This document shows, in pieces, positions 1-64,000 of a stretch of DNA of 64,000 nucleotides. Source of the DNA: Hymenobacter sp. YIM 151858-1 (lineage in GTDB: Bacteria > Bacteroidota > Bacteroidia > Cytophagales > Hymenobacteraceae); the NCBI RefSeq assembly GCF_025979705.1, contig NZ_CP110136.1, forward strand, positions 310,001 through 374,000. Direction: 5' to 3'. Position 1 is the stretch's first letter, and each line of letters opens with the position of its first letter. Under the pieces are notes generated by a model, which saw only the letters and a program-made list of their open reading frames with translations, ran no database searches and was not told the DNA's origin. The position numbers were made by a program, and so were the translations under genes.

Positions 1-286
1 GAGACAGTTCGGTCCCTATCTGTGGCGGGCGTTGGAATGTTGACAGGACCTGACCTTAGTACGAGAGGACCGGGTTGGACCAGCCGCTGGTGTACCAGTT
101 GTGCCGCCAGGTGCAGCGCTGGGTAGCTACGCTGGGTCGAGATAAGCGCTGAAAGCATCTAAGTGCGAAACTCACCTGAAGATGAGCATTCCGTTGTATA
201 AGGTCCGTGGCAGATCACCACGTCGATAGGCCGCAGGTCTTAAGCCGGAAACGGCCAGCCGAGCGGTACTAATGAACCGAACGCTT
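1..286 (+). rRNA. rrl: 23S ribosomal RNA, 3' end (partial)
   Basis: The last ~290 bases of domain VI of large-subunit rRNA. The sarcin-ricin loop core AGTACGAGAGGACC is at about 58-71, and the conserved terminal stretch GTACTAATGAACCG is at about 266-279. The gene starts left of the window. The exact 3' end is estimated from the E. coli alignment (a few bases after the AATGAACCG motif). It is followed about 100 bp later by 5S, so this is the end of an rRNA operon read left to right. Confidence 0.97.
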
Positions 287-388
287 CCGAACCAGTGCCT
301 CGTGTTTTCCCCTTCTGCGTTTGCTGGCCGTGCGTCACAAGTTCACGGCTCCCGCCGCCCCCACCGGGCCGGGATGTCCGCTCACGAC

Positions 389-498
389 AATGGTGGCTTT
401 AGCCCGGGTGTTCACCTCTTCCCATTCCGAACAGAGTCGTTAAGCCCCGGAGCGCCCATGGTACTGCCTTCGCCGGCGGGAGAGTCGGTCGCCGCCAA
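389..498 (+). rRNA. rrf: 5S ribosomal RNA
   Basis: About 110 bases with the conserved 5S core CCATTCCGAACAGAG (about 421-435), followed by TTAAGCCC and the ATGGTACTGC element. The ends TGGTGGC (391-397) and GCCGCCA (491-497) pair to form helix I. Ends are estimated from that helix. It lies directly downstream of 23S in the usual order. No tRNA is seen between 23S and 5S. Confidence 0.95.
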
Positions 499-1060
499 CC
501 CTTGTCTGTTCGCGCTGCCCCCCGCGGGTTCCTCCCCCAGGAACCGCCGCGGGGGGCAGTCCGCGTTGCGGGCGAAACGCGGGCCCGCGCGACCTGCCAC
601 CCCGGGGCTTCAGCCGCCGGGGACGCGCAGACGCAAGGGCTGCTTATTCCTACCGGTTGATACACGCTGGCGCCCCCGGCCGCCCCGGCGGGCCACAGCC
701 TTGCCGGAGCCGGTGGGCCGGTCGCCTCGGGCCAGGCAGGGCGCGGCCCACCGAACCGGTGGGGAATGCCGGCTGCGGAAGCCGTGCGTGGGCCCGAGCC
801 GCTTGGGCAACGGCACGAAGCCGGTCTGTGCGGGGGGAAGGCGCGTACGCGTGGCCCTCACGCACCACGGTGCGGGCGCAGTGGCGGACCAGTTTCTGGG
901 CCCGGGCGGGTAACTGAGCCTGCGGCCGGCTGGGCTTCGGTGCCCGGCAGGGGGAAACGCCCCAGCCCGGGCACCGAAGACCGGTTACCGCGCCGTTGGG
1001 CCCGCCGGGGCCAGATAGCCCTGCGCCAGCTCGCGCAGCGCCTCAGTCGTCACCGCGCTT
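499..1060. other. GC-rich noncoding stretch after the rRNA operon
   Basis: About 560 bp of very GC-rich sequence with no convincing gene. Overlapping open frames exist on both strands but are low-complexity (Pro/Arg/Gly-rich) and mutually shadowing. A strong hairpin sits at about 515-560 (arms beginning CTGCCCCCCGCG and ending CGCGGGGGGCAG) and may end the rRNA transcript. Further complementary GC blocks occur between 690 and 1000, for example GGTGCCCGGC with its partner near 970. I could not match it to RNase P RNA, tmRNA or SRP RNA. It is followed at 1060-1200 by an AT-rich stretch that probably holds the promoter of the next gene. Confidence 0.4.
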
Positions 1061-1201
1061 TAGGTAGTTATTAATCAGATTGCGGTTTAAGGAGTTGTCA
1101 CTACACCTTTATGTAGGGCTTCCTAGTGCAGTTGTATTAATCGTTCTAGGCGTCTTTTTACTACTATTTACGTTCTTTAGGTACTGCATTTCTAGTACCT
1201 C

Positions 1202-3259
1202 ATGAATCTAACATATCCATGGTTTCTTTTAGGGCTAATTGCTCTAGCTATACCCATAATCCTTCATTTATTTGAGTTACGTCGCCCTCAGCGGGTTTTG
1301 TTTACTAATGTCGACTTCATTAAGGATGTCAAGCTGGTAACCGCAAAACAGCGGAGGCTCCAGCATCTATTGGTGTTGTTTCTTAGGTTGGGGTTCATCA
1401 GCTTTTTGGTGTTGTTATTCTGCCAACCTTTCCTTCAGGCTTTGGATAACGGCACCACGGGAGTTGATAGCAGAACTGCGTTTGTTATCGATAACACCTT
1501 GAGCATGTCGGCTGAAGATGCGCAGGGACAGCAATTGATTGAGAGAGGTGCGGATGAGGCGGGTGAAGTGGTGGGTATTTTTCCGCGCACTGCTACAATT
1601 GATGTATTGGCTGGATCCAGGCGTCAGGCCTCTTTAACGCCGCAACGAGCTCAAGAAGCCCTGAACGCTGTGACGGTATCTGCTAATAGTCAAGGCCTAG
1701 GTGCTCAATTGGCTTGGCTAACAAGCGGCCTCCGCAACAGTAATCCCTCTTCCGTATTTCTTGTCTCCGACTTTCAGCGGATTGGGTTCAACCCGAGCAT
1801 GATAATGCAATTGGGAACGAAGCAACAGGTGTATCTCCTGCCGCTCCGTTTTACTCCCGCAGCAAGCATTTATGTTGATAGCGTATATGTTGCTGATGAG
1901 TTTGTGAGGCCCGGTGGGGACTTGGCTTTGCAGATACGCCTGCGTAATGGCGGGAGCAAAGATGCTCAGCGCGTTGGCGTGCGCGTATTGATTGCTGAGC
2001 GACAAGTCGGAGCCTTTCAAATCGATTTGCTGGCTGGGCAAACTACCGTGACTACGGTTCGGGCAAGGCTCAACGGTGCCCAAGCGGTGCAGTGCCGAGT
2101 GGAGGTCGACGACCAACCCATCCGCTTCGATAATACTTATTATTTTGTGCTTAAGCCCGTTAGCCGCGTGCGGATACTGGAAGTTGGTGCGGGCCGGAGT
2201 GCCTTGCAGCGCTTGTATCCAAACGAGGCAGTTTTCGGTTACAGTCAGATTTCGGTAGGCGATATTCGGCCGGAAGTACTTAGCAATGCCGACTTCATTG
2301 TTGTTTCTGCCTTTGCTTCTTCGGATAGCGGCCGGCGAACGGCATTGAGGCGGTTCGCCGATGCGGGGGGCACCATCTTGTTCATTCCAGCCGCTAATTC
2401 AGCAGGTGCTTCCCTCAACGAGGCCTTGGCTGACCTAGGGCTGTCGACACTGCGGCCGCTTAACGGGGCAGGTGCGAGTACCCCCCAAGAACTTGCACCG
2501 CCCGACAAGCAGAATCCTTTCTTCAAGGATGTTTTCGCGGAGCAAACGCGACAGGCCGATATGCCCCGTGCCACCCCGCTGCTTACCTGGAGCCGCTCGG
2601 CCGTTGATGTGTTGAAGTTTCGTGACGGGAGCCCTTTTATATCAGGGTTCCGCACTGGCAACGGGATGATCTATGTGGTGGCTTCGCCGCTTGCACCTGC
2701 GTACACCACGTTCGCGGAGCACCCCTTGTTTGTGCCGGTAATGTACCGCTTGGCCACGTCGAGTGTACAGCTGGACCAACTGCCTGCGTACCGGCTAACC
2801 GACCGGACGGTAGTGCTGCGGCAACCCGTTGTGGCTAATGCGGGCAAAGAGCAAGTATACAAACTGGTAAACGACGGTAGCTCCTTTATCCCGGCTCAGC
2901 AAGTGCGCGACGGACGCCTGTACCTGCAATTGCCGCCCGATCTGCGTCAGCCCGGCTATTATAAGCTTAGCCTAGGAGAGCACACCGTCGGGGAGCTGGC
3001 ATTCAACATCGATAAGAAAGAGTCGGAATTGGCTTATTACTCGCTGAATGAGCTGCGCCAACTCGAAGCAACCCACCCCAATGTGCACATTTACGAAGTG
3101 GCAAGCGGGCAAAGTGTTGCGGCCCGTTTTGCCCAACAGCGTGCCGGTACACCGCTATGGCGTTACTGTCTGATAGCTGCTTTGCTATGTTTACTGGGAG
3201 AAGTGCTGGTGTTGCGCTTTGCCGGGGCAAAGAATACTGCCGCTCCACTTGCTGCCTAG
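1202..3259 (+). CDS. BatA-domain membrane protein with degenerate VWA domain
   Basis: A 685-residue protein. The N-terminus has the two-helix aerotolerance-regulator (BatA N-terminal) module: a helix at about 5-24, a basic ELRRPQRV stretch, then a second helix at about 57-78. A von-Willebrand-A-like region follows; its metal site reads DNTLSMS (D97, T99, S101), a variant of DxSxS. A single C-terminal helix lies at about 658-678. Proteins of this shape are common in Bacteroidota; partners in the Bat operon (MoxR ATPase, DUF58) are not present here. The 5' part of the gene is clearly more AT-rich than neighbouring genes. The stop codon lies inside a CCTAGG motif. Function is inferred from architecture only. 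Confidence 0.8.
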   Translation: MNLTYPWFLLGLIALAIPIILHLFELRRPQRVLFTNVDFIKDVKLVTAKQRRLQHLLVLFLRLGFISFLVLLFCQPFLQALDNGTTGVDSRTAFVIDNTLSMSAEDAQGQQLIERGADEAGEVVGIFPRTATIDVLAGSRRQASLTPQRAQEALNAVTVSANSQGLGAQLAWLTSGLRNSNPSSVFLVSDFQRIGFNPSMIMQLGTKQQVYLLPLRFTPAASIYVDSVYVADEFVRPGGDLALQIRLRNGGSKDAQRVGVRVLIAERQVGAFQIDLLAGQTTVTTVRARLNGAQAVQCRVEVDDQPIRFDNTYYFVLKPVSRVRILEVGAGRSALQRLYPNEAVFGYSQISVGDIRPEVLSNADFIVVSAFASSDSGRRTALRRFADAGGTILFIPAANSAGASLNEALADLGLSTLRPLNGAGASTPQELAPPDKQNPFFKDVFAEQTRQADMPRATPLLTWSRSAVDVLKFRDGSPFISGFRTGNGMIYVVASPLAPAYTTFAEHPLFVPVMYRLATSSVQLDQLPAYRLTDRTVVLRQPVVANAGKEQVYKLVNDGSSFIPAQQVRDGRLYLQLPPDLRQPGYYKLSLGEHTVGELAFNIDKKESELAYYSLNELRQLEATHPNVHIYEVASGQSVAARFAQQRAGTPLWRYCLIAALLCLLGEVLVLRFAGAKNTAAPLAA

Positions 3260-3325
3260 GTCGTCGTTTCGGCAAAGTGCTCTAACTTGCCGCAAAGCTC
3301 AACGATTGAGCACAGCGTAATTAAA

Positions 3326-3835
3326 ATGATGAATCAGGCTGGGTTGCGGACAGCAGTACGCGTGGGTGGTATTGCCGGTGCTTTGTGTGTGGCTTGGGTG
3401 CTGATGCTCTACTTTACCGACCAGAACCCCTACGGGCCCAAGCGCCTGATGACGGTGTTTGTGCCGCCCGTTGCGGTGTTGGTGGCGCAGTGGAGCGCAC
3501 GCAAGCATGCACCCAATAAATTCGGGTTTTTAACGGCCTTAATGACGGGCGTAGTTGCGCTCCTGATAACGGCTAGCCTCTCGGGTTTGGGCGTTTACAC
3601 CTTGGCCCGAATGGGCAACCCCAAGCTGATTGAGCAAAACCGGGTTCAGATGGAGCGCATGATTCAGGCAGAGCGGGCCAATTTTATGAAAGAGAAAGGC
3701 GGCAAGGAGCAGTATGAACGCAGCCTCCGCGGCATTGCCAGCACACCCGCTGGCTTGGCGCAGGACGATTTCAGCAAAAAGCTTTTGGCCGGTTTGTTTT
3801 TCTTTTTGCCCGGCGCCATTTTCTTTCGGAAATAA
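3326..3835 (+). CDS. DUF4199 family membrane protein (first copy)
   Basis: About 169 residues if translation starts at the ATG at 3326; a longer frame with a TTG start at 3287 exists but adds a non-conserved leader. Three or four hydrophobic segments (around residues 10-30, 38-55, 65-90 and at the C-terminus) flank a charged loop rich in Arg, Glu and Lys. The overall plan matches DUF4199, a Bacteroidota-specific membrane family of unknown function. It is followed 27 bp later by a second family member, so the pair is probably cotranscribed with the downstream glycosyltransferases. Confidence 0.7.
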   Translation: MMNQAGLRTAVRVGGIAGALCVAWVLMLYFTDQNPYGPKRLMTVFVPPVAVLVAQWSARKHAPNKFGFLTALMTGVVALLITASLSGLGVYTLARMGNPKLIEQNRVQMERMIQAERANFMKEKGGKEQYERSLRGIASTPAGLAQDDFSKKLLAGLFFFLPGAIFFRK

Positions 3836-3862
3836 CTTCTCTCATCCAAAACACTAACTCTA

Positions 3863-4390
3863 ATGGAAAACACCGCTACTCCCTCTGTTTCGCCCTCGTC
3901 CGTTGGCGTGCGCTACGGCGTCATGCTCGGCATCGTATCCATCATCTTCACGGCCGTAACTATGATGGCCGGCTTAGAGCAGAATACCGCTATCGGGTTG
4001 CTTGGCGCGGTAATCAGCATTGCTTTTATAGTGTTGGCTCACAAGGCGTTTAAGCAGGCTAATGGCGGTTTCATGTCGTTCGGGCAAGGCGTCACGATTG
4101 GGGTTGTTGCATCGGCCGTTTCGGGTTTGCTGGCGTCGGTATTCCGTTACATCTACCTCACTTTCATCGACCCCGAGGCTTTGGCCCGCGGCGCCGAAGC
4201 GGCTCGCGCGAAACTCGAAGAACAAGGCATGTCGGATGAACAAATCGACCAAGCCATGTCCGTGAGCAGCAAGATGACAGAAGGGCCCGTAGGAGTGGTT
4301 GTTGCAATAGTGGTTTCAATCATTATAGGCCTAATTTTATCGCTGATCATCTCAGCCATTACCAAGCGTACGCGCCCCGAGTTTGAGTAA
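3863..4390 (+). CDS. DUF4199 family membrane protein (second copy)
   Basis: 175 residues. Hydrophobic helices at about 17-35, 42-62, 75-97 and a long C-terminal one at about 143-168; a charged loop (about 105-138) contains the LEEQGMSDEQIDQAM-type acidic helix typical of DUF4199. The stop codon overlaps the TTG start of the next gene by 8 bases, which suggests translational coupling to that glycosyltransferase. Members of this family are often found just upstream of a GT2 enzyme in Cytophagales (recalled, not checked here). Biochemical role unknown. Confidence 0.8.
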   Translation: MENTATPSVSPSSVGVRYGVMLGIVSIIFTAVTMMAGLEQNTAIGLLGAVISIAFIVLAHKAFKQANGGFMSFGQGVTIGVVASAVSGLLASVFRYIYLTFIDPEALARGAEAARAKLEEQGMSDEQIDQAMSVSSKMTEGPVGVVVAIVVSIIIGLILSLIISAITKRTRPEFE

Positions 4391-5375
4391 GAAGAAGTTA
4401 AAATCATTTCCCGTCGAGCTGTCAATCGTAATTCCGCTGCTCAACGAGGAAGAATCGTTGCCGGAGCTGACGAGCTGGATTGGGCGCGTGCTGCAGGCGC
4501 ACGGGCTTTCGTACGAGGTCATCCTGATCGACGACGGTTCGACGGATAACTCCTGGGAAGTGATTGAGGAGCTGGCTGCCGCGGATGTACACATCCGCGG
4601 CATTCGCTTCAACCGCAACTACGGCAAATCGGCGGCCCTCGACACCGGCTTTCGGGCCGCCGAGGGCCGCGTGGTGTGCACCATGGACGCCGATTTGCAG
4701 GACTCGCCGGAGGAGCTGCCCGAGCTTTACCGGCTCATTGCCGAGGAGGGTTACGACCTGATCAGCGGCTGGAAAAAGAAGCGCTACGACCCGCTGAGCA
4801 AAACCATCCCGACGAAGCTCTTCAACGGCGTAACGCGCTGGATTTCGGGCATTCAGCTGCACGATTTCAACTGCGGCCTGAAGGCCTACGACAGCCGCGT
4901 GGTGAAGAGCATTGAGGTGTACGGCGAGATGCACCGCTACATCCCGGTTATTGCCAAGTGGGCCGGGTTTCGGCGCATCGGCGAGAAGGCCGTGCAGCAC
5001 CAGGAGCGCAAGTACGGCACCACCAAGTTCGGGCTGGAGCGCTTCGTGTACGGCTTCCTGGATCTGATGAGCATCACGTTTGTGAGCCGCTTCCGGCGCC
5101 GGCCAATGCACTTTTTTGGGTCGATGGGCGTGCTGTCGTTTTTCCTAGGTGCTGTAATCACGCTGTGGCTGGTAGGGGAGAAGGTGTGGCTGGCGGCGCA
5201 CAACCTGCGCGCCCGCGACGTCACCGATCAGCCGCTGTTCTTCCTGGCCTTGGTGGCTGTGATTGTGGGCGTGCAGTTGTTTCTGACGGGTTTTCTGGCC
5301 GAGCTGACCTCGCTGAACGGCCGGCGCAAAAACCAATACCTGGTGCGCGAAACCCTGAACCTGCCCACCACCTAG
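4383..5375 (+). CDS. GT2 glycosyltransferase with two C-terminal membrane helices
   Basis: 330 residues, GT-A fold. The family-2 start SIVIPLLNEEES is at about 14-25, DDGSTDNSW follows at about 51-59, and the metal-binding segment DADLQD at about 100-105. Two membrane helices lie at about 245-265 and 283-308, as in undecaprenyl-phosphate or dolichyl-phosphate glycosyltransferases (GtrB/DPM1 type). This supports a role in making a lipid-linked sugar at the inner membrane. The start is TTG at 4383, inside the end of the DUF4199 gene, because the conserved strand begins only ~12 residues later and no ATG is available. The stop TAG is part of CCTAGG and lies 4 bp before the next gene. Confidence 0.88.
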   Translation: MSKKKLKSFPVELSIVIPLLNEEESLPELTSWIGRVLQAHGLSYEVILIDDGSTDNSWEVIEELAAADVHIRGIRFNRNYGKSAALDTGFRAAEGRVVCTMDADLQDSPEELPELYRLIAEEGYDLISGWKKKRYDPLSKTIPTKLFNGVTRWISGIQLHDFNCGLKAYDSRVVKSIEVYGEMHRYIPVIAKWAGFRRIGEKAVQHQERKYGTTKFGLERFVYGFLDLMSITFVSRFRRRPMHFFGSMGVLSFFLGAVITLWLVGEKVWLAAHNLRARDVTDQPLFFLALVAVIVGVQLFLTGFLAELTSLNGRRKNQYLVRETLNLPTT

Positions 5376-5379
5376 GCGC

Positions 5380-6522
5380 ATGGCACGGGTGGTGATTATT
5401 GGGCCGGCATACCCGCTGCGTGGGGGCCTGGCTACCTACAACGAGCGGCTGGCACGGGCTTTCCGCGAAGCCGGCGACGAGGTGCGCATCGTTACGTTCA
5501 GCCTGCAGTACCCCAACTTTCTGTTTCCGGGCCAAACGCAGTTCAGCACCGAGCCCGGGCCCGCCGACCTCGCCATTGAGGTAAGCATCAACTCCGTAAA
5601 CCCGCTGAGCTGGTGGCAGGTAGGCCAGCGGCTGCGGCGCGAGCGGCCCGATTTAGTTGTGTTTCGGTTTTGGTTGCCGTTTATGGGGCCGGCCCTAGGT
5701 ACTATTGCGCGCCTGGTGCGCGGCAACGGCCACACGCGCATCGTCACCATCACCGATAACGTAATTCCGCACGAGAAGCGGCCCGGCGACCGGCCTTTCA
5801 CGCAGTATTTCCTGCAGGTGTGTCACGGCTTCGTGACGATGAGCCGCTCGGTGCTGGCCGATTTGCGGCGGCTTAATCTCAAGCAACCCGCTTGTTACCA
5901 GGCACACCCGCTCTACGACAACTTCGGGCCGATTGTGCCCCAACGCGATGCTCAGCGCCGCTTGCACCTAGGGCCCGAGTACCGGTACTTGTTGTTCTTC
6001 GGCTTTATCAGGGCATACAAAGGGCTCGATGTGCTGCTGCAGGCCTTTGCCGATGAGCGGCTGGCTAAGCTGCCCTTGAAGCTGATTGTGGCCGGCGAGT
6101 TTTACGAAGACGCTGCGCCCTACGAGGCCATCATTCGCGAGCACAACCTGGAGAACCGCCTGGTGCGCGCTACCGATTTCATCCCGAACGAGCGCGTGGC
6201 CGATTACTTCTGCGCGGCCGACATGGTGGTGCAGCCCTACAAGCACGCCACGCAAAGCGGCGTATCGCAGATTGCCTACCACTTCGAGCGGCCGATGCTG
6301 GTGACGGACGTTGGCGGCCTGGCCGAGCTGATACCTGACGGCGAGGTGGGCTACGTGGTGCCACCCACCGCCCAAGCTATTGCCGATGCGCTGGTCGAGT
6401 ATTTCACGCACCCCGAGCTGCAGGCCCGGTTTGAAGCCGGCACGCGCCACTACAAGCAGCAGTTTTCGTGGAGTGAAATGGTGAAGGCGCTGAAGGAGGT
6501 AGCCGCCGCCCCCGGCACCTAG
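5380..6522 (+). CDS. GT4-type (GT-B) glycosyltransferase
   Basis: 380 residues with a two-domain GT-B layout. The N-terminal domain opens with a Gly-rich loop (GPAYPLRGGLATYNERLA, about 8-25). The C-terminal nucleotide-sugar domain includes LLFFGFIRAYKGLDVLLQAF (about 205-224), AADMVVQPYKHATQSGV (about 285-301, the family-4 EX7E-like region) and DVGGLAELI. No membrane segment. Only 4 bp separate it from the upstream GT2 gene, so both are probably made from one transcript and work on the same glycan. Donor and acceptor cannot be told from sequence. The TAG stop is embedded in CCTAGG. Confidence 0.85.
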   Translation: MARVVIIGPAYPLRGGLATYNERLARAFREAGDEVRIVTFSLQYPNFLFPGQTQFSTEPGPADLAIEVSINSVNPLSWWQVGQRLRRERPDLVVFRFWLPFMGPALGTIARLVRGNGHTRIVTITDNVIPHEKRPGDRPFTQYFLQVCHGFVTMSRSVLADLRRLNLKQPACYQAHPLYDNFGPIVPQRDAQRRLHLGPEYRYLLFFGFIRAYKGLDVLLQAFADERLAKLPLKLIVAGEFYEDAAPYEAIIREHNLENRLVRATDFIPNERVADYFCAADMVVQPYKHATQSGVSQIAYHFERPMLVTDVGGLAELIPDGEVGYVVPPTAQAIADALVEYFTHPELQARFEAGTRHYKQQFSWSEMVKALKEVAAAPGT

Positions 6523-6550
6523 GCGACAAGGCTGCTTTTCGCACCAAAAA

Positions 6551-6608
6551 ACAAGACCGCCCCGCTTCGTTGCTGCCGTTTGGCTAGCGCGAAGCGGGGC
6601 GGTCTTGT
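6551..6608. terminator. Bidirectional terminator hairpin
   Basis: Perfect 19-bp arms (6551-6569 and 6590-6608) with a 20-base loop lie between two convergent genes. The left arm is preceded by A6, which gives a U-run for leftward transcripts; the rightward side has only short T pairs. Confidence 0.8.
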
Positions 6609-6619
6609 CTTAGGCATTC

Positions 6620-7732
6620 TCAGCTAACAGAGATGGGCAAGCTGGCCTGCACCGCCGCCAACACCTTCGTGGCTGGCAACTCCTCCATGCAACTGGTGCC
6701 CAGCTTGCAGGTGCCGCGGTAAAAGCACACGCATTGGCGGTCGGGCTGCACAATCTGGCCGCGGCCGTACAGGTCGAATTCGTAGGGGTTGAAGATGTTG
6801 TTCATCAGCACGGTAGGCTTGCGCAGAGCAATGCTGATGTGCATGGCCATGGTTACCTGCGTCACGATGAGGTCCATCTGATCGAGCAGGTTGATGAACT
6901 GCGGCAGCGGAAAGTGCCCTAGGTACGGCGCGCCCGTGGCTGCGTGCAGGCGCTGGTTGCGCTCCTCTTCGGCGGCGCCACCCAGGAGCACGGGCGCGTA
7001 GCCGGCTTGCTGCAGCTGGGTAATCAGGGCAATCCATTTTTCATCGGACCACAAGCGCGTCGTCCAACGGTCGCCGCAGCCGGTGTTCAGGCCCACGCGG
7101 CGGCCGGCAGGGGGCAACTGCGGCCACTGGTAGCCTTTGTCGGCGTGGTTGTCGAACACGTATTCCTCGCCCCGGAACTCGTAGCCGCACAGCTCAAAAA
7201 TCTCCTGCACGTAGGGCTTGGTGTTCTGCAGGCTGAGCTGATCGAACACGCCCGTCAGGAATTTGTGCTGGGCCAGGTCGTTGGCGGGCCAGGCCACGCC
7301 ATCGTAGGGGCGCAGGGCGTAACCGAACTTTTGGGGGGCCTTGAGGGTGTTCAGCAGCGCGCCGGCTTCCTTGTCTTTGTCGAGGTTGAACACCACGTCG
7401 AACTCGCGGGCTTGCAGTTGCAGTACGGCCGCGAAATCGAACTTCAGAATCTCATCGACGGCATCCTGGGGCAAAATGGCGGGCGTATGCGTCAGCCAGG
7501 TAATGTAGCCCTGCGGGTACTCCTGCCGCAGGCGGCGCAGCAGCGGCGTGGTTCGGATTACGTCGCCGATGGCCCCGAGCTTGATGATAAGGATGCGCTG
7601 CTGCACCGGCGCGTACACGGGGCAATCTGCGCACTGGTAGCCGTGCTCCTTGTTGGGGCGGCACGGAATGTCGCCCCGAAAATGGCGGCAATCCGGGTGT
7701 ACAACGGTATGGTTCAGGATGTTGGTGCTCAA
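6620..7732 (-). CDS. GT9 (heptosyltransferase-like) glycosyltransferase with N-terminal cysteine motif
   Basis: 370 residues. The glycosyltransferase-9 start ILIIKLGAIGDVIRTTPLLR is at about 48-67; NTGCGDRWTTRLWSDEKW and TQVTMAMHISIALRKPTVLM in the second half are the usual nucleotide-sugar side. The first 40 residues carry an extra motif with Cys15, Cys24, Cys34 and Cys37 (spacing C-x8-C-x9-C-x2-C), and four more cysteines lie near the C-terminus; together they could bind zinc or an Fe-S cluster (inference). The family uses ADP-heptose or similar donors in LPS core assembly, but here the substrate is unknown. The start at 7732 is kept because the Cys motif needs it. It ends facing the GT4 gene. 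It lies 14 bp downstream of purB on the same strand. Confidence 0.85.
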   Translation of the reverse strand: MSTNILNHTVVHPDCRHFRGDIPCRPNKEHGYQCADCPVYAPVQQRILIIKLGAIGDVIRTTPLLRRLRQEYPQGYITWLTHTPAILPQDAVDEILKFDFAAVLQLQAREFDVVFNLDKDKEAGALLNTLKAPQKFGYALRPYDGVAWPANDLAQHKFLTGVFDQLSLQNTKPYVQEIFELCGYEFRGEEYVFDNHADKGYQWPQLPPAGRRVGLNTGCGDRWTTRLWSDEKWIALITQLQQAGYAPVLLGGAAEEERNQRLHAATGAPYLGHFPLPQFINLLDQMDLIVTQVTMAMHISIALRKPTVLMNNIFNPYEFDLYGRGQIVQPDRQCVCFYRGTCKLGTSCMEELPATKVLAAVQASLPISVS

Positions 7733-7745
7733 CTCGGCGGTTCGG

Positions 7746-9098
7746 TTAAATGCCCACGTAGTTCCAGGGCGTGATGGCGCGCAGCTCGGCCTTTACCTCG
7801 GGGCGCACGTCGAGGGTTTCCACGAATTCGCTGATGGTGGCCTGCGTAACCGGGCCGTGCGTGCGCGTAAGGGCCTTGAGGGCGTTGTACGGATCGGGGT
7901 ATTGCTCGCGGCGCAGAATGGTTTGGATGGCCTCGGCCACTACCGGCCAGTTGGCCTCCAGGTCGCGGCGCAAGGCTTCCTCGTCGAGGGCCAATTTGCC
8001 CAGGCCGCGTTGCAGCGCCGAAACGGCAATGAGGATGTGGCCCAGCGGCACGCCCAGGTTGCGCAGCACCGTGGAGTCGGTGAGGTCGCGCTGCAGGCGC
8101 GAAATGGGCAATTTGGCCCCTAGGTGCTCGAGCACGGCATTGGCCAGGCCCAGGTTGCCCTCGGCATTCTCGAAATCGATGGGGTTTACCTTGTGCGGCA
8201 TGGCCGACGAGCCCACTTCGCCGGCCTTGATGGTTTGGCGGAAGTAGCCCAGCGAAATGTACTGCCACACGTCGCGGGCCATATCGATGAGGATGGTGTT
8301 GAGGCGCTTGAGTCCGTCGCAGGTGGCGGCCAGGTGGTCGTAGTGCTCAATCTGGGTGGTGGGGTAGGAGCGGTGCAGGCCCAGCTGCTCGTTCACGAAC
8401 CGGTTGCCGAAGGCGTGCCAGTCAACCTGCGGGTAAGCCACGTGGTGGGCGTTGAAGTTGCCCGTAGCTCCGCCAAACTTCGCCCCGAAGGGTACTTGCT
8501 TCAGCAAGGCTAGCTGCGCCTCCAGGCGAGCCACAAACACCTCAAGCTCTTTGCCCAGGCGCGTGGGCGAGGCGGGCTGGCCGTGCGTGCGTGCCAGCAT
8601 GGGCACGGCGGCCCACTGAGCGGCGCAGGCCCGCAGTTGGTCGGTAAGCTGCTCGTAGCCGGGCACGATTTCGCGGTGCAGGGCCTCGCGCAGGCTCAGC
8701 GGCACGGCGGTGTTGTTCACGTCCTGCGAGGTCAGGCCAAAGTGGATAAACTCCACGTAGGCGCCTAGCTCCAAAATCTCAAACTGGTCGCGCAGCCAGT
8801 ACTCCACGGCTTTTACATCGTGGTTGGTAACGCGCTCGTGCGCCTTAATGGCCTCGGCGTCGGCTTCGGTAAACTCCTGATAAAGCAGGCGCAGGCGCTC
8901 AAACACGGCTGCATCAACGCCCTGCAGCTGGGGCAAAGGCAGCTCGCACAAAGCAATAAAGTACTCCACCTCCACCAGCACGCGGTAGCGAATCAGGGCC
9001 AGCTCCGAAAAAAAACCGGCCAGCGGAGCGGTTTGGCGGCGGTAGCGGCCATCGAGGGGCGAGAGGGCCGTGAGGGGCGTCAGTGCGTCGTGCGTCAT
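7746..9098 (-). CDS. purB: Adenylosuccinate lyase
   Basis: 450 residues, close to the 456 of E. coli PurB. The fumarase/aspartase signature GSSAMPHKVNPIDFENAEG is at about 293-311, with the catalytic Ser in the first part. His residues in ARTHGQPASPT (about 171-181) and SLTSQDVNN-like segment (TSQDVNNTA, about 122-130) match the other active-site regions. The enzyme cleaves SAICAR to AICAR and adenylosuccinate to AMP in purine synthesis. Only 13 bp lie between its stop and the GT9 gene, so read-through transcription is likely although the functions are unrelated. A TACCTTCG box lies about 108-115 bp upstream (9206-9213, minus strand). Confidence 0.96.
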   Translation of the reverse strand: MTHDALTPLTALSPLDGRYRRQTAPLAGFFSELALIRYRVLVEVEYFIALCELPLPQLQGVDAAVFERLRLLYQEFTEADAEAIKAHERVTNHDVKAVEYWLRDQFEILELGAYVEFIHFGLTSQDVNNTAVPLSLREALHREIVPGYEQLTDQLRACAAQWAAVPMLARTHGQPASPTRLGKELEVFVARLEAQLALLKQVPFGAKFGGATGNFNAHHVAYPQVDWHAFGNRFVNEQLGLHRSYPTTQIEHYDHLAATCDGLKRLNTILIDMARDVWQYISLGYFRQTIKAGEVGSSAMPHKVNPIDFENAEGNLGLANAVLEHLGAKLPISRLQRDLTDSTVLRNLGVPLGHILIAVSALQRGLGKLALDEEALRRDLEANWPVVAEAIQTILRREQYPDPYNALKALTRTHGPVTQATISEFVETLDVRPEVKAELRAITPWNYVGI

Positions 9099-9271
9099 GC
9101 GAGAAAGGAACTAGCAGGCCTTAAGCCCTGGTTTTTATGGCAACGAGACAGGTGGTGCAGCCGCCGGCTGCGTTGCGGGCACGGGCCCGACCGCCGATTT
9201 GCCCGCGAAGGTAGGAATGCCTTGCGGCCGGGACAACGTATAGCCGGGCTACGCGTAGGGGCACTTTGTGG

Positions 9272-9279
9272 TACTTTTG
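9272..9279 (+). promoter_or_regulatory. -7 promoter box TACTTTTG
   Basis: Exact match to the Bacteroidota primary-sigma -7 element TAnnTTTG, about 65-70 bases before the proposed GTG start of the transglycosylase gene. No clear TTG at the -33 position. Confidence 0.55.
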
Positions 9280-9349
9280 TACCCGAAGCGGCTTTGGTTC
9301 GGCACGAAACTGGCGAGGCAGGCCGCTGATTATCTACACTTCCGTGCGA

Positions 9350-11530
9350 GTGAACCCAAAAACCAAGAAAATACTGTACTGGTCGCTAGGTACTTTCGGA
9401 GCCTTGTTGCTCGTGGGCCTGGCCGTGTTTCTGCTGAAGCGCGAGGAGCTGCTGCAGTATGCCATGCGCCAAACCAAAACCAAGGTCGAGCGCAAGTACC
9501 CCGTTACCCTTACCCTAGGTCCGGCCCGCTTTACCGATCTGAACACCGTGCAGATCACCAACGTGAGCCTGGTGCCCCGCACCGGCCTGCAGGATACCTT
9601 GCTCACGGCCCGCCGCATCAACGCCAGCATCAGCCTGCGTTCGTTGTTTGCCCGGCGGCCGGTGTTCAGCAACCTGCAAATCGAGCAAGCCCAATTGCTG
9701 GCCCGCAAAACCGCCACGGCCGATAACTACGGGTTTCTGATTAAGCGCACCGGCAAAACCACCGTGCCGCGCGATACCACCAAGGGCACCAACTACGGCG
9801 TGCTGCTGAACCAGGTGCTCGAAACGGCGCTGGAGAACATTCCGGGCGAGGCCGATTTCCGCAACTTTCTGGTGGCCTACGAGAGCCCGCGCCACCGCGC
9901 CACCATCACCATGCCCGAGCTCACCATTGAGGACGGCGACCTGGCGGGCAAGCTCACCGTTGAGCTCGACTCCGTAACCAACCGCATTGGCCTGCGCGGC
10001 CACGTGGAGCAGGGCGACGAGAACATGGACGTGCAGGTGTTCAGCCAGGGCCGCCAGCCGGTGGTGCTGCCGTACCTGCAGCGCCGTTTTGGCGCCAGTG
10101 TGCAGTTCGATACGCTGCACCTGCAACTGGCCGGCAAGGATTTCGACGACGAGCGGCTTACCGTACGCGGCGCCGCGCTGGCCAGCAACTTCCGCCTGAA
10201 CCACCCCAAAATCTCGGACGAGGACGTGGTGGTGCGCCGCGGTGGCATCGACTTCGTGGCCACCCTAGGTCAAAACTACCTCGCGCTGGAAAAGGGCACC
10301 AAGGTTACCCTGAACAAAATTGTGGCTTTCCCACAAATCAGCGTGCGCATGCGGACGCCGGCCGAGCTGGGCCGCCGCGTGGCCGCCGAAACCCGCCACT
10401 ACAGCCCGCGCCTGCGCGGCCTGCTGGTGTCGCTGAACGTGGAGTCGGACGAAGTGCCGGCTACCGATTTCTTCAACTCGCTGCCGCAGGGCATTTTCGG
10501 GGCTGTGGAGGGCATGCAGGGCACCGGCACGCTGCAATACCACCTGAGCGCCGCCCTCGACATGCAGCAAGTGGATAGCCTGAAGTTCGACTCGGGCCTG
10601 CGCGCCAGCCGCGACTTCAAAATCACCCGCTTTGGCCGCGTCGATCTGCGCAAGCTGAACACCGAGTTTGCCTACACCGCCTACAACGACCGCGGCGACT
10701 CGCTCAAAACGTTTGCCGTAGGCCCTTCGAACCCCGATTTCGTGCCGTTCAATCAGGTATCGAACTACCTAAAGTACGCCATCATCACGGCCGAAGATCC
10801 GCGCTTCTTCACGCACAAAGGCTTTATGGAGAAAGCCTTTGTGAAATCAGCCATCCAGAACATCAAGGAAAAGCGCTTTGCCCGCGGTGGTAGCACGCTC
10901 TCGATGCAGCTCGTGAAAAACGTGTTCCTAACGCGCAAAAAAACCGTAGCCCGCAAGGCCGAAGAAGCCCTGATGGTGTGGCTGATCGAGAATACCCGCC
11001 TCGTGAGCAAAGAGCGCATGATGGAGGTGTACCTGAACATTATCGAGTGGGGCCCCAGCCGCTACCGCTGGCCCAGCGGCGAGCGGGGCGTGTACGGCGT
11101 GAAGGAGGCGGCCCGGTTTTATTACGACAAAGAGCCTTCGCAACTGACCCTGCAGGAAAGCCTGTACCTGGCCAGCATCATTCCGAAGCCGAAGTACGCC
11201 CGCGAGTCGTTCAACCAGTACGGCGACCTGAAGGCCAGCTCGCGCTACTTCTTCCGCCTGATTGCCGACATCATGGCCCGGCGCGGCTACATCCCCGAGG
11301 CCGAGGCTGATGGGCTGAGCCGCTCGGTAAATCTGGCCGGCCCAGCCCGTCGCTTCATGAACTTCTCGGCCCGCCCCGATACCACGCGGGCGGTGGCGGC
11401 CGACAGCAGCCAGTTCGACCCCATCAACCTCATCGACCTGCTGAACACCGGCGGCCTGCCCGACGAAGGCGCCAACACCAACGCCCCGGCCACCGAAGGC
11501 ACCGACAACAACGGCGGCAAACAGCCCTAA
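9350..11530 (+). CDS. GT51 peptidoglycan transglycosylase with long AsmA-like N-terminal region
   Basis: About 726 residues from the GTG at 9350; an upstream TTG at 9266 opens the same frame but would add 28 odd residues across the promoter box. One membrane helix lies at about 7-28. Residues ~30-450 form a beta-rich region resembling AsmA-type domains. The GT51 lysozyme-like domain (about 475-670) has TAEDPRFFTHKG (catalytic Glu), RGGSTLSMQLVKN, RKAEEALMVWLIE and YLNIIEWG. There is no transpeptidase domain, so it would polymerise glycan strands in the periplasm without cross-linking. In the third motif Met replaces the usual first Gln of STxxQQ. Such large single-activity enzymes occur in Bacteroidota (recalled). 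Divergent from purB. Confidence 0.85.
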   Translation: MNPKTKKILYWSLGTFGALLLVGLAVFLLKREELLQYAMRQTKTKVERKYPVTLTLGPARFTDLNTVQITNVSLVPRTGLQDTLLTARRINASISLRSLFARRPVFSNLQIEQAQLLARKTATADNYGFLIKRTGKTTVPRDTTKGTNYGVLLNQVLETALENIPGEADFRNFLVAYESPRHRATITMPELTIEDGDLAGKLTVELDSVTNRIGLRGHVEQGDENMDVQVFSQGRQPVVLPYLQRRFGASVQFDTLHLQLAGKDFDDERLTVRGAALASNFRLNHPKISDEDVVVRRGGIDFVATLGQNYLALEKGTKVTLNKIVAFPQISVRMRTPAELGRRVAAETRHYSPRLRGLLVSLNVESDEVPATDFFNSLPQGIFGAVEGMQGTGTLQYHLSAALDMQQVDSLKFDSGLRASRDFKITRFGRVDLRKLNTEFAYTAYNDRGDSLKTFAVGPSNPDFVPFNQVSNYLKYAIITAEDPRFFTHKGFMEKAFVKSAIQNIKEKRFARGGSTLSMQLVKNVFLTRKKTVARKAEEALMVWLIENTRLVSKERMMEVYLNIIEWGPSRYRWPSGERGVYGVKEAARFYYDKEPSQLTLQESLYLASIIPKPKYARESFNQYGDLKASSRYFFRLIADIMARRGYIPEAEADGLSRSVNLAGPARRFMNFSARPDTTRAVAADSSQFDPINLIDLLNTGGLPDEGANTNAPATEGTDNNGGKQP

Positions 11531-11531
11531 A

Positions 11532-11601
11532 CCCTAGGTGCCCAAGCAAAAAGCCCGGCGGAGCAGCTGCTCCGCCGGGCTTTTTGCTTGGGCACCTAGG
11601 G
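11532..11601. terminator. 70-bp perfect palindrome, bidirectional terminator
   Basis: Two 35-base arms with no spacer (11532-11566 and 11567-11601), bounded by CCCTAGGTGC and GCACCTAGGG. Inside, an A5/T5 pair flanks a GC-rich stem, so each direction reads as stem plus U-run. It lies between the transglycosylase and terC genes, which face each other. Confidence 0.85.
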
Positions 11602-11608
11602 CAAGGCC

Positions 11609-12586
11609 CTAAAGGTTGGGCTCGTCGGAAGACGATGACGAGGCCGCGGGCTCGGGCAGGTCATCGTCGTCGGTCTTTTTGGGCAGTATCAGCGACACCA
11701 CTACCGACAGGGCAAGCACGGCCGCTACCACCCCCAGGGCCCACTCGGTGGGCAGGTGGAAAAAGTCGTGCAGCAGCAGCTTGCCCCCGATGAAGATGAG
11801 AATGAGCGAGAGGCCGTAGTGCAGGTAGTGGAACAGCTGCATGAGGCCCGCCAGGGCAAAGTACAGCGCGCGCAGGCCCAGCAGGGCAAACACGTTGGAG
11901 GTGTACACGATAAACTTATCCTGCGTAACGGCCAGAATGGCCGGGATGGAGTCGGCCGCAAACACCACGTCGGTGGTTTCCACCATCACCAGCACCACAA
12001 ACAGCGGCGTGGCGAACAGCAGCTTCTCCTTGCGCACGAAGAACTTGCCGCCCTCGTAGCGGTTGGTGATGGGCAGGTGGCGGCTCAGGAAGCGCACCAC
12101 CGGGTTGTTTTCGGGGTCGATTTCCGGGTCGCCGCTGGTGGTGGCCATCTTGAAGCCGGTGTACACCAGAAACGCGCCGAGCACGTAGAGCGTCCAGCTG
12201 AACTTGCTGATGAGCGCTGCCCCGATTACGATAAACAGCGCGCGCAGCACCAAGGCCCCGAGCACGCCCCAGAATAGGATTTTGTGCTGGTACTCGCCCG
12301 GCACCTTGAAGTAGGTGAAGATGAGCAGGAACACGAAGAGGTTGTCGACGCTCAGGGCCTTTTCGAGCAGGTAGCCCGTGAGGAAGTTCATGCCGGCCTC
12401 GCGCCCGAACTCGCGGTACACGAAATAGTTAAATGCCAGCGAAAGCGCAATCCAGAAGGCGCTCCAGCTCAGGGCTTCGCGCATGCGCACTACGTGGGCC
12501 TTGCGGTTGAACACCAGCAAGTCGAGCAGCAGCATGGCCAGCACAAAGAGGTTGAAAGCAACCCAGAACCAGGGAGTTGTAGTCAT
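11609..12586 (-). CDS. TerC/Alx family membrane protein
   Basis: 325 residues with about nine hydrophobic helices and the TerC signature: GYLLEKALSVDNLFVFLLIF (about 80-99) and ETTDVVFAADSIPAILAVT (about 203-221), whose Asp and Glu residues are the conserved intramembrane acidic groups. The C-terminal tail is polar and acidic (TDDDDLPEP then poly-Ser). Relatives (Alx, TerC) are linked to manganese export and to metalation of secreted proteins in other bacteria; earlier annotation ties them to tellurite resistance. No other ter genes are nearby, so metal handling is the likelier role. It is downstream of the GT2 and hemG genes on the same strand with a 60-bp gap. Confidence 0.9.
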   Translation of the reverse strand: MTTTPWFWVAFNLFVLAMLLLDLLVFNRKAHVVRMREALSWSAFWIALSLAFNYFVYREFGREAGMNFLTGYLLEKALSVDNLFVFLLIFTYFKVPGEYQHKILFWGVLGALVLRALFIVIGAALISKFSWTLYVLGAFLVYTGFKMATTSGDPEIDPENNPVVRFLSRHLPITNRYEGGKFFVRKEKLLFATPLFVVLVMVETTDVVFAADSIPAILAVTQDKFIVYTSNVFALLGLRALYFALAGLMQLFHYLHYGLSLILIFIGGKLLLHDFFHLPTEWALGVVAAVLALSVVVSLILPKKTDDDDLPEPAASSSSSDEPNL

Positions 12587-12646
12587 GCAAAAAACGCATC
12601 AGCAGGCAGCGGCCGAATGCCCGGCCGCCACCTAGGGTAGTGGAGC

Positions 12647-13453
12647 CTACCGCGTTTCGGGCGCGGAGGTTACGGCGGGGGTAGCCGTGGCGGTTTGGGG
12701 CAGCGGGGTGTGGGCCGAATCGGACCTTCCGAAATGGCGGAACCAGCTCTCAACCTTCATTTGCACCACGCCCAGCAACGCTTCCTTAAAAATACCCTTC
12801 GACATTTTGGAGGCGCCGCGGGTGCGGTCGGTGAAAATAATGGGCACTTCCTTGATGCGGAAGCCGTGCTTGTAAGCCAGCCACTTCATTTCGATCTGAA
12901 ACGCATAGCCCACGAAGTGAATGCGGCTGAGGTCGATGGTGCGCAACACGGGCGCGGTGTAGCACTTAAAGCCAGCGGTGGCATCCATGATGGGCATGCC
13001 CGTAACAAAGCGCACGTAGGCCGAGGCAAACCACGACATCAGCACGCGGTCCATGGGCCAGTTTACCACGTTTACGCCGGTGATGTAGCGCGAGCCGATG
13101 GACATATCGTGCCCCTCCACGGCGCAGGCCTCGTAGAGGCGCACCAGGTCGTCGGGGTTGTGCGAGAAGTCGGCATCCATCTCGAAGATGTACTGATAGC
13201 CGCGCTGCAGGGCCCACTTAAAGCCGTGCAGGTAAGCGGTACCTAGGCCCAGCTTGCCGGTGCGCTCTTCCAGGTGCAGGCGCCCCGCAAACTCGCCCAT
13301 CAGCCCGCGCACCACGGCGGCGGTGCCATCGGGCGAGCCATCGTCGATGATGAGTACATCGAACGCCTTCGGCAGCGAAAAAACCTTGCGGATGATCAGC
13401 TCGGCGTTTTCCCGTTCGTTGTAGGTCGGTATGATGACGAGCGAATCGTTCAT
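12647..13453 (-). CDS. Polyprenol-phosphate mannosyltransferase-like GT2 (DPM1 type)
   Basis: 268 residues. VIIPTYNERENAELI (about 6-20), IDDGSPDGT (about 36-44) and MDADFSHNPDDL (about 93-104) are the diagnostic DPM1 motifs. KGFKCY-type segment AGFKCYTAPVLR (about 160-171) and the region YAFQIEMKWLAYKHG also fit. No C-terminal membrane helices, as in the short soluble-catalytic form. The enzyme would move a sugar from a nucleotide donor to polyprenyl phosphate at the inner membrane. It follows hemG by 22 bp. A TACCTTTG box sits only 5 bases before its ATG, so it may also be transcribed on its own without a leader. Confidence 0.88.
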   Translation of the reverse strand: MNDSLVIIPTYNERENAELIIRKVFSLPKAFDVLIIDDGSPDGTAAVVRGLMGEFAGRLHLEERTGKLGLGTAYLHGFKWALQRGYQYIFEMDADFSHNPDDLVRLYEACAVEGHDMSIGSRYITGVNVVNWPMDRVLMSWFASAYVRFVTGMPIMDATAGFKCYTAPVLRTIDLSRIHFVGYAFQIEMKWLAYKHGFRIKEVPIIFTDRTRGASKMSKGIFKEALLGVVQMKVESWFRHFGRSDSAHTPLPQTATATPAVTSAPETR

Positions 13454-13458
13454 TAATC

Positions 13459-13466
13459 CAAAGGTA
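13459..13466 (-). promoter_or_regulatory. -7 promoter box TACCTTTG, 5 bases before ATG
   Basis: Matches TAnnTTTG on the minus strand, in the 22-bp gap between hemG and the DPM1-like gene. The predicted transcript would start at or within a few bases of the AUG at 13453. Confidence 0.45.
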
Positions 13467-13475
13467 ACAATTAGG

Positions 13476-14813
13476 CTATGCTGCCGAGGTTAATTTTTGC
13501 GCCACTTCCTGGGCCCGGCGCAGGCAATCGGGGATGCCCACCCCGGCGCGCCAGTTGGCTACCGCCCAAATGCCTTGCGGCTCCAGGGCATCGGCCGCGG
13601 CGTGTGCCGGAATGATGCGCGCATCGAACTGCGGGATGCTTCGTTCCCACCGGTAAATGTGCTGCAGCCGCGCCGGAGCATCGGCGGCAAGACCGTAGAG
13701 GCGTTGCTGTTCGGCCCGCAACGAGGCCAGCAGTTGCGCGTCGGGCATGCGGGCGTTGGTTTCGTACTGGGCGCCGCCCACAAACGAGGTGAACAGCACC
13801 TGCCCCGCGGGGCACCTATCCGGAAACAGCGAACTGCTCCACAAGGTGCCCGCCGCCACGGGTTGCTCCACGCGCGGGCTGAGGGCGCCAAAACCGTTGA
13901 GCGGGTGCTGCACGGCGCTGCGGTCGTAGGCGGTGTGCACGGCCGTGAGGGGCGGGTAGTGCACGGCACCTAGGGCCGCGGCTTCCTGGGGGTGCAGTTG
14001 CTTCAGCAGATCGGAAGCGGCGTAGGCCGGCAATGCCAGAATTACGGCATCGTACAACTCGGTTGGCTCCGACTGGCCGGCCAGCTGCAAGCGGTATTTG
14101 CCGCCATCCTGAGGCAACAAGGCCTGCACGCGGGTGCCTAGGTGCAGGTGGGATAAGCGGCTGGCCAGGGCATCGGTAAGCACCTGCAAACCACCCCGGA
14201 AGGAGATGATGCGGCGGCGCGCTACGCCCTTCATGGTGCGGGCAAAGCCGCGCAGCACCGAGCCGTGCTCCTGCTCCAAAGCGGCCAGCTGCGGAAACGT
14301 TTTGTGCAGCAGCAGCTGGTTAGGGTCGCCGGCGTAAATGCCCGATACAAACGGATTGACGGCGTAATCAAGGATTTCCTGCCCGAAGCGGCGCCGGAAA
14401 AAGTGGCCAATGGTTTCGTGCGCATCAGGGGTTGCTTTGCTGCGCCGCAGCTCCGATAGCACCTGCCACTTGGCTTTCAGGCTGAAGAAGCCGCCGAACA
14501 GCAGCTGCTGCGGTTTGCCCGGCAGCTCGCGCAGCGCCCCGCCGCGCACCACGTAGCGGTGGCCGCTCACGGCGCTGGGCTCCTGTATCTGGTCGGTTAG
14601 CCCTAGGTCGGCAATCAGGCCTTCGAGCTCGGGGCTGAGCTGCAGCGAGTTGGGGCCCAGCTCCAGCACGTAGCCCTCGGGCAGGTGGCGCGTGCGCATG
14701 TTGCCGCCGGCCGCCGGGCCGCTCTCGTACACGTGCGCTGTGGCGCCTTGTTGCTGCAGGTACCACGCCGTGGCCAGGCCCGTGATGCCGCTGCCGATAA
14801 TTGCTACGTTCAT
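13476..14813 (-). CDS. hemG: Protoporphyrinogen oxidase (HemG/HemY type, FAD)
   Basis: 445 residues from the ATG at 14813; an upstream ATG in the same frame adds only seven non-conserved residues. The FAD-binding Rossmann motif AIIGSGITGLATAWYLQQQG opens the protein. The C-terminal half has the FAD-contact region (WAVANWRAGVGIPDCL, about residues 418-433). Internal features such as SLKAKWQVLSELRR and GDPNQLLLHKTFPQL match HemY-type oxidases. The enzyme oxidises protoporphyrinogen IX or coproporphyrinogen III in haem synthesis; the two cannot be separated here. Haem supply is relevant to the heme oxygenase 14 kb away. A TACTTTTG box lies 26 bases upstream of the start. Confidence 0.9.
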   Translation of the reverse strand: MNVAIIGSGITGLATAWYLQQQGATAHVYESGPAAGGNMRTRHLPEGYVLELGPNSLQLSPELEGLIADLGLTDQIQEPSAVSGHRYVVRGGALRELPGKPQQLLFGGFFSLKAKWQVLSELRRSKATPDAHETIGHFFRRRFGQEILDYAVNPFVSGIYAGDPNQLLLHKTFPQLAALEQEHGSVLRGFARTMKGVARRRIISFRGGLQVLTDALASRLSHLHLGTRVQALLPQDGGKYRLQLAGQSEPTELYDAVILALPAYAASDLLKQLHPQEAAALGAVHYPPLTAVHTAYDRSAVQHPLNGFGALSPRVEQPVAAGTLWSSSLFPDRCPAGQVLFTSFVGGAQYETNARMPDAQLLASLRAEQQRLYGLAADAPARLQHIYRWERSIPQFDARIIPAHAAADALEPQGIWAVANWRAGVGIPDCLRRAQEVAQKLTSAA

Positions 14814-14839
14814 GCGAAAGTGTAAACCACCCAAAGCTG

Positions 14840-14847
14840 CAAAAGTA
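14840..14847 (-). promoter_or_regulatory. -7 promoter box TACTTTTG for hemG
   Basis: Exact TAnnTTTG match on the minus strand, ending 26 bases before the hemG ATG, which predicts a leader of about 20 bases. No obvious -33 TTG. Confidence 0.6.
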
Positions 14848-14948
14848 AGCTGCCGAGGATACTCATTTTGCTGATTTATTTCAATTGGAGGCGTGGCAGG
14901 GGGCTAGGTGGCGCCGGCTGCCGGTGCGCCGAACAGCCCGGCCGCGCG

Positions 14949-14956
14949 TACTTTTG
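14949..14956 (+). promoter_or_regulatory. -7 promoter box TACTTTTG, 6 bases before ATG
   Basis: Exact TAnnTTTG match whose last G is followed by six bases and then the ATG at 14963. The expected start of transcription falls on or next to the start codon, so the message should be leaderless. This also argues against the longer frame opening at the TTG at 14885. Confidence 0.55.
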
Positions 14957-14962
14957 ACGGGC

Positions 14963-15484
14963 ATGAATGCTACTTCCACGGCCAAAGCCGTTTTCCTCGA
15001 CCGCGACGGCGTGCTGAATGCCGAAATTGGTACCTACGTGTGGCGCCCCGCCGATTTTGTGGTGCTGCCCGACGTGCCCGTTGCTTTGCAGCGCCTGCAC
15101 CAGGCTGGCTACCTGCTAATTGTGGTTACCAACCAGGCCGGCATTGCCAAGGGCCTCTACACGCCCGCCGACGTGGCGGCCTGCCACCAAAAGCTGCAGG
15201 AGGCCTGCGGTGGCGTAATCGATGCATTTTACTACGCGCCCGGGCACCCGTCGGTGTCGGAGTCGCTCATGCGCAAGCCCGATTCGCTGATGCTCGAAAA
15301 AGCCATGGCGCGGTTTGGCCTGGGTGCCGCGCAGTGCTGGATGGTAGGCGACCGGCCCCGCGACTTGCAAGCCGCCGCCAAAGTGGGCGTGCGCGGCATA
15401 CTGGTTGGCGAGGAGCCCTTGGTGCCCGATGCGCCGCTGGTGCCCAACCTGGCCGCCGCCGCCGACCTGATTTTGAGTGCCTGA
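14963..15484 (+). CDS. HAD-IIIA phosphatase, GmhB-like but without zinc cysteines
   Basis: 173 residues from the ATG at 14963. HAD motifs: I FLDRDGVLN (D13, D15), II VVTNQAG (T56), III Lys105 in MRKPDSLML, IV VGDRPRD (D130, D134). Spacing and motifs fit D-glycero-D-manno-heptose-1,7-bisphosphate 7-phosphatase and histidinol-phosphatase relatives. The loop at about 91-104 (YAPGHPSVSESLMR) lacks the Cys ligands that bind zinc in GmhB, so the substrate may differ. Divergent from hemG, convergent with a small lipoprotein gene. A sugar-phosphate phosphatase is the safest call. Confidence 0.8.
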   Translation: MNATSTAKAVFLDRDGVLNAEIGTYVWRPADFVVLPDVPVALQRLHQAGYLLIVVTNQAGIAKGLYTPADVAACHQKLQEACGGVIDAFYYAPGHPSVSESLMRKPDSLMLEKAMARFGLGAAQCWMVGDRPRDLQAAAKVGVRGILVGEEPLVPDAPLVPNLAAAADLILSA

Positions 15485-15504
15485 TACCTAGGCCCCGCAA
15501 AGCC

Positions 15505-15549
15505 GCAGCCCCACCGGGCAAGCCAATTTGGCCTGCCCGGTGGGGCTGC
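15505..15549. terminator. Hairpin between convergent genes
   Basis: Perfect 16-bp arms (15505-15520 and 15534-15549) around a 13-base loop. No strong T-run on either side, so it may act as a weak or RNA-stabilising terminator for the phosphatase and the lipoprotein gene. Confidence 0.6.
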
Positions 15550-15567
15550 AGAGTAGGAGCGCGTTGC

Positions 15568-15723
15568 TTACTGGCGTTCGGCCGAGGCCTCGGCGGCGCT
15601 GGCCGTTACGGCCGAAGCCTGCTGGGTGGCGGGCTTTTGCTGCGTGTAGGCAGGGCACTTGGTGCTGCACGAACCCAAGCCGGCGGCCATGGCCAAAACG
15701 CCCAGAACTGCAATCTTCTTCAT
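15568..15723 (-). CDS. Small lipoprotein with CPAY motif (copy 1)
   Basis: 51 residues, starting MKKIAVLGVLAMAAGLGSC. The first ~18 residues form a lipoprotein signal peptide with lipobox LGSC (Cys19). The mature part has S-T-K-C-P-A-Y right after the lipid anchor, then a low-complexity Ala/Gln/Ser/Thr-rich stretch, and ends in AERQ. No known domain. A second copy with the same plan lies 220 bp upstream on the same strand, and the two share the CPAY motif, the Ala-rich tail and the AERQ end. Convergent with the HAD phosphatase gene. Probably a periplasm-facing or outer-membrane lipid-anchored peptide. Confidence 0.75.
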   Translation of the reverse strand: MKKIAVLGVLAMAAGLGSCSTKCPAYTQQKPATQQASAVTASAAEASAERQ

Positions 15724-15886
15724 GTAAATGTTCAATTGTGCGCGAGAGTTACGCGGGGTAAAAGATTCGGTACTAACGGAGTATAGCTCGGGTTTAGTTT
15801 GAGGTGAACTAGAAAAACTTCAACCTGGTAAATTCCTGATAAATCGTTGCACTGCCGGGCTTGCGCCTGGTAGCAAGCCACAAAAA

Positions 15887-15928
15887 AAACCGGCCGCGGT
15901 GTCCTGAGCAGGACACCGCGGCCGGTTT
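15887..15928 (-). terminator. Intrinsic terminator of lipoprotein copy 2
   Basis: Perfect 20-bp arms (15887-15906, 15909-15928) with a 2-base loop; read on the minus strand the stem is followed by a run of eight T. It sits 16 bases after the stop codon of the 16091-15945 gene. Confidence 0.9.
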
Positions 15929-15944
15929 AGGTAAGAGCGGGTGC

Positions 15945-16091
15945 TTACTGGCGCTCAGCCGGAGCAGCAGCCGAGGCTACTACCTCTGCTTTCTGGGTAG
16001 CGGCTTTGCCGTAGGCCGGGCACGACTGCTTGTTGCAAGCACCGAGGCCCAGCGTAGCAGCGGCGGTCAGAAGAAGTAAACCTTTTTTCAT
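15945..16091 (-). CDS. Small lipoprotein with CPAY motif (copy 2)
   Basis: 48 residues, starting MKKGLLLLTAAATLGLGAC. Signal peptide with lipobox LGAC (Cys19), then NKQSCPAYGKAATQKAEV and a tail ending in PAERQ. The CPAY motif and the AERQ end are shared with the 51-residue neighbour, so the pair arose by tandem duplication. It has its own strong terminator, which separates the two transcripts and suggests high expression. No similarity to a named family is recognised; entericidin-like size but not sequence. Confidence 0.78.
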   Translation of the reverse strand: MKKGLLLLTAAATLGLGACNKQSCPAYGKAATQKAEVVASAAAPAERQ

Positions 16092-16226
16092 GAGTAGTAC
16101 AGATTAGCTTATCGGAATACAAACATACTGCTGCCGTGGGCCTTACTCCAAACTGCCGAAGGCAGAAAAGTGCTATACTGCTGAGCTTGTATAAATGAGC
16201 CTGCTGGGGGTGTTTCTCCAAAACAA

Positions 16227-16262
16227 CGCTCCCGCGCCAGGCAGCTGCCTAACGCGGGAGCG
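16227..16262 (-). terminator. Terminator of the arginine decarboxylase gene
   Basis: 10-bp GC-rich arms (16227-16236, 16253-16262) with a 16-base loop that contains its own short stem. On the minus strand it is followed by GTTGTTTT. It lies 29 bases past the stop codon. Confidence 0.7.
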
Positions 16263-16290
16263 AGCTTAAACCACCTAGGGTTAGCGCAGC

Positions 16291-17688
16291 TTAGGCGTAA
16301 CCCAAAATGCGCATCATCGATTCGGGGTCTTGCTCCGGGGCAAATTCCCAGTCGCGCACGGTGCCGTCGGCGTCGCGGTCGAGGATGACGTGCTTGGGCG
16401 CCGGAATGAGGCAGTGCTTGATGCCGCCGTAGCCCGAAAGCTGCTCCTGGTACGCACCCGTGTGGAAGAAGCCCACGTACAGCGGCTTCTCCTGGCCGCG
16501 CTCGGGCAGAAACACCTGGTAAATGTGCTTCTCGGCGTTGTAGTAGTCCTGCGAGTCGCAGGTGAGGCCGCCCAGCTGAATCTTCTTGTAGTTCCGCTCC
16601 CAGCCGTTGAGGGCCAGCATGATAAAGCGCTGGTTGAGGGCCCACGTATCGGGCAGGTTCGTGATGAACGAGCCGTCGATCATGTACCACAGCTCCTTGT
16701 CGTTCTGCAGCTTCTCGTCGAGGATGTTGTAGATGTGCGCCCCCGACTCGCCCACCGTGAAGATGCCGAACTCGGTAAAGATGTGCGGCTCGGGCACGCC
16801 TTCCTCGCGGCAAATGCGCTGGATGGTGCGCAGCACTTCCTCAATCATGTACGGGTAATCGTACTCCGGCTGAATGGAAGTTTGAATGGGCAGGCCACCG
16901 CCGATGTCGATGGTGTGCAGGGTGGGGCACACCTTGCGCAGCTCGCAGTACTTGTGCACAAAGCGGCGCAGCTCCGACCAGTAGTAGGAGGTGTCCTTGA
17001 TGCCCGTGTTGATGAAGTAGTGCAGCATCGTCAGCTCGAAGCGCGGATCGTTCTTGATCTGCTCTTCGTACAGCGGAATGGCATCGGCGTAGCGCACGCC
17101 CAGGCGCGAGGTGTAGAACTGGAAGCGCGGCTCCTCATCGGAGGCCAACCGAATGCCTAGGTTGGCGCGGGTGTCGGCGTGCACGTGCTCCTTGTAGTAC
17201 TCAATTTCCGACAGGTTATCGAGAATCGGCATGCAGTTCACGAAGCCGTCGTTCATGAACTCGGTGAGGTAACGCTTGTATCGCTCGCGCTTAAAGCCGT
17301 TGGCGATGATGTACGTCTGCTTGTTGATGCGGCCCTTGTGGTAGAGCGCGCGCACAATGTGCATGTCGTAGCCCGAGGATGTCTCGATGTGCACGTCGTT
17401 TTTCAGGGCTTCTTCTACCACGAAAGCAAAGTGCGAGGCCTTGGTGCAGTAGCAGTAGGTGTAGTTGCCCTGGTAGCCAATTTTCTGGATTCCCTGCTCA
17501 AACCACTGCTTCGCCCGCTGGATGTTCTCGCTGATTTTGGGCAGGTAAGTAAGGCGCAGCGGCGTACCGTGTTTCCGGATCAAATCCATCAGCGGAATGC
17601 CGTGAAAGCGCAGCTCATTGCCCTCAACGGTGAACTCCTGCGAAGGAAAGTCGAAGGTTTGGCTAATAAGGTCGTGGTACGTGTCCAT
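16291..17688 (-). CDS. speA: Arginine decarboxylase (biosynthetic, PLP, fold III)
   Basis: 465 residues. An alanine-racemase-like barrel with the PLP lysine in CYCTKASHF (Lys83), a glycine-rich phosphate-binding loop TIDIGGGLPIQT (about 262-273), FTEFGIFTV and the C-terminal FFHTGAYQEQLSGYGG region. It converts arginine to agmatine, the first step to putrescine and spermidine. At about 465 residues it is the short Bacteroidota form rather than the ~650-residue E. coli SpeA. Divergent from an arginase-family gene with a 335-bp gap, which places two competing arginine-using enzymes side by side. A TATCTTTG box lies 157-164 bases upstream. Confidence 0.88.
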   Translation of the reverse strand: MDTYHDLISQTFDFPSQEFTVEGNELRFHGIPLMDLIRKHGTPLRLTYLPKISENIQRAKQWFEQGIQKIGYQGNYTYCYCTKASHFAFVVEEALKNDVHIETSSGYDMHIVRALYHKGRINKQTYIIANGFKRERYKRYLTEFMNDGFVNCMPILDNLSEIEYYKEHVHADTRANLGIRLASDEEPRFQFYTSRLGVRYADAIPLYEEQIKNDPRFELTMLHYFINTGIKDTSYYWSELRRFVHKYCELRKVCPTLHTIDIGGGLPIQTSIQPEYDYPYMIEEVLRTIQRICREEGVPEPHIFTEFGIFTVGESGAHIYNILDEKLQNDKELWYMIDGSFITNLPDTWALNQRFIMLALNGWERNYKKIQLGGLTCDSQDYYNAEKHIYQVFLPERGQEKPLYVGFFHTGAYQEQLSGYGGIKHCLIPAPKHVILDRDADGTVRDWEFAPEQDPESMMRILGYA

Positions 17689-17695
17689 TTTAGGG

Positions 17696-17832
17696 CTTAG
17701 TGGTTAGGAACTTAGGGCTTAGGTGCTTGTTTTTGGGTAGAAGGTAAGCTTAGCCGGGCCGGGCCGACGGAGGTTGTTCATCGGCCCCTAAAATCCGTTA
17801 CTAAGCCCTAAAACCTAAGTTCCTAAGCTCTA
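17696..17832. repeat. TTAGGGCTTAGG inverted repeat
   Basis: Copies of TTAGGGCTTAG, TTAGGAACTTAGG on the left (about 17695-17722) face CTAAGCCCTAAAACCTAAG and TTCCTAAG on the right (about 17802-17828). The same word family appears at 49201-49290. It occupies the long leader of speA in the 335-bp gap between divergent genes. Confidence 0.65.
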
Positions 17833-17844
17833 TCTTCAGGCCCG

Positions 17845-17852
17845 CAAAGATA
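17845..17852 (-). promoter_or_regulatory. -7 promoter box TATCTTTG
   Basis: Exact TAnnTTTG match on the minus strand upstream of speA. It predicts a ~150-base leader that contains the TTAGGGCTTAGG inverted repeat. Confidence 0.45.
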
Positions 17853-18023
17853 CCCCAACGGGGGTGTTTTGGTTGTTGAATTGTTCGTTGGTCGCGGAGG
17901 AGGGTCCTCCGACACCAAGCCTAACCGGCGCCTACGGGTGTCAGCCCTTGTGTGTTAGCACCTTGGGGTTCCGGTAATCGGCAAGCAACACTACCGCTCC
18001 TAAACTTATTTAGCCGATGTAGT

Positions 18024-19001
18024 ATGCGACGAATTAAACTCATTGAAGTACGGTCCGAACTTGGGGCCGGTACCCGTGGGGCAAGCCTGGGCGTCGATGC
18101 CCTTAAAGTGGCCTGCCTGAACAAAGGTTCCGATTACTTCCGCCGCTTCAACGCCGTGGCCGTGCCGGACCAAAACCACGTGCTGTTCGATAAAAATCAC
18201 TTCCCCTACGCGAAGCACATCGACAGCATTTACACCGTGCTCAAAGGCATTGCCAACACGGTAGAGCAAACCCTGCGCTTTGGGGAGTTTCCGCTGGTGC
18301 TGGCCGGCGACCATAGCAACGCCGCCGGTACCATTGCCGGCATCAAGGCCGCGTACCCCCACAAAACCCTCGGCGTGGTGTGGATTGATGCTCACGCCGA
18401 CATTCACTCGCCCTACACCACGCCCTCGGGCAACGTGCACGGCATGCCGCTGGCCATGGCCCTAGGTGCCGACCACCGCGAGCTGCAGCACAACAACGTG
18501 GAGCCCGAAACGGAGTTCTTCTGGCGCAAAATCAAGAACCTGGGCGAGGAAGGCCCCAAGGTTACGCCCGACCACCTGGTGTACGTGGTAGTGCGCGACA
18601 CCGAGATGGAAGAAGACGCCATCATTGCGCAGCACGGCATTCGCAACTTCAAGCTCGATGAGTTCCGGGCTAAGGGGCCGCGGCAGGTAGCCCGCGAGAT
18701 TTACGAGCAGCTGCGTTTTTGCGACCTGGTATACATCTCGTTCGATGTGGATTCGCTCGACTCGCGCTTCAGCAAAGGCACCGGCACGCCCGTGGAGCTG
18801 GGCCTCGACGTGGGCGAAGCCAAAGCCTTGTGCCGCGCCCTGCTCGAAAATGACCGCGTAGTGTGCTTCGAAATGGTGGAAATCAACCCCACGCTCGATT
18901 CCGAAAATACCATGGCTGGCAACGCTTTCGAAATTCTGGAAGCGGCTACCGAGGCTATTCAGGAACGCCTGCGCCTCGACGACATGGTGACCGGGCGATA
19001 A
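18024..19001 (+). CDS. Arginase/agmatinase family ureohydrolase
   Basis: 325 residues from the ATG at 18024; the longer open frame to 17952 has no conserved residues. Binuclear manganese ligands are in AGDHSNAAG (His), WIDAHADIHSP (Asp-x-His-x-Asp) and SFDVDSLD (Asp-x-Asp); EINPTLD supplies the substrate-side Glu. The sequence LGAGTRGASLGVDALK near the N-terminus fits arginase more than agmatinase, but its neighbour is arginine decarboxylase, whose product would suit an agmatinase. It hydrolyses arginine to ornithine and urea or agmatine to putrescine and urea. Confidence 0.85.
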   Translation: MRRIKLIEVRSELGAGTRGASLGVDALKVACLNKGSDYFRRFNAVAVPDQNHVLFDKNHFPYAKHIDSIYTVLKGIANTVEQTLRFGEFPLVLAGDHSNAAGTIAGIKAAYPHKTLGVVWIDAHADIHSPYTTPSGNVHGMPLAMALGADHRELQHNNVEPETEFFWRKIKNLGEEGPKVTPDHLVYVVVRDTEMEEDAIIAQHGIRNFKLDEFRAKGPRQVAREIYEQLRFCDLVYISFDVDSLDSRFSKGTGTPVELGLDVGEAKALCRALLENDRVVCFEMVEINPTLDSENTMAGNAFEILEAATEAIQERLRLDDMVTGR

Positions 19002-19035
19002 AGCCGGAAACTTATTGTTGGCATTGTGCTAAAAG

Positions 19036-19073
19036 CGGATACATTCGTGAAAACCAGTCGCGTTTGTATCCGC
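19036..19073 (+). terminator. Terminator of the arginase gene
   Basis: AAAGCGGATACA faces TGTATCCGCTTTT with a short loop, and the right arm ends in a T-run. It lies about 30 bases after the arginase stop codon. Confidence 0.7.
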
Positions 19074-19089
19074 TTTTCTTGCTGTTGCC

Positions 19090-19539
19090 ATGAATTCGTA
19101 CGCGCTTCTGAGCGCCCTAGGTGCCGCCGCTCTGCTAGGGGCTTGCACCGGCCCGTCGGCCACCACCTCGGGCAGCTACGGGCAAACTAATACCACCGCC
19201 GTGCGCGACTCCGTAACCGGCACCGTGGCCTACCGCGAGCGTATTGCCCTGCCGCCCAACGCCGTGCTGCGCGTGCAGCTGCAGGACGTAAGCCGGCAGG
19301 ATGCGCCGGCCGTGGAGGTGGCCTCGGCTACCGTAGAGTCGCGGGGCCGGCAGGTGCCGCTGCCCTTCGTGCTGCGCTACGACACGGCCCGCATCGACCC
19401 CACCAATACCTACGCTGTGCAGGCCCGCATCGAGGTCGATGGCCGGCTCATGTTCACCAACGATTCGGCCTACCCCGTCATCACGCGCGGCAACCCCAAG
19501 CAGGTGCAGATGATGCTACGCCGCGCCGCGGGGCAGTAA
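19090..19539 (+). CDS. YbaY-like lipoprotein
   Basis: 149 residues. A lipoprotein signal peptide with lipobox LLGAC (Cys19) is followed by a ~100-residue beta-rich domain. VTGTVAYRERIALPPNAVLRV, RLEDVS-like LQDVSRQDAP and YAVQARIEVDGRLMFTND are the YbaY/type-III secretion pilotin-like family hallmarks. Anchored in a membrane facing the periplasm; the role of YbaY proteins is not established. The gene is 88 bp past the arginase gene, with a possible short hairpin (GCGGATACA / TGTATCCGC) between them that may end the arginase transcript. Confidence 0.8.
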   Translation: MNSYALLSALGAAALLGACTGPSATTSGSYGQTNTTAVRDSVTGTVAYRERIALPPNAVLRVQLQDVSRQDAPAVEVASATVESRGRQVPLPFVLRYDTARIDPTNTYAVQARIEVDGRLMFTNDSAYPVITRGNPKQVQMMLRRAAGQ

Positions 19540-20062
19540 GCGTGTAGCGTGGGCTTGGCTACGCCTTCCTTCGGTTCAGCACGCGTCTGCGTGAACGTTA
19601 GACCAAAACGGCCCAATTTCATTCGTGCTGGCAAACGCGGGCTAAAGCCCACGCTACACCGCGCTGCATCCCTAGGTCGGGAAACAGAAGTTATTAACCA
19701 GAGACGCAGACTGCAACCAAAGGCCGGCGGGCTAAAGCCCGCGCTGCGGTTGTGCAACCACGGAAACAGCTGCCACCGAAGGCCGACGAAGCTAAAATCG
19801 GTGCTGGCCGCGGCATCGGTGTAAATCCGTGCTTAGCTTTGCGCCCGTGAAACCGCTGCCAGTCTTTGTATTGAACCCTGTGGTGCGGTCGTTTCGGAGC
19901 CGAAACGAGCGACGAATGTAGCGTAAGCCTTCGGCCTGCGCCGCCGCTGCCTGCGGCCGCCGCGAGGGTTTACGCCAGCGTCCGATTTCAGCTCTCAAAC
20001 CCATTGTATCTCAGCGCCCCGCCCCGTGGCAGATTGCGCTCCGACATAAACTCCGCACCCCT
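19540..20062. repeat. Intergenic repeats of the TAGCGTGGGCT family
   Basis: A 522-bp gap without a gene. An inverted repeat with 14-bp ends (19542-19555 and 19646-19659) reads GTGTAGCGTGGGCT outward. Inside is GGCTACGCCTTCCTTCGGTT, a word also seen at 31880 and, with one change, at 54896. A second GCGGGCTAAAGCCCGCGCT copy is at about 19728-19747. Similar words occur at 45860-45907 and 60202-60368. The rest, up to the argS start, shows nothing clear. Confidence 0.65.
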
Positions 20063-21853
20063 GTGCAACAACTCGAACAAGACCTCAAAGCGGCGCTGAG
20101 CGCGGCCCTTCAGCAAGTATTTGGCGCGGCGGTGCCGGCCGAGCAGCTCACCATTCAGCCCACGCGCAAAGATTTCGCGGGCACGTTTACGCTGGTAACC
20201 TTTCCGCTCACCAAAGCCTTGGGCAAAGGCCCCGAGCAAATCGGGCAGGCCCTAGGTGAGTGGCTGCAAAACAACGAGCCGCGCGTAAGCGGCTTCAACG
20301 TAGTAAAAGGCTTTCTGAACCTGGAAATTGCCGATGCCGAGTGGCTGCGGTTGCTGCGCCAGCTGCGCGCCCAGGACATTGCCGCGCCCGTGCCAACCGG
20401 CGGCCCCCAGCGCGTGGTGGTGGAGTACTCCTCGCCCAACACCAACAAGCCCCTGCACCTAGGGCACCTGCGCAACAACTTTTTGGGCTATTCGGTGGCC
20501 GAGATTCTGAAAGCCACGGGCGCTACCGTTACCAAAGCCAACCTGGTAAACGACCGCGGCATCCACATCTGCAAATCGATGCTGGCGTACCAGCAGTACG
20601 GCCAGGGCGAAACGCCGCAGAGCGCGGGCATCAAAGGCGACCACCTGATCGGCAAGTACTACGTGCTGTTCGAGAAGCACTACCGCGAGCAAATAAAGCA
20701 GCTCGAGGCCGAAGGCGTAGCCAACGAAGTAGCCAAGCGCGAAGCCCCGCTGATGCGCCACGCGCAGGAAATGCTGCAGCAGTGGGAGGCCGGCGACGAG
20801 CAGGTAGTAAGCCTGTGGCGCCAGATGAACGGCTGGGTGTACGAAGGCTTTAATGACACCTACCAGCGCATCGGCGTCGATTTCGACAAGTTCTACTACG
20901 AGTCGGAAACCTACCTGCTGGGCAAGGAGCGGGTAGAAGAGGGCCTGGCCAAGGGCGTGTTCTTCCGCAAGGACGACGGCTCGGTGTGGGTCGACCTCAC
21001 CGACGAAGGCCTCGACCAGAAACTGCTCCTGCGCGCCGATGGCACCTCGGTGTACATGACCCAAGACCTAGGCACCGCCGAGCTGAAGTACCAGGACTAC
21101 CAGTACGATTCGTCGGTGTACGTGATTGCCGACGAGCAGAACTACCACATGCAGGTGCTCAAGCTCGTGCTGAAAAAGCTGGGCAAGCCCTACGCCGACG
21201 CCATTTACCACCTGAGCTACGGCATGGTGGATTTGCCCTCGGGCAAGATGAAGTCGCGCGAAGGCACCGTGGTAGATGCCGACGAGCTGGTGCAGGAAGT
21301 AACCGACGCCGCCAAGCAAACCACCGCCGAGCTGGGCAAAATCGACGGCCTGAGCGAGCAGGAAGCCGCGCAGCTGTACCACACGCTGGGCTTGGGTGCC
21401 CTGAAGTACTACCTGCTGAAGGTGGACCCCAAGAAGCGCATGCTGTTCGATCCGAACGAGTCGGTGCAGCTGCAGGGCCACACGGGGCCGTTCATTCAGT
21501 ACACCCACGCCCGCATTGCCCAGCTGCGCCGCAAGGCCGCCGAAATGGGCATTCAGCCCGAACTGGCCGAGGGCGTGGCCGCGCTGCACGAAACCGAGCG
21601 CGACGTGGTGCAGGCACTGGCCAGCTACGCTACGGCCGTAGCCGAGGCGGCCCGCACGTATTCGCCGGCCGTTATTGCGCAGTACGCCTACGATCTGGCC
21701 AAAACCTACAACCGCTTCTACACCGAAGTGCCGGTGCTGCCCGAGCCCGACGCTGCCAAACGCAGCCTGCGCGTAGCCCTGTCGGCGCAAGTAGCCGACA
21801 CCCTGCGGCAGAGCCTGAAGCTGCTCGGCATTACGGCGCCCGAGCGCATGTAA
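20063..21853 (+). CDS. argS: Arginine--tRNA ligase
   Basis: 596 residues, class I. An Arg-tRNA synthetase N-terminal additional domain (about 1-100), the HIGH motif as PLHLGHLRN (about 132-140), the KMSKS equivalent in SGKMKSREG (about 393-401), and the C-terminal anticodon-binding helical domain with LAKTYNRFYTEVPVL (about 551-565). Charges tRNA-Arg with arginine. The start is GTG at 20063 because the conserved N-terminal domain begins immediately; no ATG is available nearby. Followed by a short hairpin (about 21864-21888). Confidence 0.96.
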   Translation: MQQLEQDLKAALSAALQQVFGAAVPAEQLTIQPTRKDFAGTFTLVTFPLTKALGKGPEQIGQALGEWLQNNEPRVSGFNVVKGFLNLEIADAEWLRLLRQLRAQDIAAPVPTGGPQRVVVEYSSPNTNKPLHLGHLRNNFLGYSVAEILKATGATVTKANLVNDRGIHICKSMLAYQQYGQGETPQSAGIKGDHLIGKYYVLFEKHYREQIKQLEAEGVANEVAKREAPLMRHAQEMLQQWEAGDEQVVSLWRQMNGWVYEGFNDTYQRIGVDFDKFYYESETYLLGKERVEEGLAKGVFFRKDDGSVWVDLTDEGLDQKLLLRADGTSVYMTQDLGTAELKYQDYQYDSSVYVIADEQNYHMQVLKLVLKKLGKPYADAIYHLSYGMVDLPSGKMKSREGTVVDADELVQEVTDAAKQTTAELGKIDGLSEQEAAQLYHTLGLGALKYYLLKVDPKKRMLFDPNESVQLQGHTGPFIQYTHARIAQLRRKAAEMGIQPELAEGVAALHETERDVVQALASYATAVAEAARTYSPAVIAQYAYDLAKTYNRFYTEVPVLPEPDAAKRSLRVALSAQVADTLRQSLKLLGITAPERM

Positions 21854-21862
21854 ACCCTAGGC

Positions 21863-21889
21863 AGTGCCACGGCCCGCAAGCCGTGGCAC
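21863..21889 (+). terminator. Hairpin after argS
   Basis: GTGCCACGG and CCGTGGCAC pair around CCCGCAAG just after argS. The following bases are TACTTATTT, a weak T-rich tail. Confidence 0.6.
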
Positions 21890-21912
21890 TACTTATTTAA
21901 GCCCGGCGGCTG

Positions 21913-22029
21913 TGGCGCGGAGTGGTACTCCGCGGGCGGCCCGGGGCCGCCATCCGGGCACGCGCTGTTCATTTATCCCAAGCATTTTATTGGCGCTTCG
22001 GGCGCCACGCGGAGTACCACTCCGCGCCA
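21913..22029. repeat. 22-bp-arm inverted repeat before the LOG-family gene
   Basis: Perfect 22-base arms (21913-21934 and 22008-22029) separated by 73 bases; each arm begins or ends with TGGCGCGGAGT and contains GTGGTACTCCGC. It ends 11 bases before the ATG at 22041, so a folded message could affect translation. The arms look like a mobile REP/MITE-type element. Confidence 0.65.
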
Positions 22030-22040
22030 CTTCTTTTCGC

Positions 22041-22622
22041 ATGAAATCAATTGCAGTTTATTGCGGCTCCAGCGCCGGCACCGATGCGCGCTACCGCGAG
22101 CACGCCACCCAAGTAGGCCAAACGTTTGCCCAACGCGGCATCACGCTGGTGTACGGCGGCGGCAACGTAGGCCTGATGGGCGCCGTGGCCGATGCCACCA
22201 TGCAGCGCGGCGGCCAGGCCATCGGCATCATCCCCGGCTTTCTGAAAGACAAAGAAGTAGCGCACCTAGGGCTCACGCAGCTCGAGGTGGTAGAGAACAT
22301 GCACCAGCGCAAGCTGCGAATGGCCGAGCTGGCCGAAGGCTTTATTGCCATGCCCGGCGGATTTGGTACTTTGGAAGAGTTGTTTGAGGTGCTTACCTGG
22401 GGCCAGCTGGGCCTGCACCGTAAGCCCATTGGCCTGCTGAACGTGGCTGGCTTCTACGATGCGCTTATTCACCTGCTCGACCACATGGTGCAGCAGGGCT
22501 TGCTGCGGGCCGAAAACCGCCGCCAGTTAATGGTAGCCGACAACATCGAGGAGTTGTTGGGCCACATGCAGGCCTGGCAGCCCAGCAACGTGGAAAAGTG
22601 GCTGACGCCGAGCCGCACCTAG
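22041..22622 (+). CDS. LOG-family nucleotide 5'-monophosphate phosphoribohydrolase (TIGR00730)
   Basis: 193 residues from the ATG at 22041; the upstream frame to 21864 crosses an inverted repeat. Rossmann-like start AVYCGSSAG, then LVYGGGNVGLMGAVADA (about 34-50), and the family signature PGGFGTLEELFEVLTW (about 108-123). LOG proteins release a free base from nucleoside monophosphates (cytokinin activation in plants); many bacterial members act on AMP or pyrimidine nucleotides. The stop TAG is part of CCTAGG. Confidence 0.9.
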   Translation: MKSIAVYCGSSAGTDARYREHATQVGQTFAQRGITLVYGGGNVGLMGAVADATMQRGGQAIGIIPGFLKDKEVAHLGLTQLEVVENMHQRKLRMAELAEGFIAMPGGFGTLEELFEVLTWGQLGLHRKPIGLLNVAGFYDALIHLLDHMVQQGLLRAENRRQLMVADNIEELLGHMQAWQPSNVEKWLTPSRT

Positions 22623-22701
22623 GCGCCGCCGCAAACAACGGGCCCTGTACGGGGTTAGTGCCTCGAATTTGTTTTCGCTCTTAGTAACACCACCGTCCGA
22701 A

Positions 22702-23307
22702 ATGAAATCTTTAGTCCTTTACTCCCTGGCCGGCGCCCTGGCTGCCTGCGGCGCCCGCTCGGCCTCTACCACCGACAAGCCCACCGCCATGGCCGAAACG
22801 CCCGCTGCCACCACCGAAACCGCTGCCGCCCGCAGCACCGTGTACGATTTCACGGTTACCGATATCAACGGCAAGCCCGTGCAGCTCAGCCAGTACAAAG
22901 GCAAGAAGCTGCTGATCGTGAACACGGCCTCGGAATGCGGCTACACCCCGCAGTACAAGGAGCTGGAGGAGCTCTACAAAAAGCACGGCGACCGGGTAAC
23001 CGTGCTGGGCTTCCCGGCCAACAACTTCGGTGGGCAGGAGCCGGGCTCCAACGAGCAGATTGCCGCTTTCTGCGAGAAAAACTACGGCGTTACGTTCCCG
23101 CTCTTCAGCAAAGTATCGGTGAAAGGCGACGACACCGCGCCGCTGTACAAGTTCCTAGGTGATAAATCGAAGAACGGCTACACCGACGAAAAGCCCACCT
23201 GGAACTTCTGCAAATACCTCATCAACGAGCAAGGCCAGGTTATCGGCTTCTATCCTTCCAAAGTGAAGCCGATGAGCGAAGAGCTTGTTTCGGCCATCCT
23301 GAAATAA
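22702..23307 (+). CDS. Glutathione-peroxidase family thiol peroxidase, lipoprotein
   Basis: 201 residues from the ATG at 22702. The signal peptide ends in a lipobox ALAAC (Cys16), followed by a Thr/Ala-rich linker to about residue 45. The thioredoxin-fold domain has Cys79 in TASECGYTPQY, Gln112 in NNFGGQEPG and Trp167-Asn168 in TWNFCKYL. Cys124 (AAFCEKNYG) is placed like the resolving Cys of thioredoxin-dependent GPx. It would reduce peroxides outside the cytoplasm on a membrane-anchored scaffold, which is less usual than the soluble form. Confidence 0.9.
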   Translation: MKSLVLYSLAGALAACGARSASTTDKPTAMAETPAATTETAAARSTVYDFTVTDINGKPVQLSQYKGKKLLIVNTASECGYTPQYKELEELYKKHGDRVTVLGFPANNFGGQEPGSNEQIAAFCEKNYGVTFPLFSKVSVKGDDTAPLYKFLGDKSKNGYTDEKPTWNFCKYLINEQGQVIGFYPSKVKPMSEELVSAILK

Positions 23308-23427
23308 ACCTCCTGACGGTCTGTTGCCCCAGTTCGTAAACGTGTTTACTACCTAGGGTAACAGCTAGTAAACCAGGTTACCAACGTTGTAAGCGCTTGT
23401 TTAGCAGGCGCTAATCTGCGCCTTGCC

Positions 23428-24363
23428 TTGACGACCACTTCCGATACCACCCCGCGAAACCCAAGCCTCATCGGGGCTTGGGTTTCGGCTTTCCGGCCGC
23501 GCACCTTGCCGCTGGCCCTGGCCAGTATCCTGATGGGCGGCTTTCTGGCCGCCAGCCGCCACCAGTTCAACGGGGCAGTAATTGGACTGGCGGCGCTTAC
23601 CACCGTGCTGCTGCAAGTGCTCAGCAACCTCGCCAACGACTACGGCGACTCGCAAAACGGCGCCGACAGCGTGCACCGCGAGGGGCCGCAGCGCGCCGTG
23701 CAAAGCGGGGCCATTTCGCCGGCCGCCATGCGGCAGGGCATGTACGTGTTCGGCGCCCTGTCGCTGGCTTCGGGGTTGCTGCTGCTGTGGGTGGCCCTAG
23801 GTGCCTCGGGGCTGTGGCTGTTTATGGGGTTTCTGCTGCTGGGCCTGGGCGCCATTTGGGCGGCCATCAACTACACAGCCGGCGCCCGGCCCTATGGCTA
23901 CGCGGGCTTGGGCGACGTGTCGGTGTTTCTGTTCTTCGGGCTGGTGGGCGTGTGCGGCAGCTACTTTCTGCAAACCAGCGAGCTGCCCTACGAGGTGCTG
24001 CTGCCGGCCATCAGCCTCGGCTGTTTCTCCACGGCCGTGCTGAACGTGAACAACATCCGCGATATGCGCTCCGATGAGCTGGCCGGCAAAATCACCATTC
24101 CGGTGCGCCTGGGTGCCCGCCGGGCGCGGGTGTACCACTGGCTGCTGTTGCTGCTGGGCCTAGGTGCCGCGGTGGTGTATGTGCTGCAGCACTACCGTAC
24201 GCCGTGGCAGTGGCTGTTTGTGGGCGCGGTGCCGCTGCTGGTGTTCAACGGCGTGCAAGTCTGGAAACGCCAGCAGTCCATGCAGCTCGACCCGCTGCTG
24301 AAGCAAATGGCCATGAGCACCTTGCTCTTTGTGCTGCTGTTTGGTATCGGGCAGCTGCTGTAG
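23428..24363 (+). CDS. menA: 1,4-dihydroxy-2-naphthoate polyprenyltransferase
   Basis: 311 residues, about nine membrane helices of the UbiA superfamily. The first Asp-rich motif is NDYGDSQNGAD (about 71-81), preceded by a helix ending in LSNLA; the second is in NNIRDMRSDELAGK (about 210-223). The N-terminus AFRPRTLPLALASILMG matches MenA rather than UbiA. It attaches a polyprenyl chain to DHNA in menaquinone synthesis, the respiratory quinone expected in this group. TTG at 23428 is taken as the start because it opens just ahead of the conserved region. It faces the kinase gene across a long terminator palindrome. Confidence 0.9.
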   Translation: MTTTSDTTPRNPSLIGAWVSAFRPRTLPLALASILMGGFLAASRHQFNGAVIGLAALTTVLLQVLSNLANDYGDSQNGADSVHREGPQRAVQSGAISPAAMRQGMYVFGALSLASGLLLLWVALGASGLWLFMGFLLLGLGAIWAAINYTAGARPYGYAGLGDVSVFLFFGLVGVCGSYFLQTSELPYEVLLPAISLGCFSTAVLNVNNIRDMRSDELAGKITIPVRLGARRARVYHWLLLLLGLGAAVVYVLQHYRTPWQWLFVGAVPLLVFNGVQVWKRQQSMQLDPLLKQMAMSTLLFVLLFGIGQLL

Positions 24364-24404
24364 CCCAGCCGGCTCCGGTCCAAACAACGATTTTATCTAC
24401 TGCC

Positions 24405-24465
24405 AAGCCAGTCTTCGCGCAAACGGCCGCCCCTGTGGGGCGGCCGTTTGCGCGAAGACTGGCTT
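24405..24465. terminator. Long bidirectional terminator palindrome
   Basis: Perfect 29-bp arms (24405-24433 and 24437-24465) with a 3-base loop between the convergent menA and kinase genes. T-runs are weak. Confidence 0.75.
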
Positions 24466-24479
24466 ATGTGGCGAGCGGG

Positions 24480-25733
24480 CTAGCCCCGCAAGTACAGCCG
24501 AAAGGTAGTGCCGATGCCCTCTTCGCTCTCCACCTCGATGCGGCCACCATGGGATTGTACCAGCCGGTTCACCAGAAACAACCCCACGCCGGTGCCGTCG
24601 CTGGCTTGCGGGTGAAAGCGCCGGAACAGCTGAAACAGTTCCGCGCCGTGGCGCTCCAGGTTCATCCCCAGGCCGTTGTCGCTGATTTCGAGCACGGGCT
24701 GGCCGGCCACCACCTGGGTGCGCAGGGCAATGCGCGGCTGGCGCTCGGCGTGGCGGTATTTGAGGGCGTTGCTGAGCAGGTTGTGCAGAATGGTGCGCAG
24801 GTTGCTGCGCACGTACAGCAGGGCGGGCAGCTCGGCAAAGTCGGTGCAAATGCTGGCCTGGCTGGCCTGCACCTGCGGCCGGATGACCTGCAGCACCTCA
24901 CCGGTAAGCTCGGCCAGCTCCACCAGCTCGGCGGCGTGCTCGCCGGGCTGACGCTGCTCCTGCACCGCGGCGGTAAGCCCATCGATGGTATTCGACAAGT
25001 CGCGCAGCGAGTCTTCGGCCAGCTGCAGCACTACGGTTTCGGCGGGGTCGGGAAAGGTGACGCTGCGGCGCAGCTCGTCGAACAGGCCGCACAGGTTGTT
25101 TACCGGCTGGCGCAGGTCGTGCGAGGCCGCGTACACAAAGTTGTCGAGGTCGGCGTTGGTGCGGGCCAGCTGCTGGTTGGCTACTCCCAGGGCCTGGTTG
25201 CGGGCCTGGATGGCCGCGTTGGCCGAGGTCAGCTGGTCGTTGCTTTGCTGCAGCTGGCGGCGGGTTTCGGTAAGCTCAGCCAGCGATTCGCGCAGCTGCT
25301 GGTTTACGGCCTGCAGCTGGCGGCGGTGTTCGGCCTCGTGCTGGCGCCACTCGTTTTTTTCGATGGCGTGCAACACGGTTTTGGCCAGCAGCTCCTGGTC
25401 GAAATGGCCCTTCACCAGGTAATCGAGGGCGCCGTTGTTGAGGGCGCGCACGGCCAGCTGCTCGCTGCCGCCGCCCGTAATCATCACCACGCAGAGCGTA
25501 TCGGGCGGTGCAATGCGCTTTAGCTCCCCTAGCAGCGTCAGGCCGTCGGTATCGAGCAGGTTGTAGTCGAGCAGCACGCAATCGGGCTGGTGCTGGGCAA
25601 ACAACGCCAGGCTTTCTTCGCCCGAGGCGGCCTCCAGCACCTCGTACGCCTGCAACTCGGGCTGCCGGCGCAGGTAGCGCTTGTACAGCATCCGGTCGTA
25701 CTCGTTATCGTCGACAAGAAAAATTTTCTTCAC
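24480..25733 (-). CDS. Receiver-histidine kinase hybrid
   Basis: 417 residues. An N-terminal receiver domain (about 1-122) has VDDNEYD (acidic pocket), the phospho-acceptor Asp in CVLLDYNLLDTDG (about 52-64) and KGHFD (Lys). A coiled coil (about 126-195) contains long Gln/Ala/Leu heptads. HisKA follows with the His in FVYAASHDLRQPVNN (about 197-211), then HATPase: N box LLSNALKYRH, G1 ISDNGLGM, G2 GTGVGLFLVNRLV. No input or membrane domain, so it is switched by phosphorylation of its own receiver. It is last in a run of genes after the phytochrome and a response regulator and probably relays the light signal. Confidence 0.9.
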   Translation of the reverse strand: MKKIFLVDDNEYDRMLYKRYLRRQPELQAYEVLEAASGEESLALFAQHQPDCVLLDYNLLDTDGLTLLGELKRIAPPDTLCVVMITGGGSEQLAVRALNNGALDYLVKGHFDQELLAKTVLHAIEKNEWRQHEAEHRRQLQAVNQQLRESLAELTETRRQLQQSNDQLTSANAAIQARNQALGVANQQLARTNADLDNFVYAASHDLRQPVNNLCGLFDELRRSVTFPDPAETVVLQLAEDSLRDLSNTIDGLTAAVQEQRQPGEHAAELVELAELTGEVLQVIRPQVQASQASICTDFAELPALLYVRSNLRTILHNLLSNALKYRHAERQPRIALRTQVVAGQPVLEISDNGLGMNLERHGAELFQLFRRFHPQASDGTGVGLFLVNRLVQSHGGRIEVESEEGIGTTFRLYLRG

Positions 25734-25748
25734 GCGCAGGGAAAGCGG

Positions 25749-26195
25749 CTAGCTTTCGGAGGGAAGTTCGGAGGTATTGAGCCAGTAGCGCACTAAGGCG
25801 CGGGTTTTCTCTTCCAGCACCGAAAATTCGATGGGCTTGGTCATGTAGCTGTTGGCCCCCAGGCGGTAGCAGTCCTGAATGTCGCGCGTGTTGGAGGAGG
25901 TGCTGAAGATAATGACCGGAATCGACTGCAGCCGCGGGTCTTTCTTAACCACGTCGAGCACGGCGCGGCCGTCGGTGCCGGGTAGGTTCAGGTCCAGCAA
26001 CACGAAAGCAGGCAGCTGCGCCGGCCAGTTGGGGTGCTGCCCGTAGCTCTGCAGGTATTCCAGGGCTTGGTCGCCGTCTTCGCAGCGCAACACGGGGTTG
26101 GGCAGCTCCTGCTTGCGGAAAGCGCGCCCCAACGCGGTGAAGTCTTCCACGCTGTCTTCTACCACCAAAATGGGCTTGTGAGAGAAGGTAGTCAC
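25749..26195 (-). CDS. Single-domain response regulator
   Basis: 148 residues, CheY-like. Acidic pair in LVVEDSVED (about 11-19), phospho-acceptor Asp in FVLLDLNLPGTDG (about 66-78), Thr/Ser in IIFSTSSN and Lys in YMTKPIEF. It resembles Rcp1-type regulators paired with bacteriophytochromes. The start is GTG at 26195, directly abutting the TAA stop of the kinase gene, which implies translational coupling. No DNA-binding domain, so it signals through protein contacts, perhaps with the downstream receiver-kinase. Confidence 0.92.
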   Translation of the reverse strand: MTTFSHKPILVVEDSVEDFTALGRAFRKQELPNPVLRCEDGDQALEYLQSYGQHPNWPAQLPAFVLLDLNLPGTDGRAVLDVVKKDPRLQSIPVIIFSTSSNTRDIQDCYRLGANSYMTKPIEFSVLEEKTRALVRYWLNTSELPSES

Positions 26196-28510
26196 TTATA
26201 AGTGCTTAGAGAGGGAAAAATAAAACGTAGTGCCTTGGCCCGGCACCGATTCCAACCACAATTCACCGTCGTGGCGTTCCACCATCTTGCGGGCAATAGT
26301 CAGGCCAGCGCCCGTGCCACCGCCAAATTTGTCCTGCGCGTGCAGGCGTTTAAAGATTTGAAGATGGTTTGGTGGTGTTTGGGGTCGATGCCGATGCCGT
26401 TGTCCTGCACGTACAGCACGTGGTAGTCGGCCGGGTCGCCGGTACCGCGCGGGCCGCGCACTTCGGCCGGCGCTTTGCCCACCGCAATCCGCCGCTCGGG
26501 TTTGTCGTTGTAGCGCATAGCGTTGGTGAGCAAGTTGTTGAGCACTTCCCGTATACGTACTTTGTCGCAGCGGAAGGTGGGCAGCGGCCCATTTACCGTT
26601 ACCTGGGTGTTGGTTTGCTCGAAGCGCGGCTGCAGCATGTCGAGTACTTCTTCCAGCACCTCGTTCAGGTTGGTGGGCACCACCACCAGCTCTTGCCGAC
26701 CCACGCGCGAGAGCTGCAGCAGCGACTCGATAAGCGCCTCCATGCGCTGGCTCAGGCGCACCAGGGTTTGCAGCTTGTTTACGCCGTCGGCATCGAGCTG
26801 GTGGGCGTAGTCTTCGAGCAGGAAAATGGAGTAGTTGTGGATGCCGCGCAGCGGCTCCTTCAAATCGTGCGAGGCCACGTAGGCAAACGAGTCGAGCTCG
26901 TCGTTGCTGCGCTCCAGCTCGGTGTTCAGTCGGCTCAGGCTGGCGGCGCGGGCCTGCAGCTCGTTAAAGATTTTCAGGCGCACGTCGGAGAGGTGCAGGC
27001 GGATTTCCTCGGCGGCGGCCACCTCCATGGGGCGCCACGGCAGGGCGGTGTTGGTTACCTCCTGGCTCCAGGCCGCAAACGACTGCCTCGGCGAAAGCTG
27101 CAGCACGCCGTCCTGCATTACTTCGGCTTTTTGCTCTTTGCCGGCCCAGGTTACCGTCTGAATCAGCTCGGGCCGGAACCAAATGAGGTAGTCGCCGGGG
27201 TCCTGGGCCAACGACACAGCCATGATGCCGCTGGCTGTACCGCGGATGGCCACGCCCGCCGGGTTGTGCTGCGCGTAGGAATTGGTGCGGAACAAATCCT
27301 GCTTCATGTTCAGCTGCAGCCAGGTGCGCAGCTCCTCCAGCTGGGCCTGGGTAGGCGTGCTGCCTAGGGTTATGATGTTGTCATCGAAGCAAATGGCCAC
27401 GCCGCCGCAGTCGAACACGTCCATCACGGTGGGCTTGCGCTGGTACAAGCCGTCCACGAAGTTGTCGTGGCGCGAAATCTGTTCGAACAGCCGTACCTGG
27501 GTTTCGCGGATGTGCAGCTGGTAGGCGTAATCGTCTTGCTGCTGTTTGGTTTTCAGCAGCGCCGAAAACGTTTTGCCAATAAACAGGCACAGCTCGCGCA
27601 GCTCGTAGCCGAGCAGGCGTGGCGTAAGGTGGTGGCAGGTAATCAGGCCCCAGAGCTTGCCCTCCACGATGACGGAAATCGTCATGGTGGCGGCCACGCC
27701 CATGTTGCGCAGGTACTGCAGGTGTATCGGCGATACGCTCCGCAGCACGGCGTAGGTCATGTCGGGCGGGCGGTTGGCCGTGGGGTGCAGCACGGGCACC
27801 AGCGGGGCCGGCTCGTACGACACATCCGGAATAAAGCGCAGCCAGTTTTTCAAGTACATGGCCCGCGCCTGCGGCGGAATATCCGTAGCGGGGTAGTGCA
27901 GGCCCAAAAAGGGCTCCAGGTCGTCGCGTTTGGCTTCGGCTACTACTTCGCCGCTGGCGTCCTCGGCAAAGCGGTACATCACCACCCGGTCGAACTCGGT
28001 AATGGTGCGCAGCTGATCGACGGCAAACTGGCAGAACTCGCGAACCGAGCCGGCCGTGAGCATTTGCCCCAGCGCCACGTTCAGCGAGGCCAGGTCGAAG
28101 GGGGCGCTGGTGGTTTCGGCCACGGGCTCAAACTCCACCCACAGCAGGCCATCGTAGCGGTGCGTAATCAGCTTGTAGTAAGGCTGATGGGCCAGCTGAT
28201 CGAGGCGGGTGCCGAGCAGCTTGGGCGTTTCGCTCAGGCCCGTCCACAGCTGCTCCAGCTCGGCCAGCGCGGCGGCACCTAGGAGGCGCTCCAGGCCCTG
28301 GCCCAGCAGCTCTTCGGCCGAAACACCGATGAGTTGGGCCGTGTTGGCGCTGGCGTGCACCACGCGCCTGGTTTGCTCGTGGAGGCACAGCAAAAAGCCG
28401 TAGGGCTGCACCGAGCCCGGTATGTGAATGGGCTCCCGGTCGCAGTTGGTGAGCGTAACCGGCGTATTGAGAAGGGTTTCGTCGGAGAGGATTACCGTAG
28501 CTCGATCCAC
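26196..28510 (-). pseudogene. bphP: Bacteriophytochrome histidine kinase, frameshifted near the C-terminus
   Basis: Repaired length is 768 residues. PAS domain with the biliverdin-binding Cys23 in TNCDREPIHIPGSVQ; GAF with the YPATDIPPQARAMYL (PASDIP-like) motif; PHY with the tongue SPRQSFAAW; HisKA with ASHDLKEPL and HATPase with N box LLTNAMRYND and DNGIGIDPKH. At 26350-26365 two adjacent near-identical 8-mers, TTAAAGAT and TTGAAGAT on the plus strand, insert 8 bases; without them the frame runs on through FGGGTGAGLTIARKMVERHD to the TAA at 26196-26198. As read, the open frame ends at 26300 after ~28 wrong residues and loses the G2 box. The GTG start at 28510 places the Cys where DrBphP has it and overlaps heme oxygenase by 19 bases. 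Confidence 0.85.
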
Positions 28511-29055
28511 GCGTGTAGCTTTTGAAACGTCTGGATGGCGGACTGCACAATTTCCGTTTCGTTGTCGGGCGTGGCTTCGGCTGCCAGCAGTTGGCAAAAG
28601 CTTTTCCACATGGGGCCGGTGTGCTCGGCATAGCCCGTAAAATAAGCGCGGGTGCTGATGCCCGCTTTGGCGAGTTGGCGGGTAATCACCTGTCCGCCCA
28701 GGGTGGAGCCCTCGAGTACGTACAGCGCCCCCAGCAGTTGAGGTCGGGTGCGCAAATCGGGCATATCGGCGCATTCGGGCAGGCAAGTGGCGTCGGCCAG
28801 GTCCTGCTCGATGAGGTGGGCCCGTTGCCGCCGCTCAATCTGCCAGTCGGGCCCAAACGAGTGGTGCCGCAGGTGGGCCTCGTAGGGCCGCAAAAAGCCG
28901 TAAAGCTTGGCCAGAAAGCGCGCGGTAGCTGCCGCCGAAACGCTGCCCGCCGCCAATGCCTGGTTGAATTCGGTTTGCTCCAGCGCGTGGTGGTACGGGT
29001 GCGTTTCGGCACGCAGGCGCTGAAGAATCATTGGTTTATCGAGAGCTACAGGCAT
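28492..29055 (-). CDS. bphO: Biliverdin-producing heme oxygenase
   Basis: 187 residues from the ATG at 29055; the upstream frame is hydrophobic noise over the intergenic region. The proximal haem ligand is His22 in ETHPYHHALE (His-x3-Glu), and the distal helix Gly motif is in YVLEGSTLGGQVI (about 108-120). It opens haem with oxygen to release biliverdin, CO and iron; biliverdin is the chromophore of the phytochrome encoded next on the same strand with a 19-base overlap. This order, bphO-bphP-regulator-kinase, defines a light-sensing operon. Its own start region contains only a weak TATATTTC box. Confidence 0.9.
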   Translation of the reverse strand: MPVALDKPMILQRLRAETHPYHHALEQTEFNQALAAGSVSAAATARFLAKLYGFLRPYEAHLRHHSFGPDWQIERRQRAHLIEQDLADATCLPECADMPDLRTRPQLLGALYVLEGSTLGGQVITRQLAKAGISTRAYFTGYAEHTGPMWKSFCQLLAAEATPDNETEIVQSAIQTFQKLHAWIELR

Positions 29056-29153
29056 GAAGCGGGCAGTAGATGGCAGAAATATAAGCAACACCACCGCCAG
29101 CCATTGAGTGCTGCGTGGCGGCTGAGCGCACCCGGACCAGCAGCCAAAAACAC

Positions 29154-29190
29154 AAAAGCACCCCGCTACCAACCGTAGCAAGGTGCTTTT
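29154..29190 (-). terminator. Terminator of the DEAD-box helicase gene
   Basis: AAAAGCACC (29154-29162) and GGTGCTTTT (29182-29190) pair around a smaller GCTACC/GTAGC stem; on the minus strand the hairpin ends in TTTTG then TGTTTTT. It separates the helicase from the heme oxygenase operon. Confidence 0.8.
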
Positions 29191-29201
29191 GGGCTAATCG
29201 G

Positions 29202-30740
<1,539 letters not shown>

Positions 30741-31049
30741 GGGTTCAGCAAGTTGGGTAAATGATGGCTGACCTTGAGTTCCTGGGTCAGCAAAAACAGC
30801 GTATTGGCGCTAAATATACGCGAATCCAACAGGTGCGCCGCCGCGATGGTTCGCTCCGTGAATATTATTGCAACGCAATATTTGGCGTAATTATGCCCAC
30901 TGCTGGCCGGGGAGCCCATTGGCGGGGCTACGGGCAAGCGCACCTAGGGCATCAATTTGTTGGCGAGGCGTAAGGTATTCCGCGGCCGTCGTCGTTGTGT
31001 ATAGCATACCGCCCTGCGCCGCTGCGGGCGCGGCTAGCGTACCCTACCG
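30741..31049. other. 309-bp gap between divergent genes
   Basis: Contains no gene. Relatively AT-rich in its first half, with inverted words GCGTATTGGCGCTAAATATACGC (30796-30820 region) and AATATTATTGCAACGCAATATT (about 30861-30882). These symmetrical AT-rich sites are candidate regulator-binding or promoter sites for the helicase. One CCTAGG lies at 30943. Confidence 0.35.
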
Positions 31050-31724
31050 ATGAAAGTAATTATTACCGGCGCCACCGGCATGGTGGGCGAAGGCGTGCTG
31101 CACGAATGCCTGCGCGATGCTGCTGTCGAGCAAGTGCTGGTGGTTACGCGCCGGCCCACCCATGTGCAGCACCCCAAACTGCGCGAAGTGTTGCTGGCCA
31201 ACTTTGCCGACCCCGCCCCCGTGGAAGATGAGCTAACCGGCTACGATGCCTGCTTTTTCTGCCTGGGGGTATCGTCGGTTGGCATGAGCGAGGCCGAGTA
31301 CACCCGCCTCACCTACGACCTCACCCTGGGTTTTGCCCGCACCCTGGCCCGCCTGAACCCGCCGATGACGTTCTGCTACGTTTCGGGCGCCGGCACCGAC
31401 GGCTCCGAGCGGGGCCGGCAAATGTGGGCCCGCGTAAAAGGCCGCACCGAAAACGCCTTGCAGCAGCTGCCTTTCCGGCGGGTGTATGCCTTCAGGCCCG
31501 GTTACATGCACCCCACGCCCGGCCTCAAAAACACGCTTTCGGGCTACCGCTACTTTGCCTGGGCGTACCCCGCGCTGCGCAAGCTGCTGCCGGGGTACGT
31601 GTCTACGCTGCAGGAAATGGCGCAGGCCATGATCAACGCAGCCCGGTTTGGGTATCCGAAGCCGGTGCTGGAAGTACGGGACATCGTGCGGCTGGCGCAC
31701 CAGCAGGCAGCGCCGCGAGCTTAA
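31050..31724 (+). CDS. NAD(P)-binding atypical SDR protein
   Basis: 224 residues, short. Rossmann start VIITGATGMVGEGVLHECL with the GxxGxxG-like nucleotide site (Gly7, Gly10, Gly13), then VTRRPT for the cofactor tail. CFFCLGVSSVGM and CYVSGAGTDGSERG (about 108-121) are the middle strands; the classical YxxxK pair is not clear, although a Lys in RVKGRTENAL is placed like the catalytic region. Related to HTATIP2/YwnB-type atypical SDRs. Substrate unknown. Followed by a repeat-rich gap. Confidence 0.78.
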   Translation: MKVIITGATGMVGEGVLHECLRDAAVEQVLVVTRRPTHVQHPKLREVLLANFADPAPVEDELTGYDACFFCLGVSSVGMSEAEYTRLTYDLTLGFARTLARLNPPMTFCYVSGAGTDGSERGRQMWARVKGRTENALQQLPFRRVYAFRPGYMHPTPGLKNTLSGYRYFAWAYPALRKLLPGYVSTLQEMAQAMINAARFGYPKPVLEVRDIVRLAHQQAAPRA

Positions 31725-31734
31725 GCTGTGTCAG

Positions 31735-31953
31735 GAAAGCACAAAACGCTCGTGCTCAGCGTAATCGAATCCTCTCTGCCGCTTCGTTGGGGTTACTACC
31801 TCACGTTCGCAGGCGAGATGCCCCGGCAAGCTCGACACGACATTCTGTAATGGCAGCAGGCGAAGCGGGAGAGGTGCTTGGCTACGCCTTCCTTCGGTTC
31901 GACGGGGCTCAGCACGATGCTCAAGAAACACAGAATGCGTTTTCAGCCACCAC
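31735..31953. repeat. Intergenic repeat of the GGCTACGCCTTCCTTCGG family
   Basis: About 220 bp of repeat-derived sequence without a gene. It includes GGCTACGCCTTCC...GGGGCTCAGCA (31880-31914), present with one mismatch at 54896-54930, and partly at 19556. GGCAAGCTCGACACGACATTC and GCAGGCGAAGCGGGAGAGGTG are typical of the same dispersed family. It separates the SDR gene from the convergent oxidoreductase. Confidence 0.6.
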
Positions 31954-33000
31954 CTAATTGGCGGGCATTTCCCAATGCTCGTCGGGCTCGGTTAGGGCCT
32001 GCAGCTGCCAAACCAACTGCTCCTCGCTGATGGGGTACGGGGCCCCGCGACGCAACGATTGGTATACTGCCTCGAACAATTGCAGGTAGTCGCCTTTGGG
32101 CGCGGGCAGGGGTTGTTGGGTTTGCTGACCATCGGCGGCCACCAGCGTCAGCAGGCCGGCTTCGGAGGCGGGCTCCAGGCCGTAGGCGGCATCGAGCGGC
32201 GTGAGGCCTTGCAGCAGTTGCGCCTCCTGCACATCGGCCCTGGTTTTTCGGAAGCTACCCAGGGTGCCGTGGAGCACGTAGGCCGGCAACGGTTGCGCAA
32301 TTACCAGCCCCGATACCAGCGTAACCACCGGCCCGTGGGGGTACAGCAGCTGCAGCTGAAAGTAGTCGTCGACCTGCGAGCCGGGCCGGAAACGACCTAG
32401 GGTGCGGCGCACGCGCGCGGGGCGGCCAAACAGGCTGAGGGCCTGATCGAGCAGGTGCGGCCCTAGGTCGAACAGCAAGCCGCTGCCCGGCAGGGCGGGC
32501 GTTTCCTTGAACCGCTTGTGGTTTAGTGCCAGCTTGTAGCGGTCGAACCGAAACGTAGCCTCGGCCAGTGGCCCCAGCTGCCCGCCGGCCACCACCTGCT
32601 GCACCAGTTGAAAGTCGCTGTCGTAGCGGCGGTTTTGGTAGGCAAAAATCCGGCGGTTTACGGAGCGGGCCAGCTGCCACAGCTCCTGCACCTCGGCCAC
32701 GGAGGTAGCCACGGGTTTTTCGAGCAGCACGTGCTTGCCGGCTTGCAAGGCCTGGCGCGCCAGCGCCACGTGCGTGTCGTTGGGCGTGTTCACGATAACC
32801 AGCTCAATGGCAGTATCGCCGAGCAGCTCAGCCACCGAGTCGTAGCTGATGATGTCGGGGTAGTGCTGCCGGGCTTGCTTGCGGGTGCGCTCGGCCACGG
32901 CGCGCAGCGCAAAGCCGGGGTGGGCCGCCACAAACGGCGCCTGAAATACCTGGCCCGACATGCCGTAGGCAAGCAAGCCGGTTTGGATGGCGTTGGTCAT
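31954..33000 (-). CDS. Gfo/Idh/MocA family oxidoreductase
   Basis: 348 residues from the ATG at 33000. N-terminal Rossmann domain with TGLLAYGMSGQVFQAPFV (about 7-24), then VNTPNDTHVALARQALQAGK and the family hallmark EKPVATSVAEVQEL (about 93-106), whose Lys is catalytic. The C-terminal alpha/beta domain has DLGPHLLDQALSLFG (about 186-200). NAD(P)-dependent oxidoreductase of sugars or related compounds, similar to YdgJ. A TACCTTCG box lies 6 bases before the start codon. Confidence 0.9.
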   Translation of the reverse strand: MTNAIQTGLLAYGMSGQVFQAPFVAAHPGFALRAVAERTRKQARQHYPDIISYDSVAELLGDTAIELVIVNTPNDTHVALARQALQAGKHVLLEKPVATSVAEVQELWQLARSVNRRIFAYQNRRYDSDFQLVQQVVAGGQLGPLAEATFRFDRYKLALNHKRFKETPALPGSGLLFDLGPHLLDQALSLFGRPARVRRTLGRFRPGSQVDDYFQLQLLYPHGPVVTLVSGLVIAQPLPAYVLHGTLGSFRKTRADVQEAQLLQGLTPLDAAYGLEPASEAGLLTLVAADGQQTQQPLPAPKGDYLQLFEAVYQSLRRGAPYPISEEQLVWQLQALTEPDEHWEMPAN

Positions 33001-33324
33001 GATGAGCGAAGGTAAGCGAATAGCCAAACCAGCGCCGCCGCGGGTAGCCTGGCGCGAGCTGCGCGTGCACGCACGGCTACCCCGGCACCATTGCCCGGGG
33101 CAACCCACAGCGGCTCGGAGGGCCGCAGCCTAGGCCATTGAGGCTAAGAAGGTTTTGAACGGCATTTCGCTATTTCAGCCGCTCGCTCCATACTTTTGCT
33201 ATCCGCTGGTATGTATTCCGGGCAATGCTGCAATAGCTCCGTTGTCGTTTGCTTGATGCCTGCCCCGGTTGCACCTTCCCACACCTAGCAAGCCGCCGCG
33301 CCGTAGCGGCTTACCGCCGTTTTT
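33001..33324. other. 324-bp gap between divergent genes, with a promoter box
   Basis: No gene is seen. A near-consensus TACCTTCG (33007-33014, minus) sits 6 bases before the oxidoreductase start; an exact TACTTTTG (33191-33198, plus) faces the next gene, 127 bases before its ATG. GC-rich hairpin words (GCCGCGCCGTAGCGGC) lie just ahead of the ATG at 33325. Confidence 0.4.
33191..33198 (+). promoter_or_regulatory. -7 promoter box TACTTTTG
   Basis: Exact TAnnTTTG match; predicts a leader of about 120 bases for the 33325 gene. Confidence 0.5.
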
Positions 33325-33735
33325 ATGCTTTTACTTCATAGCGATGCTTGCGCGCAGGTTTTCTTACACGACAACGGCTACCGTGCGGCTTTGGAGGTCA
33401 GGTGGCTGAACAGGTGCAACGGCGCCGAACTGCAGCGGACTTCCGTGCGGGCGACCATGTTGGCCCGCCGCCACCAGGTGAATGCCTGGATTGCCAACGA
33501 CCAGGCCCTGGGCCCACTAAGCCTGGGCGACCTGTACTGGGCTGAGCAAATGCTCGACGGCATGCAGCGCGACCTGGGCCTGGATCGGTTTGCGTTGTTG
33601 CTGTCGGATTTGCCGCAGAACCGCGAAAAGATCAGCCCCTTCATCAGCAAGTATACCCAGCCCCACGCGCTGCTGCAGCTGGCTTTGTTCGAGAATGTTG
33701 CGCACGCCCGGGAGTGGGCCCTCGAGCTTAGCTAA
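33325..33735 (+). CDS. Hypothetical protein, soluble, 136 residues
   Basis: No family recognised. No signal peptide or membrane segment. Predicted alpha/beta with a Trp-rich start (EVRWLNRCNGAEL), a VRATMLARRHQVNAWIANDQ strand-helix pair and a helical C-terminus LGDLYWAEQ...DRFALLLS. The layout (strand, long helix, exposed aspartate at D83-D90) recalls the small STAS/SpoIIAA-like proteins that are numerous in Hymenobacter genomes, but I cannot confirm that. The ATG start follows a GC-rich hairpin and a distant TACTTTTG promoter. Confidence 0.6.
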   Translation: MLLLHSDACAQVFLHDNGYRAALEVRWLNRCNGAELQRTSVRATMLARRHQVNAWIANDQALGPLSLGDLYWAEQMLDGMQRDLGLDRFALLLSDLPQNREKISPFISKYTQPHALLQLALFENVAHAREWALELS

Positions 33736-33903
33736 ACCACCCCGCCGGCCAAATGCCCCGCGCGTTGCGGCCCGCTTCCCTAGGGCATTCGCGCTGGCTG
33801 CCGCCGCGCCAGGTAAGAAATTCGGCTATACTGCGGGCTAATTCGGACGGCGCGCCTGCCCATGCGCGGCGCGCGCCGGAAGCACGTATTCTGTTCCTAA
33901 GCT

Positions 33904-35097
33904 TTGAGTAACGTTTCTGATTTACCGGCCGAGCCGCCCCTGCACGGCCTGCGCGTGCTGGAGCTGGCCAGCGTGCTGGCCGGCCCGCAGGTAGGCCAGT
34001 TTTTGGCCGAACTAGGCGCCGAAGTCATTAAGATTGAACCGCCCACCGGCGACGTAACCCGCAGCTGGAAAACGCCCGCCGAAGCCCCCGACACCGACGT
34101 ATCGGCCTACTTTGCCTGCGCCAACTGGGGCAAGCAGTCGGTGGTGGCCGATTTGCGCACCCCGGCCGGGCTGGGCTTGGTGCAGCAGCTGGCCCAAGTG
34201 GCCGACATCGTGCTGGCCAGCTACAAGCCCGGCGACGCCGAGAAGCTGGGCGTTGATTACCAAACCCTAGGTGCCCGCAACCCCCGCCTCGTGTATGGGC
34301 AGATAACCGGCTACGGCCCCCACGAGCCCCGCGCCGGCTACGATGCCGTGGTGCAGGCCGAAGCCGGCTTTATGTACCTCAACGGCCAGCCCGGCGGCGA
34401 GCCGCTCAAAATGCCCGTAGCCCTGATGGACCTGCTGGCCGCGCACCAGCTGAAAGAAGGGTTGCTGACGGCCTTGTACCGCCGCGAGCGGACGGGCCGG
34501 GGTGCGCTGGTGCAGGTATCGTTGTGGGAGGCCGGGCTGGCTTCGTTGGCCAACCAGGGCAGCACCTACCTCAGCACCGGCCACGACCCCCAGCCTCTGG
34601 GCTCGGGCCACCCCAGCATTGTGCCCTACGGCACCGTGTACCTCGGGGCCGACGGCGTGCGGCTGATACTGGCCGTGGGCACCGATCGGCAGTTTCAGCA
34701 GCTGTGCGAGGCGCTGGGCCGCCCCGCGTGGGCCACCGACGAGCGTTTCGGCAGCAACGGCGCGCGGGTGCTGCACCGGCAGGCGTTGGAAGCTTTGTTG
34801 CACGAGCGGATAGGGCAGATACCGGGCGCCGGGCTGCTGGCCGAGCTGGCCCGCTTGGCCGTGCCGGCCGGGGCGGTGCGCACGGCCGGGCAGGCCCTGG
34901 CCGAGCCCGCCGCGGCCGCTATGCTGCTGCCGCCCCAGCCGGGCTTTGCGCACGCGGGCTTGCGTACGGTGGCGTTTCGGAGCCCCCACTGGCCGGCTGC
35001 CGGGGCATTATCGGCGCCGCCGCACCTAGGCGAGCATAGCGCAAGGTTTGGCGCGCCGCAAGGCACATCGGGCGAAAACCAAACCCCGTTCAACTAA
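33904..35097 (+). CDS. CoA transferase, CaiB/BaiF family (class III)
   Basis: 397 residues. The family start LRVLELASVLAGPQVGQFLAEL-type segment (about 16-37), GAEVIKIEPP, and the catalytic Asp in VALMDLLAAHQLKEG (Asp about 177). QITGYGPHEPRAGYDAVVQA is the usual CoA-binding loop. Moves CoA between carboxylic acids; the acids here are unknown. A TTG at 33904 begins the frame; no ATG is close. The gene stands alone between hypothetical genes. Confidence 0.9.
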   Translation: MSNVSDLPAEPPLHGLRVLELASVLAGPQVGQFLAELGAEVIKIEPPTGDVTRSWKTPAEAPDTDVSAYFACANWGKQSVVADLRTPAGLGLVQQLAQVADIVLASYKPGDAEKLGVDYQTLGARNPRLVYGQITGYGPHEPRAGYDAVVQAEAGFMYLNGQPGGEPLKMPVALMDLLAAHQLKEGLLTALYRRERTGRGALVQVSLWEAGLASLANQGSTYLSTGHDPQPLGSGHPSIVPYGTVYLGADGVRLILAVGTDRQFQQLCEALGRPAWATDERFGSNGARVLHRQALEALLHERIGQIPGAGLLAELARLAVPAGAVRTAGQALAEPAAAAMLLPPQPGFAHAGLRTVAFRSPHWPAAGALSAPPHLGEHSARFGAPQGTSGENQTPFN

Positions 35098-35192
35098 AGC
35101 TTCGTACCATTAACTTATAGCTGTTCGTGTTTGCGGGCTTGCCTAGGTCCGCAAACCTTCCTCCGACCCAAACGGCGTATCGCCGCCCGCCT

Positions 35193-36080
35193 ATGCCTCA
35201 GGAAATAGAAAATTCGTCTCCTTCCGCTGAGTTCAACGACAAACCCGGCGCGCCGGCCACCGAGCCCGCTGCCCAAAGCCCCGCACCTGCCGAGGCCGCG
35301 GTAAGCGCCCCGCCCGCCGATGAAAACGCGCAGGCCCAGGCATCGCCCGAGCCCGAACCCGCCGCCGACACCCCGCACGAGGAGGTAGAAGACAAGCTCG
35401 ACATCATTTTCGAAGGGCTGCGCCAGAAATCGACGGCCAAGCAAGCCATTTTCCGCAACACGCAGGCGGCTTTCGAGTGCCTGCGCACCGTAACGCAGGA
35501 GCTGGTGCTGGAGCTGACGCGGCGCATCTCCACCGTCGATTCGAGCGTGGTAATCGAGTACCGGCCCATCAACGAGTTCGAGTTTCACATCCGGTTTTCG
35601 GGCGATTTGCTGGTGTTTGTGATGCACTCCAACATCATCACCTTTCCCGATGATTTCCCGCTGTTCGGCTCGCGCTACGTTACCGACGACTTCCGCCGCC
35701 GCTTTTTCGGGCACATCATGGCCTACAACTTCATGGCCGACTCGATTAAGTACCAGCGCATGAACGACCCCGGCTACCTGGTGGGGCGCCTGCTCGTCAA
35801 CATCGAGAACCACTACTACATCGAAGGCGCCAAGCAGCTCGAAATGCCCGAAAACGACATGGAGCACAACGTCATCAACGATGACGCGATGCGCCTGTAC
35901 GTGGAAAGCGCCATGATTGCCGCCGTCAACAACGACCTGATGGCGCCCTCCATCCAGGACATTCAGAAAATCACCGTCAAGCAAAAGCTCGAAAACCAGC
36001 AAGTAAGCCGCGGCAGCAAAGTCGGGTTCAACTTCCGCAACGAGCAACGCCACCACGGCTACGACGGCCTGATTTACTAA
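35193..36080 (+). CDS. Conserved hypothetical protein with acidic disordered N-terminus
   Basis: 295 residues from the ATG at 35193; an earlier in-frame start would add 22 residues. Residues 1-70 are low-complexity Pro/Ala/Glu. The rest is well-behaved alpha/beta, with EFEFHIRFSGDLLVFVMHSN (about 128-147), FGSRYVTDDFRRRFFGHI and a charged end RGSKVGFNFRNEQRHHGYDG. No membrane segment. It resembles cytoplasmic Bacteroidota proteins of unknown function; no catalytic motif is seen. Followed by a 33-bp-arm inverted repeat. Confidence 0.75.
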   Translation: MPQEIENSSPSAEFNDKPGAPATEPAAQSPAPAEAAVSAPPADENAQAQASPEPEPAADTPHEEVEDKLDIIFEGLRQKSTAKQAIFRNTQAAFECLRTVTQELVLELTRRISTVDSSVVIEYRPINEFEFHIRFSGDLLVFVMHSNIITFPDDFPLFGSRYVTDDFRRRFFGHIMAYNFMADSIKYQRMNDPGYLVGRLLVNIENHYYIEGAKQLEMPENDMEHNVINDDAMRLYVESAMIAAVNNDLMAPSIQDIQKITVKQKLENQQVSRGSKVGFNFRNEQRHHGYDGLIY

Positions 36081-36124
36081 GTAGCTGTCTGCTTGTAAGT
36101 CAGTCTGACTCTGTCATCTCATTT

Positions 36125-36224
36125 GTCATCCTGAGCAAAGCGAAGGACCTTATCACCGCTGAACTAGTCGTCGTAACGATTTTCGTTCTAGGGTGATAAG
36201 GTCCTTCGCTTTGCTCAGGATGAC
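36125..36224. repeat. Inverted repeat GTCATCCTGAGC/AAGCGAAGGACCTT
   Basis: Perfect 33-base arms (36125-36157 and 36192-36224) around a 34-base centre. Each arm runs from GTCATCCTGAGC to AAGGACCTTATCACC. A half-copy with changes is at about 54847-54873 (plus strand AAGGTCCTTCCTGCGTCAGG). The element sits between two convergent genes and could also end transcription. Confidence 0.8.
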
Positions 36225-36238
36225 AGGACAGGCAAGAA

Positions 36239-37216
36239 CTACCTAGGCGAGTAGCCCACCCGCTCGCGCACTTTGTTGAGCACGGTGGTGCCGTAGGCCT
36301 GCGCTTTGCGGGCGCCTTCGGCCAGGCGCGCATCCAGCTCGGGCAGGTTTTCCATGTAGTAGTTGAACAACTCGCGCTCCTTGGCAAAGCGCGTTCGAAT
36401 CACCTCGTAGAGCGCCTGCTTGGCGTGGCCGTAGCCGTAACCGCCTTTCAAATAGTTTTCGCGCATTTCGGCTACTTCGGCCGGCGAGGCCAGCAGCGCG
36501 AACAGCTTGAAGGTGGTGTCGGTATCGGGGTTCTTGGGCGCTTCGAGCGGGGTGCTGTCCGACACGATGCTGCGGATGTTCTTCAGCAGGGCTTTGTCGT
36601 CGAGGAAGATATCGATGATGTTGCCGTACGACTTGCTCATCTTCTGCCCGTCGAGGCCCGGAATGGTCTGGATTTGCTCGTCTACGCGGGCTTCGGGCAG
36701 CACAAAGGTTTCGCCGTAGCGGTTGTTGAAGGCCGAAGCAATGTCGCGCGTAATCTCCAGGTGCTGAATCTGGTCTTTGCCCACGGGCACAAACTCGGCA
36801 TCGTAGAGCAGGATGTCGGCGGCCATCAGCACAGGGTAGGTAAACAGGCCCGCGTTTACGTCGGCGAGGCGGCCCGATTTATCCTTAAACGAGTGCGCGT
36901 TGGCCAGCATTGGGTAGGGCGTCAGGCACGAGAGATACCACGTCAGCTCGGTTACCTGCGGCACATCCGACTGGCGGTAGAACAGGTTTTTGTCGGTGTC
37001 GAAACCGCAGGCCAGCCACGCGGCAGCCACGGCGTAGGTGTTCTGGCGGAGCAATTCGGCATCGCGCACGGTCGTGAGCGAGTGCATATCAGCAATGAAC
37101 AGCAGCGACTCGTTGCGGCTGTCTTTCGACAGCTCAATGGCGGGCAGAATGGCGCCGAGCAGGTTGCCGAGGTGCGGCCGGCCCGTGCTCTGAATGCCGG
37201 TAAGAATGCGGGACAT
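36239..37216 (-). CDS. trpS: Tryptophan--tRNA ligase
   Basis: 325 residues. HIGH motif as TGRPHLGNLLGA (about 11-22), KMSKS as GQKMSKSYGNII (about 190-201), class I fold. DADFVPVGKDQIQHLEITRD-type segment (EFVPVGKDQIQHLE, about 139-152) binds tryptophan. Charges tRNA-Trp. It starts with ATG at 37216. Its stop codon adjoins a CCTAGG motif. Confidence 0.96.
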   Translation of the reverse strand: MSRILTGIQSTGRPHLGNLLGAILPAIELSKDSRNESLLFIADMHSLTTVRDAELLRQNTYAVAAAWLACGFDTDKNLFYRQSDVPQVTELTWYLSCLTPYPMLANAHSFKDKSGRLADVNAGLFTYPVLMAADILLYDAEFVPVGKDQIQHLEITRDIASAFNNRYGETFVLPEARVDEQIQTIPGLDGQKMSKSYGNIIDIFLDDKALLKNIRSIVSDSTPLEAPKNPDTDTTFKLFALLASPAEVAEMRENYLKGGYGYGHAKQALYEVIRTRFAKERELFNYYMENLPELDARLAEGARKAQAYGTTVLNKVRERVGYSPR

Positions 37217-37274
37217 TTTTTAAGCTTTTAGCTGACAGCTGTTAGCTGTTGGCTTTCGGTGGAAATAACGTTGG

Positions 37275-37922
37275 TCAGTCTTGTTTGCCGGAAGCTGTGC
37301 CGATGCTGCTCAACGGGCAGGGCAGGTTCCGGTTGAGCGAGCGAATAACGGGAATCAACGTTTCCGGTGTTGCTATTTTTTCATCGACGAGCCTAACCAG
37401 ATCGGGGCGCGAGACCAGAAACGGCCGAAGCATTTCGCGAAAATACGCGCCGCCGTTCCAGCTACTGGTGGTAAGGGCCGTAAGCGTGCTGTCTTTGGCC
37501 CATCTGATCAGATATTCGGGCTTGCTGGATGCACCACCCCCAACCATGCCGCCTCCCGCCGTCATGTGCCCGGCCGAGCCAACCGTGTAGGTATAGTTCA
37601 GCAACACTACCATGCCGCTATCCACTTGTTCCACAAAGGCTTTGTCGACGTAGCTGCTGCCCATGTTGACGAGGAAACCCTTGGCAACGATGTATTTACG
37701 TCTGCCAATGCTGAAGGACTGAACCTCATCGGGAGTCAACTTCAGAGTTTTCCCTTGCGCGTTCTTCACCACAAGGGTGTTGCCGTCGCGCAACTTCAGC
37801 TCGCCGTTGTGCCGAACCGTTTGCTCTTGATTAAGAATGTAAGAGCCTGACTTAAAGGAAGTGGATTGTGCCCAAAGCAGCTGCGGCAACAACAGCGCAA
37901 GGGCGAAGCAGAATAATCGCAT
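37275..37922 (-). CDS. Secreted hypothetical protein, paralogue A
   Basis: 215 residues with a signal peptide (MRLFCFALALLLPQLLWAQS, cleavage after WAQ). The mature part starts SFKSGSYIL and continues LKLRDGNTLVVKNAQGKTL, TPDEVQSFSIGRRKYIVAKG: a beta-strand-rich domain of unknown function. Its C-terminal half (LRPFLVSRPDLVRLVDEK) forms two or three helices. Shares this scheme with the gene at 38769-39419 and, more weakly, with the one between them. The gene cluster is lower in GC than its surroundings. Not recognised as a named family. Confidence 0.75.
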   Translation of the reverse strand: MRLFCFALALLLPQLLWAQSTSFKSGSYILNQEQTVRHNGELKLRDGNTLVVKNAQGKTLKLTPDEVQSFSIGRRKYIVAKGFLVNMGSSYVDKAFVEQVDSGMVVLLNYTYTVGSAGHMTAGGGMVGGGASSKPEYLIRWAKDSTLTALTTSSWNGGAYFREMLRPFLVSRPDLVRLVDEKIATPETLIPVIRSLNRNLPCPLSSIGTASGKQD

Positions 37923-38061
37923 GTAACGGGTAAGGAGTAAATTTTTTTATGCGCCAACCCAAGAGGCATTGCCCAGCTTATGGCTGCGAATGTTTAGCGG
38001 CCTAGGTGCTGCTGGCCCCGTGCGCAACGGGCCCGAGTGTATGCGGGACATGTAATCGAAC

Positions 38062-38652
38062 TTACCGTGCGGGACAAAATTGATCGTTGAAAGTGCGCAC
38101 GTAAGCAGGGAGGTTTCTACAAGTGAGCTTATGCTGAGCAAACAACTGCTGCAAGTTCGGATCGTTGCCAAACACTTTGAGCAGAATCTTTCGGTCGTGC
38201 GCAGAAAATTCGCCTTCGTCAAATTTGTTGCTATTGTCACGAACGACTAAATAGGTGTTGTTGCCGCGGGTCTTGAGCAAGTAAAAATATCCTTGTTGTG
38301 AAGGATTCAGTAGCAAATCATAGACAAGCAAATCCACGCGCCCAGTATCCGCTATCCATGCAAAATCATGGGTTATGCGCAAGCGCTTATTCCTATTTAA
38401 GCGCACCACGAAGTCGGATACCGGCACGAACCGACGCGAAGGCGACGTTTCAAACCACCTAATCTGATCAGCAGGCAGAGTTGCGCGCTCAATTGTTCGC
38501 ACTACCACTTTGCGGGTACCATCAGGAAGATACCGGATTTGCCCAGTGCCTAGCGTGCCGTCCTTCAGCTGATAAGTGGCCGTTTGGGCCGAGGTTACGT
38601 GAGATACGCAGCTGATGAAAAACAGAAAGAAGCACCAACACAGTACGGGCAT
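38062..38652 (-). CDS. Secreted hypothetical protein, divergent paralogue B
   Basis: 196 residues with a hydrophobic signal peptide (CWCFFLFFISCVSHVTSAQ). The mature part reads TATYQLKDGTLGTGQIRYLPDGT, with DG-rich strands, then LPADQIRWFETSPSRRFVPV. The C-terminal half has two charged helices (RKILLKVFGNDPNLQQLF). Same overall order as its two neighbours but only weak identity. Distinctly AT-richer than the genome average. Role unknown. Confidence 0.7.
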   Translation of the reverse strand: MPVLCWCFFLFFISCVSHVTSAQTATYQLKDGTLGTGQIRYLPDGTRKVVVRTIERATLPADQIRWFETSPSRRFVPVSDFVVRLNRNKRLRITHDFAWIADTGRVDLLVYDLLLNPSQQGYFYLLKTRGNNTYLVVRDNSNKFDEGEFSAHDRKILLKVFGNDPNLQQLFAQHKLTCRNLPAYVRTFNDQFCPAR

Positions 38653-38768
38653 AACGAAGTAGCTATGTGGAACGGCGAATGATTGTAAGTGATGATACTC
38701 TCACATGCGCCTCTGCTTCCCGCCTCCCTAGGTAGCGGTCGACGGCACAGGTGATTTAAAAGACAAAA

Positions 38769-39419
38769 TTAGTGACCCGTTGACGTAGCTTGGGTTGCAG
38801 GAGGATAGGGTTGATTGCTGTTGAACGCCTGAATGACGGCACGCAGATTACTTTCCGTTATGCGGCTTTGCTGAACCAGCTCAACCAAATCTGGCCGTGC
38901 TGCAAGGTGCAAGGAGAGTACCTCCCGAAAGCGACTGTTGCCCGACTGTGTACCAACCGGCAGTACCGTGGCCACGTAGCTGGCAGGCGACTGAAGCAAG
39001 TATAAGTAGCGGCGCGTAAAGGAGGCACCGGAGGGGTATTTTGGATCGGTTATGACTACAGCCTGTTCCTTGTACTCGTAGCGCATCAGCATAATGCGGC
39101 CACTGTCGAGCACCGGAACAAAGGCCCTCGTAACGATGCCGCCGGTCAGCAGCTTGGTGCCGATGTTGAAGCTGCCAGCCGTTAGGTAGCCTTGTTTGCC
39201 GATGCGGGCATACGTTACTTCTTCCGGTGCCAGCTTGAGCGTTTTGCCTTCCGGGGTGCGAACCACCAGCAACTGCTTTTTCTCCTGAAGCTTAAGCTGT
39301 GCCGGGTAGCTGATGCGCGGGTCCTTGCCTAGGATGTATGCCCCTGATTCGAAAGAAGTGAATTGTGCTCGTAGCGCCTGCGGCAACAGCAAGAGAAAAA
39401 GTAAGCAGTAAAGCTTCAT
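38769..39419 (-). CDS. Secreted hypothetical protein, paralogue C
   Basis: 216 residues from the ATG at 39419; an upstream ATG adds five residues. Signal peptide MKLYCLLFLLLLPQALRAQ; the mature part starts TSFESGAYILGKDPR, then LKLQEKKQLLVVRTPEGKTL, APEEVTYARIGKQGYLTAG, matching paralogue A over the whole beta domain. The C-terminal SLHLAARPDLVELVQQSRI matches A's LVSRPDLVRLVDEKI. The A and C copies flank B, so the cluster is probably an old tandem expansion. Secreted or periplasmic. Confidence 0.75.
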   Translation of the reverse strand: MKLYCLLFLLLLPQALRAQFTSFESGAYILGKDPRISYPAQLKLQEKKQLLVVRTPEGKTLKLAPEEVTYARIGKQGYLTAGSFNIGTKLLTGGIVTRAFVPVLDSGRIMLMRYEYKEQAVVITDPKYPSGASFTRRYLYLLQSPASYVATVLPVGTQSGNSRFREVLSLHLAARPDLVELVQQSRITESNLRAVIQAFNSNQPYPPATQATSTGH

Positions 39420-39441
39420 CAATTCAGATAACATCGTGCAC

Positions 39442-40203
39442 TTACACGCTCACATTCGCCTCGGCCTCTTGCTGCAGCTCCACCGTTTCCTCTTTTCCTA
39501 GGTAGCGGTCGATGAGGGCGTGGGCGAGGTAGAGCACGGGCGTGAGCAGAATCGCGGCTGCGAATTTATACCAGTAGTTGGTGTTGGCTACGCTCAGTAC
39601 TTGCTCGAAGCTCCAGTTGCCGAAAACGTAAAAGGCCACAAACAGCACCACAAACGAGTCGACGAGCTGCGACACGAGCGTGGAGCCGGTGGCGCGCAGC
39701 CAGATAAGGCGGTTGCGCGTGATGCGGCGCAAGGCCTGAAACACCGTGGCGTCAAGAATCTGACCGACCACAAAGGCCACAATGGAGCCGATGATGATGT
39801 TGCCGCCCTGCCGGAAAATGCTCTGGTAGGCGAAGTCGACGTTGAAGGGGCGGCCTAGGTCGTCGGTCTTGTTGACATCGAGCCAGAAGGCCGCCGGGGG
39901 CAGCTTGGTAGTAGCGTAGATGATGCCGAAAGCGTACAGAATGAGCCCGGCCGTGAGCAAGCTCACGCGCAGCACTCCCTTGGGGCCGAAGTACTCGTTG
40001 AGGATGTCGGTAGTAACGAACACCACCGGCCAAATGAGCACGCCGGCCGTGAGGTTGCCGGGCAGGCCCATCAGCTCATCAACCGAAAAAATCTTAACCC
40101 CGATGATTTCGGCGAGCAGCGCATTCACCAGAAAAATGGCGCTTAGCACGAGGTATAGCTGCTGCTTTTTATGCGCAAACGAAGTGGTAGCGGTACTGCT
40201 CAT
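39442..40203 (-). CDS. yhhQ: Queuosine precursor transporter (YhhQ family)
   Basis: 253 residues, six or more helices. VLSAIFLVNALLAEIIGVKI (about 19-38) and VFVTTDILNEYFGPKGV (about 60-76) are the signature of the YhhQ/ECF-type family; GNIIIGSIVAFVVGQILDA and the conserved DSFVVLFVAF also fit. Imports preQ0 or preQ1 for tRNA queuosine synthesis. A TACTTTG box lies a few bases ahead of the ATG at 40203. Confidence 0.88.
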   Translation of the reverse strand: MSSTATTSFAHKKQQLYLVLSAIFLVNALLAEIIGVKIFSVDELMGLPGNLTAGVLIWPVVFVTTDILNEYFGPKGVLRVSLLTAGLILYAFGIIYATTKLPPAAFWLDVNKTDDLGRPFNVDFAYQSIFRQGGNIIIGSIVAFVVGQILDATVFQALRRITRNRLIWLRATGSTLVSQLVDSFVVLFVAFYVFGNWSFEQVLSVANTNYWYKFAAAILLTPVLYLAHALIDRYLGKEETVELQQEAEANVSV

Positions 40204-40384
40204 GGCGCAAAGTAAGGTGCCCGTGAGCAGTTACAAGCTGTGGGGCCGGCCAGCGCAGCAAAACAGTTGACGCAACCGGCACCCGAACGCGCCGGTAGCG
40301 CCATGTTTTGCCGGGTGCATCAAGCCAAACCTTGGGGAAGCCAAAACAACCCGCTAAAGCCGCCGCACCTTACCCAGTGGCTAC

Positions 40385-41296
40385 CTAAACCGCTACCGTA
40401 AGGCCTTCGAGGGCAAGCTGGGTGTTTTCGAATTCGCGCTTGGCTTCGGTGAGCAGGGGCTGCAAGTCGCGGTAGCGCGACGAAAAGTGCCCGATAAGCA
40501 GCTGTTTTACCTCGGCCAGGCGGGCCAGCTGGCCCGCCTGGCGGGCCGTGGAGTGGCCGGTTTGCTGGGCGCGCTCGAGCATTTCGTGCAAAAAAGTGGC
40601 CTCGTGATACAGCAAATCGGCACCGCGCACCAACTCGGCCAGGTTTTCCTGGTACACGGTGTCGGCGCAGTAGGCGTAGGTGCGGGGCGGGGGCGGGGCC
40701 ACGGTTACGTCGGCGTGGCGCAGGAGCACGTGGCCGCCTTCGTCGTGCAGGTCGTGGCCGCGCGTGAGGGCCTGCAGCTGCTCGGGCGTGAGGCCGGCCG
40801 GGAGGTTTTCCTTGATGAGGCGGCGGCGGCGCGGCTGCTCCCGGAACAGGTAGCCGCAGCACGGAATGCGGTGGCGCATGGGCAGGGTATACACCTGCAC
40901 GGCGGCGTCTTCAAAAATAAGCTGGTGGCGCTCGGTATCCACGGGCGTAAACTCCACGTCGTAGGCCAGGGGCGTGCCGGAGCAGCGCAGCTGCGTGGTA
41001 ATTATCTCATCGAGCCCGGCCGGGCCGTAGATGTACAGCGGTTCGTGGCGGCCTTGCAGGTGCAGGGTGCCCAGGAGCCCAAACAAGCCAAAAAAATGGT
41101 CGCCGTGCAGGTGCGAAATAAAGATGCGGTTGATGCGCCCAAAGCGCATGCGCTGCTCGATGAGGCGCTCCTGGGTAGCCTCGCCGCAATCAATCAGGTA
41201 GGGCTCGCGGCCTACCGTAAGCACTTGTGCCGTGTGGTGGCGCCCCAGCATGGGAGTGGCCGAGGCGCTGCCGAGAATGGTTAGCTCGAACTCCAA
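40385..41296 (-). CDS. rnz: Ribonuclease Z
   Basis: 303 residues of the metallo-beta-lactamase superfamily. FISHLHGDHFFGL (about 59-71) is the HxHxDH zinc motif; LIDCGEATQERL, GADLLYHEATFL (about 215-226), and GHSTARQAGQLA with His complete the sites, followed by the C-terminal IGHFSSRY. Cuts the 3' trailer from tRNA precursors. The upstream STAS gene lies 139 bp away on the same strand. Confidence 0.94.
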   Translation of the reverse strand: MEFELTILGSASATPMLGRHHTAQVLTVGREPYLIDCGEATQERLIEQRMRFGRINRIFISHLHGDHFFGLFGLLGTLHLQGRHEPLYIYGPAGLDEIITTQLRCSGTPLAYDVEFTPVDTERHQLIFEDAAVQVYTLPMRHRIPCCGYLFREQPRRRRLIKENLPAGLTPEQLQALTRGHDLHDEGGHVLLRHADVTVAPPPPRTYAYCADTVYQENLAELVRGADLLYHEATFLHEMLERAQQTGHSTARQAGQLARLAEVKQLLIGHFSSRYRDLQPLLTEAKREFENTQLALEGLTVAV

Positions 41297-41435
41297 ATTA
41301 GCTGTCCGTTGCGAGTTGTGAGTTGTCGGAAGCGGCGCCGCAAGGGGCAGACGGCCGCGAAAAGAAGAAGGTTGTCAGATGTCAGCTTCGAGCACTGACA
41401 ACCGACAACCTTCCGAACTGACAATCAAACGAAAA

Positions 41436-41810
41436 CTACTCCTTGTTGGTAAGGTCGCGCTCGATGGCGTGCAGGAAAATGCGGTCGATGCCTTCCTCCA
41501 CGGTGGGCAGAATGTGCAGCACCGACTCCAACTTGGAGATGGTAATGAGCTTCATCACGTGATCCTGCAGGCCCGTGAGGACCAGCAGACCGCCCGTAGA
41601 GTTGCACAGGCGGTTGGCAATCAGAATAGAGCTCAGTCCCGACGAATCGGTGTACTTCACATTTTGAAGGTCGAGGATCAGGTTGTTGATGCCTTCGGCG
41701 TTGAGCTTCACGAACTCCGATTTCAGATCGGGCGCGACGGTAGTGTCGAGCTTTTTCTCGTCAATCGTGATAATCGTGTAGTTCTCTTTTTTATCAATGG
41801 AGTACTTCAT
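41436..41810 (-). CDS. STAS-domain protein (anti-sigma-factor antagonist type)
   Basis: 124 residues, a single STAS fold. The phosphorylatable serine is in KYTDSSGLSSILIANRL (Ser about 72). It has the usual start YTIITIDEKKLDTTVAPDLK. By family, it would bind an anti-sigma factor or Ser kinase, but no partner kinase or sigma gene is close by. A TACCTTCG box lies about 30 bases ahead of the ATG. The 139-bp gap to the RNase Z gene has an inverted pair (GGTTGTCAG/CTGACAACC). Confidence 0.92.
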   Translation of the reverse strand: MKYSIDKKENYTIITIDEKKLDTTVAPDLKSEFVKLNAEGINNLILDLQNVKYTDSSGLSSILIANRLCNSTGGLLVLTGLQDHVMKLITISKLESVLHILPTVEEGIDRIFLHAIERDLTNKE

Positions 41811-41909
41811 ACGGGACGTCTTCGGTAGTACGTGGGAGTTGCGAAGGTAGTAAAAAAATGAATGTCTGAATCTAAGAGAAATCAGCCATTAATTGATGCG
41901 CGCGGATAA

Positions 41910-42731
41910 TTATCGGCCCGGAAAAGCAAAGGTAAGCGTGGCCCAGGTGCTTTGCCAATCGGCTGCGGCGGGGGTGGGGTGAGGCTCCATCCGGACGGTG
42001 CTCAGCAGCACGTCGGCGGGTTGGAGTAGGCGTAACAGCGTACGGCCATTATTGTTGGTGCGCAGGGTAAAATGTTGGGTAGTGCCCCCGGCGTGGGGCC
42101 GCAACCAGGCCCGGAGCGCTTGGTTGGGAGCAGGGCGCCCGGCAGCCAACACAACCACGGTGAGGGCTGCTCCGGGGCGCAGCGTATACGGGTTCTGCTC
42201 CAAAAGGATTTCGAGCGGGTGCCCTAGGTGCCGTTGCCAGGTGGTATCGGCGGGGGCGGGGGTGCCCACCCGGATGAGCGTTTTGGCGCAGCGGCGGTAC
42301 TGCTCGCGGGCCGGGGCGACGGCCTGGCCGCGGCGCTGGCGTAGGGCCAGCACGTCGTTGAGGCCTTCGGCGCGCAGGTAATCGGAAAAGGCCGGGCCCG
42401 TGAAGCCAAGGCTGGCGTTGTTGGTTTGGAGCGCCAGCAGGTGAGTGCCGGCTTGCTCGAGCAACACGCTGGTTTGCAGGGTATCGGCCTGGCGGGCCAT
42501 GGCCGTGAGGTTGGCCTTGCGGCCGCCCGGCTGCAGGTGCACCAGCTCGGCGAGGCGCTGGCTGGTGCCGGCCCACCGCTCGCCCCGAAACTGCTGGCCC
42601 ACCCAGCGCCCTAGGTGCACGCGGCTGCCGGGCGCCACAACAAAGCGCACGGGCTGCAGCCAGAACTCGTTGGCCGAAGCACCTAGGGCAAGCAGCAAAG
42701 CCGAAAGCAAGCCAACACGTCGGAGAAGCAT
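41910..42731 (-). CDS. DUF4198-type periplasmic protein
   Basis: 273 residues from the ATG at 42731. Signal peptide (LRRVGLLSALLLALGASA), mature start NEFWLQPVRFVVAPGSRVHL, the typical DUF4198 (NikM/CbiK-type carboxypeptidase-like beta) opening. A second beta domain is near EILLEQNPYTLRPGAALTV (about 175-193). Family members are often linked to nickel or cobalt uptake or to TonB receptors, but none are near. A CATCTTTG box ends 4 bases before the ATG. Divergent from the fasciclin gene. Confidence 0.82.
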   Translation of the reverse strand: MLLRRVGLLSALLLALGASANEFWLQPVRFVVAPGSRVHLGRWVGQQFRGERWAGTSQRLAELVHLQPGGRKANLTAMARQADTLQTSVLLEQAGTHLLALQTNNASLGFTGPAFSDYLRAEGLNDVLALRQRRGQAVAPAREQYRRCAKTLIRVGTPAPADTTWQRHLGHPLEILLEQNPYTLRPGAALTVVVLAAGRPAPNQALRAWLRPHAGGTTQHFTLRTNNNGRTLLRLLQPADVLLSTVRMEPHPTPAAADWQSTWATLTFAFPGR

Positions 42732-42819
42732 CCGACAAAGATGGGCGAACGGCAAACAATTTTAGAAGATAGAGGTATTGTGTTTGTTGAATGTTTGTTG
42801 ACCAAAACTTAAACAAAAC

Positions 42820-43845
42820 ATGAAAGCTTCCCCAAACCTGCTTGCGCGCGTGCTAACCCGTGCGTGGATGATTTGCGCCGTATTGGCCAGCCTGGGCCTC
42901 GCCGCCTGCGACGACGACGACGATGACGCCGGACCCGCCCAATCCAACATTGTGCAGGTGGCGCAAAGCAACTCCAACCTCACCACCTTGGTAGCGGCCG
43001 TGCAAAAGGCAGATTTGGCCACCACGCTCAGCGGCACCACCCAGCTAACGGTGTTTGCCCCCACCAACGACGCATTTGCGCAGCTGCCCGCCCCGTTTAA
43101 CAATGCCCAGAACATCGGCGCCATCACCGATGCCAACCAGATTGCCACCCTGCGCGGCATTTTGCTGTACCACGTGCTGGCCGGCGAGCTAACCGCCAGC
43201 GGCCTGAGCGCGCAGGCCTACCCCACGCAGCGCCCCGCCACCGCCGGCACCAACGACAACCGCATTTACATCAGCAAGCCCGCCGCGGGCGGCGTGGCCA
43301 TCAACGGCAACACGCGCGTAACGCAGGCCGATGTAGACGCCAGCAACGGCGTGGTGCACGTGATTGATCGGGTGCTGCTGCCGCCCTCGCAGCGCATTTC
43401 GGAGATTGTGGTAGCACGCGCTTCGGCCAGCACCAACCCCGAGTTTACCTTGCTGCTGCAAGCCTTGCAACGGCCCGCCGCTTCGGCGTTGCTGGCGGCG
43501 GCCGCCAACCCCGCCTCCAACCTCACGGTGTTCGCGCCTACCGATGCTGCTTTCCGGGCCTTGCTGCAGCAGCTCAACCTCACCAACCTCAGCCAAGTAC
43601 CCGATAACGTGCTGGTGGGCGTGCTGCAGCTGCACATCGTGAACAACACCCGGGCCTTCTCGACGGACCTCACCAACAACCAAACCGTGGGCACGCTCAA
43701 CGGCAACGTAACCATTGGCGTGAGCGGCAACGCCGTAACCGTGCGCGGCAACGGCAACGGCAACACGCCGGCCAACGTGGTAACGGCCAACGTGCACGCC
43801 AGCAACGGCGTGGTGCACGTGATTGATCGGGTGCTGCTGCCGTAG
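42820..43845 (+). CDS. Fasciclin (FAS1) two-domain surface lipoprotein
   Basis: 341 residues. The signal peptide ends in LGLAAC (Cys30), followed at once by a run of six Asp, a strong lipoprotein export signal for Bacteroidota surface proteins. Two FAS1 domains (about 41-178 and 185-341): LTVFAPTNDAFAQLPA and LTVFAPTDAAFRALLQQ, each ending in ASNGVVHVIDRVLLP. These last 47 bases of the two domains are identical (43337-43383 and 43796-43842), which points to recent gene conversion or duplication. FAS1 proteins act in cell adhesion and biofilm matrix. Confidence 0.92.
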   Translation: MKASPNLLARVLTRAWMICAVLASLGLAACDDDDDDAGPAQSNIVQVAQSNSNLTTLVAAVQKADLATTLSGTTQLTVFAPTNDAFAQLPAPFNNAQNIGAITDANQIATLRGILLYHVLAGELTASGLSAQAYPTQRPATAGTNDNRIYISKPAAGGVAINGNTRVTQADVDASNGVVHVIDRVLLPPSQRISEIVVARASASTNPEFTLLLQALQRPAASALLAAAANPASNLTVFAPTDAAFRALLQQLNLTNLSQVPDNVLVGVLQLHIVNNTRAFSTDLTNNQTVGTLNGNVTIGVSGNAVTVRGNGNGNTPANVVTANVHASNGVVHVIDRVLLP

Positions 43846-43858
43846 TGCGGCGCCCGAA

Positions 43859-43930
43859 CCCTAGGTGCCCCGCCCAAAAAAGGCCGCTGCCAGTGCTGGC
43901 AGCGGCCTTTTTTGGGCGGGGCACCTAGGG
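43859..43930. terminator. 72-bp near-perfect palindrome, bidirectional terminator
   Basis: Two perfect 35-base arms (43859-43893, 43896-43930) with a 2-base loop, between the convergent FAS1 and glycogen synthase genes. The ends are CCCTAGGTGC/GCACCTAGGG; an A6/T6 pair flanks the inner stem. It has the same plan as the palindrome at 11532-11601. Confidence 0.9.
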
Positions 43931-45775
43931 CTACTCACGCTCCATGGCCAGGGCGTAGGCGCGGTCGTAGTACTGGCGCAGCTGGTGCCAGTCGAACTGC
44001 TCGGATGCGCTTTCCACCTGGTTGCGCTGGGTAATCCGCTCGCGGCGGTTCTGAATGACGAAGCGCCAGAGCATGTCGCACAGCTCGTCGGCGGCCTCAT
44101 CGAAGCTCTTTTCTTTGCGCCGCACCACAAAAATGCCTTTCTGCTCGTGCTCGGGCACGTGTTGCTGCACGTAGTCGCCGAAACCCGATAGGTCGGAGGT
44201 AATGGCCGGCACGCCGCGGGCCACGCATTCGAGCGGGGTGTAGCCCCAGGGCTCGTAGTAGCTCGGGAAAACCCCTAGGTGGCAGCCGCGCACAAACTGC
44301 CCGTACTCCATGCCGAACAGCGGCGAGGTGGGCGACACGAAATCGGGGTGGTACACCACCTTCACGCGGTCGTGGCGGTTGTTCACGAGGTTGGCCCGGC
44401 GCAGGAAATCCAGGATTTCGTCGCTCGCGTCGTCGACGAGGTTGTGGGTGATAACCGGCGGCAGGCGCGAGGTTTTCCAGCTTTGCAGCGTGCGGCGGTA
44501 GCGCAGCTTCCAGTAGTCGTCGACCAACTCAGAAAGGTTGGGCAGCTGGTACTCGGTGCTGCTGGCGGCCTGGTAAAACAGCCGCTCGCCCACCTGCTGC
44601 TCAATGGCCTGGCAGGTGTCGCGCACCTCATCGAGCATGGCCCGGCTTTGCAGCACATCGGGGTTGATGCTGTGGTAAGGGCGTTTGGTGATGATGAACA
44701 GCACTACCTGTCCCTCCAGGCCGCTTTGCTGAATGCGGTAGTTGAGGCGGGCCAGGGCTTCCAGCGTCAAATCGAAGCCTTTGTTGTGGTACTCGTAGCG
44801 GCCCGAGGTGAACAGGTAGAGCGTCTTATCGAGGTCGAAGGAGTACGACTGGAAGAAGTGCGCCATCACGAACTCGTGGATGCGCTGCTTGTACTGCTGG
44901 TGCAGGTTCTGGAACTCGTGCAGGGCCACAAACCGCTCGATGTTGAGGCCGTTGGGCAACACCGCGTCGGGGATGCGGTCGAGCAGGTAAATGCACTCGC
45001 GCACCGTTAGCTCCGACACCGTGGTGAACACGTGCGAGCCGTGCGCGGCGGCGCGCTCCATGCGCACGGCCGTTTCGATGTTGAAGTGCCGCGCCTCCCG
45101 CTCCCAGTCTACGTACAGCAGGTGGTCGTAGAAGTTGGGGTCGTTCATGGCCAGGTAGCGGCCCAACAGCGTGGCGTGGGTGGTAAATACCAGGTGCGCC
45201 TTGGTTTGCTCGCGGCGCAGGGCCGGTATGGCCGAGCCCACCATCCACTCATGAAAGTGCGCCAGCAGCTGCAGGTTGGCCTCGGCCAGCTCGGCCTCCA
45301 GCGCCTGCACAAACAGCTTGGCCAGGTGCCCAAACGCCGTTACCTGGTGCAGCAAATCGTCGTGGTCGGGCGACGGAATGCCGTGCTGCTCCCACAAATC
45401 TTTCTTCAGCTGATTGAGCTGCGGATAGGCCTGGTAGGGCGAGAGCAGCACCACGCGCGGCTTGCCCGTTACGAGCCAGTGGCCGTAGCACACATCCAGG
45501 CCCTGCTGGCGCAGTTTTTTTACGGCGCGGGCAATGGGGTCGGCATACGCAGCGGCCATCTGCGTATCGGAAAGCGGCTCGAACTCGGCCTGCGCCGTTT
45601 GCGGAAAATACGGGCCCACCAGGCAGTACCGGTCGCCCCAGCCCTCCACGGTAGCCGGCACCTTCGAGCGGATTACCGTGTAGATACCGCCCACTTGGTT
45701 GCATACTTCCCAGGCTACTTCCACGAGCAGGGCACCGGGTACTACGGCTTCGGGGGCGGGCATAGGAAACTGCAT
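43931..45775 (-). CDS. Glycogen synthase, GT3 (eukaryote-like) type
   Basis: 614 residues from the ATG at 45775 (a start 4 codons later is possible). EVAWEVCNQVGGIYTVIRSK (about 16-35) is the GT3 sugar-nucleotide loop, HEWMVGSAIPALRR and FTTHATLLGRYLA follow, and FTSGRYEYHNKGFDLTLEAL and PSYYEPWGYTPLECVARGVP (about 510-529) form the C-terminal catalytic half, with the Glu pair of EX7E type. It would extend alpha-1,4-glucan from UDP- or ADP-glucose. Bacterial glycogen synthases are usually GT5; the GT3 form is a Bacteroidota feature. Downstream of the branching enzyme, same strand, 128-bp gap. Confidence 0.9.
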   Translation of the reverse strand: MQFPMPAPEAVVPGALLVEVAWEVCNQVGGIYTVIRSKVPATVEGWGDRYCLVGPYFPQTAQAEFEPLSDTQMAAAYADPIARAVKKLRQQGLDVCYGHWLVTGKPRVVLLSPYQAYPQLNQLKKDLWEQHGIPSPDHDDLLHQVTAFGHLAKLFVQALEAELAEANLQLLAHFHEWMVGSAIPALRREQTKAHLVFTTHATLLGRYLAMNDPNFYDHLLYVDWEREARHFNIETAVRMERAAAHGSHVFTTVSELTVRECIYLLDRIPDAVLPNGLNIERFVALHEFQNLHQQYKQRIHEFVMAHFFQSYSFDLDKTLYLFTSGRYEYHNKGFDLTLEALARLNYRIQQSGLEGQVVLFIITKRPYHSINPDVLQSRAMLDEVRDTCQAIEQQVGERLFYQAASSTEYQLPNLSELVDDYWKLRYRRTLQSWKTSRLPPVITHNLVDDASDEILDFLRRANLVNNRHDRVKVVYHPDFVSPTSPLFGMEYGQFVRGCHLGVFPSYYEPWGYTPLECVARGVPAITSDLSGFGDYVQQHVPEHEQKGIFVVRRKEKSFDEAADELCDMLWRFVIQNRRERITQRNQVESASEQFDWHQLRQYYDRAYALAMERE

Positions 45776-45859
45776 AAGGTGGCAAGATTGGTGGAGGCGG
45801 GTGAAATATAGGCTTGATTGGCGCTTAGGCAACCGCTGATTACGTACGCAACGCGGTTT

Positions 45860-45907
45860 GTAGCGCGGCAATCCGTTGCGCGGCGCCAACCTACGGTTCG
45901 GCGCTAC
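45860..45907. repeat. Short GTAGCGC inverted repeat between glycogen genes
   Basis: GTAGCGC (45860-45866) faces GCGCTAC (45901-45907), a short member of the same repeat family as 19542-19659 and 60248-60368. Confidence 0.5.
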
Positions 45908-47751
45908 ACCTCGGCCGATTGCGACAGAATCAGCGCCGAATATGCCGGCAGGCCAAACTCGGCAAACTGCGGGCAGCCGTCGTAGTCGCCCGCCTGCGTG
46001 TCGGCACCTAGGGCCGGGAAGTTGTCGAAATCGGCGTCGTAGCCCTCCCAGTCGCTGTTGAAGCGCACGTGCCAGTGGCCGGCGGCGGGCAGGCCCAGGC
46101 GGTAGGCCTCGTGGGTGGTGTTGCTGAAGTTCAGGATTACCACCACGGTATCGTGGGGGCCGCCTTCGTGTGCCCAGCGCTGGTAGGCTAGCACTTTTTG
46201 CTCGTGGTTGAGGTGCAGCAGTTGGGTGTGCTGGCCCAGCAGGCCGGCCGAGTGGCCGTGCAGGTTGCGGCGTAGGGCAATCAGGTCGCGGTAGAGGTGC
46301 ACGAGGCCGCGGTGCTCCTGGGCGCGGCGCCAGTCGAGTGGTTGGTCGTCGGAGAAATAACCGTCCTGCAAAAACTCCTGCCCCTGAAAGATCATCGGGA
46401 TGCCCGGCGCCGTGAACACCAGCGCGGCACCTAGGGCGGCGCGCTTTTTCGGGAACCAGTGGGCGGCCTCGCCGGGCATAATCTCCTCGGGCACGCGCGA
46501 TTTGCCGTTGGCCACCTCGTCGTGCGACTCGGTGTAGATGACGCGCTGAAAAGCATCACCGTTGTAGCACTGCAGCAGGCTTTCGGCCACGGCCCCTAGG
46601 TCGCGGTCGGCGTCGTGCTGCGTGATGAGGGCATCGCGCACGCGGTTCACGAAGGCCGCATCCCACTGCGCGGCAAACCCCTGCCCGTCGGCCTCCGGGG
46701 CGCGGGTGATGTACTCGTTGCCCAGCAGGTCTTCGGCGATGGTGATTTTCCAGGGCATCCGCTCCCGGATTTCCTCGTTGATCCAGCGCATCAAACTCCA
46801 GCCATCGGGCAGGTCGCGGGCGGGGTCGGCGGAGCCATCTACGTTGCGCACGTGGGCAATGGCGTCGGCGCGCAGGCCATCTACGCGGTATTCTTCCAGC
46901 CAAAACAGGGCGTTGTCGCGGATGTACTGGCGCACCTCGGGGCGACCGTAATCGGGGCGGTTGTGGCCCCAGGGCGTTTCGGCGCGCCAGTCGTTGTAGA
47001 AGTAAATACCGCCGCCGTCGTTTTCGTGCCAGCCATCGAACTGCCACAAATCCAGGTCGCCGGGGCCAAAGTGGTTGTACACCACATCGAGCACCACGGC
47101 AATGCCGTGCTGGTGGGCGGCTTTTACGAGTTGCTTGAACGCCAGCGGCCCGCCGTAATCGGTTTCGAGCGCGAAGGGGTGGGAGGGGTTGTAGCCCCAC
47201 GAGCGGCTGCCCGGAAACTCGGTGGCCGGCATCACCTCGATGCAGTTGATGCCCAGCTTTTGCAGGTAGGGCAGGCGCGCAATTACATCCAGAAAAGTGC
47301 CGGGCCGCTCGGCGTCGGGGGCGTTGAAGGTGCCCACGTGCAGCTCGTAAATCACCAGCTCGTTCCAGGCGGGCATGGTAAACTGGTCGTCGGCCCAGTC
47401 GAAGGCGGGGTCGTGCACCACGGAGTTGCCGCTCGAGTGCGTTACCTCGCGGGCGTAGGGGTCGTTGCGGGTAAGGGCGTGGCCCTCGGCGGTACGCAGC
47501 CAAAAGCGGTACTCGGCGCCGGCTTGCACCGCGGGCACATTGGCAGCCCAGTAGCCGTTGGGCTCGGGCAGCAGCGGGTGCTGCCGGGGGTTCCAGTCGT
47601 TAAAATCGCCGACTACCGAAACGGCGGTGGCGTTGGGGGCCCATACCCGAAAGGCGGTGCCCGTGGCATGAAGAATGGCTCCCATCCCAGCGGGGAGGGC
47701 GGCCACAGGTGCGGCCGCGGCAGGCGCAGCACCTAGGGTTGTAGCAGACAT
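45904..47751 (-). CDS. glgB: 1,4-alpha-glucan branching enzyme, GH13
   Basis: 615 residues. An Ala-rich N-terminal leader to residue ~20, then CBM48 with FRVWAPNATAVSVVGDFNDW (about 34-53), the GH13 barrel with the nucleophile in VDGLRADAIAHV (Asp about 296) and the acid/base in TIAEDLLGNEY (Glu about 333), and YTESHDEVANGK (about 400-411) for the third acidic residue. The C-terminal beta domain has VVVILNFSNTTHEAY. It makes alpha-1,6 branches in glycogen. Upstream of glycogen synthase on the same strand, so the two form a pathway pair. Confidence 0.9.
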   Translation of the reverse strand: MSATTLGAAPAAAAPVAALPAGMGAILHATGTAFRVWAPNATAVSVVGDFNDWNPRQHPLLPEPNGYWAANVPAVQAGAEYRFWLRTAEGHALTRNDPYAREVTHSSGNSVVHDPAFDWADDQFTMPAWNELVIYELHVGTFNAPDAERPGTFLDVIARLPYLQKLGINCIEVMPATEFPGSRSWGYNPSHPFALETDYGGPLAFKQLVKAAHQHGIAVVLDVVYNHFGPGDLDLWQFDGWHENDGGGIYFYNDWRAETPWGHNRPDYGRPEVRQYIRDNALFWLEEYRVDGLRADAIAHVRNVDGSADPARDLPDGWSLMRWINEEIRERMPWKITIAEDLLGNEYITRAPEADGQGFAAQWDAAFVNRVRDALITQHDADRDLGAVAESLLQCYNGDAFQRVIYTESHDEVANGKSRVPEEIMPGEAAHWFPKKRAALGAALVFTAPGIPMIFQGQEFLQDGYFSDDQPLDWRRAQEHRGLVHLYRDLIALRRNLHGHSAGLLGQHTQLLHLNHEQKVLAYQRWAHEGGPHDTVVVILNFSNTTHEAYRLGLPAAGHWHVRFNSDWEGYDADFDNFPALGADTQAGDYDGCPQFAEFGLPAYSALILSQSAEV

Positions 47752-47868
47752 GGTGTGGTACGGAAAAGCTCGTCAGTACCTGCTGCTACTGGTTTTCGGT
47801 GGGTTTGGTTGTGCCTGGCCGCAGGCCGCGGGTTGCACCGGCCGCCAATTTTCGCGTGCTTGGGCGCC

Positions 47869-48564
47869 ATGAACGCCGCTGCTACCTCCGCCGAACGCCT
47901 CACGCTCTACCACCGCCACCACGCCAAGCGGCAGCGGGGCAAGGCGCTGTCGCACCTGGTGCCCGCGCTGGTGCTGCTCAGCAGCGTAGCGGCGGTGCTG
48001 GGCGGCGAGGCGTTTACCTGGGTTACGGCGGCCGAAATTGCCGTGGGCGCTGCCTACGTGGTGCTGCTGGTGCGCGAGCTGCTGCACTTGCGCAAGCACC
48101 CGCACCACCGCGAGCGGGTGGCCTGGCTGGAGCTGGCCGCGGCCGGCATTTTGCTGCTCGAGGGCTACCACATCTGGCACCGCCACCACGAGGCTGAGCT
48201 GGCCGGTGCGCCGCACAAGTTTCATGTGCTGCCGTGGATTTATGCGGCTGCGGCCGTGGCGTTTGTGGTTATTGCTTTTCGGATGCCGCAGCTCGATGCC
48301 CGCCGGTTTTTGCACCTGCACGCCGAGGGCTTCAGCGTGCGCCTGAAGCCTTTTGCCCGCATCACAGAAGTGCGCTGGGCCGAGGTGCAGGCCGTGGAGC
48401 CGGCCGGCCCTACCGACGTGCTCGTAACCTGGCCCGGTGGCCGGCAGCAGCGCCTTGGCTTGGGGCAAATGCACAACGCGGCCGAGCTGCAGCAGCGGGT
48501 GCTGGCCCACGCGGCCCAGCACCACCTAGGGGCCCGGCCAGAGCAAACAGCAGGGCAGGCTTAA
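47869..48564 (+). CDS. Hypothetical membrane protein with PH-like C-terminal domain
   Basis: 231 residues from the ATG at 47869. Four hydrophobic helices (about 28-45, 48-68, 82-102, 117-137) with His-rich loops (RHHAKRQRGK, HRHHEAE). The soluble C-terminal third (about 140-220) has FLHLHAEGFSVRLKPFARIT and VRWAEVQAVEPAGPTDVLV, similar in pattern to bacterial PH-like domains. No named family found. Divergent from glgB. Function unknown. Confidence 0.7.
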   Translation: MNAAATSAERLTLYHRHHAKRQRGKALSHLVPALVLLSSVAAVLGGEAFTWVTAAEIAVGAAYVVLLVRELLHLRKHPHHRERVAWLELAAAGILLLEGYHIWHRHHEAELAGAPHKFHVLPWIYAAAAVAFVVIAFRMPQLDARRFLHLHAEGFSVRLKPFARITEVRWAEVQAVEPAGPTDVLVTWPGGRQQRLGLGQMHNAAELQQRVLAHAAQHHLGARPEQTAGQA

Positions 48565-48732
48565 GCTGCGGCTCGCGCATGGTTCGGCTGGCAGGTTCCA
48601 AAGTTCACTTTTAAGCTAAGGCACCTAGGCGGTGCCGGTACGCGCGGCGCAGCCGGCCAAGCGGGTTTTGGGCGGGCAACCCTGCGCCAGAGCAGCGGGC
48701 CAGGCGGTTAGGCGCAGGCAAGCGGGCGTGGT

Positions 48733-48740
48733 TACTTTTG
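48733..48740 (+). promoter_or_regulatory. -7 promoter box TACTTTTG
   Basis: Exact TAnnTTTG match 76 bases before the proposed ATG at 48817. Confidence 0.5.
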
Positions 48741-48816
48741 CCGCCGCAAACTCCCGAGGCCGCTCCGGCGTTTGTGCTTACACGCTCACCAACTGCTACT
48801 GCCCGTGCCCCGTCCC

Positions 48817-49200
48817 ATGCTCGAATTTGGCCTTTATGGCTGGACCCCCGCCTACGGCTACACCTACGTGCACCCGGCCAACCGCCGCACCTTCGAGTGG
48901 GTGGAGCCCGTGAACAAAGTGTTCGAGAAAATCAGAGAGGACGAAGAGTGGATTACGCTGCGCTACGACGAGCAGCAATACCTGGTGCGCCCCGAGCTGT
49001 TTCGGCCCATCCGGCGCCCCCCGTTCGGCTTCGGCGACCCGGTAGAAGCCGTGGCGATGGAGCCCGGCCAGCCCCGCCTGCGCGGCGTGGTGTCGGATAT
49101 TTTCTGGGACGAGCGCACCGACCGCGCCCGCTACCAGATTGTGGTCCGCAAAAAGAAAGTGCCCCACGTGTTCGAGGCCGAAGAGCTGAGGGCTTCGTAG
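48817..49200 (+). CDS. Hypothetical protein, 127 residues
   Basis: Start ATG at 48817 chosen over the in-frame upstream ATG at 48772, which would add a Cys/His-rich leader. Soluble alpha/beta: LEFGLYGWTPAYGYTYV, then a beta-rich core RRTFEWVEPVNKVFEKI, WITLRYDEQQYLVRPELF and a C-terminal RARYQIVVRKKKVPHVFEAEEL. No motif recognised. It faces the YfcC gene across a TTAGGGCTTAGG repeat. Confidence 0.7.
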   Translation: MLEFGLYGWTPAYGYTYVHPANRRTFEWVEPVNKVFEKIREDEEWITLRYDEQQYLVRPELFRPIRRPPFGFGDPVEAVAMEPGQPRLRGVVSDIFWDERTDRARYQIVVRKKKVPHVFEAEELRAS

Positions 49201-49290
49201 GTGTTAGGGCTTAGGTATTAGGGTTTAGGCTGAGGAATATTTAGGCTCGATAACCTAGACCTAACCTCCAATGCCTAAGCCCTAACACCT
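49201..49290. repeat. TTAGGGCTTAGG inverted repeat (second site)
   Basis: GTGTTAGGGCTTAGGTATTAGG on the left faces CCTAAGCCCTAACACCTAA on the right (about 49273-49291), between two convergent genes. Same word family as 17696-17832. It probably acts as a terminator here. Confidence 0.75.
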
Positions 49291-50656
49291 AAATCCCTAC
49301 CGCAATGGCCAGCACGATGGCGGCGGCGGCCAGCAGCAGCAGGAGCAGGTAGAGCGGCAGCACGAAGCGCCACCACTGATCGAAGCGCACGCCGCAGGCG
49401 GCCACAATGGCCATGAGCGCGCCGTTGGTGGGCGTAATCAGCTCGCACAAGCCCGCGCCGTACTGGTACGCCAGCACCGTAACCTGCCGCGACAGGCCCA
49501 GCAAATCCGACAAGGGCGTAAGAATGGGCATGGTAAGCACCGCTTGCCCGCTCACGCTGGGCACCGGCAGGTGCAGGGCCGTGTGCACCCCCAGCATACC
49601 TAGGGCCGAGAGCGTAACCGGCAACTGCGCCAGCGGTGCCGACATGCCGTGCACGATGGTATCGACGATCTGGCCTTGCTCGAGCACCACGAAAATAGCG
49701 CGGGCAAACCCGATGAGCATGCCCGAAAAAGCAATGTCCTTGAAGCCGGCAATGAAGCCTTCGGCCGTGCCCGTGAGGCCCAAGCCACCCACCAGGCCAG
49801 CCGCCACGCCCAGCACAAAAAACAGGGCCGCCATTTGGGTGAAATCCCAGCCCTGCTCCAGCACCCCGTAGGCAAAGTACCCGAAGGTGGCCAGCAGCAA
49901 CAGCAGCACCAGGCCTTGGCGGTTGCCGCCTGGCTGCGTAGCGGTTTCGGCCTCAAGCTCAGGGGCATCGGCCGCGGCACCTAGGGGTGCGGTTTCGCGG
50001 TGGCGCAGGGCGTAGCGCAAGGTGCCGCCAATCCAGATCAGCAGGGCAAGGGCCAGGAATACCAGCCGGAAGCCCAGGCCCGAGAGCAGCGGCAGGCCGG
50101 CCAGCTTTTGCGCAATGCCCACCTGAAACGGGTTGAGCGGGCTGAACGCGGCGCCCACCGCCGCGGCTCCGATACTTACCGCCGCAGCCGTGAGCACGGG
50201 GTAGCGCAGGCGCCGCATCAGCACCAGCAGCACCGGCACCAGGGGCACAATTTCCTCCTGCATGTTTTCGAGGGCGCCCATGGTGGCAAACAGCAGCGCC
50301 ACCACGGGTATCACCAGGGCCTCGCGCCCGCGCAGCCGCTGCACCAGCCAATCGACGCCGCGCCGCAGCGCCCCGGTTTGGTCGACCACCGTAAACGCGC
50401 CGCCGGCCAGAAATACCAGGAAAATAACATCGGCGGCCCCCTGCAACCCGCGCGGAATGGCCGTAACGGCATCGAGCGGCGAAACCGGCGTGGCCGGCAC
50501 CAGGCGGTAGGAGCCGGGTACCACCACTTCGCGCTTGGTCAGGGCATCTTCGCGGCGCTCGAACCGCCCGGCCGGCAGCACATAACTCAGCGCCACGGCC
50601 AACATGATAAAGCCAACCAGCAGCACCAGCGGGTGCGGAAAACGAAACTTGGGCAT
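49289..50656 (-). CDS. YfcC-family membrane transporter
   Basis: 455 residues from the ATG at 50656, with about 11-12 helices. Key segments: FLVFLAGGAFTVVDQTGAL, ALENMQEEIVPLVPVLLVLM (about 116-135), NPFQVGIAQKLAGLPL, and SVSGQAVLTMPILTPLSDLL with AYQYGAGLCELITPTNGALM (about 395-430), the second re-entrant loop typical of this superfamily. YfcC proteins are predicted to move basic amino acids or C4-dicarboxylates. A polar Glu-rich insert lies at about 230-245. It stands alone and faces the hypothetical gene. Confidence 0.85.
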   Translation of the reverse strand: MPKFRFPHPLVLLVGFIMLAVALSYVLPAGRFERREDALTKREVVVPGSYRLVPATPVSPLDAVTAIPRGLQGAADVIFLVFLAGGAFTVVDQTGALRRGVDWLVQRLRGREALVIPVVALLFATMGALENMQEEIVPLVPVLLVLMRRLRYPVLTAAAVSIGAAAVGAAFSPLNPFQVGIAQKLAGLPLLSGLGFRLVFLALALLIWIGGTLRYALRHRETAPLGAAADAPELEAETATQPGGNRQGLVLLLLLATFGYFAYGVLEQGWDFTQMAALFFVLGVAAGLVGGLGLTGTAEGFIAGFKDIAFSGMLIGFARAIFVVLEQGQIVDTIVHGMSAPLAQLPVTLSALGMLGVHTALHLPVPSVSGQAVLTMPILTPLSDLLGLSRQVTVLAYQYGAGLCELITPTNGALMAIVAACGVRFDQWWRFVLPLYLLLLLLAAAAIVLAIAVGI

Positions 50657-50903
50657 GGGTGCAAAAGCAGGTGTGAGCCGCAAAAGAACAAAGCACCGGC
50701 CGAACCGCGCGCCGCGGCACGGAATTCAGGGTGCCGCCTACGGCGCTACTTGCGGCCTGGGTGCTTGGCTGCGAAATGCCCAACGGCAGGCCCGTGGCAT
50801 ACCCATATGCGCTCCTTGACCCAGGCACACGGCCGGGAACCCGCCGCCCGTCAATCGTTGTATCTTCGGTTCTGGTCGGCCGCGCCGTGGTGGCCGTGTT
50901 GTT

Positions 50904-51149
50904 ATGAAATTCGCCGCTTTCGCCCAATTACCCTTAGGTCAGCAAACCGAGCACCTGCTGCGCACCGGCCACCACCTGGCCGACCGCGCCGAGCACGGGT
51001 GCCGCTTGCAGCTGTATGCCCTGGAGGATTTTTATGCCGAAGTGTGGCGCCTGGTGGGCGAGGAGCGGGTGCTGTTCATCAACCTGTTCCAAAAGCCGGC
51101 CTTGCTGCAGGCCTGGCTCGATAGCGTGCGCCTGCCGGAGGAGCTGTAG
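50904..51149 (+). CDS. Small hypothetical protein, 81 residues
   Basis: Soluble, mixed helix and strand: MKFAAFAQLPLGQQTEHL, LADRAEHGCRLQLYALEDFY, AEVWRLVGEERVLFINLFQK. The 'QLYxxxDFFAEVWY' pattern recalls short orphan proteins seen repeatedly in Hymenobacter genomes (recalled, not verified). No membrane segment. Followed by a stem-loop (51216-51250). Confidence 0.65.
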   Translation: MKFAAFAQLPLGQQTEHLLRTGHHLADRAEHGCRLQLYALEDFYAEVWRLVGEERVLFINLFQKPALLQAWLDSVRLPEEL

Positions 51150-51150
51150 C

Positions 51151-51425
51151 CTCACCCCCCGGCCCCCTCTCCGAGGGAGAGGGGGAGCCAGGCGTCAGCA
51201 ACATCAGCAACGATTGCGGGGCCGCCGAACTTTGGGTTCGGCGGCCCCGCTGCTTTACCTGATTATTCGTTTGTGCACCTAGGGCGCGGCGGCGAAGGCG
51301 TCAGCCGCAGCCGCCGCAATCGTTGCACGGAATCGTTGCTGACGCCGTGGCTCCCCCTCTCCACGATGTCGCGCATCGAGCGAGGCAGGGGGCCGTGCCC
51401 CGTAGGGGTCCCGTGAGGCCCCGGT
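51151..51425. repeat. Nested inverted-repeat region after the small gene
   Basis: CCCCCTCTCCGAGGGAGAGGGGG (51162-51184) is a palindrome. GGAGCCAGGCGTCAGCAAC (51184-51202) has an inverted near-copy GTTGCTGACGCCGTGGCTCC (51335-51354), and CAACGATTG faces CAATCGTTG (51317-51325). In the centre is a 15-bp stem GCGGGGCCGCCGAAC/GTTCGGCGGCCCCGC (51216-51230, 51236-51250). A related CCTCTCTTTTGGAGAGGGG word is at 54808-54826. No gene lies in this 307-bp gap. Confidence 0.65.
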
Positions 51426-51456
51426 AGAGCGAGCCGCACTACCCGCACGGACGCGC

Positions 51457-53706
51457 TCAAACCCGCACCTTTTGCCGCTTCGGCTCCCGATCGAACCGCT
51501 CCAGCACCAGCGGGAAGATGATGATTTCGCCGAACAGCGCCGCCGCTACCGATACGGCCGTGAGCACGCCGAACAGCTCCACCGTTTTCAGCGAGCCGAA
51601 GCCCATTACGGCGTAGCCGGCAAACAAAATAAGGCTGGTAAGCACAATGGTGGGCCCCACGTGGGTAATGGTGCTGAGCCGGGCCTGGTGCGGCGACTGG
51701 CCCCCGAGCCGGGCCTGCCGGTAATGGTGGATGTAGTGCACCGTATCATCGACGCACAAGCCCAGCACAATGGCCCCGATGCTGGCCGTGGCCGTGTCGA
51801 GGGCAATGCCAAACCAGCCCATTACGCCAAGCAGCACCAGCACCGGAAACAGGTTGGGCACCACCGTGAGCAGCGCCAACCGAAAACTGCGCACGTACAG
51901 CCACACCAGCCCGAACACCATAAAGGCCGATAGCATTAGGCTGTTGGTTTGCGAGGTGGTTACGTACTGCACAATGCGGGCGTACAGGGGCTGGTAGCCC
52001 GCCGGCCGCACCGCGGCCACGTTGCCTAGGGTGTTGCGAGCCATGCGCAAGAGCGTGTCGGTTTTGGCGGTGAGCTGCCGCGCCGAGAGCATAGCGCCCG
52101 AAACGGTGATGCGCCCGGTTTGGCTGGGCTGGTGCATAAACTGCGCGGCCAGCTGCGGGTAATCGGCGGTTAGCTGCGCGTGCACTTTCCGCAGCAGGCT
52201 TTGGCTGCGGAGCGCCGCGCGGCCTTTGCCCGGAAAGCGCGTTTCCAGTCCGGCTTCGTAGAGCGACTGAAAACCGAACACGCGCCCCACGCCGGGCAAG
52301 GTACGGGCCGAATCGGCGAAGGCAGCGGCGGCCTGCACCACGGCGGCATCGGCGAGTTGGTGGCCGGGCTTGGGCTCGATTAGCAGCTCCAGGGGCATAT
52401 AAGGGCCCCAGGTTTTTTCCATGGCCTGGTGGTCGCGCACCACGGCGTGGTTCCGGGGGAAATAACCCAGGGTGTAGGTATCGGCTTGCAGCCGGGTAGC
52501 GCCGGCCGCGGCCAGCAGCACCAGGGCCACTGAGGCCGCCGCAAATACGCCTTTGCGGCCGAGAATTACCTCGTAGAGCCGCGCCAGCCCCGCGCTGGTG
52601 GTGCGCGTGGCCCTAGGTGCGGGCTTGGCGTGGGGCAGTATCAGCACACCCAGCAGGAAGGTGAATAGCAGGCACAGGGCAATACCCAGGGCCGCGAACA
52701 ACCCGAAGTTTTGCAGAATGGCCATGGGGCTGGTAACCAGCGCCAGAAATCCCGCCACCGTGGTAAGCATGGTAGCCAGGCAAGGCGAAAACGTGTTGCG
52801 CAGCGCCCGCAACGCCGACTCCTGCCGCGACATACCCGGTGCGGCCAGCAGGTTGCGCTCGTTGATGACGTGCATGGCATCCATGAAGCCCAGCAGAATC
52901 AGCACCACCGGCAGCAGCACCGTCATCAGGGTCAGCCGGTAACCTAGGGCGCCGTACACGCCCAGCGTTACGTAGGTGGCCAGCCCCACAATGCCCAGCA
53001 CGTAGAGCAGCAGCCAGCCGTTGCGGTAGAGCAAGGCAAACACGGCAAACATCAGCAGGTAGCCCAGGCCCAGAAAAAAGCCGAAATCCTGCTGCGACAG
53101 GGCATTCAGGCCGGCGTAAATCACGCCCACGCCGCCCAGGTAAGCATGCTCGCGGGGCATGTGGGCGTACACCGTGCGCTGCACGGCGGCCACAATGTCG
53201 CCGCGCTGCGCATCGAAGTCGGGCAGCTGGCGCATGTGCACCAGCAAGCGCGCCGTGCGGTAATCGGGGCTGAAAAGCTGCTCGCGCAGTACCGCGTGGT
53301 TGGCCAGCAGCTGCCGCACGTCGGCGGGCTGGGTGTGGGTCCCGAGCAAGGGTTGGGCGCTGCCACCTAGGGCTGCCCGCGTGGGCACCACGGCATTGCC
53401 GGGCCCGATTACGCCCGCCACCGCCGGCAGGCGCTCCAGCGCCTGGCTAAGCCGCCGGAAGCGCCGGAAGTACGCGGGCGTCAGCACCGACTGCTCGCCG
53501 TGCACCACCACAATGATTACTTCGTCGTTGCCGAAGCGCTGCTGAAAGTCGCGGTAAGCCTGCAGGCTCGCGTCGCCTTCCAGAAACCAGGCCTTCAGGC
53601 TGTTATCAACCTGCACGGCCGCCCGCACGCCTGGCCACAACAACGCGCACATCACCAGCACCAACCCGAGCAGCCAAAAACGAAATTTGTGTAATCCCTC
53701 GATCAT
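51457..53706 (-). CDS. MMPL/RND-type exporter
   Basis: 749 residues from the ATG at 53706. One helix at about 9-29, then a large periplasmic domain (about 30-210), a bundle of five helices (about 210-365), a second extracytoplasmic domain (about 395-570) and five more helices to the C-terminus. GLCVDDTVHYIHHYRQAR (about 651-668) and LILLGFMDAMHVINERN (about 273-289) carry the conserved intramembrane Asp residues of proton-coupled MMPL pumps. Such pumps move lipids, hopanoids or polyketide-like products. Divergent from the UbiA-like gene (40-bp gap), which suggests shared regulation. Confidence 0.9.
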   Translation of the reverse strand: MIEGLHKFRFWLLGLVLVMCALLWPGVRAAVQVDNSLKAWFLEGDASLQAYRDFQQRFGNDEVIIVVVHGEQSVLTPAYFRRFRRLSQALERLPAVAGVIGPGNAVVPTRAALGGSAQPLLGTHTQPADVRQLLANHAVLREQLFSPDYRTARLLVHMRQLPDFDAQRGDIVAAVQRTVYAHMPREHAYLGGVGVIYAGLNALSQQDFGFFLGLGYLLMFAVFALLYRNGWLLLYVLGIVGLATYVTLGVYGALGYRLTLMTVLLPVVLILLGFMDAMHVINERNLLAAPGMSRQESALRALRNTFSPCLATMLTTVAGFLALVTSPMAILQNFGLFAALGIALCLLFTFLLGVLILPHAKPAPRATRTTSAGLARLYEVILGRKGVFAAASVALVLLAAAGATRLQADTYTLGYFPRNHAVVRDHQAMEKTWGPYMPLELLIEPKPGHQLADAAVVQAAAAFADSARTLPGVGRVFGFQSLYEAGLETRFPGKGRAALRSQSLLRKVHAQLTADYPQLAAQFMHQPSQTGRITVSGAMLSARQLTAKTDTLLRMARNTLGNVAAVRPAGYQPLYARIVQYVTTSQTNSLMLSAFMVFGLVWLYVRSFRLALLTVVPNLFPVLVLLGVMGWFGIALDTATASIGAIVLGLCVDDTVHYIHHYRQARLGGQSPHQARLSTITHVGPTIVLTSLILFAGYAVMGFGSLKTVELFGVLTAVSVAAALFGEIIIFPLVLERFDREPKRQKVRV

Positions 53707-53746
53707 GTGGGTGCGATAGGGCGGCCGTGGGTGTAATTTGCTTGCC

Positions 53747-54646
53747 ATGAATTGGCGCCACTTTCCTGCTTACCTGCACGAGCGTTTTCCGCTCGTCAAC
53801 ATGGCTTTGTTTGCCATCTTGTTTCTCACGGTGTTGGCCGTGGCGCAGGCCACGCAACCCGCAAAACCGGCAGGGTTCGGCCCGCAGGAAGCCGTGGGCA
53901 TTCTGGCTACAATATCCTTCTTTTTCCGGCTCCGGGTATTCGACGAAATCAAAGATTACGCCTCCGATCTGGCGCACTTTCCGCACCGTGTGCTGCAGTC
54001 GGGCCGCGTTAGCCTAGGTCAGCTGAAGCGCGTGGCCTGGGCAGGGCTGGTGCTGGAGGCGGCGTGGTCGGCGTGGGTGGGCTGGGGCACGCTGCTGGCC
54101 TGGGCGCTGGTGGTGGGCTACAGCCTGCTGATGCGCTACGAGTTTGGCGTGCGCGAGTGGCTGCGGGCCCGGCTGGTGCTCTACGCCTTCACGCACCTGC
54201 TCATCATGCCGCTGATTATCGGGTGGGTGTGGTCGGCCTACGCCGCGCGGCCGCTGCTCTCGGTGCCGTTGCTGCTGCTGGCGCTGCTCAGCCTGCTCGG
54301 AGGCTTGTCGTTCGAAATTGCCCGCAAAATCAAAACGCCCGAAGCCGAGCGCGCCGGCGTCGATTCGTACTCGCGCACGCTGGGCTACGCGGGGGCCATC
54401 GTGGCCGTGCTGGTGGTGCTGCTGGCCGGGGTGCTGGTGCAGGGCTACTTGCTGAATTTGCTGGCCACGCGCCTGTGGCCCTTTGCCCTGATGGGCGTGC
54501 TGTACCTGGTAACGGTAGGCACCTACCTGGGCAGCTTGGCCAAGCCGCGCACCAAAACCCTGAAAGTGGCCGAGCTGCTGGTGTCGCTGTTCATGCTCAC
54601 GAGCTACGTGTCGATTATCGTCGAAATTGCCGGCCGGCTCTGGTAA
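53747..54646 (+). CDS. UbiA-family prenyltransferase-like membrane protein
   Basis: 299 residues from the ATG at 53747. About eight helices. RLRVFDEIKDYASDL (about 63-77) matches the first Asp-rich NDxxDxxxD motif of UbiA; SFEIARKIKTPEAERAGVDSY (about 186-206) fits the second DxxxD-like loop, though here Glu replaces the first Asp. Could transfer a prenyl or decaprenyl-phosphate-linked group. The product is unknown. It is divergent from an MMPL exporter and upstream of a Rph-like gene, with a repeat-filled gap of 376 bp. Confidence 0.8.
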   Translation: MNWRHFPAYLHERFPLVNMALFAILFLTVLAVAQATQPAKPAGFGPQEAVGILATISFFFRLRVFDEIKDYASDLAHFPHRVLQSGRVSLGQLKRVAWAGLVLEAAWSAWVGWGTLLAWALVVGYSLLMRYEFGVREWLRARLVLYAFTHLLIMPLIIGWVWSAYAARPLLSVPLLLLALLSLLGGLSFEIARKIKTPEAERAGVDSYSRTLGYAGAIVAVLVVLLAGVLVQGYLLNLLATRLWPFALMGVLYLVTVGTYLGSLAKPRTKTLKVAELLVSLFMLTSYVSIIVEIAGRLW

Positions 54647-55022
54647 GTTGGACGTGTGTCTGAAAATATTGAACGTCATGCTGCGCTTGTCGAACCGAAG
54701 GTCGGCGTAGCCAAGCATCTCTACCGCTTCGTTTGCAACCGTCACGGAATGTCATGTCGAGCTTGCCGAGACATCTCGCTTGCTGACGCCGGGTACTAAC
54801 CGCCCCCCTCTCTTTTGGAGAGGGGCCGGGGGTGAGGTCCAACGTGAGAAGGTCCTTCCTGCGTCAGGATGACAATACTATTCGGCGAGGTGCCTGGCTA
54901 CGCCTTCCTGCGGTTCGACGGGGCTCAGCAGGACCGACCCAAACGTAAACTCTCCGACCTTTATCCATCCGCCATTTGCCTCAGCAGCAAGCCCCGCCGC
55001 GCTGCCCTTAGCTCACTTCTGC
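54647..55022. repeat. Repeat-derived intergenic region
   Basis: A 376-bp gap without a gene. It contains CGAACCGAAGGTCGGCGTAGCCAAG (about 54691-54715), CCTCTCTTTTGGAGAGGGG (54808-54826), a half-copy of the AAGGTCCTT...GTCAGGATGAC repeat (54849-54873) and a 35-base copy of the GGCTACGCC...CAGCA word (54896-54930). At least three dispersed families therefore meet here. No promoter box was seen ahead of 55023. Confidence 0.6.
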
Positions 55023-57593
55023 ATGATTCTGACCTCCGCCGAACCGCAGCCCCCACGCCACGCCGTGGGCGGCAAAGCGGCTGGTTTGTACCGTTTGCAA
55101 GCCACCGGCATGCGCGTGCCCGATTTTGTGGTGCTGCCAGCCGAGCAATTCGATGCGCTCTTCCTAGGTATCAGCACCGACGAAGCTGGCCTGCAGCGGC
55201 GCCGGGAAAAGCTCCTGCACTTTCGCCTCGGCGAGGCCGAGCGCAGCACGCTCTCGGCTCAATTGCAGCAGTGGAATTTTCCGCAGCAGCCGGTGGTGGT
55301 ACGTTCCTCAGTAGCCGATGAAGACGGCCAGCAGGCAGCCTTCGCGGGGCTGATGGACACCTTTATGAACCTCACCACGCCCGAAGAGGTGGAGCAGGCA
55401 ATTGCGCGCTGCGCCGCCAGCGCGTACTCGGAGCGGGCCGTGGCCTACCGCCGGCAAAAAGGCTTGCCGCTGGCGGCGCGCCCGGCGGTTATCGTTCAGC
55501 GGCAAATCACGCCTGCGGCCAGCGGGGTGCTGTTTTCCACCTTCCCCGAATATCCGCAGGAGCTGGCGGTGCATGCCGTGTGGGGCTTTGGCGAGGGGCT
55601 GGTGAGTGGCGCCCTCGCGCCCGACGAGTTCTACTTCAGCAAGCAAACCGGGCAGGTGCACCGGCAAACCATTGCCAGCAAGGATCAGCAGTACGTGGCG
55701 CGCCCCGCGGGTGGGCTTCTGGTGCAGGCCGTGCCGCCCCCGTTGCAGCACGAGCCCTGCCTGAGCGCCGCACACCTAGGGCAACTGTTCGGTATCGGTA
55801 CGCAGCTGGAGCAGGCCCTGGGCGGCCCGCAGGACGTGGAGTTTGTGGTGGCGGGCGAGCAGCTGTGGGTGGTGCAGGCGCGGCCCATTACGCAGCCCAT
55901 TCCGGAGGTGGTGGTGTACGACAACTCCAACATTCAGGAAAGCTACTGCGGCGTAACCACGCCGCTTACCTTCAGCTTTGCGCAGCGCGCCTACGCCACC
56001 GTGTATCGCCAAACCATGCACGCGCTGGGTTTGCCCGCGGCCCAGATTGCGGCGCAGGAGCCGGTAATAACGCAACTGCTGGGGCTGGTGAAAGGGCGTA
56101 TTTACTACAACATCAACAACTGGTACCGCGGCCTGCAGCTGCTGCCTTCGTTTCGGCAAAACAAGGCCGATATGGAGCGCATGATGGGCCTCGAAGAGCC
56201 CGTTGATTTCGTGCAGACGCAGGAGAAAACCCTGGCGGCCAAGTTGCGCATGGCCCCGCGGCTGGTGCTCAACCTCTCGCGGTTGCTGTGGGCCTTTTCG
56301 CGCCTGAACGAGGCCGTGCGGGCGTTTCACGCGCGTTTCGAGCAGCATTACCGGCGCTTCTACCGGTTGCAGCTAAGCCGGCTAAGCGCCGATGCCTTGC
56401 TGGCCGAAAAAAAGCGCCTCGACGACGAGCTGCTCGGCAACTGGAGCACGCCCATCGTCAACGATTTCTACGTGATGATGACCAACGGCCGGGCCGTGCG
56501 CCAACTGCAACAGGCCGGCGCCCCCGAGCCCGAGGCCCTGCTGCGCCGCTACCTGGCCGGCGACCAGGATCTGGCCAGCACGCAGCCCACCAAGCACATG
56601 CTGGCCCTGGCCGAGCAGGTGCGGCCCAATGCCGCGCTGCGCCAGCTCATTTTGGCGCAGCGCAGCGATTTGCCCGCCCAGGTGCAGCAGCTAGCGCCCG
56701 CGTTTGCCGAGCAGGTAGCCGAGTTCATCAGCCGCTACGGCGACCGTACGGTGGGCGAGCTGAAGCTGGAAACCCAAACCATGCGCACCAACCCGCAGAT
56801 ATTCTACCAATACCTGCGCAACTACCTTACCGCCGAGGCGCCGGCCACCCTAGGTACCCACGGCAGCCAGCAGGTGCTCGGCCAGGCCCAGGCCGAAGTA
56901 GAGGCTTTGCTGCAGGGCAAATCGTGGGTGCTGCAGCGGCAGGTGCGCCGGCAGCTGCGGCAGCTGCAGCAAGCCATCCGGCACCGCGAGTCGCTGCGGC
57001 TGGAGCGCACACGGCTGTTTGGCATGTACCGGGCCTTGTACCTGGCCATAGGCGTAAAGCTTGCCGCTGCGGGCCTGCTGCAAGAGCCCCGACAGATTTT
57101 TTACCTCACCGAAGACGAGGCCACCTCTACGCTAAAGGATGGCTTTCTGGCTGATTTGCCGGCTACCTTGGCCACGCGGCAGCAGGAGTTCAGCGCGTAC
57201 CAGCGCGCCGATGTGCCTGCCCGCGTGGTTGTACCCTCGCCGCCGCTCACGCCGGCCGAGCACGACGAAACCAGCGAGGCTGCCATGCGCGGCACGGGCT
57301 GCTACCCCGGCCAGGCAAGCGGCGAGGTGCTGGTTATCACCTCGCCCGAAGACAACCTAGGCGTGGCCGGAAAAATCGTGTGTGCGCTGCGCACCGACCC
57401 CGGTTGGGCGGCCCTGTTTCCGGCCTGCCGCGCCGTCATCATCGAAAAAGGGTCGTCGTTGTCGCACTCGGTTATTCTGCTGCGCGAGCTGGGCATTCCT
57501 ACCATCATCAACGTGCCGGGCATCACCAAGCGCCTGCGCAGCGGCCAGTTCGTACGCCTCGATGGCGCCACGGGCGAAATAGAACTGATGTAG
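55023..57593 (+). CDS. PEP-synthase-like / rifampicin-phosphotransferase-like enzyme
   Basis: 856 residues, close to the 867 of Listeria Rph. An ATP-grasp PPDK N-terminal domain (about 1-295) contains VGGKAAGLYRL, VVVRSSVADEDGQQAAFAGL and FVVAGEQLWVVQARPITQ. A helical central domain (about 300-765) has no match to PpsA. The swivelling phosphohistidine domain at the C-terminus (about 768-856) has KGSSLSHSVILLRELGIP, with His815 as phospho-carrier. It would use ATP to phosphorylate His, then an unknown acceptor bound by the middle domain. Self-resistance to a rifamycin-like or other aromatic product, or a biosynthetic step, are both possible. Confidence 0.82.
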   Translation: MILTSAEPQPPRHAVGGKAAGLYRLQATGMRVPDFVVLPAEQFDALFLGISTDEAGLQRRREKLLHFRLGEAERSTLSAQLQQWNFPQQPVVVRSSVADEDGQQAAFAGLMDTFMNLTTPEEVEQAIARCAASAYSERAVAYRRQKGLPLAARPAVIVQRQITPAASGVLFSTFPEYPQELAVHAVWGFGEGLVSGALAPDEFYFSKQTGQVHRQTIASKDQQYVARPAGGLLVQAVPPPLQHEPCLSAAHLGQLFGIGTQLEQALGGPQDVEFVVAGEQLWVVQARPITQPIPEVVVYDNSNIQESYCGVTTPLTFSFAQRAYATVYRQTMHALGLPAAQIAAQEPVITQLLGLVKGRIYYNINNWYRGLQLLPSFRQNKADMERMMGLEEPVDFVQTQEKTLAAKLRMAPRLVLNLSRLLWAFSRLNEAVRAFHARFEQHYRRFYRLQLSRLSADALLAEKKRLDDELLGNWSTPIVNDFYVMMTNGRAVRQLQQAGAPEPEALLRRYLAGDQDLASTQPTKHMLALAEQVRPNAALRQLILAQRSDLPAQVQQLAPAFAEQVAEFISRYGDRTVGELKLETQTMRTNPQIFYQYLRNYLTAEAPATLGTHGSQQVLGQAQAEVEALLQGKSWVLQRQVRRQLRQLQQAIRHRESLRLERTRLFGMYRALYLAIGVKLAAAGLLQEPRQIFYLTEDEATSTLKDGFLADLPATLATRQQEFSAYQRADVPARVVVPSPPLTPAEHDETSEAAMRGTGCYPGQASGEVLVITSPEDNLGVAGKIVCALRTDPGWAALFPACRAVIIEKGSSLSHSVILLRELGIPTIINVPGITKRLRSGQFVRLDGATGEIELM

Positions 57594-57646
57594 CCCTGAG
57601 CAGTGCTCGGTGCAGGCGGGGCAGGCGCCAATGCGGTAAGGGGCAA

Positions 57647-57700
57647 AGCCGCGCACACTGGCGCGGGCCACCAGGGGCCCTGGCGCGCCAGTGTGCGGCT
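57647..57700. terminator. Bidirectional terminator hairpin
   Basis: AGCCGCGCACACTGGCGCG (57647-57665) pairs with CGCGCCAGTGTGCGGCT (57684-57700) with a 2-base bulge; CCAGGGGCCCTGG in the loop forms its own stem. It lies between the convergent Rph-like and tail-fibre genes. Confidence 0.7.
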
Positions 57701-57702
57701 AC

Positions 57703-58914
57703 TTAGTCGTGGGCGTTCTTTAGGGCTTGCAGCTGCTGCCCCAGGGCCTCAATCTGCGCTTGCTGCTCTTTCATGGCTTCCACCAGCACGGCGGTCAGGC
57801 GCCCGTAGTCAAGGCTTTGGTGGCCACGCGCATCGGTGCACACCAGCTCGGGGTAGTGCTCGGCTACCTCCTGCGCTACCAAGCCCACCTGTGGGTCGGT
57901 GGCAAACCGCTGAGCCGGAAACTCCTTGGCGCGCCACCGGAAGCGTACGCCCTGCAGCGCCAGCACCTTGCCCAAGGCATTTTGCAGGGGCTGCACATCG
58001 GTTTTGAATTGCGCATCCGAGAGCTGGGTGATAGCGCCGCTGGCCAGTACGTCGCCGATTACGTGCAGCGTAGCCTGGGGCGCGGGCGTGCCAATGCCCA
58101 CCCGCACGGCATGGGGCCCCGTGCCACCTAGCACCAAACTGTTGCTTTGGCTAACCTTTGCGCGGAAGCCAATGGCGCCCGCGTTTTGCAGGTTGCCCTC
58201 GCTGGGGCCTGCCCAAAAGCCAAGGGCTATGTTTTTGCTGCCGCTGGTATTGGATGCGCCGCTGGCCGCCCCCACAAAGGTGTTGTGCTCACCCGTCGAT
58301 TCGATGCCGCTGGCCGCGCCCAGGTAAGTGTTGTCGTTGCTGCTGGTGTTCTTGATGCCGCTGTTGGCGCCTGCAAACGTGTTGTTTTTGCCGTCGGTGT
58401 TGGCTTGGCCACAAGCCGAGCCGGTAAAGGTATTGGAGCTGCCGGTGGTGTTGGCCTTCCCGCTATTGCGCCCGCAAAACGTGTTGCTGATGCCGGTAGT
58501 GTTGGCCGTTCCGCTTGCGCCTCCCACAAAGGTGTTGTCGAGGCCCGAGGTGTTGCTCCGGCCGCTGTGCGTGCCCACAAAGGTGTTGCCGCTGCCTGTG
58601 GTATCGGCCGTGGCGGGGCCGCTCCGATACCCCAAATACACATTCCGGTTGTTGTGCTGGCCCAGGTTCAGCCCACCTTGGGCCGTTACGCCCACGCCTA
58701 TAACGCCGGCGGCAAGTTCGTGTCCGCTGCCCGTAACGGCCGATCTGCCAATGTTCAGGGTCGGGTCGGCGAGCGGGGCCTCGGCCGCGTTGGCACGCCG
58801 CTTTTTCCGGCCGTTGGCTCGGCCGTTTTTGCTGTTTGACTTCAGCCACAAAGCGGCCAGGGCAGAGCTAGCCAAAAGGGGTAGGGCATAAGCCCAGGGT
58901 GCCGTGCTTCGCAT
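57703..58914 (-). CDS. Tail-fibre-domain protein with S74 intramolecular chaperone and repeat region
   Basis: 403 residues from the ATG at 58914. One N-terminal helix (about 5-24), a basic stretch, then about nine repeats of 16-17 residues of the form GxxNTFxGxxSGxxNTT (about 115-265). A linker with LHVIGDVLASGAI precedes a C-terminal S74 domain: LSDAQFKTDVQPLQNALGKV (about 305-324) where autocleavage normally occurs before the Ser, then RFATDPQVGLVAQEVAEHYP, ending in a coiled coil (EAMKEQQAQIEALGQQL). Such proteins form trimeric surface fibres. Despite the name there is no phage gene nearby. Confidence 0.82.
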   Translation of the reverse strand: MRSTAPWAYALPLLASSALAALWLKSNSKNGRANGRKKRRANAAEAPLADPTLNIGRSAVTGSGHELAAGVIGVGVTAQGGLNLGQHNNRNVYLGYRSGPATADTTGSGNTFVGTHSGRSNTSGLDNTFVGGASGTANTTGISNTFCGRNSGKANTTGSSNTFTGSACGQANTDGKNNTFAGANSGIKNTSSNDNTYLGAASGIESTGEHNTFVGAASGASNTSGSKNIALGFWAGPSEGNLQNAGAIGFRAKVSQSNSLVLGGTGPHAVRVGIGTPAPQATLHVIGDVLASGAITQLSDAQFKTDVQPLQNALGKVLALQGVRFRWRAKEFPAQRFATDPQVGLVAQEVAEHYPELVCTDARGHQSLDYGRLTAVLVEAMKEQQAQIEALGQQLQALKNAHD

Positions 58915-59134
58915 AGGATTGAGGGATAACGTGAATACTGCGTGCAAATCGGCGGTAATGAATGTGTATTTTTTCGTGCTGTCAATATGATTATTTCGGT
59001 TTGGTGTGCCTCCGCGGAAAATGATCCGGGCGGGCAGGGGCGTGGCATGGTTAGCACCCCAACAGCTGCCCGGTTCCGTATTGGCGCGTGCCGCGCCAGC
59101 GCCGAGTGCTGCTCAGCGCTACCTTGCATCCACC

Positions 59135-60205
59135 ATGCCTCAGCTACTCCGCATACCTTACCAAGGCCAACTGCCCGACTGGTTCTGGCAGGTGCCGGCG
59201 CGCGTTTACCACCACCAGCCTTTTCGGCCCGACGAGAACCCCGCCGTAACCGAGCAGCTTTTTGCGCACGAGGCCACGCGCAACGGCATTGTGCTTTTCG
59301 GCCACCACGACGCCACGCTGCGCCTGGCCGGCATCTTTCCCGAGAACAGCCCCGATGCCTACTTTGGCTTTTGGGAAACGCTGCATGATACTGCCGCCAA
59401 CGAAGTCGCCTTTGCCGCCTTGGCCGAGGAGGCCCGCCAACGTGGTTACAGCCGCCTGGTGGGCCCGCTTAACTTCAGCACTTACCACGCCTACCGCCTG
59501 CGCCTGGGCGAGCCGCCCTCGTGGGGGCATTTCGATCGGGAACCCCTGAACCCTACCTACTACTCCGAGCTTCTCGCCCGCCTAGGTTTTCAGCCGATCA
59601 GCACCTTCGAGAGCCGACTGATTCGGCCTGAAACCGTGCCCGCGGTGTTTGCCGACAAGGACATGCTGCTGCGGGAACTGGGCAAAATTCCGTACGACTT
59701 CATTCCGCTCACGCCCGAAACCTGGGAGCAGCACGAGCACGCTATTTACGAGCTGGTACAAGCCATTTTCGGTGCCAACCCGGCTTATCGGCCCGTGTCG
59801 TTCGAGCAATTCCGGCTGCTTTACAACCGCCGTTATGCCGAGCGCCTGTGTCCGTGCACCTCGGTGCTGTTTCGCGACCAGGCCAACGGGCATTTGGCGG
59901 CGCTGAGCTTTTGCCACCCCAACTACCAGGCGCTGCAACTGCCTGCCACCGAACACCCCGTGTTCGAACGCGACTTTGCCAAGCTGCCCCGCAAAGTGCT
60001 GCTGGCCAAAACCGTAGGCGTGCACCCCGACTACCGCCAACGCGGGCTGATGTCGTACATGGGAGCCTACGGCATGGTGCACTTCCGCGAGCGGTACGAG
60101 GAAGTAATCTTCTGCCTGATGCGCACCGGCAATTACTCCCTGCACTTTACCGATGGCCTCGATTACGAGGTGGCGCAGTACGCGCTGTTTGGGAAAGAGC
60201 TGTAG
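59135..60205 (+). CDS. GNAT-fold N-acyltransferase-like protein
   Basis: 356 residues from the ATG at 59135; the in-frame upstream ATG adds 43 low-complexity residues. Two GNAT-like halves: an N-terminal domain with ARQRGYSRLVGPLNFSTYHAYRL, and a C-terminal domain with TVGVHPDYRQRGLMSYMGAYGM (about 295-316), the acetyl-CoA pyrophosphate loop as HPDYRQRGL. No Cys or His catalytic residue can be singled out. Substrate is unknown. It lies on the opposite strand to the adjacent AMP-ligase/DUF3419/kinase operon, with the two convergent across a repeat. Confidence 0.75.
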   Translation: MPQLLRIPYQGQLPDWFWQVPARVYHHQPFRPDENPAVTEQLFAHEATRNGIVLFGHHDATLRLAGIFPENSPDAYFGFWETLHDTAANEVAFAALAEEARQRGYSRLVGPLNFSTYHAYRLRLGEPPSWGHFDREPLNPTYYSELLARLGFQPISTFESRLIRPETVPAVFADKDMLLRELGKIPYDFIPLTPETWEQHEHAIYELVQAIFGANPAYRPVSFEQFRLLYNRRYAERLCPCTSVLFRDQANGHLAALSFCHPNYQALQLPATEHPVFERDFAKLPRKVLLAKTVGVHPDYRQRGLMSYMGAYGMVHFRERYEEVIFCLMRTGNYSLHFTDGLDYEVAQYALFGKEL

Positions 60206-60368
60206 CGTGGGCTTTAGCCCGCGTATGCTAGCACGAGCGGCATTGCTGTAGCGCGGACTTTGGCTACGCCGACCTTCGGTTGTAGTCCGCGTCCTCGGAT
60301 AGTAATTTCTCATTGTGTAGATGATTGGGAATACTATCCGGAGACGCGGACTACAAAGTCCGCGCTAC
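60202..60368. repeat. Inverted-repeat cluster of the GTAGCGTGGGCT family
   Basis: GTAGCGTGGGCTTTAGCCC (60202-60220) begins the element. A second unit has ends GTAGCGCGGACTTTG/CAAAGTCCGCGCTAC (60248-60262 and 60354-60368) and an inner pair GTAGTCCGCGTCCTCGGATAGTA/ATACTATCCGGAGACGCGGACT. It lies between the convergent GNAT and kinase genes, in a 293-bp gap that contains no gene. GATGCTTCGGCAAGCTCAGC at 60391-60410 recalls the GTCATCCTGAGC family. Confidence 0.75.
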
Positions 60369-60498
60369 TGCCGCGCAACAAAGAGGAAGAGATGCTTCGG
60401 CAAGCTCAGCATGACGCCCTAGGTAAACAACGATGGGTCAACCACCCCCAACCCACGCCGCTCCATTCGCGGAATTCATCTGAGGAGGGGAGCTAGCT

Positions 60499-61701
60499 CT
60501 AGTTTCTGATCTTAGTCGCGACTATGACTTGCGCTTGGGAGCGGAGCGGTTGCAGCTGCGAAAGGGTGTTGAAGTAGCTCTGCACCACGCGCGGCAGGAA
60601 GGGGTAGGGGCTGACGGTGTGCGCCATCATATACATGCCCAGGCGGTGAAGGCCGAAGTCGAGGGCGGCCAGGCCGGCAATGTGGTTGAACTCCTCCGCG
60701 TTCGGGAACAGGCCCGTGAGGGCGTGCAATTGCTGGCGGTAGTACTCCAGGTAAGCTGGGCGGAGGTGGTAGCGGTCGGCGTCGAGCACGAACGTGAGCA
60801 GCTCCACCACATCGTACTGCGGCACGTGGTAGGTGGCCAGCTCCCAATCGTAGGCGCACAACTGCAAACCTAGGGCCGTGCGCCGGAAACAGGTGTTGCG
60901 CGGGTTCAGGTCGTTGTGGATAAGCGTTTTCGGGTGCGCCGCCAGCTCAGCCCAATACTCCGGAATGGCCCGGATGGCTTGCTGCAGCTGCGCCGCCTGC
61001 GCCGGGCCGTAAAGCTCCGGAAAGTGCGCGGCGGCATTGCTTAGCAACGCTTCCCACAAAGGCGCAAGCGCCTGCATGTATTCTGCGGAAGGCTGATCGG
61101 GCCAAACGGTGCGCGAGTGCCCGGGCTGCAGATGGGCGGCATGCCACTCGGCCAAGGCACCTAGGGCCGCGCGCAGGTGCTCGTCGGTCCACTGGTCGGG
61201 CGTCATCACCGCGTTCAGCAGCTCCACCTCGGCGAGGTATTCCATCAGAATGGCGTGCACGTCGTGGGCCTGGTCGTGATGCAAGCCCCATATTTCGGGC
61301 ATCAGCGGGGCCGTGCCGTACTCGGCGTACACCTGCAGCTCGCGCTGGTGGGTGTGGAAAAAGCCGGTGCGAGCGGCGTAGGTAGGGTACACCGCCGCCA
61401 GCTCGCCGCCGCAGGCCTGGGCCAGGCTCGTGAGCATGGCCGATACTTCGCGGCCGGGCGGCTTTAGCTTCAGCACCATGTCGCGCGTCAGCAGTTGCCC
61501 GTCGGCCTCAAAGGTTACGCGTAGGCCGAAGTGGCCTACCGGGCGGTTGGTTTGGCCGGCCGTGAGCACCACCAAAATGCTGGCCGAGTTATCGAGCGGT
61601 AAGGGGCTTACCGCGTGCACCCGAATACCGCGCTCGGGCGCGTGTGCCTGCATCAGCTGCTCGATGAAAGCCGCGGAACAGTAGTGGGCTGCGCTATGCA
61701 T
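60499..61701 (-). CDS. APH/choline-kinase-fold phosphotransferase
   Basis: 400 residues from the ATG at 61701; the upstream frame lies inside the DUF3419 gene. The Brenner motif LIHNDLNPRNTCF (about 265-277) and the metal-binding DWELATY (about 290-296) show an active aminoglycoside/choline kinase fold. A Lys-containing strand DMVLKLKPPGREVSAML supplies the ATP-side Lys. The unusual C-terminal third is helical with many aromatic residues. Its start overlaps the stop of the upstream gene by 8 bases, so it is coupled to DUF3419. Likely substrate is a small alcohol or amino alcohol; cannot be specified. Confidence 0.82.
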   Translation of the reverse strand: MHSAAHYCSAAFIEQLMQAHAPERGIRVHAVSPLPLDNSASILVVLTAGQTNRPVGHFGLRVTFEADGQLLTRDMVLKLKPPGREVSAMLTSLAQACGGELAAVYPTYAARTGFFHTHQRELQVYAEYGTAPLMPEIWGLHHDQAHDVHAILMEYLAEVELLNAVMTPDQWTDEHLRAALGALAEWHAAHLQPGHSRTVWPDQPSAEYMQALAPLWEALLSNAAAHFPELYGPAQAAQLQQAIRAIPEYWAELAAHPKTLIHNDLNPRNTCFRRTALGLQLCAYDWELATYHVPQYDVVELLTFVLDADRYHLRPAYLEYYRQQLHALTGLFPNAEEFNHIAGLAALDFGLHRLGMYMMAHTVSPYPFLPRVVQSYFNTLSQLQPLRSQAQVIVATKIRN

Positions 61702-62839
61702 GGGCCGAAACCAGAGCGGGAGCAGAAGCGGGAGTGGGTACCAGGGCGGTGTCGAGCACGCGCACATCGCGGAAGTAGTAGCAAGCGCCGGGCTGCCGAC
61801 CTAGGGCCAGCGAGGCGGTGCGGTCGAGGGGCACGCCGGGCACCACGTGGGAGGCGTGCGCTTGCAGCAGGTTCCAGAACACGAGGCGCAGGGGCTGCTG
61901 CGGCCGGCTCATGAGGGCGCGGCTGGTGCGCAGGAACTCGGCCGGACTTACGTACTCGAAGATGTTGGACAGGCTGGCTTTGCAGATGTGCTGGCCGGCC
62001 TCAGAGAGCAAAAACGCGGTGGCCTCGCCGGTAACTACCGTAAGCTTGCCTTGCTGCAGCTGGGCGCGCAGGCGGTAGAAATTCTGCTGCTGGTAGCAGG
62101 GCGGCAGAATGGCCTCGGGCAGGTTTTCGGGCCCGAGAAAGAAGAACCGGAAAAAGAAGTTGTCGCGCAGCAGCTCCGTGGACACGTGCCGCACCAAGCG
62201 CCGGTAAAACGCCTGCCCACCCGATTCGGGCGCGTAGCGGAACAGCTTCGTATCGCGGCCGCGGCTAAGGTTGGCGTCGTCGAAGTAGCTGATAAACTGA
62301 TCCTCGAACGCGGTGCCGTGCAGCTCATCCATAAACCAGCGCCGCTGCTCGGCCAGTCTGTCGAAGGCCGCTAGCTGGCGCACCTTGGCTTGCAGCTCGG
62401 GGCTGAGGGTAGGCAGAAAACCTAGCAGGTAGCTTTCGAGCCGACCAGCCGGCAAAATACCCGCCGCGTGGCTCTCGAAAAACGGTGCCCAGTAGGCGCG
62501 CAGCTCCTCGGGCAAGGTAGGCTCGAGGGCGTGCCAGGTAGGCAGCACGGCGGCGGGGCCATCGAGGCCGAGCAAGGCGCGCAGCACCTGCGGCTCGTGG
62601 TGCAAAATGAGGTACTGCTTAAAGCGCAGCAGGTGGTTTTGCACCGGGTTCAGGTCGATGGCCGTTACGCTGCGCGGTTCCTGCAGCAGTGCGTTGAGGG
62701 CATTGCACCCAGCCGAGCTGATGACCAGCACGTCGTCGGTGGCCTGCAATTGCAGCGCTTGGCACAGGGTGGTGCTGCTTTCCCACACCAGCGAGTAGCG
62801 GATGCGGTCGAGGGCTACGTTATAGAATTCGGAGTGCAT
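61694..62839 (-). CDS. DUF3419 (BtaA-like) aminocarboxypropyl transferase
   Basis: 381 residues. N-terminal segment IRYSLVWESSTTLCQAL (about 13-29) and the SAM-site-like stretch VLVISSAGCNALNALLQEP (about 37-55) with TAIDLNPVQNHLLRFKQYL (about 59-77) are the DUF3419 hallmarks, known from BtaA. BtaA moves the 3-amino-3-carboxypropyl group of S-adenosylmethionine to diacylglycerol for betaine lipids. No BtaB-type N-methyltransferase is in the window, so the acceptor or final product may differ. Flanked by an AMP-ligase 6 bp upstream and a kinase that overlaps its end. Confidence 0.85.
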   Translation of the reverse strand: MHSEFYNVALDRIRYSLVWESSTTLCQALQLQATDDVLVISSAGCNALNALLQEPRSVTAIDLNPVQNHLLRFKQYLILHHEPQVLRALLGLDGPAAVLPTWHALEPTLPEELRAYWAPFFESHAAGILPAGRLESYLLGFLPTLSPELQAKVRQLAAFDRLAEQRRWFMDELHGTAFEDQFISYFDDANLSRGRDTKLFRYAPESGGQAFYRRLVRHVSTELLRDNFFFRFFFLGPENLPEAILPPCYQQQNFYRLRAQLQQGKLTVVTGEATAFLLSEAGQHICKASLSNIFEYVSPAEFLRTSRALMSRPQQPLRLVFWNLLQAHASHVVPGVPLDRTASLALGRQPGACYYFRDVRVLDTALVPTPASAPALVSAHA

Positions 62840-62845
62840 CAGGTG

Positions 62846-64000
62846 TTAGCGGAGCTGGTCGTAGAGAATCTTGGACAGGTGACGGCGGTCTACAGGCAGA
62901 TGCCGCCGGGGCAGTACGCGGTTGCAAAGGCCCGCCGGAAAATGTTGAGCCAGCACCGCCCGCACAGCCGCTTCGGAGGCCGTGCCTTGGTAGTAGATGT
63001 CGAAGCCGGTAGCGGTGGCGCGGGCTGCGGCGCGCTCAACGCCTACTAGCATTTGCAGCACGTGCTCGATCTGGTAGTGCTGCACGCCTAGGTGAATGGC
63101 CTCGTTGCCTTGGCGGCCGGTAAGCCACAGCCGGTTTTGCTCGTCGAAGTAGCCGAAGTCGCCGGTGTGCAGCCACGCGCCCGGCTCGGCAGCCACGTGC
63201 GCGCCTTGCACGCACACTTCGCCTACCTGGTAGTGGCTGCCGTTGGGCAGCACCACCGCACCTAGGGGCTGCAGGCGGCAGTTGAGGCCAGCTTGCACGG
63301 GGCCCACGCAGTAGCCGCCGCGCGGGTTGGTGGCAGTGGCGGCCGCCCGTACGGCAATGGGTTCGGCCTCGGAAGAACCGTAAATCATGTACACCTCGGC
63401 ATCGGCAAAACAAGTGCGCAGGCGCTGCAGCAAGCTCTCGGGCACCGGCGAGCCACCCACACCTAGGGCCCGCACGTGCGGCAGGGGAGTGGGGTGCTGC
63501 TCGAGGTAGCCGCACAGCGCCGCGAAGTAGAACACGTTGCCCGTAAGGGTTTCGACCTGTGTGGCCAGCAGCTGCCGCACCACGCGCGCGGGTTCGAGGT
63601 CGGCTAGCTGGCCCCAGGGCACGTCGGGCAGCACGCTCACGGCACCCACCGATAGGTTATGCAGCAAGATGTTCGGGAACAGCGGGAAGTCGCGCTGACC
63701 TTGCCACGGCGGAAACGCCTGCTTCAGCACCTGGTGCTGGGCTGTGAGCACCGCGTGGCTGCGCCGAATAGCCTTGGCCTGCCCCGTAGAGCCCGAGCTG
63801 TGCGACACCAGCGCTGGCTGCGTGGGCGGCACGGCTTGCGGCGGCAGCAGTTCGGCGGTGCCTAGGTGCTTGGGTGCCCCGAGCAGGCGCAGACCTAGGC
63901 CGCGCGCCAGCCAGCCATACCGCCGCGCCCCTTTGCTCGGCACTAGCGCAGCGCCAACGCCGTTATGGCGCAGCAGCTTCAGCAGCCCTGTGGCCGATGC
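62846..64000 (-). CDS. AMP-binding (ANL) adenylating ligase, 5' end cut by the window
   Basis: At least 385 residues; the frame is open to the right edge, so an ATG at 63943 is internal, not the start. ANL motifs: A3 SHSSGSTGQAKAIRRSH, A5 VYMIYGSSEAEPIAVRA, A7/A8 HTGDFGYFDEQNRLWLTGRQGN; the C-terminal hinge and Lys region (SKILYD) are present. Adenylates a carboxylic acid and forms an acyl-CoA or acyl-carrier product. Six bases separate its stop from the DUF3419 start, so the three genes form one operon. Confidence 0.86.
   Translation of the reverse strand, partial: ASATGLLKLLRHNGVGAALVPSKGARRYGWLARGLGLRLLGAPKHLGTAELLPPQAVPPTQPALVSHSSGSTGQAKAIRRSHAVLTAQHQVLKQAFPPWQGQRDFPLFPNILLHNLSVGAVSVLPDVPWGQLADLEPARVVRQLLATQVETLTGNVFYFAALCGYLEQHPTPLPHVRALGVGGSPVPESLLQRLRTCFADAEVYMIYGSSEAEPIAVRAAATATNPRGGYCVGPVQAGLNCRLQPLGAVVLPNGSHYQVGEVCVQGAHVAAEPGAWLHTGDFGYFDEQNRLWLTGRQGNEAIHLGVQHYQIEHVLQMLVGVERAAARATATGFDIYYQGTASEAAVRAVLAQHFPAGLCNRVLPRRHLPVDRRHLSKILYDQLR

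Follow-up and report, generated by a model that had tools for sequence, protein, structure and literature searches.

It is nearly certain that seven genes of Hymenobacter sp. YIM 151858-1, kept together in bacteria of at least two phyla, form one pathway, and most likely the locus assembles an as yet undescribed isoprenoid lipid bearing an amino-acid group derived from S-adenosylmethionine (SAM) and exports it, rather than making the known betaine lipid. The genes lie in a stretch of 64,000 nucleotides (positions 310,001 to 374,000 of contig NZ_CP110136.1), referred to here as the window, and their coordinates within it, with strand and family matches, are as follows:

51457..53748, minus strand: predicted MMPL/HAE3 RND-type lipid exporter (PF03176, 2.9e-29; TIGR00921, 1.2e-53)
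53738..54646, plus strand: UbiA-superfamily intramembrane prenyltransferase (PF01040, 3.9e-08)
55023..57593, plus strand: Rph/PEPS/PigC-like dikinase (PF01326, 8e-58; PF00391, 9e-18)
59006..60205, likely start 59135, plus strand: tandem-GNAT acyltransferase (no Pfam family; AF2 model)
60499..61701, minus strand: APH-fold kinase (APH PF01636, 7e-13; EcKL, 5.5e-08)
61694..62839, minus strand: DUF3419 protein of the BtaA superfamily, predicted SAM:3-amino-3-carboxypropyl transferase (PF11899, 3e-38)
62846..64000, running beyond the window, minus strand: AMP-forming ligase of the ANL superfamily, first gene of operon A (PF00501, 4e-17)

The initial annotation of this DNA had described the ligase, DUF3419 and kinase genes as an operon, and the DNA bears this out: ligase and DUF3419 are separated by a 6-bp gap (...CGCTAA-CACCTG-ATG...), and the TAG of DUF3419 and the ATG of the kinase fall within an 8-bp overlap, ATGCATAG. 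The GNAT, UbiA, Rph-like and MMPL genes also lie where that annotation had placed them. Extending the contig to the right, as had been suggested, completes the ligase, which ends just 282–390 bp beyond the window edge; the likely start is the ATG at window position 64282, giving a protein of 478 aa, the longest ORF reaches 64390, and the complete gene occupies L002:3846-5390.

Where the earlier description proved too narrow was in its limit of three genes. The operon is real, but GNAT, dikinase and UbiA are equally conserved, which rules out an operon of the three genes alone, and the MMPL, UbiA and Rph-like genes, left as either part of the same locus or mere neighbours, belong to the locus, UbiA and dikinase as core members and MMPL as a usual one. 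Ligase, DUF3419, kinase, GNAT, dikinase and UbiA occur together in 15 of 15 contig loci and in further loci, in three orders, and together with, usually, MMPL they are kept across Hymenobacteraceae and Spirosomaceae. Neighbourhood comparison found the genes not scattered in relatives, an outcome that by the terms of the initial annotation would have refuted it, and since the same genes recur together even after rearrangement, their linkage is more than chance. Among 396 Bacteroidota genomes, all nine non-self UbiA matches have a DUF3419 no more than about 6 kb away, and among 242 Cytophagales genomes a DUF3419 is present in 16 of the 17 that are UbiA-positive (adjacent where contigs allow), the sole exception being a 69%-complete MAG. 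In the same 242 genomes the kinase family (E<1e-150) is found in exactly eight, which are those with a type-I DUF3419. Pairwise divergences of the five common proteins correlate (rho 0.85–0.91), and on a plasmid of the alphaproteobacterium Roseinatronobacter (Pseudomonadota) the six core genes form one tight operon. MMPL, HMG-CoA reductase (HMGR) and ligase are not universal among the loci. An S74-type gene at 57703-58947 was ruled out as a pathway member, as close relatives alone carry it.

In the ligase the A3 P-loop (SSGSTG) and the C-terminal A10 Lys are intact, and both are conserved in 13 orthologs; in type III the locus lacks a ligase. The nearest NCBIfam of the window protein is PRK09274/OleC-like, below cut-off; it scores 103.7 bits against the OleC beta-lactone synthetase equivalog, for which the cut-off is 900, and no Ole partners (OleA/B/D) were recognised among the recurrent genes of the loci. 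An apparent GNAT::ligase fusion in locus L122 was set aside as linking evidence, the junction resembling a frameshift in a fragmented MAG. The dikinase consists of an ATP-binding PPDK_N domain, a middle domain and a C-terminal swivelling phospho-His domain, whose His815 is conserved in types I–III; Pfam finds no PEP-binding domain, so that the layout matches that of rifampin phosphotransferase, but the score against the NCBIfam Rph equivalog (251.5 bits) does not reach the cut-off of 999.

UbiA falls just under the PF01040 cut-off of 34.2 bits (33.3 bits for the window protein, 35.1–36.3 for homologs at equivalent loci), and its Asp-rich DExxDxxxD and ExxRK motifs are invariant. The sole solved relative found, matched weakly, is the M. 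jannaschii DGGGP synthase. A GGGP synthase (PcrB) is present with or without the cluster, and none was detected in two genomes of type II, so there is no need to assume an archaeal-type glycerol ether, and the idea that UbiA is a DGGGP synthase fed by the PcrB product is unsupported. In most type-II loci, which are divergent and found in other Bacteroidota, HMGR lies inside the operon; it is the only HMGR match in five genomes (G480, G552, G074, G261, G333) and a second copy in three (G467, G214, G121).

The APH-fold kinase carries an intact and conserved HNDLNPRN...YDWE, which agrees with the HxDxxxxN...D motif. Depending on the locus, the slot that it occupies holds a kinase of the APH, VTE5/SEC59-like or DagK type. 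The second of these replaces the APH kinase in type II and is tentatively assigned from a sub-threshold CTP_transf_1 match (8.7e-4, one member), a weak structural match to CdsA, and motifs that we take to resemble those of VTE5/SEC59. Such swaps point to a lipid alcohol, rather than a head group, as the probable kinase substrate. A predicted lipid kinase is linked to DUF3419 in every case, down to a kinase-DUF3419 remnant (L133) and a locus without UbiA (L156). As for the GNAT, present in all complete type-I clusters, its AF2 model (pLDDT 91) finds its best PDB matches among tandem GNATs, mycothiol synthase, MprF/LPG synthase and N-myristoyltransferase.

DUF3419 is the enzyme on which the nature of the product turns. 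It clearly belongs to PF11899 (132 bits, cut-off 28.2), as it would if the locus simply made the betaine lipid DGTS with a BtaA that sits among unrelated genes by chance. That account is, however, extremely improbable. No BtaB ortholog, which if nearby would have counted against the initial annotation, was found in the window genome or in the cluster genomes tested, where the strongest generic methyltransferase match is 3.5e-20, whereas in control genomes BtaB adjoins BtaA with matches of 1e-56 to 1e-100; the cluster DUF3419s group together outside the clade of BtaB-linked proteins (100/100 support); and six other genes are constantly associated with DUF3419 across phyla. The BtaB survey and the tree together rule out an ordinary betaine lipid. 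At the non-canonical loci a GNAT, drawn from two GNAT families, takes the place of BtaB, and a GNAT as acylating partner, proposed at the outset, looks plausible. Methylation may remain in some relatives, as in L156 DUF3419 is fused to a PEMT/ICMT-like methyltransferase, beside DagK and GNAT and without UbiA or dikinase. It could also be argued that the cluster enzymes have changed their chemistry, to methyl or aminopropyl transfer or SAM cyclisation, with no aminocarboxypropyl pathway at all: the branch of the type-I proteins is long (2.04 changes per site) and lies in a clade apart from BtaA, and there is no close solved structure, PDB sequence searches with DUF3419, GNAT and the APH kinase having returned no usable relatives and the confident AF2 model of DUF3419 (mean pLDDT 90.7) matching SAM-dependent methyltransferase folds only weakly. 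We consider this quite improbable, given that the SAM motifs (SAGCN and DLNPVQ) are intact and conserved across cluster homologs, that the WE, GCN and D-N-x-x-Q positions are common to canonical BtaA, and that a PS-decarboxylase paralog associated with the locus fits an alpha-amino acid product. To our knowledge, no product has been assigned to DUF3419 proteins outside the BtaA clade.

The explanation that we favour, at a little under an even chance, is that six core enzymes (UbiA, dikinase, DUF3419, lipid-alcohol kinase, tandem GNAT and AMP-ligase), joined here by MMPL, make an N-acylated, SAM-derived isoprenoid aminolipid. The product of UbiA would be a lipid alcohol, formed when an isoprenyl chain is joined to a polar acceptor, and to this alcohol DUF3419 would add the 3-amino-3-carboxypropyl (homoserine) group of SAM. 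An acyl group activated by the ligase would be transferred by the GNAT to the alpha-amine so introduced, which would thus be capped by N-acylation, whereas BtaB trimethylates the corresponding amine of betaine lipids; kinase and dikinase would phosphorylate or activate lipid intermediates; and MMPL would export the finished aminolipid. The isoprenoid part is suggested by HMGR in the operon of most type-II loci, the lipid-alcohol intermediate by the three kinase types in one slot, the SAM-derived amino acid by the intact SAM motifs together with the PS decarboxylase beside DUF3419 in type III, N-acylation by the exchange of BtaB for GNAT, and export by MMPL, which is found at most type-I loci and at the type-III locus L154 and was not found in type-II loci or on the Roseinatronobacter plasmid. 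Each substrate, the step order, the acyl donor, the export cargo and the product are what we infer, and it is not obvious what the dikinase would do in this scheme. The original proposal of a candidate pathway around an aminocarboxypropyl-transferase-family enzyme survives in being undescribed, lacking BtaB and having a plausible GNAT, but its three genes were too few.

Two other routes would use the same enzymes differently. The kinase might make a lipid phosphate, and DUF3419 add its group to that phosphate or to a hydroxyl next to it; the result, reached without CDP-activation, would be a phosphatidylserine-like lipid longer by one carbon, which type III would decarboxylate to a 3-aminopropyl (propanolamine) lipid. 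This draws on the constant linkage of lipid kinase and DUF3419, which holds even in the L133 remnant and the DagK-DUF3419-GNAT locus, and on a dedicated second PS-decarboxylase paralog that stands beside DUF3419 in the same operon in both type-III genomes; yet the decarboxylase is confined to those two genomes, dikinase and ligase are left unexplained, and we know of no SAM aminocarboxypropyl transfer to a phosphate, so that we hold the route to be unlikely. VTE5 and VTE6 phosphorylate phytol twice to the diphosphate, and by analogy the kinase and dikinase might recharge an isoprenoid alcohol for UbiA, while DUF3419, GNAT and ligase would tailor the acceptor of the meroterpenoid that results. 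A VTE5-like kinase and dikinase do share an operon with UbiA, and the operon HMGR ties the locus to isoprenoids, but HMGR suggests de novo supply rather than salvage, APH or DagK can stand in for the VTE5-like kinase, there is no conserved gene for an aromatic acceptor, and L156 retains kinase, DUF3419 and GNAT in the absence of UbiA and dikinase; we regard this route as rather unlikely.

If the N-acylated aminolipid is indeed the product, it may represent a new class of lipid in bacteria, either membrane-bound or exported, that is portable between phyla: isoprenoid, with a SAM-derived amino-acid head group that is N-acylated rather than methylated, or decarboxylated to aminopropyl in some lineages. 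We put this forward tentatively. The BtaA reaction would then have one more known outcome, and a head group resembling that of phosphatidylserine or of ornithine lipids would be made without CDP-activation or free amino acid. Searches of the literature on DUF3419, aminocarboxypropyl with prenyltransferase, and Hymenobacter homoserine lipids turned up no description of the locus. Species descriptions report "unknown aminolipids" and "unknown lipids" for many Cytophagales, and the genetically defined cassette of six enzymes, which many cultured strains of Hymenobacter and Pontibacter carry and which also occurs on a plasmid, would offer a handle for finding the lipid, for which the BtaB-to-GNAT swap, the three kinase families in one slot and the PS-decarboxylase paralog predict mass spectrometry targets.

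The ornithine and glycine lipids of Bacteroidota are N-acylated amino-acid lipids, and the proposed head group would likewise be N-acylated by an acyltransferase; here, by contrast, assembly of the amino acid would take place on the lipid, with SAM as its source instead of the free pool, there would be an isoprenoid part, and no OlsB/GlsB-type pair was recognised at the locus. The tocopherol-type pairing of VTE5 and UbiA is echoed in type II, where a putative VTE5-like membrane kinase shares an operon with UbiA, but the locus lacks aromatic acceptor and cyclase genes, has a dikinase instead of VTE6, and adds DUF3419 and GNAT. Archaeal-type isoprenoid ether lipids share a UbiA-superfamily enzyme (DGGGP synthase) and the HMGR linkage, but the locus has no GGGP synthase and its head-group enzymes are unrelated. 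With Rph, PigC and PEP synthase the dikinase has in common an ATP-grasp-like PPDK_N and C-terminal phospho-His domain, but it stays below all three equivalog cut-offs. The Ebo cluster, in which UbiA-297/EboC has partner genes of the EboA, B, D and E kinds (PMC9235831), likewise contains an orphan UbiA and is conserved as an operon in Bacteroidota and further phyla; the recurrent partners here exclude those kinds, which rules out an Ebo-type UbiA (PMC9235831). The BtaA/BtaB pathway to DGTS is alike in having a DUF3419 enzyme with a conserved SAM site, a lipid context and translationally coupled genes, but the DUF3419 of this locus belongs to a different clade, and instead of BtaB it is accompanied by a GNAT, a lipid kinase, a UbiA, a dikinase and a ligase, together with an exporter.

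The AMP-forming ligase, the DUF3419 protein and the APH-fold kinase lie at the edge of the window (G000:C1:310001-374000, in a 4.6-Mb genome of three contigs), and reading of the DNA together with family matches bears out the coupling that the initial annotation had described as a 6-bp gap and an 8-base overlap:

61694-62839, minus strand, DUF3419 protein
ATG at 61701, minus strand, APH-fold kinase
adjoining DUF3419 and running past the window to 64282-64390, minus strand, AMP-forming ligase

The ligase and DUF3419 genes are spaced by 6 bp (TAA-CACCTG-ATG), the kinase start and the DUF3419 stop share 8 bp (ATGCATAG), and the catalytic motifs of all three proteins are intact. Rightward extension of the contig located the end of the ligase at window position 64282-64390; beyond it are a glyoxalase-fold protein and a hydrolase, neither of which is a conserved partner at the relatives' loci.

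As a whole unit, three genes proved too few. When the relatives' contigs were searched, the ligase, DUF3419, kinase, a GNAT-fold protein, a dikinase (856 aa, PPDK_N/PEP-utilizer, phospho-His His815 kept) and UbiA were found together in all 15 DUF3419 relatives, with the MMPL pump next after this set in most of them. UbiA and the Rph-like dikinase, previously left as either members or neighbours, thus belong to the locus, and the MMPL gene is usually part of it too. Across the Cytophagales neighbourhoods compared, the genes stay linked rather than scattered; three gene orders (window type, L010/L131 and L011/L016) hold the same gene set, and therefore linkage has outlasted rearrangement.

Individual loci show local variation. 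An S74-chaperone-domain protein (57703-58947), between GNAT and dikinase in the window, is present only in the closest relatives, and in some Hymenobacter strains a small GNAT gene and one other additional gene separate the kinase from the tandem GNAT (L005:10474-11945, same position in L006, L007 and L018). In one relative (L133:6665-10668) nothing but the DUF3419-kinase pair is left; its neighbour is a DcuC transporter similar to the one flanking the window's locus (49289-50683), and the pair appears to be what remains of a decayed cluster. At L122:1934-4405 a single 824-aa reading frame spans GNAT and ligase, probably a frameshift in a MAG and possibly a fusion.

Three architectures can be recognized. 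Type I (the window, Hymenobacter, Pontibacter, Fibrella, Rudanella) has the APH kinase and usually MMPL. Type II, hosted by other Cytophagales families and other Bacteroidota, comprises HMG-CoA reductase (HMGR), UbiA, dikinase, DUF3419, a membrane kinase of ~220 aa resembling VTE5/SEC59 (some copies fused to a further membrane domain), GNAT and ligase. The cluster HMGR is the sole match in five type-II genomes (G480, G552, G074, G261, G333) and a second copy in G467, G214 and G121; the window genome's HMGR is located outside the locus. In two type-II operons of f26 an SRPBCC protein sits between GNAT and ligase (L147:16620-17195, a Polyketide_cyc2 protein, and L148:4638-5210). In type III (L153, L154) an NAD_binding_4 protein resembling thioester reductases is accompanied by UbiA, dikinase, GNAT, a homolog of phosphatidylserine decarboxylase and DUF3419; the kinase is DagK in L153 and VTE5-like in L154, where MMPL is also present. 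Both genomes carry an ordinary decarboxylase gene elsewhere besides the cluster paralog, and seven other genomes carry one decarboxylase gene.

Counted over related genomes rather than independent events, a UbiA profile marked 17 of 242 Cytophagales genomes, with a matching DUF3419 in 16 (the lone exception is a 69%-complete MAG), and nine more among 396 Bacteroidota genomes, each with DUF3419 within about 6 kb; within Cytophagales, the APH kinase family (E<1e-150) and type-I DUF3419 occur in precisely the same eight genomes. Divergences of the five shared proteins correlate at rho 0.85-0.91 when up to 31 loci are compared, and at 0.68-0.79 when only type I is considered. Outside Bacteroidota, a single operon of overlapping genes on a plasmid of Roseinatronobacter sp. 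S2 (Pseudomonadota) encodes UbiA, dikinase, DUF3419, VTE5-like kinase, GNAT and ligase.

A tree of 73 proteins places the cluster DUF3419s in one group, which includes one orphan-contig and one remnant sequence, apart from a 30-member clade holding the BtaB-linked proteins (100/100 support). A BtaB-type methyltransferase is adjacent at 4/4 control BtaA loci, and the BtaB profile matches five control genomes (1e-56 to 1e-100), including G144, which was left out of profile building; its matches in the cluster genomes are all to generic methyltransferases (best 3.5e-20). The earlier claim that no methyltransferase completes a betaine lipid is upheld, and the separate clade and lack of BtaB in the tested cluster genomes make ordinary betaine-lipid synthesis very unlikely.

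Gene content, linkage, conserved motifs and the lack of BtaB are direct observations. The chemistry we infer begins with UbiA, which would make an isoprenoid lipid alcohol; DUF3419 would transfer to it the aminocarboxypropyl group of SAM, ligase and GNAT would N-acylate the product, kinase and dikinase would provide a route via a phosphorylated or activated intermediate, and MMPL would export the finished lipid. Three kinase families occupy the kinase slot, and because two of them phosphorylate lipid alcohols in known cases, the analogy points to a lipid-alcohol substrate; HMGR speaks for an isoprenoid product and MMPL for lipid export. The leading rival employs the same genes and places the aminocarboxypropyl group on a lipid phosphate. 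A literature search found the locus nowhere described; most subscription papers lay outside its scope, so this absence is no proof of novelty.

GNATs repeatedly adjoin non-canonical DUF3419s, and for this reason the simplest common reading is that the GNAT acylates the amine added by DUF3419, replacing methylation by BtaB. The convergent GNAT, first suggested as a possible acyl-adding protein, is a plausible acylating partner; it is present in all 15 relatives, and a model of the tandem GNAT (pLDDT 91) has tandem GNATs, mycothiol synthase, MprF and N-myristoyltransferase as its nearest folds. At L156:7003-10870 a 620-aa PEMT/ICMT-like methyltransferase-DUF3419 fusion, its DUF3419 sister to the cluster clade, has as neighbours a kinase of DagK type and a homolog of the window's GNAT (4e-36). 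An apparently unrelated GNAT family accompanies DUF3419 at five further loci: L162:6545-8771 and L163:5309-7541 are two-gene pairs of a very divergent DUF3419 and a GNAT-like protein, and L032:6100-12600, L033:8400-13400 and L157:4687-8661 add acyl-ACP reductase-like and aldehyde-deformylating-oxygenase-like proteins (L032 and L033 also a fatty acid desaturase), a context that suggests another undescribed lipid pathway. Canonical BtaA loci thus place a BtaB-type methyltransferase beside DUF3419, whereas at non-canonical loci a GNAT repeatedly stands there instead.
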